DNA of 64,000 nt from Ancylostoma caninum. Lineage: Eukaryota; Nematoda; Chromadorea; Rhabditida; Ancylostomatidae. The notes under the pieces were generated by a model. The model was given only the letters and a program-made list of their open reading frames with translations, was not told the origin of the DNA and did not search any database. This document shows, piece after piece, positions 1-64,000 of this stretch. Position numbers and translations under genes: made by a program. Where the stretch lies: the NCBI GenBank assembly GCA_037903475.1, contig JBAJFG010000362.1, forward strand, positions 1,116,001-1,180,000, in the 5' to 3' direction. Every line of letters begins with the position of its first letter. Position 1 is the first letter of the stretch.

Positions 1-1372
1 CAAATTTTGTGCGTTTGGATACCCAGGTGATGTATTTTATCACCCTCATATTTGAACGAAATGAGCTTGCAATAATTTCCACAAATTTATTTCGCGTGAT
101 TGTGCCGACATACATGTTGAATTTTTCAAAATTTAGTAATTAGTGTATACATCGCTAACGTTTTATATCTCATCCCAGGAAATTAGCCATTTGGGATGGG
201 TGTGTCATGCGAATTGGCAATTAATGAAATGGAAATATGATTTGTTGCGGGCATTCGCTTTATATAGCCTTCGAGAGGACTGCCCCAAAAAACTTCCGGT
301 TCTTCGTTCCAGAAATATCCATAGATTCCATGCTGCGTAGGCTAGGGGTAACGAATTTCATCCTAGGCGCTTTGCTTCACCTGGGAAGCCTAGAAAGGAT
401 ACAGGATACATACAAGTTGATCCACGAGAGCTGTTGACACTCTGTGGAAGGCTATAACCCCAGGAGGAATTGGTTTTTCACATGAAAGTCAAAAACATTT
501 TTCATTCAATTTCTTTATTAATTTTCTGAGGGCGCCAAGTAATGCAAAAATTATGAAGAAAAAATATACAACAGGTGTAAAGCTTGTGAAGATAGTTGGA
601 CACACCTCTCTTTCCCGGGAGATCCTTCGTTCCTTACAAGAGAACCCTACAATTATCCCGGAGATGTTCGACAATTTTTCAGGTAATGTAAGCAGTTTCA
701 GAAGTATTTCATATGTTTTATAGGTCTAAAAATGCATTCAGTGCTCAGCGACCGGCGTACGTGCTTCAGCGACAGGGCTGGTTTACTAAAAGCCTTCCTA
801 GCTGCACTAGGAAATCCCTCTTATGTTCTACGAGCTTCCCGCTCTTAAGACAGCGCGAGACGATCCGGAAATGCGGTATCAGTTTCCCAGCGTGGGGTGT
901 CTGGGGCTTGACGTGTTCTGAGAGTAGTGAAGCTTTTCTTGGTATTTTATGCATGCTGTGACGCTCGCGCACTATGTGAGAAGTTTCCACGCTCAAAACT
1001 CTACCAAAAAGAGAAACAATTTCAGGACATACACAGCTTATCTTTTGCGTATTTTCAACAGATGAATTATCAGAATTCAGGGTTTTTGACATCTGCTCAT
1101 AGAACAGCTAAGAAGCACAAGCGAAGATCTTAACTTTGCGCTCACACCTTGTCACATCCAATTTTGACAAATGAGAGCCGTAATGAACTTTATTTTCTAA
1201 TCGTTTTCTAAATATAGATAAAGTCCGCAAGTGCAATGGTGTCATTTATTCGCAGCTGTGAGCAGCTGCTCCTCTCCACTTTCGGGCCCAGGCTTTTTCT
1301 TCCACCCCTACTAAACAGCTAGCCCTCTGCAGTCGTTCATCTCTTTCTTCTTATTCTTGTGCTATTAATAGC

Positions 1373-1558
1373 TATGGAATGATATAACATAGCGTGATAT
1401 TACATAACATAACATAACGTGACATAACACAGGTTAAATCACACTACCCTCTATAATCTGTTGGGTAAAATGAGATGAACTATGCACAGGAGACTCCAGT
1501 GGTCCTCATCCGCTCGCACGGACTGCATCTTCGACATAACATAACATAACATAACATA
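1373..1558. repeat. ATAAC simple-repeat patches
   Basis: Two patches of the 5-mer ACATA/ATAAC, one imperfect near 1373-1430 and one clean near 1534-1558, are separated by about 100 bp of unique sequence. It looks like a degenerate microsatellite. Confidence 0.75.
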
Positions 1559-3720
1559 TTTGGGCACTCCAACAGTCTGCGCATCCGCTCACTCCACCAT
1601 TGTAATCCTCGTCTCTCCTCTCCATCAATCATGTGATTTTACGCGTGCAAACGAGTCTATCTTACTGAAGTCTTCTATAGATGCGCTTACGACAATAACA
1701 CACAGATGCATGCTCATTACCCAAATTTGCATCAGAGTTGTCCACGATGCTCGCGCGCCAAATTTCGTGGCTGTATTCCCCTGCTGTCCGCGAAAACTTG
1801 TCCATACCTGATTTCAAATGCAATCATCTCTAACGCACTCATGCATCTAGTTGAATTTGACTTTTCTATGCCATACCTTTGTTCATAGAGTTCGCTATCA
1901 CCCAACCTTGGGGCAGGTCACTCTTTAATTTTAGACATCTTAGTGGATTTTTAGCGCGAGGGCATTTCTGAAGCAGTGATTAAGGCCTAAATGAGTAAAA
2001 TAGTCGGATTACAATGTGTGTCAGCAAACTGTTAATGTTTTCTTGTGATTGTTATGGGTAACAATATGCTTCACGTAGAAAAAAAATGTGGCCAGACACG
2101 AGAGCTAATACGATTGCGTAACGCTATTTTCATTCGATATTTTCTTATTCCAGTCGCACCCACCTATGCTTTTGATTTACTTTTTTTCGCTTTTGATCGC
2201 ATGCCAGGCAGTATCTAGCTAAAAAAATCAGTAAAATAACACAATAAGAACTATTTGCGTCATTGCATTAGGAAGACTTTATGAGTTGCGTTAGAGAATG
2301 TACTTGTCTGTTAAAAGGTCCACTTAGACGTTGTTCCAAGGAAAAAACTTCCATTCCATGTCTTTGCCAGCCTTCCGCTCCTTTCTCTCTCTCCCATTTT
2401 CTTTTTCCGACCTTTGCTATTTGCACGGGGCGTCAGCAGCTTCCTCATTCACCTCCGCCATCATCAGCAAATGAATATACCACGACGAGGCGTCACATTA
2501 CTGAGTTCTTTGTTGCTTGGTTAATATTACCCCCGTCGGGCAACTATGACGACGTCCCGCGTTCTGTTCCAAGTAACTCGAGCGCTCAATTACTCATTGC
2601 TGCCTAATCGCCTCTACAAATCCAGCTGTGCACAGCCGTCGAACATAACTAGCGGATAATTCAAGAGCCAATAAACGCATATGTGGCTGAGCTCACCGTT
2701 TCGCCCATAAGCCGCCCATCCTCGGATCTTCGAAGCTGCTTCTACTGGGGCGGCTGCTGCTGCCGCTGCAGTGCTTATCACATTTCTACAATGAGGTTAT
2801 GCTCTAAACTCGTTGGCTACATAATCCATGATTTGCTGGGATATGTGGGGCAAAATGCAAGTTCGGGATTCGCTGCACTTTGGGACCAGGGAGATTTCTG
2901 ATTATTTCCAGTTTTAGCCTTCGGTCGAAGTTATTTCTACATGGCTAGAAACTCCGCCTTGCTGGGTGGAATTTCTGGAAATGTAATGCAATGGATCTCT
3001 ATTCCCCTCACCTACAATTTCCCTGAAATACTTCGTCATCAACCCTCTTTCGGTGGGATTTGGGAAAGCCCTTTGCTGCCTGGAACTTTTGGGAGAAAAA
3101 GTAGAGAAGCTAAGCGAATGATTGGGATGTTCCCTTTCCGAATGGTTTTCTGATCTCTGGTTTCTTTGCTACTTCTGTTCCCGAGTCTTAGAAATATTTG
3201 AAAAACCAAGCGAAAGCTCTTGGAAAAACCTCTGCCCAATTTTCAGAATTTCTATGATATCCAGGAATAAAAGAACGTTCTTTCTTGATCTCAACCTCGG
3301 ATCTAGTTATTTTAGTTTATTTCCGTTGTTAACCCCCATTCTTTACCTTACTCATACATGGATGCAGTTGACGAGATAGCTTTAGATACCAGAATTGAAA
3401 TATTCTGCTCTATTTTTCTACGCATCCCTGTGGAATTTTCACTGGCTACCATTCATTCTTCGCTTATTTGCGTGGCAAGAACAGCAGTGGCAGCTAATCG
3501 TCTGTATATAATTTACATTTATATGTATTTATTTTTTTATTACATGAGATATAACTTATGCAATCATACTACACGAACCAAGCAACTCAACCAATGAAAC
3601 GAACAAAACTCACGAACAACAAAGGCATTAAAAAAAATCAATCTCACTAAAACTCAGGAGCACATTTGACATCACGGACTGAGACACTGATTAAGGAGTT
3701 TTTTGAAAGTGTTGCAGGCA

Positions 3721-3864
3721 ATGGGGATTCGATGGTTTCTGCAAATTTTCACGATTTTCGGAACAGTAGTTCATCTACTCTTAGGCCTTATTTCTATTCT
3801 AACCCTGGACCAGATTGTCAGCGATCGTGACGGAGACCCTTGTTATCAATTTGGTCTACTCTGA
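3721..3864 (+). CDS. Candidate small hydrophobic peptide (47 aa)
   Basis: An ATG at 3721 opens a 47-codon frame ending at a TGA at 3862-3864. Residues 4-30 form a strongly hydrophobic helix, like a signal anchor or signal peptide, followed by an acidic tail with one Cys. A possible splice acceptor (TTGCAG) sits just upstream of the ATG. I tested it as a 5' exon of the receptor gene at 5420, but the available GT donors are in the wrong phase. No family is recognised; it could be chance. Confidence 0.18.
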   Translation: MGIRWFLQIFTIFGTVVHLLLGLISILTLDQIVSDRDGDPCYQFGLL

Positions 3865-5419
3865 GAATCATCTCGTTGTTCCTTCGAACTTTTCGTGGTC
3901 TTTCTTCTATGAATATTTTTTCTTTGTGTATGCTCTGTTCATGGTAAACTTACTAGGTTCTTAACGGAAATTTAACTGAATGTACAATATATCCTGAGTA
4001 TGGTAGCTTACAAATCTTTCATTTCAGTAAAAAAAAAAGAGGCAACTGTGTAGTTTGCAGCTGATTCAAATATCCGAAATTGATAACTTCACATGACAGT
4101 TTTCATCCCGATTCATCATGAACCTCCTTAAACCAGTGTGCAATCCTAATCAATTCTTGGTTTGCCTTCTTTTTGAAGGGTTACCTATCACCTGACATGA
4201 TGTAAGACAAATAAATAAACAAAAATCTTCATCATACATACGTATGTATGTGTTACTATGTGTTACTTCACTAATTGCCGTCTGACTCCCTGTTTTGAAA
4301 ATTCGTAGCATACATATTTTTGTTCATCCATTCTCACAGCTCTCTAGTGCTCCAGTTTTTTTTGTTGTTTCTCACCGTGAACTCGTTTCACCCTTACCCC
4401 TCTCAAGTGAAAGTGTTCATCTCGAATTTGCACTCTCACATGAATATGCATTTATTCCGCTAATGCTCGTAAATTTTTCATCATTTTTAGCCCATTCGCT
4501 CAATGCGTAGCTGTTTTACTCATGTGAGCATTTTCACCATTATTGTGTCAATTAATATTTCTACAAATACTGACGTATTTCATGGTCAACCAAAATAACT
4601 GAATGATCGATCTGGGAAAATTTCTTTTTTCACATGGTTTTACTGGAAAATATTGTTTTGTCTGCTTTGTTTCTAATATTTTTTTTTCTAAAAATCTCTT
4701 AGTGTTGCTGGCTATTTTTTTTTGAAATGTTTGGTGTTGCTGGACTTTATGCCTATGTGATTACTTTTTTTATGTTGTGAAGGAAATGGAACGGAACCTG
4801 GAAAAAAGAACCTGCTTTCCGCTTTTCCTTTCCTTTCATATACGTAGCTCTTAGGAATTGAGGACTGAATTCGATCTTCTGTTTTCGCCTTTTAACTATC
4901 GTCATCGTATATTATACTTTTGAAGTTTTACTTCCTTGAAAAAAAGTTATCTCGCGAAAGGCAGGTGTTCTGAAGCCGGGATATTGAATTCCTGTCTTCT
5001 GGATTTCTATTTCTTAAACTTTTGACCACTGCACCAAGGCTTTTTTTTCCAAATTCCTGTTTTCAAGTTACGCATTTCCTCACTGTCACTCTGTCTTCCA
5101 GTGGATTTTAAGGGATCATGAGCGCGTGAAGCAGAGGATAATGCTCTATGAGTTTTTTCATGGCCCTGTTTTCTGGAATTTTCCTGAAAATCAGTTCGTT
5201 TCTCTGTATTTTTGACTTTCACGCGAGCATCCGTTATCCTTATTCTATGTACTTCCGAATAACCAAACATCAATCAATTCTGAATGCTTTATCTTGTTTG
5301 AAGTACAGCTTTCATTCTAAAGTACATTTTCATTGTTCTTCCATCTCTTTCATGGATTACTGCCGCAGTTCACGCTATTCCCTTCCCAATTTCCGTACTT
5401 CATGTAGCCTGATTTTCAG

Positions 5420-8400
5420 ATGGACAGTCAACAGTGGATGGCATGCGCCATCCTGTCCTTGGTCATCATCGGCTGTTTCGGCAACGCGCTGTCTTTTCTA
5501 CTGTTCAGTCGTCCACACATGAGATGTTCCTCGGTACGTTTTTCACAGGTTTTAGCCGAGTTTTCCATTTAAAAATTTTCTTTGGCTCCAAATTTCCCCT
5601 ACATCAGCCAGCGGACCTCAAGCTATAGGATTTTGCTTTACACCATCGCTCAAAGAGATTTTCCCTCGTGATTGGTTTCTAAGGGGTGGATGGCTTAGGA
5701 CGGATGAGTTGTTTACCAACACCCACTATTTAACAGATTGAAACGTCGCAAAAAACGCCTCCGGTGTCTGTGACGTCACCGGAATCAATCCAGAAAAATA
5801 TATCTTCGATACCTGTGATCCTGCAGAATTTTACGATTTTCAGGTGAATGTACTGCTGTGTGCCTTATCGTTCATCGACTTCTCACTTCTGCTCCTTTCC
5901 ATACCGACGTTTGTAATACCAAATTTGGACTTGTGGTAAGTCACGATTCTAGTAAAGTGGCTACTGCTACTAATTAACATGTAATAGTAACGCGAATTGG
6001 GTTTTAGCAACTATAATAATTACTTTTATCATATGACAACAAAGAATATGCACATAATGGAATTTCCTCATTTCCACCGAAAAACACGACATTTTCAAGG
6101 CCACTCATCACCCTAAATTGCTGTGGGGTAAAAAAACTGTTGAAAACTGCTGTAATTTGAGTTTCCATGTTCGTTCATCTTTGAACCTGGCATTTCTAGA
6201 TGATTAAGTTGAACTTTCTTTTTCACGAATCATCTGTAATTTGAACCCACGCGACCAATGTAATAAGCTGAAATGGCTGAACGAGAGGTGAAAACGCTCA
6301 AATTTTCATAGCTTTTTCTGTTGAAAATGTTGACAGGTCGCCCAGCCTAATTTCTTTGACAATCTCTCTAAAAACTCTGTTTGCTAGACCATTTTTACTC
6401 GCTCTTTGCACTCCCTCTGAATGGATCCAGGGATTTCTCAAACCATGGATGTGCATCTACGTAGTTTATAATTCATACAGCACAGCAAGGAATTTCCGAA
6501 GGCAGTGAATTGCAGGGAGGTTCAGTAAGAGTAGAAAAGGATACGAGCGAAAATAGGGGTGTTCATTAGATTTTTCCGCAATATTTCCTCCTCCACCTCT
6601 GTGCTACAGCTGTGTTCATTCGTTCTGCTTCTTTCTATAATATAATACATACTTTTTATTGTGATCTCCTCTATCTTCATGTTTCTTACCTGCTCCTTTT
6701 TTTCCAAATGCTCTTTCTACTCACACGTGATACCTACATAGTGTTGGTAATAATGCAAAATATTGCAAAATTGGATGCAGTTCTGCTTTTCTTCATCTAT
6801 AAAACTGGATTCAGGCAATTTTTAATCTTTTCTGGTTCTAATAGCCATGGTATTATTCGGAAAATGGCCGCTGTTTGCAATGTGACCACTATGTATCTGA
6901 CTGCGTAATTCTTTGTTTGGCATGGCCTTGGTTAAAAAATTTGAAAAAAAAAACACTGGTTACATATACGATCCCGACAATAAATCGAATTGACCTCCAA
7001 ATCTTCAACTCAGACAGTGTACATGTCTTTCTTGACAAACAATTTCCTGCGTGTATTCGATACATTTCCCGGAAAAAAATATGGTCAATGAGAGGGGGGG
7101 GGGGTACGTACTTGTTTCACTACCTTTTCCACCTTGGAAACCAAGCTCAATCAAAATTCAGAACAATCACATAGATGATGTGTACATATTGTCAGAAATG
7201 CTGCAATTTCAAATTTTGTATTAATGAAAATTCCACAGAGAATTGTGCTCAAGTGCACCTTTAGAACTTTTAGCATTAAAAAGCAGGTGTGCAACGAGAA
7301 AAACAGAAGTGCGTAGCGTTGTTTGAGCAGCTTTTTCACCTCGTCTTTGGTGTTTTTCTCGACGATGAGGCAGGCGTTGAAGTTAATAAAAATTCAAGTA
7401 CCATTTTTGCAAGCGTGCTGGAACGCAGAACTTGCACAAGTTGGGGGCTATTTAGGGCTGAGGCTGATCTTGGAGAAGGCTGGGTAAAAAATTTGTGAAA
7501 GGGTAAGCAACGGTTTATTGAAACGTCTCCCGATTAGGTCATTCACAGAACAGCTGCTACACTAAAAGTTTCTAGCAAATAAATATGCATCTCTCAGAAC
7601 ACGGAGCATTTTTTCATCTTCCAATTTGGACTTAAAAACCAGCCCTTGTTTTTTTTTTCTTTTTTTTTTTGCTGGGAACACACTTTTTGGAGGTACTCAA
7701 CAAACTTTTTTGGGAGCTGGGAGGATAGAGTGGGTTGAAAAAAATCGTTCCCATTTTGAACAAAAATGAAATTGGGGAATCAATTTCCAGGAGAATTTCA
7801 TAAAACTTTGAAAAGTGAAATGAAAGGCTTCACCCTACATTATGCCCCTAAAATTTCACGGAAATATGGGCCAGGCAAGCTGAAGCCAAGGAATTTCGGA
7901 TACCCCTGGATAAGAATATGCCGCTCACCTGAAACAAATTTTTCATAGGTTGAACTTTTGTTCAACTTATTTCTGGATAATGCTGAAATATTCTAAATCC
8001 AGCAGACAAAGCAGCGATTCACTTGGTAACAGTAAAGATTAGATTATCGACATTACCTTTGCCTTACATCTAAAAATATACACAATATGTACAAGTAAAA
8101 AGTACATAGAGTTAAACATTAATCACCAACTTATCATTCACCTTTTGCTAGAACTACACGCAAGCAGGTCAATTTACGGGTTTGTACTACCAGCATTATT
8201 CATTCGGAATAGTGCAATAATGGTTTAAAGAACCTCCTAACGACGTCCTTTAAATGTGGATTGACTCCATGACTCGTATATCAGTCGCGGTAATGGCATT
8301 GCACTTTTATTTCCTTCAGTTGAAAGGAAACTGCTGACAAGAAAAAGTGCAGAATAAAAAGCTTCAGATTGCTAAGCTTGAAGCCATTGTGTTCCTGGAT

Positions 8401-11400
8401 AAATGATATTGTGGATCGATGATGCAGTAAGGGTCCAATTACCGATTAAAGATAATGCTAGTTTAGATGCTAATTAACGCGATGGGTTACTTTGTAATCT
8501 AGAAGATTTCTAAGCGGAACTGCGAAAGATACTTGAGAAGTTGTTAACACATCATTCGCAAATGTTTGTTTACAAAAACAACGGCTAATCTATGATACAG
8601 GTCCTAAGAAGGACTTATCCCTCTACGTGAACAGTTCCAGATCAGCTGGAATTCTGAGCTGCACACCAACATAATTTACCCACTAACCCTGTTGTCGTCA
8701 TTCCAGGTCATCACAACAGTCAGCAGTGACGTTCCTCGCCTACGTCCTTAAGCTGCTCTATCCACTGAATCTAATTATGCAGACGTGCAGCGTCTACACT
8801 ATGGTGATGATTACATTTGAGCGATGGACAGCTGTTTGTCGGCCTTTGCAGGTTCTGTGCCGCATCCAGAAATTCATGTTTGGATCACGAGATTAGTTGG
8901 AAAGTCGGGTTATTTCCAGGTGCGGGTGTGGTGCTCTCCAAAGAAATCTCGGATAGCCATCCTATGCATATTCATCTCTGCAGTGTTGTACAATTTTGCC
9001 AGGTTTTTCGAGTATCGCTTGATGTGAGTTGAAGTTTACCTTGGAACTTGTAAATTTACCTAGTAGTACGGTTTGATTTTTGAATCATAAGGTTTAAAAA
9101 AAATTCGACGTTTTAACTGATGTGAACATTAACCTTTATGTAGTTATAGGTGAAATGAGAAATTGGAGATGAATTAACGTTGAAACTCTTTTTATGCATA
9201 AGTTGATGTCATTATTCGTCCTAAAAAATTCGCTGAAAATGTTCTGTCATGCAATAATTATGCATGAAAAGGCTAATTTTTCCTAGAACTTGTAGCAAAC
9301 AGTAACCAGTTCACACCGGGTGAAGGCTCTAATTTCAGCCATACTCCTGATGGTGCTATTTATGAAAAGTGGCTGCGAGATCCTGCAAATTATCGGTGAG
9401 TCAACGTTTCGACCTTTTTCTTTGGAACGTTTAGTTCTCTTCGCCCCTAATTTTCTTCCCGGAAATTTTGGCGGAAAGGCAAAGTAAAACGCACAAGAGT
9501 GAAGGTGTAACAGTGAAACTGCTGTAAAAAGAAAGCAAGAGGTGCTAGGGTGTGTTTTTCAGCTTCTACTATGTGGGCTATTATACAGTTCTGTACATAT
9601 TGACGCATTTTCTGATCCCGTTCACGATTATGGCTGTTCTGAACGGTTCTGTCATTGTGACGATGTGGAGAGGTCGCCGAATGCGTCAGATGCTAACTAG
9701 ACAGGTGATTTTTTCTTTATTTTTGGTCCGAAATTGTATACACATTTGTCGATGTCCTCAAGGCCGATTCTCGGATGAGAATCTGTGCCATTTCCTCGTA
9801 GTGCCTCTCGCCGGAAACTCCGGAAATGACGTGATTCGAAGCCGATTCGTTCCAGCAACAACGCGAGCAGTCGACAACAGTTATGCTGCTGATTGTCACC
9901 ATTGTGTTCGCTGTCTGTAACACGCTACCCTTCCTGTTGAACGTCGTTGAAAGTGTCTTTCCGGATTTGTTCGTCGACCCAGTGAGTTTGTTCGGGATAG
10001 TTTCGAGTAATACTAGTAACTAATCAGGGGGTGGGGGGGGGGAGAGAGAGAGTAACGGGACAAATTTTTTCTGATTTCAAAAATTTCAAATTTCGAAAAA
10101 AAAACTACGAGTTCACAATAGAGTAAGCCCATTAGATCAAGGAATCGTTTGAAATTCACGTAATACTCCATGGAGATCCTGATGATTTTTATCAAGGTAT
10201 GATATAAAGTAATAGTTACTAGAAAGAACCGGTAACCTATTTCAGAAGTCCTGCTGAATTATTAACAAGTAACATGCGAACTCCAGTTTTAAGCAACATT
10301 CGGATTATCAGCAACATCCGGAATTCTGTTTATTCCTTTGCCAAACGGTGTTATTGGTGGTCACCATTTGCTTTTTTTTGGGGATTTTTCCCAGTCGACG
10401 TAAATTATTATATTTAGTTGTTTCTACTAATTTCTAATAATCTCTACTGCGCTCGTACTGCAGCCGTACCTAACATTTCGAGCGATTTAGGGGGGGGGGG
10501 GAGAGGGGACATATTCATCATTGAAATTGTGGGAAGTCTTTACCGCGGGATAACGAACCTCATGGGATAGTTCCTGGATACGTCATTGAAGTTATCCACG
10601 GTAAATGTGTTAGCGGTCTCGTTAAAGAGGGATAAACTTGAGGGTGTTTAGAAGATTACCGTGGGTAATCTCGAGAAGCAAATGCGACTCTTAGTTGCAC
10701 TATTAGAATTCGTCATGGTAAAACGGTTAGCGTACCTGAGTTTATCATTTATCTGTCATCATCGATATGTTTACCCATACCTGACGTTGCCTATACCCAC
10801 CTGCTGCTCATGGGTAATCATACCAACGGGTGTGAGATTACGCATCCTTTCAACGATGCATCCGGGTCATGGGCTATCAGGATAATTCAATTATAAGCAG
10901 GCATAAGTTGTCCAATTCTTCATGTGCAACACGTGAGCTTCTAGGCGAATGTCAAGAGCAGGGTTAACTTCAGGGGTGATCATGGTTATCATGTACGACC
11001 TCAATGACGAATGCTTTGACCACGAATGTAGAGCGAGCTGGCGGTTTCTAGTGCTTGGTTTTCACTCTTACCCTGCCTTACTGCTGCCTGCCAAAACCCC
11101 GTTTCCTACCTTGATTTATTTCATAGTAGCGTGAAGCCTGCTGAAAACTAAGGTGCGTCAACTCATCCTCCTGCGACAACGATTCACGTTCCGATCTTTA
11201 AAACATAAGGTTTGTCGGCAGCTTGAATCGCTTGGAGCTGGAGACCTGGTTTGGAATTCCTACATTGTCGTGCTTCAACAAGGGAAATAGAAACTACAAG
11301 ATTGTGATGATGTCATTTATGGAGAAGGGAAGCCGTAACCATAAATCACTACAAAAAACTAACAACAAAACTCAGTAAGTTATGGGAATAAGCGCAAAAA

Positions 11401-11961
11401 AAGGACAAACTATAAAACTCAATGCTGCACATTCTGTTGGTGATTGACTACCCTCACACCAGTCGTGGCTCTATCACGAGTATTTCAGTACTGGGGACGT
11501 TCTAAACAATTCAAAACTAAAGTTTTTATGTGGAGCTCTAAGAAAAACCTGGGAAAACCAGACTTCGGATCAATAGTTATTTTTCACTTGAACCTTTTTT
11601 CAGCGCACTACCCACATCGCCTACACACTCAATGACCTTTCCAATCTTCTTGTTGTGTTGAATTCAGCGACTACGTTCATCGTATATTTCACATTCTCTG
11701 AGAAATATAGGCAAACGCTTGTCTTTATCATAAAGTGAGTTCGTCACTGTTATCCACCTCCTTTTCTCTGTCATTGACACAGCCTTTTCTGGTGAAACTT
11801 AATGACAATTCCCCAGGAACGGCTGTTGTGCTTCAATTTCCGACTACAACACCTACACGGCGATGTCACGTACGGCGTCGATGCGGGTGAATTCCGGAGG
11901 AGGAGATCTGCAACGATCCGGAAGCAAGCTGAGCAACAGCAGGTTCTCTACTTTGAATTGA
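5420..11961 (+). CDS. FMRFamide-receptor-like rhodopsin-class GPCR
   Basis: This is a neuropeptide receptor of the plasma membrane, expected to bind an RFamide-type peptide and signal through a G protein. Nine exons join in phase to 351 aa: 5420-5533, 5844-5935, 8707-8851, 8920-9023, 9339-9395, 9563-9704, 9856-9981, 11604-11734, 11817-11961. Seven hydrophobic segments are visible. TM1 has the GN motif (FGNALS, residues 20-25). TM2 has the conserved Asp in LSFID. TM3 ends in ERW (107-109) instead of DRY, followed by AVCRPLQVRVWC, which is typical of nematode FMRFamide receptors. TM5 contains LTHFLIPFTIMAVLN, and TM6 follows TRQQQREQSTT. TM7 is NDLSNLLVVLNSATTFIVY, with NSATTFIVY at the usual NPxxY site. 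A Cys pair (307-308) after helix 8 is a likely palmitoylation site, and the tail is Ser-rich. The ATG follows TTTTCAG directly, which fits trans-splicing or a missed upstream exon. The N-terminus before TM1 is very short (about 8 aa). Confidence 0.93.
5936..8706 (+). other. Large intron 2 of the receptor gene
   Basis: A 2.77-kb intron separates the TM2 and TM3 exons (donor GTAAGT at 5936, acceptor TTCCAG ending at 8706). It is AT-rich and holds only short open frames without motifs, plus a poly-G tract near 7095-7106. I see no nested gene. Confidence 0.75.
9982..11603 (+). other. Intron 7 of the receptor gene
   Basis: A 1.6-kb intron lies between the TM6 and TM7 exons (donor GTGAGT, acceptor TTTTTTCAG). 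It holds two poly-G tracts (about 10026-10043 and 10491-10502) and a run of GGTAA/TTACC-rich sequence at about 10540-10830 that resembles a stretch near 36530-36620. No coding exon is visible. Confidence 0.65.
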
Positions 11962-12805
11962 TCACGAATCCGACGTGAATGAGAATGTGCAAAGATTTTA
12001 GCCGAAGTTCAGACGTTCTACTAAAGCCACTCTGCTTACAAAAAAGGAACGAACGGTTCTCCTCCGAGTACAACCACAGAACAAGTAAATATCATGAAGA
12101 TTTTAAACTGCCACGATTACCGACGGAAAAGCGGAAGAAAAAGCATAAGTACGTATTATTATTTGTTTTATAATGATTTTTTTTCTCTGTTTTTGTCCAG
12201 AATGTTTCACCGAAGAGCTCTCAAATTTCTAAGGTGAAAGCCTAGTTTCTGCTAGTGAAGTTCACTCAGTACACAGATACAAACTTCAGGCGGCACACGA
12301 CAAATTGCAGATTTTGACAAGTAGTTTTGGCATTTTGGTGTTTTCACAAAAGTGTGTGTTGCGTTGTTGTTATTGAATTTCTCGACGAAATTCTCTAGAA
12401 AATGACACCAAGAATGAAATGGCTCTTAAGTGACAAAACGAAACAAATTTTATGGAAAATTCATGGAGAAATTAGTTTTCAAAATCCAGGCGTGGATTTG
12501 CTGCCCTTGGCAATTATAGGGAATTCTGAGAAATCACAATTTCTGCAGTTGCCTACTTAATACCACCTAGTTCTTAATGGCATTGGTAATCCGTTGACAA
12601 CTGTGCAGCACTTAATATTACGAGTTAAAAGCGATACTGTATTTTGAAGTCTAAATCTAATTTTCGGGCAAATTCGCACCTATTTCGTGGAAAAGTTTTT
12701 TTTTTCAAAAAGCATCAGCTATCCACACGTGAACTTCGACTCTACTTGGCGCTTGACCGTTCTGGTGCTACTAATTCTTTCGTTTTATTCAGGATTTAGT
12801 ATTTT

Positions 12806-13096
12806 CTATTCCTTTCTTTCTATTTTCAAATGAGAAACACTCAACAACACTTCTAGAGATGAAAATGTGTGGTCCTGCTTCCAACAAAGCTTCCTTTTTA
12901 GGTTAAGTGTGGCCGACTCAATGATTGCTCCTCCAGAAATTCGTGTCACATTCAGCGAGGATACACGACCACCTCCCAAGAGTCCATAGTAAATCGTCAG
13001 ATTTAGCCAATTCATCTGGACTTTAAATATGCTTCCGTTGAGTTTGTTGCATGTGCTGATCACGACGGGTTTCCTTTGTTCACTCATCATTGTCAT
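12806..13096 (-). CDS. Unrecognised 96-aa ORF
   Basis: A single uninterrupted minus-strand frame starts with MTMMSEQRKPVVIS and has a mixed, protein-like composition with alternating hydrophobic residues (e.g. NLTIYYGLLGGGRVSSL). There is no signal peptide, no clear splice site at either end and no family I recognise. It lies about 850 bp beyond the stop codon of the receptor, on the opposite strand. It may be a small gene, a gene fragment or chance. Confidence 0.18.
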   Translation of the reverse strand: MTMMSEQRKPVVISTCNKLNGSIFKVQMNWLNLTIYYGLLGGGRVSSLNVTRISGGAIIESATLNLKRKLCWKQDHTFSSLEVLLSVSHLKIERKE

Positions 13097-13737
13097 GCTG
13101 TCATTGACTCTTATTAATCACTGCTTATCGCGTTCTGAGGGTGATAGCTTTTCAGGTTTAACGGTTGTGCTAATATTCTTCTAGTATTGTTGGCATTGTA
13201 AAATAAATGTATAGATATTGTTGTCATATTGTTACTACCTTTGAGCTTCAGAATGGCTCATGATTGCCGGATGTCGACTCTGACCAGTGAATAGTTCATA
13301 CAACTGCAATATTCCAGCAATTTAGCGCTGTGTTATTTGCCAAGGAAGAAAGGAGGAAATCAACAAACAACAATATTGAATTAATGGTAAAATGAGAAGA
13401 TGAGAAAGACCAATGAACTAGATTTGGGGTGATGGGGCGCTCACGACGGAATCCGCAGTGGCAAATCAGAGTTTCTTTCGTTCATTGCATTTGTTATTAA
13501 CTATAAACAGAACTAAAGTATGAAGTAAACTAACTAGCTATCAAGAGAACCTAAGAGAACCGTTTTTTGTGCCAAAAAGGATTCCAGTAGCGCCACGTGG
13601 CGTCTGAAGCCGCGAAAAACTCACCACCATTGACGCTTGCTGTAATTCAATAGCCCAAGTGTTGGAGTCGTCTCAAGCTTGGCTGCTAGAGAAGCAAGCA
13701 ATGACCCTTCAAAGTGTTATTACTTCCTCAGGCAACA

Positions 13738-13950
13738 ACACCGTGCGACCCGACGGCCAAATTGGCCGGAGCGGACCACCCGAGCTACCAAATTTGTGGG
13801 CGTGGCCTGTTACCGGGCGACCCGAGGGAATTAAGTGAAGCATCGGGCGACCCGAGGACACTGGATGAAATACCGGGCGAGCCGAGGGCATGATAGGAAC
13901 CTACCGGGTGGGCCGAGGGAATACTAAAAATTATCGGGCGACCCGAAGGC
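13738..13950. repeat. GACCCGAGG-type GC-rich repeat block
   Basis: About six spaced copies of CGGGCGACCCGAGG or close variants, each separated by about 20-35 bp of AT-richer sequence, stand out from the AT-rich surroundings. A second, smaller block with the same core lies at 14845-14945 and includes an inverted copy (GTCGGGTCGCC). Confidence 0.7.
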
Positions 13951-14607
13951 AAAGCTTGCGGAATTCAAGGCATGTGAAGAAAGTATCTCCAAATTGCATT
14001 AGAGAAGAGATTTTCATGCTAGCTAGATGCTATTCTTCTGCATTTTTCCAAAGAGTGGTTACTGGGAGACCAGTCAAGTTTTTTGAATGAGTCCCCGACT
14101 AACGAAATCACTGGTTGTTCATTGAATTTGAACACGGATTATGCTATGACATGGACTTGTGAAATCCTTTAAAAAATCGAGAAAGAATGGAGTTGATCTA
14201 GTAGGAGTGTTCAGTGGTCCGGAACCGCTCTCTGTACAGCAAATTGCTCTTCTTGGTCTTCTGATTGTCTGCGCATCCGTACGTTTCACTGTCGTCGCCG
14301 TTCTCATTTTTGATTGATATTAAGGTGTGGGATGGTGAGCAAATCCGGGCGACTGATATCTCATAAACATACATTTGGCTAAGAAGAAGAAACAATAAGC
14401 AAAAAAATTCAGAATGCCTACGAGATGGACCAATTGCTCTAGAATTTCTTACTGTGCAGGGCCCCGCGTTCACAGTGGATAGCGGTGGACCCGTAGCACC
14501 CTAATTCCTGAAACGGACCCGCTTTTCTCGCAAGGTGGACCTCCACATCCTTGACGTGTCCCAGAGGAGTGATGAGAAGAACAACATTGAGGTCAAAACG
14601 GCATGGT

Positions 14608-14692
14608 GTGTCGACACGAATGGCCGAGTGGATAAGAAAGCGGATTTCCAAGACAGAATTCGGTGTGAAGGACAGGTTCGAATCCTAAAGGT
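14608..14692 (+). pseudogene. tRNA-like remnant (Leu/Ser class)
   Basis: TGGCCGAGTGG at about 14622 matches a type II tRNA A box, and GGTTCGAATCC at about 14673 is a perfect B box; their spacing suits tRNA-Leu or tRNA-Ser. Between them GGATT and AATTC can pair as an anticodon stem with CAA in an enlarged loop of about 10 nt. The acceptor arms do not pair and the T stem pairs only partly, so I call it a decayed tRNA or tRNA-derived repeat rather than a working gene. Confidence 0.4.
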
Positions 14693-15637
14693 TGAAAGGG
14701 ATGCGATAAAGCACTTGTTGGGGTTCGAAAAGTTTGCATTTTCCTTTCTGGACATTCTATGTTGAAATCTGCTTATCTCCAAGCTGCCACGAGCAGGTAA
14801 GCGCAGGTAGGGTTGACTTTGATTTTGAGTGCCAAGTGAAGTGCGGGTGAGCCGACAGCATTTACAGTGCGACCCGATGGCGATTACAGAGCGACCCGAG
14901 GATAACGCGAAGGGTCACCGGGTAATCGCCGTCGGGTCGCCCTGTGTTATTGCCTGAGTCGTCTCTTCGTTATCAGTCCTTCTTGATCAACAACAATAGC
15001 TGATGTGGAGGTATTGACCAGTTTCATGATTGGTTGCACCATAGCATGGTGAGTTTTTGAAAGGCTGATCATCACAGTAGACCTCTTGCTGTTCGCCAAC
15101 ATCTACGACAAGATCCGAATAGGCCTTGAACCGCGAATCCACCGCTGGAAGAAACTTTAGAGTACTGACCGATTTTCAAGGGTATATTGGACATCAGCTG
15201 CTCGACAGGTTGGATGACGCCTTTGGACTAACGTGCCCCGACGCATCCCTACCACACCTAGCATTTAACCGTAGATAGAGCTGTCCGATGAAGTCTTCCA
15301 CATTGTCAGCCGCTGGTGCAGCTCAGCCATCGCTGGATCCATTCATGGGTGTTTCCACAACTTCCCGGCTCAGGCGCACCTAACACACCAATGTTGATTC
15401 GTTGAATGACATCTTCCCCCACCTAGTGACGGAAATGCACGGCGTTTGACCCGTTTCTTAGCATCTTCCACACTATTGCGTTTCGACGGTCCTCATCTTT
15501 CATGTTTGCTTATCATCTGCTCGCTCTACTACTCTAACAACATCCTACTGATTTTAGCCATTTATATGACTTGATGATCACGGGCCAATCTCATTCATCT
15601 TTACAGAGTTGAAAACAACGTTCGGTCATCAGACTAA

Positions 15638-15911
15638 GAGTATCCCCAGACTTTGCCAGCAATCGTAGCGATCGCCACATGGATAATGAAGGACACCCGA
15701 GAAGTAAGAAGGATGATAATGAATCGGGCGTGGCGATCGATAGGCGTCGCTTCCACTCTAGAAAACAGGCGATGAGAAGCGAAGAGCTCCGCTTGATGGC
15801 GATCTACGGCGATGTAACGTAGCAATCAACACGTATCGTTATTATCATCGTTACCTTTATATCGCCGGTTCATTCTAATTCATTGTGAACTGGCGAAGTC
15901 TGGGGATACTC
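15638..15911. mobile_element. Tourist-like MITE, 274 bp, TAA target duplication
   Basis: The ends are inverted repeats starting GAGTATCCCCAGACTTTGCC on the left, with the reverse complement (one or two differences) ending at 15911. TAA flanks both sides (15635-15637 and 15912-15914). A 3-bp TWA-type duplication and short terminal inverted repeats are typical of PIF/Harbinger-derived MITEs. There is no transposase, so it is non-autonomous. It lies about 770 bp upstream of the GDPD-A start codon. Confidence 0.65.
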
Positions 15912-15976
15912 TAAGCATGGATAAGGGCAATTTATACTGTGGATACCGTAAGCATGGATAAGGGCAATTTATACTG
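15912..15976. repeat. Short tandem duplication, 37-bp period
   Basis: A 28-bp block starting TAAGCATGGATAAGGGC occurs identically at 15912 and 15949, immediately outside the MITE. Confidence 0.75.
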
Positions 15977-16102
15977 AAGCGTGTACGTCAAACGAACGCA
16001 TCCATTTGCGAAGGACTTCCCATGAAGACTGGTCAACGTGGCATGTGCTTCCACAATGAGAAGAACGTGCAGCTGCCTCGATGCCGTAAACGCGTGTGTC
16101 TG

Positions 16103-16347
16103 AGAGTATCACCAGACTGCCAGTTCAAAATGAATAAAAATGAAGTGGCGATATAACAGATAAAGATCGTGGAAATGATACATATCGATTGCTACGTTAC
16201 ATCGCCATGGATCGCTGCCAACGGAGCTCATCACACTTTAAGATGTACCCAAAATGAACTGACGTTGTGAGTGATAGCGATAGTGGAAACGATGCCTATC
16301 GACCGCCACGCATCATTTATTATCATCCTTCTGACTTCTGGGGTCTC
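16103..16347. mobile_element. Second, decayed copy of the same MITE family
   Basis: The left end, GAGTATCACCAGACTGCCAG, matches the terminal repeat of the element at 15638 with a few changes, and a diverged right end (CTTCTGGGGTCTCCTC) lies at about 16332-16347. Internal GATAGCGAT/ATCGCC-rich sequence is shared with the first copy. It ends about 330 bp before the GDPD-A ATG, so it may lie in that gene's promoter. Confidence 0.5.
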
Positions 16348-16680
16348 CTCATTCCACTTTCTCTATCGCACTTCATTGGCACATTCATCAGAATGCTTAC
16401 GAGAGCACTACTTCAAATTCTATTGCGAAATCCATCAGAATCAAAGTCGATAACTTTCTTTAGCTTCCGTCATGGCAGTGAGGAAACAAAAAACTTCTGG
16501 TGAAAGTAAATAATCTTTCGAAATTTCGGAGGCAGCATGTACGCCTGGCTTTCAGGCACTACAACTGTGTGAGGGGCCTGCCAGATATGCCAGCGCACTG
16601 TGAGCCAGGTCATGCCCAATACAACCAAGGTCTCAAAAAGGATGCTGTCGACAAAAAACAAAAAAAAATCACTAGAGTAA

Positions 16681-19600
16681 ATGGAAAATATCAATTGTTG
16701 CAGGCACATATTAACAGCGATCCTGCTTGCCATTGTTATTGGGAATTTTGAATTACTACTGAAGATTGTTGCAATCTTCCCTATTCTACTAACCATTTGC
16801 TTCTATATTTTCAAAAACAACAACGTCAAAGGTAAAAATGTGAGTGGTTTGTAACGAAAGGTTAAAAAATAAGCCGATGTTCGTGCTTGCAAGCGTTCCA
16901 TACAGAAAGATAAATTCTTCGCGGGATTGCACTTGGGTGGTCACCGTGGATCTCCACATGAAGCACCAGAAAATTCGATAGAAGGCTTCATTAAGGTAAT
17001 TTACTCACCACTAGCCGCATTGCCATTATCAATATAACAAAAGCCAAACACAAGTGACTTTCTGTTGGAAAGGCTGCGCCTGATTTAGCCCCAGAACCCA
17101 TAGCCCAAAAATCCTTTTGGGGCAGAACCGCACGCCTGACCGTCAGTGGACACTCGAGACTTTCTAAGCTGAGTGTGAGAGGCAATTTACGACTACATGC
17201 GAGAGATAGATACATAGCGAATGCGTCTTGAGCCAATCGAGCGCGACTCGGACTCTTACTCGGACATTCGCGCGTTTGGAGCGCCGGTGAACCCGTCCAC
17301 TTTTGACCGCTACAGGCTTCCAACAGGTAGTCGTGGGTGGGGCAGGAATACTTGCTGAAGGTGCGGATGGAGCAGGAAAACCTGCTGTGAGCGCACATAA
17401 GGCAGGGTTTACGCAAGTATTTCTGCACCCTGTTTTTTTTTCCTCCATTGCTACGTGGCAACCGAAGTGTATCTAAGCCGGCAGACGACTGTGAAAGCCT
17501 AGTATAGTCTTCGCTGTGGCGAAAACTAGACGCCCCTATGTGACTTATCTGGCCAAGTGAGGCCAGGTTGAAACTGTGGCTTAGTGTACCGTTTGGCCAG
17601 ACAAGGTGCTGCGATGCGGTCGCGTGCCGACGCGGAGCAGATGGAAAGTCCGCATCGCAGCAGATGTCCGGCTCGTCGCGCGCTGGCGCAGGGAGAGCAT
17701 ACGTGAACTCTTTTTTTGTAGTATTTTTGTTGACTTAATTCTGTCATCCGCGTAACAGAATCACCGCAGGTCAAATTCAGGATAAGGCGCAACTAACGGC
17801 GAAATAGGCGGAAACAACTCCGACCACATCTGCGTTTGTCCCGCAGGTGTCATGCCGCGAGAAACAGTATGGGCCCACTCCTCAAACTTCCGACTATAAT
17901 AGTTTCATCAACATCATGAGATTTCCTTTACCCTCATATTTCTCTCCCAAACACCTTTTCCAATCTTCGATCTGCTCATCAACGATATGCACATAGCCAA
18001 TTCATATCCCCAATTGCAAGAATGACATCAGTACAATGAAAGAACTAGACCGAAAAAATGTTAAGCTGGTCAGGTTGGTTACGGCAGCGAAATTGTGAAT
18101 GACGTTCACAATCAGTATGGAATGGGCCTGACGGCGATCTGACGTCTTCAGCGAACGCGGAACATCAGTGCAGACGACGGCGCCGAACCATGGCCTCTGC
18201 GCTTAGCGGTCTTTGGAGCGATCTTCGAAGTCGAATTGAGTCGATCTGGTGATCGGAAAAAGAACGATATGAACCCGTTGAAAAAAAAAACGCCGTATAT
18301 ATGCCGCTTCCGGCAGTGGGTGGACGTAACCCTAGGGAGTACACGGCTGGGAATGAGCGCTCACCTTGTATTTCGCTGTAGGACCAATTCGCCCCTGTCA
18401 AAGGCATCCCTCAAAGGCAGCACCCGTCGAAACCATCGTGTTCGTGATTTCGCCGGATTTTGAGGTTCTTGGGGGTGTACTGCTCATATCCGGTGATGAA
18501 ATCGCGTGAAACCCCCGAGAAAGCCGGAAAAACGCGATGCTGCCTTCCGTGCGCGGACGAGTATCCCGACGGCGTACTGCGTGCGCGAATAGGTTCCAGC
18601 ACGGAGGCAGGGAATCGGCCCGCATGCGTTTAAAGGCGTAAGCTGGTGCGTCGAGCCCTCCGAAGCACTGGCCGATCGAGCGTGCACGCAACGGCAATTC
18701 GTCGTTTTCTGCAGGTAAGCCTTTACTGTGAGTGTTCCTTGCAGATTCGTGATGTGCGCGACGCCTACTTTAGGCTTCGCAGCTCAGGTCCGAGTCGAGG
18801 ATTTGGACTCGTGCCGCCTTTAAAGTGAATTTGTGGCGGAGATTCACTACAAGCAGTTCATTACAATGCATTTCTTCTCTTCGAACACTTGGTACAACTG
18901 GCCGCTGTACCAATAGGTGTCGACTGGGAGAACGGCCGCTATTCACTGGCCGCTTCAGTTGACAAACCCAGCCTTCCCGAATGCCCGGTCGAAAGGACGA
19001 GTAGGAAGGTAATAAAGGATGAAGACATCAGCTGGGTGAAACATATTATAGTCTATAGTCCGTTTAACTCAGCTGTTGTCTGTAGAAGCACGGACAGCCA
19101 AGTGGAGCAGCGGATCTCAATCATTCATAAACAATGATCAGGTTGGCTAAAATCCAGTCGATTATAGAAGAAAGCTAGTAGTACGGAAATTCGGACGGGC
19201 CTGGCGATAAGTCATCTTTTCCTATATCTGATGAGAATCTTCAGACTTGTGTTGCCTTTATACTTCTATCGATCAGTATGGACCCATAGCGGCGTCGAAC
19301 CTGAAGCTATTCTGTACAGGCAACTGCGCAACCTGAGGCATAGTTGTTAGAGGCGCTGTGGCCAATAGAAGGCTATCGTGGACAACGATGCTCAGAACAT
19401 ACGTTTCGGAGCAGTAGCGCTATAGCGCTGTACCCACTCGATATGCACACTTCCGCCTCAGAGGAGGCCCATAACCGGCTGGCCCTCACTACCATTGCTG
19501 GCCGGGCTCTGACCCGGTGATTTTTTGGCCGGTAATGGTAGAGCTGGCCATTCGATCAAGGTGTCTGAGTTGGTTCAATCAAAGCCGTAATGACCCCATT

Positions 19601-22600
19601 TGGATGTGTTGCCGCTTTTCTTTACGGATTTGGCGCAACCCGTTCTGCATACTCGTCAACAAAATGTCCAGTACTTGTCAAATTTTCGCACTCGCCCTTG
19701 AATGCTCTAGTGTGGTTTATTTCAGGCAAAGCAAGCAAAATGTGAACTAGTCGAATTCGACATTCATCTCTCAGCTGATGCAGTGCCGGTTCTGATACAT
19801 GATGAGACTACAACTCGAACCTCAGAAGAAAATGTTGCTATCAGCGATACATCGTTGGAAAACATAAAGAAAATCCCACTGAAAGAAGTCAGGTGAGGAT
19901 TTGAAGTGGGATTCGCCATGGTGAACATTCAGGTCACCTCTTTTCCAAGCTATCAGTCCAAATGAAAAACTCAGGCACTTTCAGGTGACCAGCGGCTTCC
20001 CTAAATCTGACGGGCCTAGTAAGGGGCGAAAACTGGTCAGCAATTGGGTGCGCGGGCGGTCAGCTCCTGAACGAGAGCCGACCAGCCGCGCGACCAGTAG
20101 ATGACGGGCCGCGCCCTTCTTGGAATGCTTGGGACAGCTTCCGTACTCGCTGCTTTCTACTCTACTAAATTTCTATGCTGACATCCACATAACACACATC
20201 ATATCCACGATTCCAATTTATTTTATTCATGCAGATCTTCCTATACAAATATGTAGTCCTAACACGGAAATTCTGTTTACCGAATATAGAATTGAGCCAA
20301 CGATGAGCTTTTCCTTCTACATATTTTGCAGCCCCTCGTAGAAGGGTCTGTTGTTCGTTTGGAGCATTTCACGAATATCACTAGAGTCAGCGCATCTAGC
20401 TCGCCCAGAATCCGTTAAAATCTTGCAGTCGAAATAAGGTGAGATACCACCTTTCAATTAATTACTCATCATTCATGGGAGCTTGTTTGATGCTCAGAAA
20501 GATTAGAGGTTCGGGAACTTCAGCTTTAACTTAACTTTAACTTTACTTTCCCATCGGACTTGAGAAGAAATGAGATGTGAACTTAGTTCTTCATCAAGTT
20601 ATGGAACGCAGAACCTCATCTACGAAGCTCTGGAACTCTTGGAAATCCGGCGTAACGAAAACAAAATTCGTGAACAAATTTGTGCCTTGCACAGTCTTCA
20701 CCACATCATACGACAAGAATGAAACACCAGCACCATCTTTGAAAGAATGGTAATCATTGTCATAGCTGCTCCGCCCACAAAATAGGTAGCACGGTCGGTC
20801 CGCTAAAATAGGAATGAGTGCGCGGTTGGTCCGCTAAGATAATAAGGGGTGCGGGGAGGTCCCATAGCATAAAGAAGGGTGCGCGGGCGGTCCTCTGAAA
20901 GTGCCTGAGAAAGTTCAGAATGTACAAGTGATGTTGATAGAAATACAGTAGCAGCCAAGAAGGTATGATCACTAGCTATCGGTAAAAGCATCTTTTGCTA
21001 CGAGTCACCTATGGATCGAGCTGACGCAACAATAGTTGCATCATAAACTCCAACTCCCCTTGGCTTCCATTGATTTTGTCCAATATTTTCACTTCCAGTT
21101 GCTGAGAGACTAAAACCTGTACCACTGTAGGAATATTAGAACCTTGGTGTTTTTACCACAAATTTCAGAACCCTGACCATAAAAAACACTCACTTTCGGA
21201 AATCTATAACCCTATATACTTAAAGTACCACTTAGAGTCGTCATTGAAATGCAGCGTGAGAAAAGGCACTTCAATTCCCACCACATCCTCAAATTCCGTC
21301 TTCAAACCGCAGTTGAAAGATGGTAAAAGGTTTCCATCAGTGCCATTGGTCATATCTTTCTGATCGCTACCGTATAATGTGTAGATGATGTGCAAAGTTT
21401 TAGTTCTAAAATCACTATTGTATCTTGTTGAAAGAAGTTAAAGATGTAAGTTTAGCGGTGTTGGTGCTGGTATACCGACGCTAGTGGAGGCTATCGATTG
21501 GTGCCTGCAGAACAAAATGCGCATGATCTTCGATGTCAAGAGCGCGGAAGCGAAGGTTATTCCATCTTTTTCTTCGAGAAAATTTGCATTGAGATTCTTG
21601 ATTGCGTCATACAAGCGACTTTGAAGGATATGGAGGGGAAAGGATGGATCGCGATGCACTTTTGACGTAGTCGTATGTAAATGGGATGTATTCATTCGCA
21701 ACGTCGCGGCTATTTGAGGTAGCCACACGGTTGTCATCCATGATGTACATATATGTATATACATGCCGCGTTGATCAGCTTTCATGAAGAATCCTATCAA
21801 TGCATACGTTTAACGCGCTCGCGCATCACAAAAAAGGCGTCCATAATAGCATCATTTGACAGACAAGGAATGTCAGTCTACTGGGTTGTGTTGTCCTGCA
21901 AACGCATAAACCGCTTCCCTCGTTTGAATCAATCGTGAATATTAACATTAATAATGTGAAGATATCTTCTCAGCAACTTATGGAATTGATCGCAGCAAAG
22001 ATCCCGGACCGGCGCCACTCCACTTTGTGGGGAGCGGAAATGATTGTAGTTGTGGTTGGGGCCAGGTCCGTATATTAGCTACAGTTCCATACTAGCGTGG
22101 GCGTCGTCTGGCTGTTCAAAATAACCTCGCCGAGACGAACGTTTTTATACGCTCTTCGGAGCGACAGTTTAGAGTGCTCAATGAGCACAGATATTCATTT
22201 CTTAGTACTGACCACAATTTGCTTTCAGATGATAAGTTCATTGACACAACTCATCAAAGAGAAGAACTTGTATGACAAAGCAATCATCTCGAGCTTCAAC
22301 CCAATAGTTCCTTATATGATTAAACGAGTTGACAAAAACATACTAACCAGTAAGTTCGAAGTTTTGCGAATCCCAGACATAGGGAAATTAGCTAAGACAT
22401 TATGTTGAGTAGTTATGGAATCATACACATCTGAGTCGTTTGCCAGCTATTTTGCAGGTTTTACCAGCCGGTTGGGATATATGACGTATATGGATGACGA
22501 TAAAAGATACCCATTCGATACAACTTACACATCAGTCCTCTACATGATACTCGACGACTTCGTTGAACTTGGTTTGAAGCCTACCAGTTCTTCTGCACAC

Positions 22601-22978
22601 TTGCCCTTCATTGGAGAAATTATTCAGGAATTCGATCATTTCTTCTGCCATTGTTTTTGGGAGTCGACATGCTTCTTCTTCACTATAAAAATATTAACGG
22701 GTGTGTCGTTTGCCTTCTGGAAGAATATAAAGATCACTCGGGTAATTCCATCAGTTTCTTGCAGTTACTTGGTTAATGATTCTCGTTCTTATGGGATGCA
22801 TGTGATTGCTTGGACCGTAAACAAACGAACTACTGCCAACTTTCTTCGTTCCATCAACGTTAGCTTCATTTATTTTTTCTTTATTTTTGTAGCAAGTTGA
22901 TGCAAATCATTTCAGGTCCCTTTCCTCACGGATTATCCGCAAAATTTAAGCGATATCAAGGAATCAACACCAGCTTAA
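16681..22978 (+). CDS. Membrane-anchored glycerophosphodiester phosphodiesterase (GDE1-like), GDPD-A
   Basis: It is predicted to hydrolyse glycerophosphodiesters or related lysolipids at a membrane. Nine exons join in phase to 326 aa: 16681-16839, 16906-16995, 19726-19892, 21456-21555, 22229-22349, 22458-22571, 22628-22700, 22765-22858, 22916-22978. Residues 9-46 are hydrophobic (one or two N-terminal TM helices), followed by the GDPD barrel. The catalytic HRG is at 66-68 and APENS at 73-77. The metal ligands are Glu93 and Asp95 in VEFD, the second catalytic His is 108 in IHDET, FDVK is at 164-167 and AWTVN at 290-294. IPTLVEA (145-151) is the usual GDPD strand-helix. Another hydrophobic stretch lies at about 252-265. 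All expected active-site residues are present. A poly-A signal AATAAA lies at 23092. It is followed by a diverged tandem copy at 24936; an antisense gene is nested in intron 3. Confidence 0.93.
16996..19725 (+). other. Intron 2 of GDPD-A, GC-rich repeats
   Basis: This 2.73-kb intron holds unusually GC-rich blocks (about 17100-17450, 17530-17710, 18500-18720) in which all six frames stay open, giving many overlapping ORFs that I regard as artefacts of base composition. The block at 17530-17710, read on the minus strand, resembles 28320-28430 read on the plus strand. It is repeat-derived; no exon is supported. Confidence 0.55.
19972..20913. repeat. Inverted-repeat-bounded segment with GCGCGGGCGGTC motifs
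   Basis: CTCAGGCACTTTCAG at 19972 recurs inverted as CTGAAAGTGCCTGAG ending at about 20913, with AAA on both flanks. Inside both ends lie variants of GTGCGCGGGCGGTC (e.g. at about 20050, 20814, 20848, 20882). This suggests a non-autonomous DNA element. However, the last exon of the nested minus-strand gene (20594-20736) falls inside it, so a simple insertion is doubtful. Confidence 0.4.
20594..21405 (-). CDS. 3' part of an unrecognised gene nested antisense in GDPD-A intron 3
   Basis: Three minus-strand exons join perfectly in phase: 21405-21220, 21124-21009 and 20736-20594, ending in a TGA. They give about 148 residues. Acceptors are GATTTTAG, CCTACAG and TTTCAAAG; donors are AA|GTATAT and AG|GTGACT. 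The protein has an N-glycosylation-like NGTD, WYFNGTGFSLSATG, GVGVYDATIVASARSI and a C-terminal FVFVTPDFQEFQSFVDEVLR amphipathic helix. I do not recognise the family. The 5' end is missing: a possible first exon starts at an ATG at 21741-21739 with donor AA|GTCGCT near 21635. That would straddle GDPD-A exon 4 (21456-21555), so it is unproven. The three phase-consistent junctions make a chance origin unlikely. Confidence 0.6.
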
Positions 22979-24935
22979 TGATAATTTCAACAATTAAATT
23001 TTGCTTCAGTCTTTTCGCTGGACAAATGTGTACATCGTTCTCATGAAATCACTGCGCTTGTGGATAATTGTTAGGCAACTAGTAGTGACTGAATAAATTG
23101 TGGATACTCATTAGAACAAATCTTCAGCGTTGAAGGTAAAGGCATTGGAATTCGTGAACAGGCCTGTTTGTGACTGAAGACTAATACATCTAGATTCCAT
23201 CAGTGTCTCGGCATTAGGAAAGCTGAAATAAACCGAATACAAAATGTAAATAGAGAAATATGGCTTAGGCCATGATAATCCTTCACAACAGCAATCATTA
23301 CAGACTAAATTACAGAGAATTATTTTGCAAAAAAAGAAGCGACCTCGATGTCATTTTACGCACGTTTTTCCTCGTCTCTGTCATCGGTCCAACAATAATG
23401 ACTAGCTAGGAATAATAAGGATCAGTTTAGCTACCGAGGCAACATGAGGCAGACGCAACACATGTGATAATATGACCGAACTGATAATATGTTCCCCTAA
23501 CACATCAATGTAACCGACAAGTGGCGCTTTCCTCATATCAGGTTGCCCGAAAAGTTTGAGGACTGCGGCGCAGGCTCGATGCGTGCGCGTTTCTGGAGCG
23601 CCCGCCTACGCCGCCAATGCTATTTACTGTTGAATGCCTCAAACAAAATGGCCTAAAATGAAATGATGAACATCCAACACTAGCTGATTGATTTCTAGTA
23701 CACTATTCGCGCCGCCTCAAGAAAAGCATAAAAGGTCAAAGATGGGAATATGATTATTTGCTTCTTTTTGGTTATCAACACTATTTCCTCATTTCGCTAT
23801 CTTGCCAATGTCGTGTACACACACATTTTTCTGACTAGCGGGTTGATTTAGTTCTGTGATCTCGTCAGTAACCGCTGCCCGTCCTCGCATACCAATTCTC
23901 ATTGCTAAGTTATCGGGTAATCAAAGCTAGGTACGGATTTGATTATTCAGATAACATGAGAACGGTTCACTACTGGTTTAGATTCGAAGAAGAAAAATGA
24001 TTACTGACTAGTGTGTATGTAACTGTGTTCCATGGATATGGAACGGTCTATGAAGGGATTCTTACTACAACTGAAACTGAATAAAGTACTGTGTGAGAAC
24101 TAGCCCATCAAAATGTCTCCACTTCATCCGATATGTGCAATTTCGAGGAAGAAATCCATACGTGTGCTCTAGAGCATGCGATATCCTATGTGATGCAGGA
24201 TAGGCGGAGTCAGCCCTGATGCTGCCCAGACTTTGGTGAGAGGCACGAGCTTGCCGCCTCGAAATGATCTCTACGTTGACGATATACATGCCACGTTGAC
24301 AGTCCTCATGGAAATTTTGCCGAAGATGGATGCGTGCCTGCAAGGGGCGGCTGATACATACACCTAATATGTCAGCTCACTGAGAATTCTAACCAAGATC
24401 CTTTAGGAGCATTGATGGATCGTTCTTCACCCGATAACCACTGTCTGCCCTTTCATCAAGAATTTTGTTTAATGAAATATTGTCTGGTTGCTCTTCTTTT
24501 CGTGAGGTCGTTTTGTTTCGCGTTCTCTTCCTGTATAGAAGTCGCCTCCCCATCCGAGAAACACAATGCAGCGAGGAACGTATGGCTCATCAGAAAAAAA
24601 AACAAAAAGCCATGTTGTGGGGATCAAATGGTAAAATATAATCAGTGTTAATCTTGAGGATGACACGAAAGTCATCCTCCGCTTCAACTAAGAAAAAAGA
24701 AAGCTAGAAGAGGTAGATACACGGTAAACACCATTCACTTTTCATTCCGGCAAACGATGTTGCGACTGCAGATGCTCATCTGTGTCGGTGCGATGCTGTG
24801 AAGATCGGTAATCGATAAGTGAGAAGAATCAACGGCACAGAATACGATGCGAAAATGGAAGCAAATTTGAATTCACATCGAAGAACTCGATATTATGCAC
24901 GTAGCTGTCACGGTTCTTCTTGCATTTGTCGTCGC
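22979..24935. other. Spacer between GDPD-A and GDPD-B
   Basis: About 2 kb without a supported gene. It contains the GDPD-A poly-A signal at 23092 and a mariner-end-like string (CAGGTTGCCCGAAAAGTTTG, about 23540-23560) without a matching inverted partner. Short ORFs at 24065-24343 (minus) and 24412-24651 have no motif. The spacing is too wide for a typical nematode operon. Confidence 0.6.
23092..23097 (+). other. Poly-A signal of GDPD-A
   Basis: A canonical AATAAA lies 114 bp after the GDPD-A stop codon. Confidence 0.6.
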
Positions 24936-27900
24936 ATGGAGACCATCACCGACCACATTTCGGACTTCTTCTCATCGCACCTGACGGGGCCATTGTTGGC
25001 TTGGTTAGTTAAATCTTGCAACCATCCCTCGCCAAGTGTGCAAAGAGACACTCTTTCAGGTACATTTTTATCGTCCTTTGCATCCTCGTTCTAAGTCGAT
25101 GCAGAATCATCGTCGTGATTCTCTGTTGGACTCCACTCGTTCTAACTGTACTCTTCGCTATATTGAGAAATGACATCGACCGAGGCTTAAATGTTCGTTT
25201 TCCTTTGGAGTGTTTTATATTCTCGACAGTCAGCTGCATTCCACTTACCATAGTTATATAGTATATACGATTAGAACGTCATTGAAGAATTTGTTAGTAA
25301 GTGATCAATCAATGGTAGAAACGGAGTGATGTGCGTAAGATGACAAATTAAGGGCATTAGGTGCCTTAAAGAAACCTTATAACTCTACTTAATCACCAAC
25401 ACTTTTGATTGATCCATTTCTGTGGGTTAGGGGAACTTTGTATTTGGAATGTTTGGAACCTTGTGCTGTTCAACTTCCGAGGCGTTTCTAACAAGGTCAC
25501 TAATCCTGAGTCTCTTTCTCCTCCAGCGGTTGCATTTTATGCATTGATGCTTCCCCCCAATCTTCTCCTTGCATCTCTTTCGCATCAGTTTGGTTCCCGC
25601 TTCTTTCGCTCCATTGGAGCCAGTGGCGAACGTGGGCGACTGTGTCCCTAGCAGACACTCCATGGCGATCCCTGCTGACCGCTTCCGGAAGTACTGAGCT
25701 CCATTCCCATCTCGGGAAATGGCCAAGTCAAGCACCTGTAGTGCTTCACTCAACATCTTCGCGCCTATCAGGCTATTTTGGCGTCAATTACGTACATGAG
25801 ATGGCGCTGAGCTCCGTTTAGCACAGAGTAGTATAGAGAACGTAAATGATGCAAACGAAGGAAGGAACTCATGAAAAAAAAGCAAAGGAGATGTGAGAAT
25901 GGACGGCCGATGACGCTTACGAAATGACGTGTGAAAATGAGAGAACGAGAGTTCTAAAGCAGATTCCAGAAAGACAAAGATTATGAGCGGTAGGTCCAGT
26001 GCCTTCACCAAACTTTATTCAAAAAATCTATATAATGTGCGCGCTTATATCTCGGCTGTGCCGATCACACAAGGTGATATGAGAAGAAACATTCTCGACC
26101 TTGCACAAAATAGCAACAAAGGAAACTTTCTCTGTCTGCCATGTTCGACAGATATTGTCACTGAGAATCAAAAGCCAGTGGAGCCTCGTGGTGCTGAATT
26201 ACTTCGACGCTCCTTTCTGGGAAATCATATATAGCTGAATGCTCTCCGTATCCGCGGCAGTGAAAGCACATCGTCATATAATTTCTGCAGTGCGTTCCGC
26301 ACATACAGTTCCAAACATGAATCGCACTTGGATCCTTGGATCAGAACTTCTCTTTGCTGCTCAACTCTCATAACAGTCGTGCAGGAGACCAAGCACTGGG
26401 CTCCTGTGGCCTCAAAAAACGCGCATTTCATATTGCTCTCCTCACTCTTTCTGAAGGTTTCTCTGTAGAACCTCTTCTGTACCTCACGAGTGGAGTGGTG
26501 GAGCAGCTGCACTAGGATCAACTCGAAGTCATGAAGCGTTTGACGAGCGTGATTCATTTCGCTCTAAATTCTGCGTGCAGCTGCATTGTTCGACACTTCG
26601 TCTATGGCGCAGATTCGCTTTCAACTATTGGCACACGCTCATCCTCTTCTATTGACGCGAATTCCTCTAGCCAATCTTTAACTTTAACGGCTTAATTCTC
26701 TGCGCCAAACGGAGATTCAAACCCGTCCAAGAAGCGACTTCGTCCTGTGGGTGATCGTCAGGCCCAGCAATGAGTCACACAATGAGTTGCACAATCCTGT
26801 CCGACATCTCATTTGCCAACTGAACATTATACATTAGTATTTGAAAAGAAAATTTTCGAAGTAATATTCGAATAATTCGAAATTTTCGTTATTCGAGTAT
26901 TCGAGTAGTTCAAAAAGTCGAAATTTTCGATTATTCGACTACTCGAATCATTCGAAAAGTTAAAATATTCAACCATTCAAATATTCAAAAAGTCGAAATA
27001 TTAAATTATTCGAACATTTGAGTTATTCTTAAAGTTGAAACATTCTAGCATGTCATGTCCGTTCGATCGAGGTGACTCCGCGAGAGATTAGAGATTCTTT
27101 AAAGATTGGCATTCTTGCTATTTCAGAGCTCTGGCCATTTTACGCAGGTAATTTGAGCCTGAATTCTTGGGAAACTACCTAAATTTCCAGAGATGAGATT
27201 CACTTTGAATTTCAAGTAAAGACAAACAGCCGCACGAAAACAAACACAAATACTTGACAGAACGTGAACAGTGAAGAAAAGTGCTGATTTACGAAGAGCG
27301 GTCATGAGCAACTCCAGCAACACCCTGGCCTCATAACCATAGATTTGTAATATGCGCTGAAAAAATTCAAAAAAAATTACAAATATACTCTCTTACGTGA
27401 ACAAGCGTATGTATATCACATCAGCGGACAAAGGTGCATGTCCAAACCAGAACTTTAAATGTAACAGACATTACGGGAGATAAATCGTCATGCATTCTTT
27501 ATACAGAGGTCGAATTACTTTCATGGATTTTCTATTGGTGGTAATATAGCAGAAACGAAAGACGCACCTGAAAACAGTATGGCAGCGCTAGAACTGGTAT
27601 GTAGTTTTTGTATTTGCAAAATATCACTATTTGCCTAGAGTAGACCTTCACAGGCATTGAAAGGTTCAAAGTACGTTCTGTTCGATGTTCAATTAGCTAA
27701 CGATGGGGCAGCTGTGGTTATCAAAGACTCAACAACTGGAAGAACTACGGAGAAGGACATGAATGTGGCTCAGACGTCTTCCGCAGAACTTGCAAAACTG
27801 AATTTCAAGGGCGGAGGGTAAGTTCATAGAGGCACTGGTCTTTCATAAATGACATGGAAAATTTTCTTGCAGTGGAACTGTTCCTTTGCTCAAAGATATG

Positions 27901-30900
27901 ATGGATGAATGTAGAAAAAAGGGAGCAAAAGTTGTTCTACAAGTGCAGGAGAACTCGCAGGCGGTCTGTTTTTCAATAGTAATTAACAAATATTGAAATT
28001 TGTGCTCCTACCTTTCTATACAATGCGTGCCAACATGTTGCACTGGCGGTTCTTTTACCTCGAGCTTATTTTATTAAGCTTATTTTGTCGCCAGCGTTTG
28101 TCCCCCTCCACCCCCCCCTCTCCAAAGGCTGTGATTCGGGAAAGGTGAACGGATTCGCATTCCTCTAACCTAGGATGGCACCTCAATCTGGGCGCAGGGC
28201 TGTGTTCCCACTGTGGACTGGGTAAATGGATGCTTACCCAAGCTCATCCAACGAACGCGTATATACGCTCCGCGGCTGTGCTTGGAAAACGCTGCCGTCT
28301 CGCGGCCAGATCCACGCCGCATTCACACGCACGCATCTCGCCTGACCGATTATTGCGCTGGGCCACGATTTTACCCGGGCCATAGCCAGCCTGACGAGTC
28401 TCGCAGAGCTCGCCAAGCCTAAACCGAAGCGAAAACACGACCGTTATCCAGTTATCAGAGGTTATAATGCTCAGGCATGAAATGGCGCGAGATTTGAGAT
28501 AGCTTTATTTACGGTCGTGTTTGTTACGACACAGCTACAGTATTTAACTCTTCAACTCTCTAGCGAAATCATACATAAGTTATGCTAGTTAGGAAAGGGT
28601 TTCCTTTTTTATATTTTTGTTGTTTCTTTTTCCTTATTTTACTACCTAACAACTAATTTCGGGAAAAGTTTAAGCATTATAACAACATTGTGGATCTTGC
28701 TCTACTTTCTAATTTAAATGCTAGTCCTACACTATCCTGGAAAATCGTGAAAACAAAGCAAATTAATGAGCAAAACGGTTACCAAGCGACAGACAGTGGG
28801 CTGTAGAAGCAAAAAAGAGTGCATCAAATGCTGGAACAAGTAAGAAAAAATCCTGCAGATTTCAAAAACGTTGTGAGAGATCTTTGAAAGTTACACCCAC
28901 AGAAGTTTCCATGCCAAAGGTTTTGAGCATTTCGAAATTCGAGATACTGTGAAAGAACCCCTTGTGGTAGATATTGTGACATTTACAGCATACACATTAG
29001 GAGTTTCGGGCAAATTCGCCTATACATATAGCTGCTTGCGTCAGAATTTGAGGAAAATTTCCTCGCTCTTTGGAAATGAAACTCACTCTTCAGTTGACGA
29101 CTAACGACATTTTACTGTCCAATAAATTCAGACGTTTCTTCCATTGATTTTTGGAAGGCGAGCCATTGTTAGCCGAGAAAATTTCTTCACTTTACAGCTG
29201 TTAACGGAGATCAGCGATTATGTGAGGAAATACGATCTTTACTCCTCAGTGGTGGTGACCAGCTACACGGCTACGGTGCCGTTCTTCATGAAGCGACACG
29301 ACCCAAAAATGCTTACAGGCCTGATTTTTCTACATGGAGTTTCTATGGCTCTCACTATCGCTTTTCTATTTGACTTCTTTTTATTCATTCCGATAGCTTA
29401 TAGGATATCGAAGTCGGATTTTCAGCGTTGAATGTCACAGCATAAATCGCCTTGAAGCTCACAAGCCCTCAAAGCTCCGTTGAAAATCCGACGTGGATTT
29501 TGTAACAACCTGATATTTTCATCTCAGATGTGATTCTAGGGCTATCCTATAATCGATTTGGCACAATGGCTGATTTCATACGTAGTCATCCTGGTAGTCT
29601 CTTTTACAAATTCCTCGCTCAAATTATCGACGACTCCATGCAATTCCGTGAGTGATCATCAACATCTCCATTGCTGTCTACACGTTGGAAGACATTGCCA
29701 TGCTACACATCGATTAAGTGGTCGGGACCTTCTTGCTACCGAGATTTGTTGGAAGCGATGTAATCTTCCTGGGCCAAAATGACGTCAGCGTGTGAGTATT
29801 TCAGTCTCGGTTGCCACCTTGATAGCAGTCAAATGCTCTTGTAACCCACCCCTCTAACAAAATGTAGTTAATGGAGTCAGGTTAACCATGAGATTTGCTG
29901 AAAACATAGAGCGTATACAAACGCGTAAACAGACCATGTTGTACCGTTACTAACAGCATCTTAACCCACAGGAATTAACCGTTACCCGTCCGAGCAGTTG
30001 CACTATTTTGTGAGCTACTCAGCTGTTCTGAATTCCTAGGTTGTGGTCAGGTTCCAATTTTTTGAAACAATGGAACGAATCAAGCCATTAATAAGTGGAG
30101 GAAGGGGGTTGGGTATTATTGTACGAGATGTTGGAACAAGTTTTTCATATACCCCAAACCTTGGAAATCCAGCTGCTTCCTATAGCGGGTTGGGTATTAT
30201 CGAACGAGATGTTGGAACAAGTCTTTCATATATCCCAAACCTTGGAAATCCAGCTGCTTCCTATAGCGGGTTGGGTATTATTGTACGAGATGTTGGAGCA
30301 AGTCCCTCATATATCCCAAACCTTGAAACTCCAGCTGTTTCCCATAGCAAAGTACCTTTTTACGTACCCATTTTTGAAGGGTAACCGGTACCAGTAGGCT
30401 GAGGATGGCAGTCACGGGAGTTTTGGTCACAAATGTTCTGCCGGGTTCATGATCCACGAGATTTAAGGACGGCTCTGCAACAAAAACCAGCGTTAAAACG
30501 CCCTACTGCTACAGAATCGTTGGACTAGTACAAAAAACTGTAAACAACCAAGTCTCCATGAACAGGTGTCCCGACCTGTAAACAGCGCAGCAAAACTTTT
30601 TTTTGGAGAAATCTCGGCCATAACCATATCCAACGCTCTCGAACATCTCTGAATATGTGAAAATCTCGGACGCGAAATTTTCCGGAAGCGGTTTCTTCAA
30701 TATATAAAGCGTACGCGTCTCTCAATGTCAAAATCCCACAACAACCACATATGATTTGTGAAAAGGCATAGGTCAACGCCTCTAACGGTTTAAAACCAAG
30801 AAAAAGAAGCATAAGGTTGATTTCGGGCTTCCACGTACTATGGAGCTGCTCAACAGGATTCCACCTCCTGGTGAAAACCATGAAGACGACTTCTGATGCG

Positions 30901-31307
30901 GAATCCATTTTTATTCCTCGCTTACTTTCTCATCAACTTTTCAGAAACTTTGTGAAAGAAGCCAAGTCCAGGAAGATGATGGTTGTAGCGTTAGATGCGG
31001 ACAGCAAGACAGCACAGGAGTGGTTACGCGATGTTGCTGAGGTATTTGGTTTCTTTTCAAATGCTCAAGCTGTATAAAATTTCGCCTTGTGAGCCAGGCA
31101 TAAGTCAATAAAGGAAGGAATTTCTTCGATATCAGTTATTGTTGTACGCTAGTAGGCGAATGTCTTTATGTGGATGTTTTTTTTTCGCAACTGCTTTGAT
31201 CAACTGCTACATAAGTGTTGGACTTTCTTTTTCAGATTCCCTACTTCACAAGAAACTTGAAAGACATGAGTGGTGCCAGATACACTGGGCATGGAGAGCA
31301 AAATTAA
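24936..31307 (+). CDS. Catalytically dead GDPD paralogue (pseudoenzyme), GDPD-B
   Basis: Ten exons join in phase to 342 aa: 24936-25003, 25060-25192, 27507-27596, 27654-27817, 27873-27963, 29198-29318, 29528-29647, 29719-29791, 30945-31041, 31236-31307. Residues 23-60 carry two hydrophobic helices, as in GDPD-A. Exon phases match GDPD-A throughout, and three exons have equal lengths (90, 121 and 73 nt). The fold signature APENS (87-91), FDV (107-109), DST and FLLPRFVG are kept. The catalytic HRG is N-I-A (80-82), metal ligand Glu is Leu106, catalytic His is Lys121, FDVK has become LQVQ (174-177) and the WTVN Trp is Leu303. The frame is intact, with no internal stops, so it appears maintained, probably as a non-catalytic lipid-binding or regulatory protein (inference). 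One intron (after 29318) would use a GC donor. A small extra 56-bp intron splits the first TM exon. A poly-A signal follows the stop at once. Confidence 0.88.
25193..27506 (+). other. Intron 2 of GDPD-B
   Basis: A 2.3-kb intron with a weak donor (AAT|GTTCGT) and acceptor TATACAG. Minus-strand open frames at 25427-25756, 25784-26011 and 26225-26557 have protein-like patches (the last contains several Cys, and a frame-shifted continuation lies upstream). They show breaks and no motif I can name, so they are probably remains of a repeat-encoded protein. The TTCGAA-rich block at 26836-27040 is listed separately. Confidence 0.5.
26836..27040. repeat. ATTCGAAT/TTTTCGA low-complexity block
   Basis: About 200 bp of repeated ATTCGAA, TTCGAAAAT and AAAAGTCGAAAT words in both orientations. 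The words are close to self-complementary, so many short hairpins are possible. It lies in intron 2 of GDPD-B. Confidence 0.7.
28213..28437. repeat. GC-rich dispersed repeat
   Basis: This GC-rich block in intron 5 of GDPD-B is open in several frames on both strands. Its plus-strand translation (GPRFYPGHSQPDESRRAR) resembles the minus-strand translation of 17530-17600 (KPQFQPGLTWPDKSHRG), which suggests two diverged copies of one repeat family in opposite orientations. Confidence 0.4.
30106..30348. repeat. 81-bp minisatellite, three copies
   Basis: Three tandem copies of an 81-bp unit start at 30106, 30187 and 30268, each beginning GGGTTGGGTATTAT. Copies 1 and 2 are nearly identical and copy 3 is more diverged. 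Because 81 is a multiple of three, two frames stay open across the array, giving 27-residue protein repeats. It lies in intron 8 of GDPD-B. Confidence 0.9.
30525..30908 (-). CDS. Unrecognised antisense ORF in a GDPD-B intron (127 aa)
   Basis: An uninterrupted minus-strand frame from an ATG at 30908 contains a hydrophobic segment (EINLMLLFLGFKPLEALTYA, then FSQIICGCCGILTL), followed by a charged stretch (LRDAYALYIEETASGKFRV, RDVRERW). Its composition and codon use look protein-like, and the hydrophobic part could form one or two membrane helices. It ends just short of GDPD-B exon 9 (30945). No family is recognised and no flanking exons are clear. Confidence 0.27.
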   Translation of the reverse strand: MDSASEVVFMVFTRRWNPVEQLHSTWKPEINLMLLFLGFKPLEALTYAFSQIICGCCGILTLRDAYALYIEETASGKFRVRDFHIFRDVRERWIWLWPRFLQKKVLLRCLQVGTPVHGDLVVYSFLY

Positions 31308-31309
31308 TG

Positions 31310-31315
31310 AATAAA
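31310..31315 (+). other. Poly-A signal of GDPD-B
   Basis: AATAAA lies 2 nt after the GDPD-B stop codon, which would give a very short 3' UTR. Confidence 0.6.
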
Positions 31316-31655
31316 AGTTGTGAATGTCAGTGTGTTTCTCTACCCTGCATTCGCTACATTTTCGAAGCCCCGATTGCTGAATTTTGCGACGTCGTGGTGA
31401 TTTCCAATCTCGCCGAAGGGCACCGCCAGAAGCGCAAATGTTTGCGCGGGAATGGAGCGTAATTCATTCAATTAAGTTCTCGACGCCGAAATGTCGCCGT
31501 TATTTGGAGGGAGTGCTTCCTTATTTAGGCTTCAGATGAAATCGTTTCTGCCGAAGCTTTAGGTGTTTGCGTTCTCTTCTTGACTTGCATCTGATTCTTT
31601 TTCGATGGCTGACGAGAAAATTGGGAACGAACTAGTGTGAGGCTCTATGAAGAAG

Positions 31656-31875
31656 GCAAATAGACAATATTCATGTTAAGATATTGTGCTGAAATGTAAC
31701 TGGCGGTCAGTATAGTTGACGGGACTTTTGATAAATAAGCTGATATAAGAAAGCCATCCTATGGAGCAAATAGACAATATTCATGTTAAGATATTGTGCT
31801 GAAATGTAACTGGCGGTCAGTATAGTTGACGGGACTTTTGATAAATAAGCTGATATAAGAAAGCCATCCTATGGA
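31656..31875. repeat. Perfect 110-bp tandem duplication
   Basis: The block starting GCAAATAGACAATATTC at 31656 is repeated at 31766 with no differences that I can see over 110 bp. It lies just downstream of GDPD-B and is non-coding. Confidence 0.95.
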
Positions 31876-32408
31876 GCTGGTCCACGTTCGCTGTCTTAGT
31901 TTCTATGTACATATACCTGTCACTTCATCTGGCTCCTCCGACTCCTCTCTACGTAGTTCACAATTGTTCTAGTAAATGCTCATCATTCATTGTTCCCACA
32001 ATTTCAAAAATCTTGGAAACTTCCCTGGGACTGCTGATGAAACGCAAGGCATCAAAGAAGCCGCACAACTGGTCTAGTTCTTAGCCCTGAAATCGAAATG
32101 TTGAAATTCATATATAAACAGTTATAAAATTCATATATAATTCATATATAATTCATATATAAACAGTTTACACCATTCTTAGTGAGAATATATCTCTCGC
32201 TCTGATCTTTTTCGCTGTTGAAGGTTTTTGGACTTCATAGTTTCATGCAACTGCATGAAACTCTCCTCTTATTCATAATCTGTTGGTGTATTTGTTCTTC
32301 CTCAGACATTCCACGGATTGGAGCCGAACCGACTCCGCCCACTCTTGTCAATAGCAACGTAATAGCAACGGCCGTTGCCGCAGCAACGGTGGGTGCTATT
32401 GCGTTGCT

Positions 32409-32524
32409 GCTAGCAACCGACGGTTGCTATTGAGTTGCTATTCGGGCCACATATGGCGGCCATGTTCACTGACGGTTGCTATTGAGGCCCGAATAGCAAC
32501 TCAATAGCAACCGTCGGTTGCTAG
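32409..32524. repeat. Long hairpin in the left subterminal repeats
   Basis: CTAGCAACCGACGGTTGCTA and the bases after it, up to about 32447, recur inverted from about 32486 to 32524. This gives arms of about 39 bp with almost perfect pairing and a loop of roughly 38 bp. Confidence 0.8.
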
Positions 32525-33421
32525 CAAGTCTTTCTCATTCTCCACTCGTCATTGCCAGCAAGTCTCATTCTCAAGTCGTCTCTCGCCGAGTGCGGTCGAT
32601 ATCCTTTTTGTCTGATCACCTTGTTTTTGTCTGATGTCTGATTAGGTGAAACTGCATAGAGTGACTTCTGGTGAGGGTGTATCCTCTCAGGTCCCCTCAA
32701 GCGCTTCCTTGTTCCTTTTTAGGGGAGGGGTTCTGAAGAGAAATAATATTCCTTGAGAGGACTTTTAACCTCAAAAACTACTATTTCTATCTTGAAAACT
32801 TAGCATTACATCATCAACGAGATGTTTATAGCCTAGAAAATATTACACTTCTCTAAAATGGCAGCTGATGAAGTGTGCAACAAAAGTATGGTCTGTTAGT
32901 TCACAGAGAGCGCCTGATCCGACTTTGTCTGCAATTACGACTTTCCCGCAGAATGCGTTTGGAAGTATATTTTAGCGGATGGCAGTATGGAAAAATCAGA
33001 ATGGAAGGGATTACATCATATGCACTTCCAAAAGTGCAAAAATTAGACCAGTTAGCCAAAAAGTGACGAAGTCGTAACTGCGACCAAAATCGGTCTCACG
33101 CCCTCTGTGAGCTAATAAATTACTGTAGTGCAGTAGTGCGAGTTGCATGAGAATGAAGAATTGCGGTCGACAACGCAGTAATAAGTGCAAGTAAGAGAGG
33201 TGCCGCACGTAAATTAAAAGGGTGGTGACTTTACGCGTTGGCTGGTCCTGCGGCGCGTGAGCGGAGTTGGACGAGTTTTCCCCGCAGCCTTTACTTCATT
33301 GTAGGTTTAACGGCAAGTCTTATTCACCTGGCCCTGTAGATAACATAAAAGGGCTAGTTCTGCCCCAAATTTTGAGAAGTATTTCGCCTAACTTCACAAA
33401 GAGTCAGGGAGGGGTTATTTG

Positions 33422-33866
33422 GGCACTATTCCACTTATTCTGCCCGAAAATCTTAAGACCAAAAAATTCTTTGAAACTTTGTCTTAGGGGGGGGGGGTAT
33501 TTGGCATGCCGGCCACGAATATCACACTCATTTCGTGCCGTAACCCTACTTGGTTAGGGTGAGGTAAGGTTAGGGTAAGTAGGATAGAATTTGCAGTCCA
33601 TAGGAAAGCTTCAAATTGCTTTCAACTAGCAAAGTCAATGTGATATTCCTGATCAGCAAATCAAATAACCCCTCTAGACAAAAATTCAGATAATTCTGCG
33701 AGATACTTTACTAACCCTAACCTTACCTAACCCTAACCAAATAGGGTTACGGCACGAAATGAGTGTGATATTCGTGGCCGCCATGCCAAATACCCCCACC
33801 CTAAGACAAAGCTTCAGAGAATTTTTTGGTCTTAAGATTTTCGGGCAGAATAAGTGGAATAGTGCC
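33422..33866. mobile_element. Foldback element nested in the composite element
   Basis: About 155-160-bp inverted arms (33422-33580 and 33709-33866) match with only a few differences over the whole arm; both begin GGCACTATTCCACTTATTCT. They contain CCCTAACC/GGTTAGGG words, a poly-G/poly-C tract in the left arm and a loop of about 130 bp. The transcript would form a long double-stranded hairpin. Confidence 0.8.
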
Positions 33867-34054
33867 GTTATTTGAAGTGCTGTACACGAATATCGTATCC
33901 GTTTTGCACCGCACCCCCCCCCCCCCTCCCTTCTGCAAGGTCACGGTGGGTGTACTGCAAGACATGGAAAGAAAATACCGATTTCGAGCAGAAAGGAGGC
34001 GGCATGCAAAATGATGTCGACATACGTTATTAGCGTTGATATAAACAAGTCAGC

Positions 34055-34195
34055 AGCAGAATAGCAACCGAATAGCAACTGAGTGGCAACTGAATAGCAA
34101 CCGAATAGCAACCGAACAGCAACCGAATAGCAACCGAATGGCACCCGTGGTAGCCCGAATAGCACCCATGGTAGCCCGAATAGCACCGTATGGCG
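34055..34195. repeat. GAATAGCAACC tandem array
   Basis: About a dozen imperfect copies of an 11-12-bp unit (GAATAGCAACC, with variants such as GAATAGCACCC) run toward the right end of the composite element. Reverse-complement copies (GGTTGCTATT) lie at 32385-32525. Confidence 0.85.
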
Positions 34196-34286
34196 CCCGA
34201 GCCCCGCCCATTTTACGGATTGGAGCCGAGGTGACATGCGGCTCCAATCCCTATCGGGTTCGGCTCCAATCCGGCGAATGTCTGAG

Positions 34287-37200
34287 TCAGTGGTACGGTC
34301 TGGCTGAAATACAGGAAAATAAAAGAGCGTTTTACTCCAACTCACCTGTTGCCGCCTGTTCATTATAAGAGCAAATTTTCAAGCATCATTACATTTTTGT
34401 TTTTATTTTAGCATCAGCAACGGTCACGTACAACAATAACATCAACAATGGTTAAAACAGTAAAAAAATTTCCAGTGTTTCCTAATACTTATAGACCACC
34501 TTGTTTTTTAATTTCCTTGGCGATATCAAAGACAAGTAATATTCTTGATATAAAAGGCTTCTGTCTGAGTAGCTGCTCTTGCGTGCTTTTTCTGAATCAC
34601 GTATTTTCATACTAAGTTTTGAAGTAAGTGTAAGTTTTGATGGATATTTTCTTCGCAGGGATATGTAATTCCGTTGCATATTGCTCTTGAGCACTTCTTT
34701 TCAGTTGTGAAGATATTGAAAAGGGCCCCTGGCTCCACACAAATCCAAACCTCACCCTTCTGGATGTTACTGGCAAACTTTAACCCAGAGTAAACGAGTT
34801 TCTCATCCCAAGAGTTTTATGCACCACTCGAGCCATTCGCCACAATCATTGGGCTGTGAAAATCATGAAAAATTAGAAATCCTGTCAATTTTTAACTCAA
34901 AAAACCCCTCCACCCCTGGATTAAAGATCCCCTGCCCGTTAATGAACCCTGCCTAAGATTCCTTACCTTCATGCTCTCCTTGCTTGCAGGATGTCGTTGT
35001 GGAAACCATAAAGTTCGATCCAGGCGTTCGCTCCAAACGCCTGACGGGAGTTTATGTCGTTCAGGCGAGACATTCGAGTTTATTATGGCTGAATTCCTCT
35101 CAGCAGGTGGCTCGTCGGCTTCCATCACGCTTCATAGAACTCCGGCGAACTATGGATAACCTTTTGAGTTCGTATTCGATCACGAGGCCATCATCTAACT
35201 CATTTTATTTGCCAAACACCAGCGGATTCGTTGCGGATTACTCCTGTGACATTTCAAATATTGCTCGGACGCGGCAATCCATTCGGCAAATTACTCCAAA
35301 GCCACAAAAGACTCGCACTGGCTGGTGCTGCGACAGGATGTGCCATTCCATTGGTGTTAAATACTTCATCTCCTCGAGCGAATTTTTTCCGACGGTAATA
35401 TAGCCATTTTTCCATAGTAATTTTTTCAACAAAAAGTTCTTAATGAATGTTTCCTTCTACATATTTCAACTATTCATTTCTGCCACGAATTTCTAGGAAT
35501 CAATACGAGAGGAAAAAAATTCTCAATGGCAAGAGGAGATCCTTCGCAGTTCGACTTCGTTAGTTTCACCCCCTACCCCATATTTCATCGTAGAAAATTC
35601 CTCTGTCTTTCTGCCCGCCTACCTCATTTTTGAGTAAGTCGAAGAAGGAAAACATCGGTCGCAAAATGACTCGTCAGGAATCCAGCCAGCACATCCTTTA
35701 GTCAGCTCTGCACCGCACTCATTATCCTGAGAAAATTCTTGGAGCTTTGGTTTAAGCGGATACACAAGCACTTTGCCAATCCGCGTGCACTTTTACCTTT
35801 CATGGAACAGCTTGAATCGCTCTTGTTTTCACCGAATGTAACTGAATCTGTCTCAGCGCTAAATTCTTGTTGTTATCTATCTGTAAGGAGTAAGGGCTAC
35901 GTCTAGCCGAATTCCTAGCACTTCTGCCTCGATGATCATTGCAATTTTTAACAGCTCATTGAATGTAAAGAGTCTCGTGGGAGTTACGAAACCCAAGGTA
36001 CATATGCAAGGAATGTCCCTGGTAAAATTGCGTCACCATAGAAAAGAACATAATTAGTCAAGCAGTAAAACGCTGCGATACTTCTGGCTTTCACCTCAAC
36101 GTCAGCGACTGAGGATAAAGATCCATCGGTGGAATTTTTTCCATTCATATATTTGTTCCATAAATCTAAAAACACTGGTCCTTTATTATCGGTGTAATTA
36201 ATGGCAGTGTTATTTTAAGTTAGGACCTCTGGTTTACTTATCTTCCCGGAAGTACTAGGAACCCCCTTCTTAACACCTTCGTTTTTTGGAGAGCTCCAGG
36301 TGCTGCACAACGCATCTCCAGGACTTCTTAAATTTGCTGCAACAAGTAGTTTGGGTGGGGGGTGGGGGTTACAACATGCCGCATCTCGATTTCTTCGAAG
36401 AAAAAGTTTTAAGGATTTTTGGTGTGTTTGCTAATGAAATATGCAACCATTATAATACGCGCCGCCTCCTTCTGATATTAGATCTTAAAACCGATTCTGA
36501 GATAAGACGCCAGCATGCCATGGCCGCATGTGTCATTGAGGTTACCCAGGGTAAACGTACTGACACCCTGCAAATTTACCCACCAATAACATTTGTGCCA
36601 ACACGTTTACCCTGGCTGATCTTAATGATGTATCATGTATCAAGGCCCAGGGCTTGGACTAATGAAGCGGCAACCAAACAAATCAGACAATGTTCAGGAT
36701 GATAGCTCTCACCTACCCTACCAGAATTAATGCTCTACGACATGTCAGTTAACACAAGATCGCTTAAGCGTGTGGCATTCTCCAACATGAACGCCCAAGT
36801 GTAACTCTTGCCCGCGCATCCTAATCCAGAAAAAACACCGCATTCTTGGATTTCTCGTGAGATTCGCGTAATTCCACTACTGGATGTGAGTTTTGCCTCT
36901 TTCAACCCCATGGAATACTGTGGAACCTCAAATATAAAAATACTTTGAATAATTGTAATGCATTGCTCAATACGCAACCCATCTGTTCATGGCATTTCGC
37001 GGTGTATCTATAGTCATATGCCAGGATTCTTCTCAGATTGCTCTTGAACATCACATTCCCTTCAATTCTGAGTAAACACGTTTCGTGCTCTGATTTCTAC
37101 CAATGAGGCACTAATGTTAACTGAACCACCTATGTCTAGATTGGTTATTCTCCTGCCCTACTAGGATAAGTACCATTTATCCTGCTCATCCAACAAAATC
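34287..37200. other. Intergenic stretch, one possible exon
   Basis: The frame 34984-35403 follows a good acceptor (CTCTCCTTGCTTGCAG) and stays open for about 140 codons with reasonable composition. It carries a CC-x3-C cluster (WCCDRMCH), but its family is not recognised. Two other frames are also open there, so I do not call a gene. The rest (35404-37200) shows no supported feature apart from GGTAA/TTACC-rich sequence at 36530-36620. Confidence 0.35.
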
Positions 37201-37216
37201 GCTCTATGCTCAGCGA

Positions 37217-37495
37217 TTATAAAGGTGCGCACTGATCCAGGGCAGCTTTATGGGTCCAGCTACTGCCTGATCGTGGTATTGAACTAGGTGTTTTTGCTTT
37301 GTCTGAGCCAGCGATCGCTATTCGTAAACGGCTTTTTTCCCAAACTATCCTGTGCATGCAGAGATCGGCTGTGACAGTGGAATTCGGTGATAGGAGTTCC
37401 CAATGAATAATCCCCTTGCTGTTCCACCAAACGCTAAGCATTGCCTTCTGGGGGTGGAGTTCTGCCTTGGCCATTGGGATCTGCAATAAATTCTA
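37217..37495 (-). pseudogene. Mariner transposase fragment
   Basis: The minus-strand translation contains AELHPQKAMLSVWWNSKG followed by IIHWELL, closely matching the central part of the mariner transposase at 38092-39054. After about 40 residues the match is lost. It is a second, truncated copy about 1 kb from the first. Confidence 0.65.
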
Positions 37496-38091
37496 AAGGT
37501 GCCTGATTTCTTTCTTTTCGCGACAATTTCAGCGGAACGTCGGAACGTTCATAGCAGATTGGTGACTTTTTCTCCGATTTCCAATTTGATTGTCTTTTCT
37601 GCGAACGCTTCTTCAGAGCAGCCCTTCTGTTCCATTATAAATAGGTTGTCACTCTTCTATATGGCACGAGTATATATAAATAATTGTTCGGTCTTACTGA
37701 AGCATACATAGTTCACTGCCAGTTGTTTGGACTTTTATGGCTATATGCACGCTTTCCCTTGATAATCCACTTCCATCGTAATGAGAGCGGCTCCGCGAAG
37801 CTTTTTCCACGGTGTTTTTCATGGTGAGCGAACGAGTACGAGAGTAGATTGAATAGAATTTTCCAAAAATAAACTATTTTATTAGGGCACACTGTCTGCC
37901 TATTTCAAACCTTTTATTAAAGGTTTTTTCGAGGGAATTCACGAAGGTCCATCGAACTTTGAGTTTCTATTAGATTGTCGAAGAACTTCCCCGCCATTTT
38001 TTCTTCTTTGTTCAAATTCATTTCTCTTCCTTAAAACAATCAACAATTAACAAATATATAAACCATCAGTACCGACAACATATTGCCATTA

Positions 38092-39054
38092 TTAGGCAAT
38101 TTGCGGATCCTGCCTCTATAGAAATCTGAGGGCTTTGAGGCAAAGAACTCGGTGAGCCACTTTCTTAGTTACTCCACATTGCCGGACATTCTCCCTTGCA
38201 TTTGGTTGGACAGCGAAAGGAACAGATGGTAGTCCGCTGACGCGAAGTCCGATAAGTGAGGTGGATGGACCAGAACGTGCCATCCCAAGTCTTGAAGCTT
38301 TCGCTGGGTCTCCTTCGCACCTTGGGGCTGAGCGTTGTCGTGGACAAAGTAAACCTTGTTCTGCTTTCCACGCAGAGCCGCAGCCACGCGATCTAATTGC
38401 CTGCTGTAGAGTTCGGCAGTGACAATGGAATTTGGTAGTAAGAGTTCCCAATGAATAACCTCCTTGCTGTTCCACCGAACGCTAAGCATTGCCTTCTGGG
38501 GGTGGAGTTCTGCCTTTACCGTTGGAATCTCCACGTCGGAGCCACTGGCGCTTTCCTGTGTTATTTACGTAGAACACCCCCCTCTCGTCACCGGTGACTA
38601 GCTTGCCGAGCCAGGCGAATGTTCGTCGAAATGTCAAAAAGTTGATGCATGCATCTCCCCGCACTTGAAGCTGGTGCCCACTCAGGTTGAGGTATCCACA
38701 CGCCAAACTTCCATGTCTTTTCGAAGCGATGGAGAAGGGCAGCTATAGTATCGTGGGGCACTGGAGTTCCTCCGCCAGCTGACGGGTTTCACGCCGCGGA
38801 TCCTCTTCAATTAGCTCCAGAAGGCGCTCATCATCCACTTCGGTGGGCCTACCAGACCTTCCTTTGTCACTCAAGTTGAAGTCGCCGTCTTTGAATTTGC
38901 GGAACCAAACTTTTAACGTATCGTAAGAGACAGTCGAGGGGCCCATTCCATCACATATAATCTTTGTTGCATCGCTTGCATTACTGTGTTTTCTGAGCTC
39001 GTGAAGCAGAAGCAGTCGAACTTACTTAGAGTCCAGGATGATTTCTTCCGCCAT
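38092..39054 (-). pseudogene. Decayed mariner-family transposase
   Basis: Read on the minus strand from an ATG at 39054 (MAEEIILDSK), the product is a mariner transposase: the helix-turn-helix region (VSYDTLKVWFRKFKDGDF, GRSGRPTEVDDERL), then VTGDE, HPQKAMLSVRWNSK, VYFVHDNAQPQ, and the third acidic region (HPPHLSDFASADYHLF). The first and second Asp of the D,D34D triad (GDE, HDN) are visible. The copy is dead: there is a stop right after MAEEIILDSK (39022-39024), at least two frameshifts in the middle, and another stop before a C-terminal stretch RKWLTEFFASKP that continues to about 38092. Hookworms are known to carry mariner elements of this kind (the 'bandit' type); I have not verified which subfamily this is. 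Terminal repeats were not found. Confidence 0.85.
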
Positions 39055-39109
39055 AAGCGCAACGAAGTGCAAGGGCAAATTAGCTGTAAGTAGACTACTG
39101 GCTAACCTT

Positions 39110-39119
39110 TATATATATA

Positions 39120-39161
<42 letters not shown>
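39110..39161. repeat. (AT)n microsatellite
   Basis: About 52 bp of nearly pure AT dinucleotide with one phase break, directly outside the 5' end of the mariner remnant. Mariner inserts at TA, so an AT tract is a natural target. Confidence 0.95.
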
Positions 39162-39163
<2 letters not shown>

Positions 39164-42100
39164 TGAACGGAATGATTCAAGTCAATCCCAAGATAAGATA
39201 TAAGATACAAAAGTAACTGACGAGAAACTTTTCCGACTACCTAATATATAGCAAAAAGCATTCAGTCGGTGCAGCTACTATTATGTATTGATAAAGTATA
39301 TGCAGAATATGTCCATCAATTTCAGTTATTCGTGAAATCCAAAAATCTCCAGAAAAACTCTGCAGAAACTACGGTAATGTTTTGGAATTTATCACCTTGG
39401 ACGCTAGCTTTGACGTTCAGCGAAGAGTTTGGGTAAAAAGGCAGGAAATGAACAAAAGAATGAAAGGCAGATACGGTTTTTATCACCTAGTAGGAAGTTT
39501 ATCAGGTTACACCAAGGCAGGTGACGCAGAATACAATAAGCATGAGGGCTCATCCGTCAAGTAATTTTTTTCGTTGTTCCCAGCCGCTCCGGATTCATAA
39601 GCAACGCAGATGAATAAATTAGCAAATGAATCAACGACTAAATAAGTAAATAAGTGAATAAAAAGTGTAGAATTATGCAGCAGGATTTTCTCCAAATAAG
39701 GACATTATTGGAGGGTGGATATCTCAAATACCACCTTGTTAATGCCCGTAAGTCTTCTAAATAGAAATGGCGACTCCTATGACCCAAATACACTAAATCA
39801 CAAGCTTTTGGGACAACAACAAGGTAGCCAAATGTGATGCAATAAAAATCCAGTCCATAAGAATTTTTTTGAGCCTAATGCTTACAATACCGACAAATTA
39901 TAGCGGGCTGCCTTAGTTGCTAACTTCAGAGATTCTATGGAAGGTCCATCCTAAGAAGTTAAGGGAAGTGTTTTGGGCCATTAACATTTTGTTGTTCTTT
40001 GCTGCAAGTACATACGTACATATGTATTACCATTTTTTGAATTATTCGAATAAAATGGATCTGTTAGGTCATAGCAAGTCTAGTAGTATGACCACTCTCG
40101 AATAGTGCTGACTGCAGGGCTTCAAGAAATCTTGACTTCTTGGTGGGGAACTGGAAGATGACTTGAATAAAGCAGAACAGTATTGTGAAGAAACATAAAT
40201 CTCTCCTAATGCCGTTTCTATCCAGAAATTTTTTTACGTAATCTTCTACCTAAATCGGCTTTCACCCAAGCATTATTAGCCTACTAACATCGCGAGGTTA
40301 CAACTCCCTTAACATTCGGTCTTTATATGACAATAACGACTCAAAAGCAAGCCATAATCAGGGAAAAATACAGCGCTCCTTCCTTGAGGATCTCCTATCC
40401 CATATCCACTCTCTTTCTATTCCATGCCACTTCCTTGTGCCACGGCTTTTTGCACATTTCTTCATCAATTTTTCCATAGTACCTGTACAAATATTCAATT
40501 TCCTTTACACTGTGCCATTTCAAACACACACTGGCGTCACCTTCACATGACCTGTAGACATAGTAATACATTCATGGGTGTTTCTAAACAGGTTTATAAG
40601 GAGCATAGAAGCATAAAGGATTTTTTACGGCAGACATTCGGGAACTCTATGGCGTGCTTGTAGGCGTTGTCGTAAATGGGGTACTCTAAACAGAAAATAA
40701 GTCAGTTACGTTATGAGTAAACAAGTCGGTACGTATCGCATTTAACAAATGAATGAATGCTGGAAAAGCAAAGAAAGAGGTAGTAGAAAACGCTCTGGTG
40801 AACCAAAGGGTCTGTTTGCGAGCGTAGAGTGAAGGTCTTTTGAAGAGTTAGCTCTGACCACCAGACCCGCTGCTAGCCTTCACCTAAAAAGCGATTGTTA
40901 ATTCAAAAAACAGTGTGTCAGACCGAAATGATCGCACAGTTCGAACCCATACATTCTTGGCAACTTTATGAAATGGATGTATTTCCAGTCATATTTGAAA
41001 AGTTTTCAGAACACCTATCCAATCCTGAAATCGTATTTCCTACAACTGCGGGAGCTATTTACCGAGTAAATCTGAGACAATTCCTTATGTATACATAAAT
41101 AATGGAAGAAAGACGAATAATCTACCGAAAGCCAGTTGGTGGATCTTTGCAAAATCGTGTTACCGTGACATTTCCGCTTCCAGACCATGATTATCCTGAT
41201 ATGTTAAACGGACCATAACCCTTCCGAGAATACCGTCCTTCCCCGTACGTGCTTTCATTGCTAGGTACCATTTGCAAAGGATGATTTTCAGGACCAGGCT
41301 GCTCGTCGTGTTCGGAATGATGGATCCTAAATTGCCCAAAATTCATGCAAATAAATTACCCAGTTTTCCTCGATATTCGGTGCTTTCGGAAGGATTTCGG
41401 TGACCGCAATATAGTGTAACTCGTCATCTGTTTCCTGACAGATTTTTCAGCTTCTTCTATTATTACAGCAACTTCCTTGCCCTTTGAAACAAAGGTGACA
41501 ACCTCTGCAAATTGCTCAGCAGGCTCCACAAAGACTGCAACAATAACCTCTATTCATCGCCGTTTTCTGGAATCGCTCTCTTTCACTTCTACTCTCCTCA
41601 GATTTTCTCTTTCTCGGAAGACTTCTTTTCAGAGAAATTTCTGAGCAAAAGCGGAGAAATATATCCAGTTCTAGCTATCTTTCATTGCAACATTTTCTCT
41701 TTCCATCTTTTGGATCGAGAGTTGTAGGGTTGAAAGGAGTTTGTGTCCCTGTGAGCGATCCCAGATTCCAATACTGGTAATGCATTTGCATGACCCACGA
41801 ATGCTTCCATATGCATCAGAAATCATGCTTTTTCAATACAAACTCCATGACAACGTCACGCAGACGGTATAAAAAGACAATGGTAAAGGAGATGTCATGG
41901 ATGGAAAAGTAAATGAACAAATGAGTTTTTCCCGTCTAACATCATTTCTAGGGGATGTCGTCCCAGCACTTTAGTTTTCATGAAGCCATTGAATACATAT
42001 TAAAGTAATTTTTTTTTCGATTTTTTTATTGACTACCGATGTTCGCTGAAGCGTTAATGCATTAGATGGTTGTCGTTTTAGCTGCTACGTACATAAAGAT

Positions 42101-43464
42101 CTACAATACCCCCGCTAAATTCTTTAAAAAAGTACACTCGGCGCGCGAAGTTGCGTTCTTTTCGTTCCATCTCTATAAATTTGTTGAGATGCAATATACC
42201 GCAAAATAAAACCGATGGGAAGAACGTAATTGATCCAAAACTCAGCCCTATATAAGGTGAGCTAACAGTTTTCAGCTTCTTCATGAAATTTTAAGTGTCC
42301 TCGCTTCACCACAATTTTGTCGTGTCGCTTGGCTCGCCGCATGCGACGTCGCGCGCTTTTCGCGACGGAATCCCTCAAAATAAAGAACGCTCAAATTTCA
42401 CAATTCAAAATGAAATTTATAGCAAATTGCTTACAGGTGGGTCGAACAGACACGTACGGTGTCCGTGATCTATGCGGACTTTCGATAGACTGCATTCCAT
42501 CAAATTATAGAGGATGGAACGGGCCAAGTGTACTTTTTTAAAGAATTTAGCGAGGGTAGTGTACGTAAGGCCCTCATGGACAGAGAACAATACATATAAT
42601 AAAAAACAAACAAAATATGTTACTTATTATTTGTGCCTAAGACTAAAGATGCCTAGAAATCTAAAACAAACAAGATTCAAGCAAATGTGTTCATCTGTCG
42701 TTCTAAAACACCCTTCCAAAACCGTATGATTTCACAATAAAAAGAGGAAAAATGAGATGGAGAGTAGTTTTCCTTACAAACAATGCTCCAGTTTACAAGG
42801 TATCAGAAGTCGAAGTTTTAAATTAATTTTGTATTTTGTTCAATTACCGGGATTTTGAGATGAATCGTTACATAACATTGACCAATTAACATTTTTGTGT
42901 CATTCCAATTTTTTCTCTCATGTATTTCACAACTGTCAAAATAAAAACGAGGAAAATTTGCCGAAAATGACTTGCATGGAAAATGAGTTCGCAAGAGTCC
43001 ACATACAAATCTCACTTGGAATTTCAAAATTTGGAATTTTGATGAAAAAAAAGATTTGGAAAAACTGAGTTTCAGCAGCCGAGAGCGTATACTTACGCAT
43101 AATTACTTACCTGGAGGGGAGGGGGTGCGGGGGGTGATGAGGAAAAATCTAGGGTGTCGGACAGAAAACAGACTCCGACGACCAAAATTCCAGAGATAAA
43201 TTCAGTACGTAGTTAACATTTGGATGGAGAACGTGAATGTTCAGAAGCATTACTTTGAAATAAGAATGAAAAGGAAGAAAATATGAAATCCTCCATTCAG
43301 GTTTCAAATTTTCATATGCACCGTCTCTGCGATCTGTGACCTCTAGAGCCCCACTATTTATTTCCTTCTTTTCTAGTGTCTCAGCTCTTTTCAATATATC
43401 CGCGTTAAACTTGAACCCCCCCCCCTCTCGAAAAATAAGCTGAGAAAGCCAAAAAGCTGTTTGC
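39162..43464. other. Intergenic stretch without a firm gene
   Basis: Possible isolated coding scraps are 40895-41098 (contains FEKFSEHLSNPEIVFPTTAG) and a 38-residue frame at 41102-41218 (MEERRIIYRKPVGGSLQ). They adjoin and could belong to a broken gene, but no splice chain is convincing. A poly-C tract lies at about 43415-43427. Confidence 0.35.
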
Positions 43465-43669
43465 AGAGCCCATGACATTCCAGTACGTCCCCAGCCAGGT
43501 CCAGTGGCATGCGCTCGATAGGGTGGACGGCTTTTCCGGTGTGCTCTCACCAAATGATGTGCAAAATGTCACTAGCGAAATAGAATTGAATATGATGTGC
43601 ACTCCGGAAATGGCTGTTGTGCTGCGATGCGCACTGGACCGACACATCGCTCAGCAGAATTCGTGGTAG
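43465..43669 (+). CDS. Possible terminal exon of an unrecognised gene
   Basis: After the acceptor CTGTTTGCAG, a frame runs about 67 codons to a TAG at 43667-43669, starting PMTFQYVPSQVQWHALDRVD. It includes VLSPNDVQNVTSEIELNMM and AVVLRCALDRHIAQQNSW. The composition is protein-like, and a canonical AATAAA follows at 43777, as expected for a last exon. I could not find upstream exons that join in phase, and no family is recognised. Confidence 0.32.
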
Positions 43670-46600
43670 TTTGTCATGACCGTCATTAGCTGGTAGCGCC
43701 AATTCACTTGCAAATTCACAGCCTTCTCACATTCCACCAAAGGCCAAGGGTCGACTTATGTGTGCTTGAGTGCTGCAATAAACGTTGTTAATTGCCAGTT
43801 TCGATGCATGCTGGATATAGCAACCGGCAAAAGTGCATTTCCGGTCATTTTTGGCGGTTAATGAAGGCAAAATGGTGTGCGTGATGAGCTTTTTGGCTCA
43901 GACGCACTTGTTTTTGCCTATTTCTTACCGAAGGCAGCGTTCAGCGCCTTGTTTTCTTCATTCCTTGTTGAATTTCCAGACGGGGCAGGATGGATTAAGC
44001 TCTTCGCGAAATAAACTCCTCGAAAACATCTGCAGAACGATAGCAATTTGCGTATGGAGGCGGTTGTCCATCGAAAACATCTCGGCATCCTTTCTGTTGA
44101 ATTACCTGGTCATGAGGTTAGCCGGCTCACTTCTTTCATGCGTCTCGTAGAGCTATTTTCGTTCGTGGACAATTCTCCTGGGTATCTTCTGCATTTCTTC
44201 TTCCGGGATCTATCTATCCAACCGCCTCCTTCCTCTGCACTTTTGCCATTCAGCTGACCCTGCATCCATGGGTGAATTAGATGCCCTCCTATTCGGAAGG
44301 AATCCAGCTTTGCGCTGAGTTATTTTTAAGTAATGAACTCTAATTTGCATTAGCCAAGGAGAAGACTTTTCAAGGAATACGAATTCACTCAAGAGTACTC
44401 TTCAGCTGTACTCAGATCATACGACTTCCTAGATTCCAGAAATGCAAGGCTTTAGGGTTTCGCCAATTCCTGGATTTGTTCGTGGTGGATTTCACAAGAA
44501 CTTAGCTCTTCATTTCAGGTTTCATACTGTATTGTATATGTTTTTAAATTCCTCAGCAAGACATTTGTTCTTTGATTTCTGTGCCTGAAGAGATTACAGG
44601 TATTTAGTAATTTCTAGGAATGTTATCTTAATGCATGTAGGAATGAACATCCCTAGTTATGAAAGATTTCCTCCAAGAGGTCGATCTCCAGCTGCATGCT
44701 TGTCAAGGTAAGTGCTTGACTAGGATATTCATAAGCGCATTGCTTTTCGCTCCGTTGGATACCACTAGGTCATTGGAAAAGGGCAATATGTCACCTATAT
44801 GTTCCGCTGTGCAACTTCATGGATATATCCGGCAATTTTCCTGTCCAAATGTTTCGCTGCCCGACTTCCAAGCCGACTGACCTTCCAGTATATACTTTCA
44901 GGATATCGCTTCTGCTGAGTTCTGTTTTTTTTACACTTTCCTACACGAAACACTGCTTTGCGAAGAAGAGAGTAACGAACACATATGACTATCTTTGCTT
45001 TACTCATAAAGTTACCACGTGCTCAGACATGGCCCGCTAGCCGACTGCCGCCGATCGTTTTATTTTCAACGAAAATGCTGGCACCACCAATCGGCAATCA
45101 ATTTTTTCCTGTTTTTTTCCTTAAAATAAAAAGATGAGAAGCACTAGGCGGCTATAACTCATGTTGACATTCTTGCTCTCACAGTTGCGGTGATGAAATT
45201 CTCACCAAATTTACTCTTAAGGTAACTATTACGCTTAAGTATTTGACGGATTCGACAAAATGACTGACCACGTCACCACAGCTTTCCATTCTTCATTTAT
45301 TGGTATTTGTTAAATTTTCCTTGCTTGTGACGCTCCTCTGAGAGCAGTGTTAAATAAATAAACATATAATTAAACAAGTAGATAAATAAACGAAATATTG
45401 GAGTAGGAATTTTTTAATGACGGCTTTGTCCTGTTCTCTTACCTAGGGAATTTTTCTGTGATACATCAAAGATGCTTGTTGTGAAAAGGCCACGAATGCT
45501 ATCCTTCGTGCAGAAGGCGATAGCCAGTGCCAAGCCCCAGCACGAGGTCTTCCCCGAACGAAAATCAAAACGAAGCTTCCTTTGAAAAACCGACCTCTCA
45601 CGAAGCCACCTTTGAACATGCAAACGAACGGAATCACTTTGAAAATCAGAATGCTGGATGGCAGCTCTAGCTAAAGGATGAGTTCACTGTGCAAGCTGTA
45701 TTCTGAGGAACGTAGGCACAACACAGTGGACCAAAAAAAAAGAAGAAGTGAATAAATTCGAAGAAAAAACCTTGGGCCCAGGGGGAATGGACCAGGAAGG
45801 ACCTGCCCCGTACCTTAGGAAGCCAAGCCCAATTTGCTTCTCGACCCTTTTACGAAGCCCAGCTTAGCCTCGAGAAAACCTGCGCTGGGGCCTGGCCAGT
45901 GCACCGTACTGAGATGACCCAAAGTGTTCACGGTAGATCACGATCGCGATCAATAGCCGCTATGGCTGCTCATGCATCCACTATTTTTTTTCACTTTTCC
46001 TACGGCGAGAGGTGGAGGCTTAAACTTTCTGTTTCTCCTGGAAGTTGATTTGAGAGATAATCATCCTTTTACTCGTACTACATTAACATGCTGTCATAAG
46101 GGGGGGGGCTCTCATCATGGGGCTCTGACATAAATACGACCAAAGCCGTGGCGGGACATGGCACTCTGACTGCTGCCGCATTTCTCGAACGATAATGCTT
46201 TGATGACGGTCTCTAATACCGCCTGCCCCGAGACGTACGCCGCGACGCGACCGCGCCGCCCGCATACGCTTTTCAAGTTCAGGTTGTTTCTTCAAATTCG
46301 ACGCACTAAATGACATTGGTGGCCACCTTCTCACAGTTTGTGGGTTCCGATAACATCCATCTGTCCTACTCAAGCCTAGAAAAGTTGCCCATATCCATGT
46401 AGAACTCTCATACCCTCTAAGGCTGCAGCCGCGACGCGCAAATGAATCGACCAACCACAAACCTGCAGCGTACCTACGCAGCCGCCTGCCCCAGACCGCC
46501 GCGCCGCGGTAGTGGTCCGTATTTACCTGGCCGTTTGAAGTTCCCCTTTCACGGCTGCAAGGCAGTACCTCTTTTGTAATATTCGCACCTACCACTCGAT

Positions 46601-46911
46601 TCTTCTAAAGGAGCCATCCAAATTTACACTATCATATTTCTACTTGGAGCCGTTCCGAAGTTCGGTTAGTTTTGTCATCATGGTGGTACAGTTTGATCAA
46701 ATTGTTTATATTTCTTTAAGTTACTATCATGAAACAGGTTGCTACAAACAAGTGTGCTTATTCGCTCACTCTACTTAACGCGATAGTACCGCACAGATGA
46801 AGCAAGAACGCGAAACAAATTGAATGGGCAGGATCTCACTTGGACAGACCATAAATGAGAGTGAGAAAGCCCGGAATTACGAAAGATCAATTGGGTGTAG
46901 TCTTAACATAT
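43670..46911. other. Stretch with isolated exon-like pieces
   Basis: Exon-like pieces with good borders are 44035-44119 (NDSNLRMEAVVHRKHLGI), 44558-44600 (QDICSLISVPEEIT) and 44640-44707 (MNIPSYERFPPRGRSP); the last has a consensus GTAAGT donor and joins in phase to the one before. They may be part of one plus-strand gene, but start and end are missing. The 170-codon minus ORF at 46083-46595 lies in GC-rich sequence and is not called. Confidence 0.3.
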
Positions 46912-47066
46912 AAGAAACTCCAAACGTACGTAGACAAGAGCCGAGACCGCAGCGCGGCTCTCATGGGCGGAGACGCAGGCGCACACTATGCTGAGCTCCC
47001 GTGACTCTGTCCAAGAGAGCCGCGCCGCAGTCCTGACTCTTGACTGCGTCCGTTTGCAGTTCTCTT
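46912..47066. mobile_element. GC-rich foldback MITE, about 155 bp
   Basis: Imperfect inverted arms of about 51 bp (46912-46962 and 47015-47066) share CAGCGCGGCTCTC / GAGAGCCGCGCCG, with a loop of about 50 bp. No ORF. It is one of two GC-rich palindromes within 750 bp. Confidence 0.7.
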
Positions 47067-47393
47067 TATATTATTGTGAATTGTATGAGGTATCGATGAA
47101 TGAGAGCACTAACGATCAATTCATTCTATAAGTAACAAAGTGAAGCATTTTGTCTAGGGACCAATGTACTGGGCCCATGAGGCGCTAACGAGCAATGCAT
47201 TATCGCTACGCATCGTGAGTATGCCATCAAGAGAAGATGATATCAATAAAATGAGAAATAGTAATGCTTGCACTGGCGGAAGCTGCTGACAGAAATTTGA
47301 TGCCGCGAAAGACGAAGTCGCAATAGCCGATAAGGCTTAATTGGGATCAATTCGAGATCACAGCCACCTTTGGCGAGGTCATAGATACAGTTG

Positions 47394-47649
47394 ACGTCAA
47401 TGGCGGTGGCCCATCCGCGGCCTCAAGAAGCACGCCGCGCAACCGCGCCACACGTCGTAAACGATGTTTTCTGCTGCTGCTATGCTATATCTACAGCTCT
47501 TCTGCCCGATTTTAAGGATTTTTGACCAAATCGGGAAGAAAGCGACTAGAAATAGCATCCCAGCAGCAGACGACACCAGTTCGGGCGCGCGCGGCGCGGT
47601 TGCGCTGCGTCCTTCTCGAGGCCGCAGATGGCCCACCGCTATTGCCGTC
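47394..47649. mobile_element. GC-rich foldback MITE, about 256 bp
   Basis: The left arm CAATGGCGGTGGCCCATCCG... to about 47450 pairs with the right arm ...GATGGCCCACCGCTATTG to about 47649. Arms of about 55 bp differ at only a few positions and enclose an AT-richer centre. The ORFs at 47397-47736 on both strands are shadows of this palindrome. Confidence 0.75.
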
Positions 47650-50600
47650 CCCTGTATGGTACTAATTACGAATTTTATATTTGCGAAACCACTTTGGAGG
47701 CAGCAAAGTTCTGCACAGCTTTGGTGGACTTCTTGAATTAGTTAGGCAAGCTGCAGAATGCCGCTAAAAAGAAGTCGCCCCAGTCCGCGTCGTTTTGCGT
47801 GGGAAGCCAACTCGCAGCTGTTATGAAATTTCCTTTCACATTTTATTTGCCTGCATTCGAGCACCATTATAGTCCTTCTGCAAAAATGAACAACTGGATG
47901 TCTGAACAATTGTGCGCTAAATTGCAGAACGCACCGCCCACATCGTTGCAGAGCTGCGACTGGTCTGCGATTCGGTTTCAGCGAGCAATCATACGCCCAC
48001 GTCATATTATCTATGGTCAAATGGCAGTGCTTCCCCTGTCATCTCTGGTCTGATAGCATCTGTTCGTGTATTCACCCAAGGCATGCATCCGTCAGAGCTT
48101 GTTTAGTCAAAACGCTTATTTTTGATAATTACAAAAATGATTTTTCAACCTACCACCTCGCTTCTTTCCCTCTTTACTTCCTATGAATGGACGTCGGATA
48201 ACGTCAAAAGCCGAGAAAGTGAACAAAGTAAGTGTTGCCGACTCCAGACATCCTGAAGGTGGAAGGAGCAAGTGCTTCCCACCTGCTACGAGTTGAATCC
48301 ACATTCAGCACGATAAAAAGCCCATGTTTCGCCACCGCGGAGCAGAATACTATTATAGACTCGCAGCAACCCCCACTACGTGGAATTACTACGCCTAATG
48401 CACTGTACACTACATGCGTGCGTTGGCGAGACATCTTGTTTGACAATAAATTTGACGTACTTCGTTTGCGTGCGACTCACGTGCGTATACGTGATGATGG
48501 GTATGCCCAGTCGTAGCCCTGACGCATCTCATACGCATATCGAACGCACGCATTCCAGGCATCTCGACACTTCCTAGCGGCAGTGCGGTCTTGGCCAGTC
48601 TCCATATTATCCTTCGCAATTACTTAGATGCGCGAGTCTGACGCGCGGCTAACGCACGCATCTAGTGTAATTCGCCTTATTTTTGAAACCGACGGTAAAT
48701 TCTTACTTCATGTCACGTACTTTAATGTTATGTAATGTCAACTGTAAGCTCAACATGTCTCATTAGAGTAATTTCTGGGTTTCATCAGACTCTGCAGCCT
48801 AGGCGAAGCTCCGCCGTCGCTTCTTCTTCTTGTCTGCTCTCCTGATGCATCCTAATAACGCTGTTTAGGACGAGCTAGGTGCATTCTATGGTAATTCAAT
48901 GAACTCATTTCGGTGAAATGGTTGCCCCACGACTCGTCAATTCGATTTCACAGCTTATTTAAAATTCCTTGGACTTTAGCTTCTGCTAGCGGAAAACTCG
49001 GACGAGTCTATAGAATAGGAGCCTTTGGAATGGAATTTTTGCCTTGAAGAAGTCATTCACGGGACATATATGCATAAATAGGGTGTGAGGATAGAATTTT
49101 TGTTCACTGTTCTCTGTGGGTTAAACTTTTACCTATCGAGGGCCTTCAATCTTCGACACTTCACTGAGAAAATCCTTGTTTCCATCCCATTTGAGCAAAA
49201 CCAAACCTCCACCAAGGTTTCGTTAACTAGCAGGCCTAACTAACTATATAGTAGTGGAGCATCTTTCTTGATCACTACTTCATTAAACAACTCGTCCGCT
49301 ACTACTCATCTTGCCTCAGGCGAGTCATTAATGGATGAGATGCCATTGCGCATAAAACCAAGTGGTCCGCCGCCTACCCCCCCCCCCCTCCCCGCGTCAG
49401 ACTATCGTCGCTTCACATCTCCAGAAGTTCGATGTTAATTCAGAAGCAATTTCCAGACGTAACGCTTTACCGGTGTAGTACTTTCATGGCGTTTTAACCA
49501 ATAATCGCTCAACTGGAAATGCTGCACCATTTCTAGCTCTTTCACGCAAGTGAACGCTTTTTCCTTAGCATTTGAGAGGGATATTTTCTCCAAGTGAATT
49601 CTCCGTCGCTTTCTCAGCTACCACTTCTAGAATTTTCTATTGAAGTCATTAGAATGCAGACGTGGATGGAAGAGGGCACATGCTGAAAATTTTCCAGATA
49701 GCTTTTGCATTTCATTTTTCAAGTAGAAGCTATAAAACACGTGAACTTAAGGAGGTTTTAAATGGAATTATGTTGAAAGTTCCCGTGGAAAAATATGTAG
49801 TGATGAAGTCGTTTACTATACTTGGCTAACGGAACGTTGATCCATCTTCTAGACCTTTCTTGACATTCGCATGTGGTTTCAGAAAAGGTACATAGTTATA
49901 AGTAACCTTGAGGTGGAAAAAATTGTCTTGGCTCCGAAACTGCTTGGCTCACGCCCTGATTAATAAGGTTTTTTTTAAATAATTTTATTCTATGCCATAC
50001 TAGTATATAAACACGTCCTACTGGATTGTCCTGCAGCAACGTTTGGCCTCAATAGGAATCGTGATGTCAACCGAAAATCGTAGTAATTTATTACGACGCT
50101 CCTAGATTCCTTGAAAAATTTTCGGATAATCTTAGTCAGAAAATAGAGGAGTGAAAAACTTCATTTTACCTGGAAGCCTTTGAAATATGATATTACGCAG
50201 TAATTACCAAGCTTTGCTCAAACAATAGGTGTCTATAGGGGAACGATATTGGTGCAACCAAGCTTGCTTTAAAGTGAGTTTTTTTGTGACAGTAACGCTA
50301 CAATGTTCTCTTCTAGTGCTTCGGTCCTATCTAAAAATATTCTTTTCCGAATCACTACATCTACGAGGTGCAATCAATTTCCGGAAGGATACAGTCTACT
50401 TAGAGGTCGTGCGGATCAAGCCGAATACACTGAGCTTCAATAAGTGGACAATTACTTGACACTTTTGCTAGCTGTTATTTTCATCACGAAAGAGAATATC
50501 CATCACAAGATCACATGAGGGGCTGAATCAGGCTGAACGCTCAAAAGTACATAACTCCCACCACAATGTACGCAACTGTTCTAGATATATGCTAGAGAGC

Positions 50601-51063
50601 AGAGTCACATGTTATTAAAACCCAGTCGCCTCACACTAAGCCGCACTTAAAGAAAGTTCAGAATCCATCAATAGATTAGGATAAAAATGAGGTGAAACTT
50701 AGCCTCTTATTCTGCACTGGCGAAAGCTCTTTGGGTCCGGAAGCTTCTCGCCTTCACGAAACCAGAACACTTTAGCCGACTTTCGGGCTAATCATGCTGG
50801 AAGTCTTGTGACTAAAGGTTTGTTTTTTTTTCCTTTGTTCTCACCGAAAACGAATTATTAGATTGTTTTCTTTTGTTTATCGGATGCCGTGACGTCGCTG
50901 TTAAGCCAACGATTTCGGGAACACCAGAGCGAAAGCGAAATTCGATGGCACCGTCTGGATTTTATTCGCTATGCTCCTGAAGGCCTTAATTAGAATTTCT
51001 CGACATTTTCGGGAAGGCCAATATCATCACAAGAACACAACCAAAATAGGCAGCTAAGGATCC
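47650..51063. other. Intergenic stretch, nothing firm
   Basis: No gene supported. Open frames at 47742-48053 and 48116-48619 lie in GCGTGCG-rich sequence and overlap in several frames. A poly-C tract is at about 49378-49390. The frame 50229-50459 (ends RIKPNTLSFNKWTIT) has no supporting signals. Confidence 0.5.
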
Positions 51064-51348
51064 ATGCGCCAAATCTTATCCTTTTTTTCAATACGTACTG
51101 TCTGGAGCTTGCTGTCTCTGCTTTTAATTTCGGCCATGGCCGTTGATGGAAAGTTAGATTTTTCGAGACGTAGCCTTTACTCAAATCAACTCCAGGGCGA
51201 TTGCAGTAGGGCCTCCAGAAAAGAAGGGATCCGTTCTAATGGGATTCCAAAAATGAGGTCATTGAAAATTCTAACTCTCTACTTTGGATATTTGGTGGCT
51301 ACCATCGAGAGTGTTCACCGATTTCGCCTGAGTCGCAATTTTTTGTAG
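51064..51348 (+). CDS. Candidate small secreted protein (94 aa)
   Basis: The ATG at 51064 opens a 94-codon frame. Residues 1-26 look like a signal peptide: a basic start, the hydrophobic core VWSLLSLLLISAMA, and a plausible cleavage after AMA. The mature part is basic and polar (KLDFSRRSLYSNQLQGDCS...), with only one Cys. No family is recognised, and no trans-splice acceptor directly precedes the ATG. It may be a first exon, a small secreted protein or chance. Confidence 0.25.
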   Translation: MRQILSFFSIRTVWSLLSLLLISAMAVDGKLDFSRRSLYSNQLQGDCSRASRKEGIRSNGIPKMRSLKILTLYFGYLVATIESVHRFRLSRNFL

Positions 51349-51869
51349 CTAGGTAGCCCAGAATCCTTGATGTTGAGACGAAGAAAATCGAATATCACGC
51401 ATGAGTCCGATCATTCCAAGGAGAGCAGCGTTGTTTCTGATGCTGATCCTCTCTTCTCCGTAGTCAATCTTCATTTAATTTTTCCATATTCCATATTTTT
51501 GAAGCCTCGCGAAAAATTCCCTACATCCTAATAAGCCGCCGAATATTTTGCTGAATTTTCCTCTTACCCCTCTCTCCCAGAATTCTGTTGTTGGATAGTA
51601 CCCGATAGTGGTTGTCACAAATCATGCAGAAATTCCCGCGAGTCACGCAAATCTTCCTAAAATTAGCAGATTCAGCAGTGTGACCGCGTGTTCCTCGAAA
51701 GCTAGAGGAGCGTTATCTTTGTTTTGAAGGAGTTTGTTTTCAGTTCGGCCAGGGTGAACAGGAGTAAAATATAAACAAAAATTAAGAGCTTCTGTGGTTT
51801 AATGGTAAACAAGATCCCTTTAGGATAAACATTTCTCATGGAGAAGTCTATTTTTTCTGAACTACAGGG

Positions 51870-52151
51870 TGCGGCAAAAGTCTTTGGACAAGCATAATCG
51901 CTCGCTAACAACATACAGAAGAGCAAGGAATTCCTTAGAAGAATTTGACTTCATCAATGTATGCGCCGGGCCAATGTCGCGTCTACCATTTTCCAAGCCT
52001 GGGTCGTTACCGGTGGAGGAAATTTCAGGATCAAAAATATTATTTATGCTTTCAACCAAACTGCTGACTCATAACAACCACCGCTTTTTTTCCATTTCTT
52101 CTTACCCATCTTTCGGAGGTCGGTTGTGCTTGTCCAAAGACTTTTGCCGCA
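51870..52151. mobile_element. MITE with perfect 25-bp terminal inverted repeats
   Basis: TGCGGCAAAAGTCTTTGGAC and five more bases at 51870-51894 recur as the exact reverse complement at 52127-52151. The 282-bp element has no transposase and resembles non-autonomous mariner/Tc-type elements. ORFs within it are shadows. Confidence 0.8.
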
Positions 52152-52286
52152 TTCCATATTTTTCACCATGTCCAAATTGTGGATCACATGCTACTATAAT
52201 AACAGGGTGTTTACCACAAGAAGGTATGTATGTACTAGCTCCTCATTACAAACAACTCACTCAGTAGTTATTACCTCAGAATGTGA

Positions 52287-52308
52287 GGTTTAATTACCCA
52301 ATTTTGAG
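52287..52308 (+). other. SL1 spliced-leader-like sequence joined to an ATG
   Basis: These 22 bases match the nematode SL1 leader exon at 21 of 22 positions (a T where SL1 has G in CCCAAGTTTGAG). They are followed directly by ATGGACACATTT, not by the GT donor an SL RNA gene would have, and no Sm-site or SL-RNA body follows. This is what the 5' end of a reverse-transcribed, trans-spliced mRNA would look like. The downstream frame is short (14 codons). Confidence 0.6.
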
Positions 52309-52311
52309 ATG

Positions 52312-55300
52312 GACACATTTACATATGCACCTTTTCGGCGGAGGGCAAAATGAGAAAGAATGGATCGTGCTGATTACTCCGAATTAATTTCTTTTTTCCT
52401 AACAAAATGCTGACCACTCGAAAGTTAAGAACATGGAGGTCTACCCTAGGCCATTTATCTCGAAAGTCTCCACGCGAGTCTCAAGGTCGCGTAAATATTA
52501 TAGATGAACGTAGTGGGTGAACAAGCCCACATATCTTTGGGATAAACTTTCCCTTCACACTGTCTTCCTTCTTTTTCCTACGGATTCTCTGACCCTTCCA
52601 ATTAACCCCTCTGTGAATGTGCATCCATGCATAAAAATCAGTGACGTTTATATTTTGATGCATGTAACATCCCCTGGTAAACTACATTTCGCAGTATGTC
52701 AATCAAGAATTTGTTTGTGGGCCTTCCATAAGAAGGACCCTAGCTGTTTATTGCACCTCAGATCCTGTCGGCTAATGTTCCTCTAAAAAATGTTCATTTG
52801 AAAAAAAAACATTGATTTCAGCAGTATGTATTGAAATATAATACGTTTTTCATGTGCTAAAACGAGGAGAAAAACAAGAACATAATCGACCAGAGTACTT
52901 TCTCGACAACCAAAAAGGGCATGGTATGTATATTTCTGGATACGCACTTATCGCCCCATTCAATTACCTTGATGGGAATTCGCTAGCGCCTCATTTCTGG
53001 ATGTTCTCTTTCCATATTATGTATGCCCACGTATGAATGATCCATTTTGTTAGAAATAAACCTCTTTATATTCCTCTCATCTCGTGTTCCTCCCACTCCT
53101 TCTCCACCCAGTTGAGTTACTTTCTCCCAACATTTTGATGAAACGCGAAAGGCCTCTTTAGGGAATCATTTCTAGGAAAAAATGTCGGCCTGGCTTTCCA
53201 ACTATAATGGGACTTCACAACTATGCCCTTTGGATCGCAAAAACTTCTGTACTCCATTCAGTACTGCTAGCTTTAAAAGAGTTCCAACGAGCTTCTCTAC
53301 TTACTGCTTTTGGCCTTGTGTTGGCTGACTTTTTAGCGTAACCGTTACAGGAAAGACACTTTTCAACGCAAAACAACCTTGTAAAGAAGTGGCAAAATCT
53401 TTTTTTGTTAAACGGGGGCGCTTTATGGCATTTTCATAAGCTCATTTGAATCTGTGTGGGAATGCGAAGATAAATTTTGAACACATCAACCTATGTTGGG
53501 TCCTCAACTGGTATTTCACATGAAGGAATGTTCTCACGATTGAGAAGTGATGATAATGGAGATAACACCTTGCAGATGTAAAACATTTCAACCATGCGAT
53601 TGTTCACATCTTCGCTTTCTCAATTTTCTTTGCTTGGTTTCATTTCCACTAGGAAAAAGCAGTAGTGCAAACGTTGCCTTGACGTTTTCCACAGAAATGG
53701 AGAAAATCCTGAAAATTGACTTTGACATTATTATGAAAGTAGTATAACAGTTTATTTGATTCCTTTTATTGCATACGGCTTCGTTCCAATCCCTAGACAA
53801 TCAATCTGAACTGTACAATTAATCACTACGAGTAATTAAATACCCTTTTTCCATCGAATGGCAGGGTCTGGGTGTTTCCACTGTGAACTCCACAAACTGC
53901 ACTTCGAAGCCGTCAACCTGTTTCAATCTGATGTCATCCTAATCCCCGATTTTCTTCTTTCTCAGAGGTTTATGAGTTGTCAGAATAGATGAAAGTAGGG
54001 ATGGAGAGCTGGGATTTACGCTGGGTAAAACATGGACTGGATCCTTCCTCGGATAACATTGGACCATTCGAGGATGCTATATGTAGACGCCAGATGAGAC
54101 TGAATGCTCTCTGTCCAGTTATTTCCAGTGGAGCGTTTCCTAAGGATTCCGCCAGTAGCGCAGCACGACCACTGTTCTATCTTTTGCTGGGCAACCTAAT
54201 ACAACTATTTACTCAGTAGAAGACAGAAAAAAATTGTCGACACATTGAAAATGTTCACATTTTTTTACAAATATGGTAAAGTAGAAAAACGGGAAAAAAC
54301 TGCTTCTTTTTCTCTTTCTTTTCTGTCATCATAGCCTTGTAACTTTCGTTATTTTGCTCCAGCTGCTTCAAGTTAGTCAGCATTGTTTTCAAAACACCGA
54401 GGTTAAATAAAGTTCCGGAATTCTATAAGCCACAAGACCATCCGGGGGAGAAGGAGGCACGCAGGGTCATCCCATTAGTTTTTTTTTGTGCAATTTGGAG
54501 GAATCATTGATGCAGGAAAAAATAACACATTTTTATGGGCCGATGGACACATTTTGCTCTGCCAATCTCGCTTAAACCTATCCTTAGGCTAGAATATGAT
54601 CACGTGCCGGAATAGCGATCTCCATTTATCCGGTGCAAAATCGCCTTTGAATCCACGTCATAAGCGATCTGGATTTGGTGAAATTATCCCGAGTCAGCCA
54701 TGCTGGTCCTAAAATGCCAACAACAACGCAAACTCTGCTGCCATTTCCATCGCCGAGCACAAACATACGTTGTCTGTCTAAACGCGAGCTATTCGCTTTC
54801 ACAGCTGTCTGTTTATGGAATGCTCTTAACTATGAACTCTAATATACGCTGAAGCGCTCTGACTTGATCGTTGGGTTCTTCATCGCCTTTGTTTATTTCT
54901 CTGTTTGGCCAGACGTCGTGCTCAAGGCATCACAGCAATTTCAACGCTAAATGAGACGTTATTCAAGGTTATTTAGAGATTCGATGCGGTTTGAAATTCG
55001 GGGATTTCAGTGAAACTGGAGACTTTGCTAGATGCTCGCAATTTTCCTTGTGTTAGCACCTTGAAATGTGTATAAATCGCGCAAAAACATGATTTTCAAC
55101 CAATACTTTATAGCCCAGACAGCATGCCATGTCCATCCGTCCCGTGCCAACGGGGGGGGGGGGATAGATGCCAAATCATTTTTTGTTCCAGAAACTGCAT
55201 GTTTTGCCTCGATTGGATGTACTCGTCTAGAATGGATGCAGCACGCCAATTCTCTGGATTTGGAACGACGCAGTTCCGCATTTCGACTGCAAACATTTTC

Positions 55301-57263
55301 TCTAACTGTCTGCGATCTCCATCTGAGAGAGTGCTCCTGAATTTTTCCAGGAATATTCTTGACTTTTAGCCTACATGCTGTCTCCTTTTTGTCTACTACA
55401 TACTGTACATACTTTTTTTCGTTCAAAATTCCTATTTATTGGGGCGATATTCAATTAACTGACGCTAACCCAATTTTCGTTGATACTAGGATATCTACAA
55501 GATGTCTCCTAAAATAATCTGATAGAGCTGCAAGAGATGTGAGTAATACCCAAATATAGAACACCTTCTGTCTAGACTGAGCCAGAAATGCGTTTTTGAT
55601 TTCGGGATAACTCGTACTCTTGGGATAAATATGTATGTATGTGGTCACGATAAGCACATAAGCAGCTGAACAAAGCGAAGCGCGCCGCTCTGATGGAATT
55701 CTGACCGAAAATCAAGACCTTTGCTATGACAAACATTTAGGCAGCGTGGCTAGACGGTCAGCACTAGTAATCTTATCGCACTTATCGCTAATGGTGGGGA
55801 TTTTGTTGCCTGGAGGAATTAACAATGATCAGGGTTAGGTGTTTACTCCTCGCAAATTCTGTTGTCGTACATAATGGAATGATAGTGATTGGGAATTTTT
55901 CAGCTTTACTGCATTTTTCCAGGATTTTTGGAGGCTTCTTGAGGGATTTACATGAGAGATAAAAGCCACACCATGTAACATATCTACAGATCCTTGCGAA
56001 TACGTCTACATACTATCCCTGAAAAATGAAATCAACGTATTTTTGGACGTAAGGACGCCGATAGTTAAGCATCCGGACCATAATGTCTTACGCACTAACC
56101 AGAGGAACGCAGTGGCCGGGTGATTGTCTACATACCCAGTACTCAAGCATACCAAGCCAATACGTTGGAGTTTAGCCACCTCAAACCAACTGCTTGAAGG
56201 AGGAGTTGATGATCTCCTGCTGGTGAAGTATCCAGAGAATCCGGAGATGCTGCCTTCCGGATCTTCTTTGCACAGCGCCTCCTAATTTGCTCATATGGAT
56301 ATAGTCGCATAGAAGCCGAAAAAAAAACGATATATTCTTCTCTGTGCAGGACAAAGAGCAGGCTCGCATCTGCAACTGGGTTGGTAAAAAGGATCTGGAA
56401 ACCAGATGGACTTTCGTCGACGATTCTGTGTATTTATTTGACCTATGCGTACTACCAACAAACTGTTTCGCCAACCAGTAGCTCATGGCAGCAGGGATGG
56501 ATTAGGTCCAGATTTTTTCAATTGCTATACGTAAATGTCCCGATTTCTGCAGTCATATGTCATTTCTCTTAAATTTAACATATGTTCTTGGTAGTACTGC
56601 GTCTTTTCAATTACTTGGTTACTTAAAAAATCAGGAGAGGAATCATTTTGAGAAAATCAAGTACATACTAGCAGGAGAACGACGTATCCCCCTCGCGAAG
56701 TCGAGTTCTAGCTTCGCTTCCTGTTTTCCATCTCTTTTTATCTGCAGATCTGTCGTCGCCGATTTTTTCCTATTCTCCTGGTAATTGGATTTCCATTTCG
56801 AGAGTTCTCATTTTACTCGCGTCGTTTTTGTTTCTGCCTATCCGGACGCGTCTGCAATGCGAACACTGCACTATTCATTTTTTCCTTCTTTCGGACGATT
56901 TATCCCCTATGGTTTCCAGTTTCCGGTTTGCAGAAAATTATTGCAGCCTGTTGGATTTGTAGTACATATTTTCTAACTGGAGCAGCTAGGAAGAAACCAG
57001 TGATTTCGCGTATTTATCCAGGAATTTACTTCCTTGTTGGTCCAGTGAGACACTTCTGTTGTATGTCGCGAATAATGCCAGATATGATTGCGACTATGGA
57101 GGCAGATATAATTACTGTCTGCATCCTCATATTGAGCTAGGAAGGGCTGTATAGCATGTTTCATGTAATTGTATTTGTATTTCATGTAATCTGCTCAAGT
57201 GATGTTTAAATCACCTTTCAGGATCGTTGTTGCATTCCGAGCTGAACAGCATATTCGAAAATA
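52312..57263. other. Intergenic stretch, nothing firm
   Basis: Frames at 52517-52786, 53547-53747, 53989-54219, 55028-55426 (minus) and 56181-57140 are short, have no recognisable motif and do not chain into a spliced gene. A poly-G tract is at about 55149-55161. Confidence 0.5.
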
Positions 57264-58218
57264 CAGTAGCGAGCAAAAAGATTGCAACTTTTGGTTTTTT
57301 GTTTATAACTTCTTTCAAAGCAGAGCAGGAAGGCTCAAATTTTTATGAGAGTCGTACATACTCATGCGAGATAGAAAAAAGTTAGAAACTCCTCACCTTG
57401 CCTACTTTACGTTCTTTAAGATTTTTTTTTCGCAGTGGTCGAAATCTGTAATTTGGCACCACACGCAAAGCCTTTCAAAATGACGTCTATTGTTGGACCA
57501 GAATGGATTGCTTGCATAAGAATCAACCCGTATTTATTATGTAGTCCTGCCTCGATAAATTCAAGGCGGCATGAGTGGCCATGTAAACGGCAATATTCTA
57601 GGAATCTTGGAGCACCTTTATTACTCATGGGATCGCTCAGGTACATATCTTCCTTCTCAAGACAGAAAAAATTTCAAAACTTATTTTCCGTGATATGCAC
57701 AATTGGTTGCATTGCAACTATCCGAAATGTTTCGGAATCCCGAGGGAGCAAAGAAATCTATTAAATTCTAGCACCTGTACCTAAACTCTTGGAACCATCA
57801 TCAGCATCTCTTCCCTTCAAGTAAAGCTGATAGAGGGTGCCAGAGAGGCAAAACATCCATAAAACATCACTGTTAAACTAACTTCACATAGTTTTCGCAA
57901 ATGTCAGCCAGTAGTCACCACATGAACATTTCCCGACAAATGCATGTTGAATATTATGCAAGCAATCAATTCGGAGCCCGATATCAACAATAGACGACAT
58001 TTTGAAAGACTTTGCACATGGTGCCAAATCACAGATTTCGACCTCTGCGAAAAAAAAATTCCTTAAAAAACATAGAGCCGCCGGAGTGAGGAAGTTTTAA
58101 CTTCTTCCTATTTCGCATGAGTATCTACAACTCCCTTAAAAATTTGAGCCTTCATGCTCTGCTTTGAAAGAAGTTATAGAAGATAAACCAAAAGTTGCAA
58201 TCTTTTTGCTCGCTACTG
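57264..58218. mobile_element. Non-autonomous Tc1-type element with long TIRs, 955 bp
   Basis: The ends are CAGTAGCGAGCAAAAAGATT and its exact reverse complement, both flanked by TA (57262-57263 and 58219-58220), the hallmark of Tc1/mariner insertion. The terminal inverted repeats continue with modest divergence for about 240 bp on each side, recalling the long repeats of Tc3-type elements. The interior codes for no transposase; ORFs at 57416-57764 are repeat shadows. Confidence 0.85.
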
Positions 58219-59459
58219 TATGTCCTGTACGTGGTCCTCGCGGGCTGCGCCACTAACCCACATCACTTATGTAGACCTTTCAAGCACTTTTTCGCTTGTT
58301 TCAAAAAGCTTGTTTTGATTTGCTTACATTCTTAGACTCTGATTCTTAGAGTTACGGAGATCTTCCAGCAAAACCCACAATAACACTCGTGAAAGTTGGT
58401 TTTAGAAAAGTTGCTTTCTTTCTTACATTAACATCCTATAGCTAGGTAATGGCTGGCTATGAAAAATTGCAGATTATCTGAGATGTGTTCAAACAACGGG
58501 TGAGATCTCTCAAGTATTTCGAATTGAGAAAGGAAAAAGTACTATCAAAAAGTGCTCTACAGTGGTATTAAACAAGCTTCTTCCCAGTTCTTCAATGTAC
58601 AAACTTCAATAGGGCTCATAATACTCTTACTGGGAACATTCTGACTACCTGTTGGCCACAAAAATCGCGTGTTCCCAGACAGAGCACACTACGATTTGCA
58701 AGCAGACTTTCCTTTCGTTAGAAATTAATTGCCAGAATACTAATAGGCTAACAAGTTCACGCTGACAAAATGTTTTTCAGCTTTAACAGTACAATGTCGT
58801 AATTGTGACGCATTAAAAGAGTGAAAGAACACGCTTACGTTCAAAGCTTCTTTTGTTTCATTCTATTGTGACGATAGAGCTTGGAATGCTTTTCCTATTA
58901 ATTATCATATGGTGTTAAGGTATCGAGGAAAATGCTACAGAATTATCTGCAAGATCTGTTAGCCCTAATTTACTTTTTACGGAACGTCGTTACTCTGTCA
59001 GTGATTTATTCTCAAAATGTCACTGTTGACGAAATCGAGTTTCCTAAATTTGGAAATCAGGACTCGTCCGTCCAAATTCCTCGGAATATTGGGAATACTC
59101 TGGCAGTGCTTCGATTTCCAACCTTTCTTAGCTGCAAATCCAAAGTCTTTGCCCTTTTTCCCAGAGCTTCTTCTCGTTAGTCTTGGGAGACATCTAGAAT
59201 TTTCTTTTGTTGACTGCTTCCAGACCATGTGGAATCGGTACCGGACTGGACCATCTCTGATCTCTAAGGAACCTCATGAATAACATTTTAATTCGTAATA
59301 GTAGGTATACGTTAGAGATCATTTCAATCTTCTGAAGACAAACCGAAGCCAGCAGTACACAGGCAGCAAGTTCTTCTACGCTTCGCCATGGATGTTGTGT
59401 CTTTTCTATGACTCGGCTCATATCTATACCTCACCAAAAAATGCCCCTAGGTGTATAAG

Positions 59460-59732
59460 ATGTATTTGGGCGTGGACTTTATTGTTTTAGTGCTATTTGC
59501 TCAACTGAAGTGGGAGAAGGCCAAACATCATTGCCCTGATGACGGCATAAACCAAGACCAAGCAGCAGCTGTGCCCATTAACACGACTGCGTGGTGGATT
59601 CATAGCAATCATTGTCTTGTCGGAAACTCTGCATCATATCAAACATTCCATAAAACATCGCCTTTTTTTGTAAAAACTCTCGGAAAAGTCTCAAGCAGTT
59701 TGTCCCGACTCCAAGGTGACGTATTCGCCTAG
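59460..59732 (+). CDS. Candidate secreted or membrane peptide ORF
   Basis: ATG at 59460 starts MYLGVDFIVLVLFAQLKWEK, a hydrophobic signal-like segment, followed by KHHCPDDGINQDQAAAVP and a polar tail to a stop at 59730-59732. A possible acceptor (CCCCTAG) lies upstream at about 59451, in which case this is an internal exon with a TM helix. No family is recognised. Confidence 0.22.
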   Translation: MYLGVDFIVLVLFAQLKWEKAKHHCPDDGINQDQAAAVPINTTAWWIHSNHCLVGNSASYQTFHKTSPFFVKTLGKVSSSLSRLQGDVFA

Positions 59733-61094
59733 GCTTCATTTTTACCCGGAGTTCATTTTAGGTGCACTCTTCTTTCTATCCAGCTATGGATTCGGTCGTT
59801 TTTGCCGCAATTGGGCTAATAATGATGCAGGTCGAACCCATCCTAGTGCATATTCCTCTCTATGGTCATTAGTTCGTCAAGAGAAAAGATGTAGTCCTTT
59901 TGTGAGTGAGAATAACAATTCTTGTATAAAGCTGTTCTTTCTCGAGTTTTTTCAACTATTTTTTTATTCATTCATCCAATGCAATATGTTGGAGCAGATG
60001 GGAGCGTTTCCTGTAAAAAATGGGAGGAAAAATTACTAAGGGTACCTAAATGTTCCTTCTATTCTGCGCTTCTTCTTTAGTGCCGTTCATGAAAGTTCCG
60101 GCAAGTTTTCTAGAGCACCAATCTATAGCGAATCTCATTTCCAAAAATTTGTGATGTGTCTATTATCTCTGCTGTTATCTTACCGCTGGCTGAGACGATT
60201 CACTCAGAAAAAGTATACATATTTTTGCTCGGAGAACTCGTGCACTTCAGCAGAGCGATACCTCCCAACCTAGGCAAGAAGCTCTGTGAATCCCGCCACA
60301 GGGCATATCCCCTTTGAGCTGTTTTTCTTTCTGTGGAAAATTTAACTGGACATGCGTTGCTATTAGCTCAGTTTGCACTTGGACATCTTCAGCAAGTGGC
60401 TTCCTTTTCCCTAAAAATATAATGAATTCTTAACAATCTAACGTATTGGTGAATACTTATGATAAGGTAAATTTCGCTCATTTTAGACCCTCGTACTCTA
60501 CAGTTCAGCGACTTTCCTCACTCACTTCCGAGCCAATAAATCCCAGAAACACGGCGGTTTCCTGCCAATTGTTGTGGTGAAGATCGAAGAACTTCTCAAT
60601 CTCCTCACCTCAGTAGTGATAGTGCATCCAATTCATCACCGACAACCGCATGTCCCTCAGCTGTTGTTTATCTATTTATATATGTGGCACTCTGCCAGCA
60701 CAGACATGTTTCAGATCGTTGCTCTCTTCATGTGTCCTTCATGCAAAGTTTTTTTTTTGCGTTATCCTTGGTTGTTTTCGAATGTGTGGAAGGAAATCTG
60801 TAGAAGATGCGTGCATCAGTGCGTCATACGTGGGCGTCGATTTGCAGAAAATTTCCCACGAAAATTTCTCAGCGCAACATATAGACGGATGCGTCTCACT
60901 TGCAAGTGAGCTGCACCAAAGGTGCGTCCAGGCCTATGATTTATCATAGAGTCGCACGCATGACAAACGCTTGTGAAAATTGACGGAGAGATTACTTTAT
61001 TGTGTTTCATTTACTTGGAGCCTTTGAACTGACGTGTTTCTCCATTTTGAAAGAGATTTAACGTTCTGAAATGGTGGTGGAATGTTGATCTTTT

Positions 61095-61142
61095 GCTTCA
61101 TAGAGGCCGAAACCTTCACGAAAGCTTCGGCCTCTATGAAGC
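61095..61142. repeat. Perfect short hairpin
   Basis: GCTTCATAGAGGCCGAA pairs perfectly with TTCGGCCTCTATGAAGC over 17 bp, with a loop of about 14 bp. No element or gene around it explains it. Confidence 0.85.
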
Positions 61143-64000
61143 GAAAAAGCGAAGCAGAAAGATACGGATTTCCACAGGAAACTCTCTCCTTCGCCCCTCT
61201 TCTACTCCTTATTCTTGCCTCATTTGTCTCAAAGTGTTATATAATACTTTTCCTGATCCCAAATGCGCGCTATCAATCCTTATTCCTCAAATGAATTTTA
61301 TTAATTTGTGCATTTTAGTCTACCAGTCCTGGAACTCATTAGGTTTTTTTCCAAGAATCTGTCGTATCTGATTCCATCAAATTGTGCCAGAAATATCTGG
61401 AAGATTCCAAGGAATCCACAAGCACTTCATGACCCCGCACGTCGCATTCTTGAACAAGCAGGAGCGATCTGGTGAACGATCCCTCTATCTATACAAGACG
61501 CAAAACAACCTCGAATTCAAACTCTTGCCACTAATTTTGTACTGAGCTATCATTGGCTATTCAATAATGTTGACCAATCGAAGGCGAGTAGGTGTTCCTC
61601 TTGAACTTTGGCCCGCGCTTTCCTTTGTTTCCGGATCCCTAGTGTCCCTTTGTCTACTCGTGCGCTTGCTACGCTGTTTGTTGAGTGTCCATGTTTAACC
61701 TCTTAGCCTTTGTCAGCTAATAGTACAAAGCTCCGTCGTAAACTATGGTGCTACGTAATTAAGCTCTGTTCTTAGTCCTTTCGTATCACTTCCTACTCTG
61801 TTACCAGGTAAGAAATGAACAGTAAATATGTACGTGCAGTACAAGTATGGACAAAAATAATTGATTAGCCTCATAGAATCAGGATGATGTCAACAGTATA
61901 TTTTTGAATTTCCCCCATGGATATTTTTTGGTGAAGGAATTTCAGAAAAAAAAACACCCAAGTACCAGACAAGGCACCTGTTGACTGTTCGTCGTTCTCT
62001 TTCGAGTACCAACTTGTTTGCGTGAGATAATTGGTGTTCGTAACAAAATTCCGACAATTTCTCGTTGGAAAAGGTTCTACCAGACAGGGCGGTTACCTAT
62101 TTTGGATACGCTAGCGTCACATGCAATTTATGCCCTGTTTATTGTGGGTTTTTTCAACCATGAGCTAAAGCCATAATTTTGCATGAACATTTTAAGATCC
62201 ATTTTCTGTCCCAAGGGTTAAAAACGTTTACTCAGGGGAATATTATTTTGCCCTAACCTATGAAGGGTACGTTCCTTAACTTGCACTAGAAATATAAGGG
62301 CACTATCAATGTAAGGACACTTTCTGGGCATAGTTTAATTGGACCTCCACAAATATGGAGCATTCAAGGATGGGTGTTCCAATTTAAGGATACATAAATT
62401 GGACGCCAGGGCTCTGTAAAATTGATAGTAGTAATTGCCGGTCTTGTTGCTCTCCACTAGCCATCCAATTAAAGCCAGCATTCGTAACCTTGTGGATAAA
62501 GCTTCCCAGCTCCATTTCAATGGACTCAGTGACCTAATCCTCTGCTTTTTTTGGTATTTGATCGAGTGTACTGGCACCTAGCACCTCATGTGTCAACAAA
62601 GCCTTATGAAGAAATATTCATTTATTTTTTAGCCACAAATTCTGCCCCTCAGAGTGCAAGTTTCCTTTTTTTTTATAACGGATACCATGCAGTAATTACT
62701 AGTTGTTAGCCAGCCTGAGCAGCAAATTGATCAGAAAATGAATTTTGCTTTTGGTTCATCTTTTTTTGCTGCTCTGCGGCTGTGGTTCCTATGTATCGTT
62801 CTGGATGAAATAGAATCTGGCTACTGGTAGCTCTCGAAACATTTGCTACCGCCTCTGAGAAGGATGAACACTGGATCGAGTCCACCAAATGTATGCACAT
62901 AGTATGTGAGAGAAAAATGTGGAGAAGTTCCAGAAAAAGTAAAATTTATTAGGTAGATGTGTAAGAATTCAGTAGTAACATGTATGCTCCAAATTAAGTT
63001 AGAAACTATTTCAACGAAGCTCATACATCTTGCTTTAAAAGCAATTTTTCAAAAATCTTGTTTGCGCAACTGGATCAAGAAGATCTCCTGTCCTAGAAGT
63101 GAAGAAGAATCCATGACAAAATCTATCAATTCCTTATTTATTGCTGAAGAAAGTTGGAATATTTGCTCAAGAAGCCCTTCATACCTTCCCTCAGCAACTG
63201 CTTCTGACTTGCTTCTGAATTTCTACAAAAATAGAGATGATCGATCAACGAGAAAGTGCTCGGTTCTTGAATTTTTGCACCTTCCTGACTTTTATTCCTT
63301 CTACTCACAAAATTTTCTTATTATTGTTAAATTTTATTACCTCAAAACATCCACATCCCCTTGCTCCTTGCCTTAGCAGTGACCATCACCGCATTTTCCG
63401 CTCCTCGTCTCTTACATGTGCCTTGCCTCTCTAGGATTTTCCGGAATATCAAGTAGCACTCTAATTACTATCGCACGCACTATGTTTGCACTAATCTCTG
63501 TTCTTTTTTCTCGAATTTTGAATCAAAATACTACTGTACATATGTTTATCATTCAACAGGCATCTATCAATGGGTGTTCTACCACATAAAACCACAAATC
63601 GCATAGATTCACAATAGATTCCTTCATGCTCAAGCAATGTTTTGCGATCTGTTTGATACATATCCCAATGGGATTCATGCTTTGATGAATTTGGCCTCGT
63701 GACCGTTATGGATTTTTCCCACTTTTAGTGAATGTGTACAATGTTCCGCTCAGTTTTGATCGGTTTTAGGAGAATCTTGACTTTTCCCCACCTGTTCTCA
63801 TAACAAATATCGATTCTATAATAAATGTGTTGGTAAACACCAAAAAAGTTAATCTTCCTTGCACTATATTTTGTTAATCGTAGGCTCGTGTGATACCTTG
63901 GCATTCAAAATGGACTAAATGCTTAGATTCTAGATAAATCCTATATTTTAGCTGATTACAGTCTACGAGCAGTGAGTAGAGGGAGAGTTTACCTGTCCAC

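What the first reader, a model, noticed from the sequence alone, without database searches (positions are those of the whole stretch)
24936..31307. Intact GDPD paralogue with the active site erased
Exon-by-exon alignment with GDPD-A shows substitutions at nearly every catalytic position: HRG to NIA (80-82), metal Glu to Leu106, His to Lys121, FDVK to LQVQ (174-177), Trp to Leu303. Yet the ten-exon frame is open, phases match GDPD-A, and the TM anchor and APENS are kept. An ordinary pseudogene would show stops and frameshifts. This suggests a maintained pseudoenzyme next to its active relative, perhaps a regulator or lipid sensor (inference).
Basis: partly seen in the sequence, partly recalled or inferred. 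Interest (0 to 1): 0.8.

Follow-up and report, generated by a model that had tools for sequence, protein, structure and literature searches.

The report
Hookworm lipid enzyme lookalike, catalytically dead
A gene beside a normal lipid-cutting enzyme in what appears to be the dog hookworm codes for a relative whose cutting machinery has been erased, and a matching erased version is found in six related gut parasites, so it is probably a useful non-enzyme protein and not a dying gene copy.

Summary
GDPD-B is an open 10-exon, 338-residue frame with the same nine intron phases as its intact neighbour GDPD-A. HRG, one metal Glu, the second catalytic His, the D-x-K pair and the Trp are gone. Corrections: the Trp site is residue 299; the metal Asp (D108) is kept; one splice donor is GC.

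Ten database entries from seven strongylid species (one the window's own) are B orthologues. Of those that reach each site, 7 of 7 have NIA/NIG for HRG, 9 of 9 Leu/Met for Glu, 10 of 10 Lys/Arg for His. All 10 aligned GDPD-A rows keep those residues. B evolves at about the rate of A. In three matched species its pocket-forming beta4-beta8 ends are less conserved than A's and its membrane anchor more. The predicted fold is a normal GDPD barrel.

So this is most likely an old, maintained pseudoenzyme clade, not a decaying copy. Its role (partner of A, or lipid-binding protein) is inference; no transcript, dN/dS or activity was tested. Nine paper searches returned none that, as far as I looked, describes it. 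New variant of a known kind; interest 0.55.

The parts
24936..25003 (+). GDPD-B exon 1 (residues 1-23, METITDHISDFFSSHLTGPLLAW; Trp23 is split over the intron)
   Evidence: conserved N-terminus in orthologues
25060..25192 (+). GDPD-B exon 2, membrane anchor (predicted helices 19-36 and 38-58 in the A. ceylanicum orthologue)
27507..27596 (+). GDPD-B exon 3: GGNIAETKDAPENS, where A has GGHRGSPHEAPENS (catalytic His and Arg lost, APENS kept)
27654..27817 (+). GDPD-B exon 4: metal Glu to L106, metal Asp D108 kept, second catalytic His to K121
27873..27963 (+). GDPD-B exon 5: VLQVQ (174-177 LQVQ) where A has IFDVK
29198..29318 (+). GDPD-B exon 6
29319..29320 (+). non-canonical GC donor of intron 6 (CAG|GCCTGA); the public A. 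caninum model P0003 reads on past it
29540..29647 (+). GDPD-B exon 7
29719..29791 (+). GDPD-B exon 8
30945..31041 (+). GDPD-B exon 9: VVALDAD where A has VIAWTVN (Trp to L299)
31236..31307 (+). GDPD-B exon 10 with stop codon
15026..15048 (+). GDPD-A exon 1 (MIGCTIAW), found by its likeness to the A. ceylanicum protein P0019
16704..22978 (+). GDPD-A exons 2-10 (16704-16839, 16906-16995, 19726-19892, 21456-21555, 22229-22349, 22458-22571, 22628-22700, 22765-22858, 22916-22978); HRG, EFD, IHDE, FDVK and AWTVN intact, all introns GT-AG

Best explanation
GDPD-B is a maintained pseudoenzyme: a membrane-anchored protein with a GDPD-type TIM barrel that can no longer do the metal-dependent His/His phosphodiester hydrolysis and now works by binding. 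Shown by sequence: the loss of both catalytic histidines and one metal Glu in strongylid orthologues, the open frame in the window, the ordinary rate of change, the intact neighbour A. Shown by prediction only: the barrel and the N-terminal helices. Inferred: it sits in the same membrane as the GDE4/GDE7-like enzyme A and acts as a non-catalytic partner or scaffold there (regulating A or another membrane protein), because its anchor is better conserved than A's while its beta4-beta8 pocket rim is less conserved. I put the pseudoenzyme reading at about 0.8 and the partner/scaffold role, given that, at about 0.4.
Against: No expression, activity or interaction data. Orthologues are predicted proteins, and gene finders avoid stops. 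In the nearest pair the neutral model allows no stop in 27% of runs on one lineage. The intron 6 donor is a weak GC, so splicing in this species is not assured. B is somewhat less conserved than A over 300 matched sites (0.561 against 0.624). The permutation p values are uncorrected, for regions that I chose; the other two of four regions showed no shift (p=0.81, 0.50). Oesophagostomum keeps a Glu at 175, Heligmosomoides a Phe at 205. A was found in species for which no B was found, so A does not obviously need B.
Confidence: 0.75

Rival explanations
1. B is a lipid sensor or carrier: the dead site still binds a lysophospholipid or glycerophosphodiester head group without metal, with Lys/Arg121 in place of the catalytic His making contact with the phosphate, and passes the signal or lipid on.
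For: Position 121 is basic in 10 of 10 entries that reach it. The beta1-beta3 side of the barrel mouth stays nearly as conserved as in A (0.77 against 0.85). D122 and APEN are invariant in the rows compared.
Against: The beta4-beta8 side, which holds the rest of the pocket, is the least conserved relative to A, and the Glu/Asp-x-Lys, Phe and Trp sites differ between B orthologues. No ligand test.
Confidence: 0.3
2. B is an enzyme with a rebuilt active site that does another reaction.
For: Pseudoenzymes sometimes have migrated catalytic residues (abstract of PMC10211241). N80, I81, T84, D86 are invariant in five B rows.
Against: No column is His in all five B rows; the metal site has at most two acids in any row, and the pocket side chains at 175, 177, 205 and 299 vary between orthologues.
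Confidence: 0.08
3. B is a local, decaying copy (young pseudogene).
For: GC donor in intron 6 with a weak context; large introns with repeats.
Against: Orthologues in six other species share the losses; open frame; rate like that of A; a second A. caninum record (P0003, on a contig of 3,115,186 bases against 2,356,040 for the window's) agrees wherever it overlaps except for the extra stretch at intron 6.
Confidence: 0.04

Closest known systems
GDE4 (GDPD1) / GDE7 (GDPD3), membrane-bound lysophospholipase D enzymes of mammals
   Same: N-terminal membrane helix followed by a GDPD barrel. The predicted glycerol-phosphate site of human GDE7 (H44, R45, E71, D73, H86, E150, K152, E180, W277; passages of PMC10188492) is of the same kinds and order as the set kept in A and mostly lost in B.
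   Different: B lacks the counterparts of H44, R45, E71, H86, E150, K152 and W277; only the Asp is kept. B has two predicted N-terminal helices. No human sequence was aligned here, so the matching of residues is by motif order.
GDPD-A of the window and its nematode orthologues
   Same: Same gene structure, nine identical intron phases, head-to-tail neighbour, same domain layout.
   Different: A keeps the whole site; 26.5% identity to B over 310 residues; B has a conserved extra N-terminal stretch before the first helix.
Bacterial GDPD 2pz0 (Thermoanaerobacter tengcongensis)
   Different: 2pz0 has His17, Glu44, Asp46, His59, Glu119 (positions read from the alignment; their roles are recalled from Shi et al. 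2008, not read); B has Asn, Leu, Asp, Lys, Gln.
Pseudoenzymes of other families that regulate an active relative (Fam20A, MTMR13, cFLIP, inactive S-adenosylmethionine decarboxylase homologue)
   Same: Catalytic motif gone, fold kept, active relative present in the same organism (passages of PMC10211241).
   Different: Other folds; there the effect on the partner is shown, here it is only proposed. The passages that I saw name no GDPD.
Plant GDPD-like proteins (GDPDL, SHV3)
   Same: Diverged GDPD family branch with roles not explained by simple hydrolysis (passages of PMC6726743).
   Different: GPI-anchored plant proteins; GDPDL1 is said there to hydrolyse glycerophosphodiesters. No sequence comparison made.

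Membership tests
GDPD family (PF03009) | Score over the Pfam cut-off | tested here: met
   B 54.8 bits, four B orthologues 46.7, 40.0, 40.5, 58.9, A 113.9; cut-off 23.6
GDPD family (PF03009) | GDPD-type TIM barrel | tested here: met
Active GDPD enzyme | HRG motif and second catalytic His | tested here: not met
   NIA/NIG in 7 of 7 and Lys/Arg in 10 of 10 orthologue entries that reach the sites; same in the window
Active GDPD enzyme | Three acidic metal ligands | tested here: not met
   First is Leu/Met in all rows; second Asp in 6 of 7 rows; third is Gln, Arg, Asn or, in Oesophagostomum, Glu; no row has three
GDE4/GDE7-like membrane subgroup | N-terminal membrane helix before the barrel | tested here: met
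   Predicted helices 19-36 and 38-58 (P0001) and 2-24, 29-48 (A orthologue P0012); membrane insertion itself not tested
GDE4/GDE7-like membrane subgroup | Common descent with mammalian GDE4/GDE7 to the exclusion of other GDPDs | not tested
   No mammalian sequence in the tree
Pseudoenzyme | Lacks the conserved catalytic motif of its family | tested here: met
   definition from the abstract of PMC10211241
Pseudoenzyme | Kept as a protein across species | tested here: met
   Orthologues in six other species; rates like A's. Protein level only; dN/dS not available
Pseudoenzyme | No catalysis; a non-enzymatic function | not testable with these tools
   Needs protein and assays
Pseudogene | Stops, frameshifts or lost splice sites | tested here: inconclusive
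   No stop or frameshift in 338 codons; 17 of 18 splice dinucleotides canonical; one donor GC

The most novel reading that the evidence does not exclude
Strongylid nematodes carry a dedicated non-catalytic GDPD, kept beside a working lyso-phospholipase-D-like enzyme since before the split of the hookworm and Heligmosomoides lines, which controls that enzyme at the membrane or reads lysophospholipid levels (of worm or host) through a metal-free site with a fixed basic residue.
Probability: 0.35. Interest if true: 0.75.

Novelty: new variant of a known kind. Interest (0 to 1): 0.55.

Why it matters
Pseudoenzymes are well known among kinases, phosphatases and proteases (PMC10211241, passages). 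A GDPD-family clade that has lost both catalytic histidines and yet changes no faster than its active neighbour would be a clean natural case in which the fold is kept for something other than the reaction. The neighbour A, with the same gene structure, is the built-in control. These worms include hookworms of people and dogs, and the gene is filed in databases simply as a GP-PDE domain protein or glycerophosphodiester phosphodiesterase, so it may be counted as an enzyme in metabolic reconstructions when it probably is none.

Tried and rejected
Decaying local copy: rejected, because orthologues of six other species share the losses. Misaligned active site: rejected, because exon lengths, phases and flanking motifs (GG....APENS, F-D-V, D-x-T-x-x-R-T) put the columns in register. 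Third copy in the window: tblastn with 17 family proteins gave five matches outside 15000-31400, all of 15-34 residues with E 0.26 or more, none credible. No Rfam family in the window at gathering scores.

Age of the duplication: unresolved. The tree puts B outside Auanema and C. tropicalis A, but an AU test does not reject a strongylid-only duplication (p=0.149; the other two trees p=0.555 and 0.606); the long B stem may mislead. Strong conservation of helix alpha4 in B looked striking in unmatched species sets (0.81 against 0.56) but vanished in matched species (0.73 against 0.71, p=0.50): dropped.

Absence of B from Haemonchus, Trichostrongylus, Dictyocaulus and Nippostrongylus cannot be claimed: no hit, but the search is word-based and scored only the 7993 candidates sharing most words. 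Locus tags of the orthologues found no paper. Other B-like copies elsewhere in the genome: not settled, since the protein search of G000 did not complete. The one genome search that ran (PF03009) gave eight exon-sized matches, seven on contigs C42, C129 and C174 and one in GDPD-A; it did not ring on B itself, so it would miss B-like copies.

Rows dropped before counts: the A table leaves out P0011, P0018 and P0021 (partial) and the distant unnamed hits P0023-P0027; the B table leaves out P0003, P0007, P0008 and P0028 (partial or window species), which were read for the k of n counts; P0009, P0010 and P0030 are distant hits used only in the tree (P0010 also in the fold alignments).

Full report
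What was checked. The window lies on contig C23 of a 348-million-base, 638-contig assembly. It is very probably Ancylostoma caninum: the public A. caninum proteins P0003 and P0011 match B and A letter for letter where they overlap. Their contig has 3,115,186 bases against 2,356,040 for C23, so the records seem to come from another assembly.

Gene structure. GDPD-B has ten exons from 24936 to 31307, 338 codons and one terminal stop. GDPD-A has ten exons from 15026 to 22978, 326 codons; its first exon (MIGCTIAW) was found by likeness to the A. ceylanicum protein. The nine intron phases are the same in both genes, and several exons have equal or nearly equal lengths. All 18 splice dinucleotides of A are GT or AG; in B 17 of 18 are, and the donor of intron 6 is GC.

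Residues. Mapped to GDPD 2pz0 by the alignments, B has Asn for His17, Ile for Arg18, Leu for Glu44, Asp for Asp46, Lys for His59, Gln for Glu119. The functional roles of those positions are recalled from the literature on that enzyme. The same kinds of residue are named as the predicted glycerol-phosphate site of human GDE7 in PMC10188492 (passages).

Orthologues. Two homologue searches with B gave ten B entries from seven species: A. ceylanicum (P0001, P0007), A. duodenale (P0002, P0008), A. caninum (P0003), Necator americanus (P0004, P0028), Oesophagostomum dentatum (P0005), Cylicocyclus nassatus (P0006) and Heligmosomoides polygyrus (P0029); the other hits are distant GDPDs of unnamed sources. 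Counting entries that reach each site: NIA or NIG for HRG in 7 of 7; Leu or Met for the metal Glu in 9 of 9; Lys or Arg for the second His in 10 of 10. The Heligmosomoides entry is a part of the protein and does not reach the HRG site. Results against a clean sweep: Oesophagostomum has Glu at 175, Heligmosomoides Phe at 205, and Asp108 is kept in 6 of 7 rows.

The active neighbour. The search with A gave orthologues from Cylicocyclus, Necator, Haemonchus, Trichostrongylus, Dictyocaulus, Nippostrongylus, A. ceylanicum, Auanema and C. tropicalis. All ten rows aligned, the window's included, keep His, Arg, Gly, Glu, Asp, His, Asp and Lys; the Trp is kept in the eight rows that reach it. Position: Necator A and B bear consecutive locus tags (RB195_014839, RB195_014840); those of A. 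ceylanicum are three numbers apart (Y032_0085g1842, g1845) on a contig of the same length; in Cylicocyclus both lie on contigs of the same length, 107,728,306, distance unknown. The pairing is therefore older than the hookworm genera.

Is it maintained? In the tree the B rows form one clade with support 100 on a long stem (0.76). Within the clade the distances are of the same order as for A: 0.138/0.236 (A. caninum to A. ceylanicum, B/A), 0.520/0.595 (to Necator), 0.768/0.578 (to Cylicocyclus), 0.879/0.786 (Necator to Cylicocyclus). A neutral copy would be expected to run well ahead of a working enzyme. A substitution-only simulation gives the stops expected if the protein differences had built up without selection: 2.6, 5.8 and 7.5 for A. 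ceylanicum, Necator and Cylicocyclus if all on one lineage (no stop in 7%, 0.2% and 0% of 2000 runs), and 1.3, 3.3 and 4.4 for half (27%, 3.7%, 0.7%). Only the window's frame was read from DNA, and the model leaves out insertions and deletions, so this is a rough guide. Over 300 matched sites in three species B is slightly less conserved than A (0.561 against 0.624).

Where the constraint lies. In the three species with both genes aligned, residues 24-76 (anchor and linker) are more conserved in B (0.59 against 0.45; p=0.0015), and the ends of strands beta4-beta8 less (0.48 against 0.72; p=0.0145); the beta1-beta3 side and helix alpha4 show no shift (p=0.81 and 0.50). The regions were chosen after an unmatched comparison and the p values are not corrected for four tests. 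No column is His in all five B rows checked, while the two catalytic columns are in eight A rows, which speaks against a rebuilt His-dependent site. Position 121 stays basic throughout, which keeps a phosphate-binding role open.

Mechanism. Most likely a membrane-anchored, non-catalytic GDPD-fold protein that works by binding. Between the two binding models I lean to a protein partner or scaffold, because the pocket side is the part that drifts while the anchor is held; the lipid-sensor model is the main rival because of the fixed Lys/Arg121 and the well-kept beta1-beta3 side. Neither is shown.

Literature. Nine searches of the open-access library were run: GDPD with pseudoenzyme, hookworm, locus tags (no paper), pseudoenzyme with nematode and parasite, SHV3/GDPDL, GDPD with catalytically inactive, GDE4/GDE7, Haemonchus, C. 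elegans with lysophospholipase D. From the listings, and from passages of six papers (PMC9283691, PMC10188492, PMC11314389, PMC6299612, PMC6726743, PMC10211241), I saw no report of a non-catalytic nematode GDPD. Subscription journals and supplements were not searched. PMC9283691 counts gde-1 homologues in nematodes without, in the passages seen, a check of active sites.

Verdict. Observation confirmed with three corrections; maintained pseudoenzyme supported; function inferred. New variant of a known kind.

Noticed in passing
window 29319 and P0003: GC splice donor in a weak context; the public A. caninum model reads on into the intron for 36 alignment columns, and the Oesophagostomum model has extra residues at the same junction.
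   Followed up: partly
window 15026-16995 and P0011: The public A. caninum model of GDPD-A (P0011) starts with unrelated residues and lacks the HRG exon, so annotation hides its catalytic motif.
   Followed up: partly
window 30103-30345: Three head-to-tail 81-base repeats (94% and 88% to the first) inside intron 8 of GDPD-B.
   Followed up: no
window 31656-31875: Exact tandem duplication of 110 bases just downstream of GDPD-B; a recent event or an assembly effect.
   Followed up: no
window 32408-32526: Inverted repeat with 44-base arms, 98% complementary, 31 bases apart, like the end of a small mobile element.
   Followed up: no
window 26867-27051: Diverged A+T-rich repeat (TTCGAAAAGTCGAAATTTTCGA-like units) in intron 2 of GDPD-B.
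   Followed up: no
G000 contigs C42, C129, C174 (L001, L002, L004-L008): Other PF03009 genes elsewhere in the genome; not modelled, active sites not checked.
   Followed up: no
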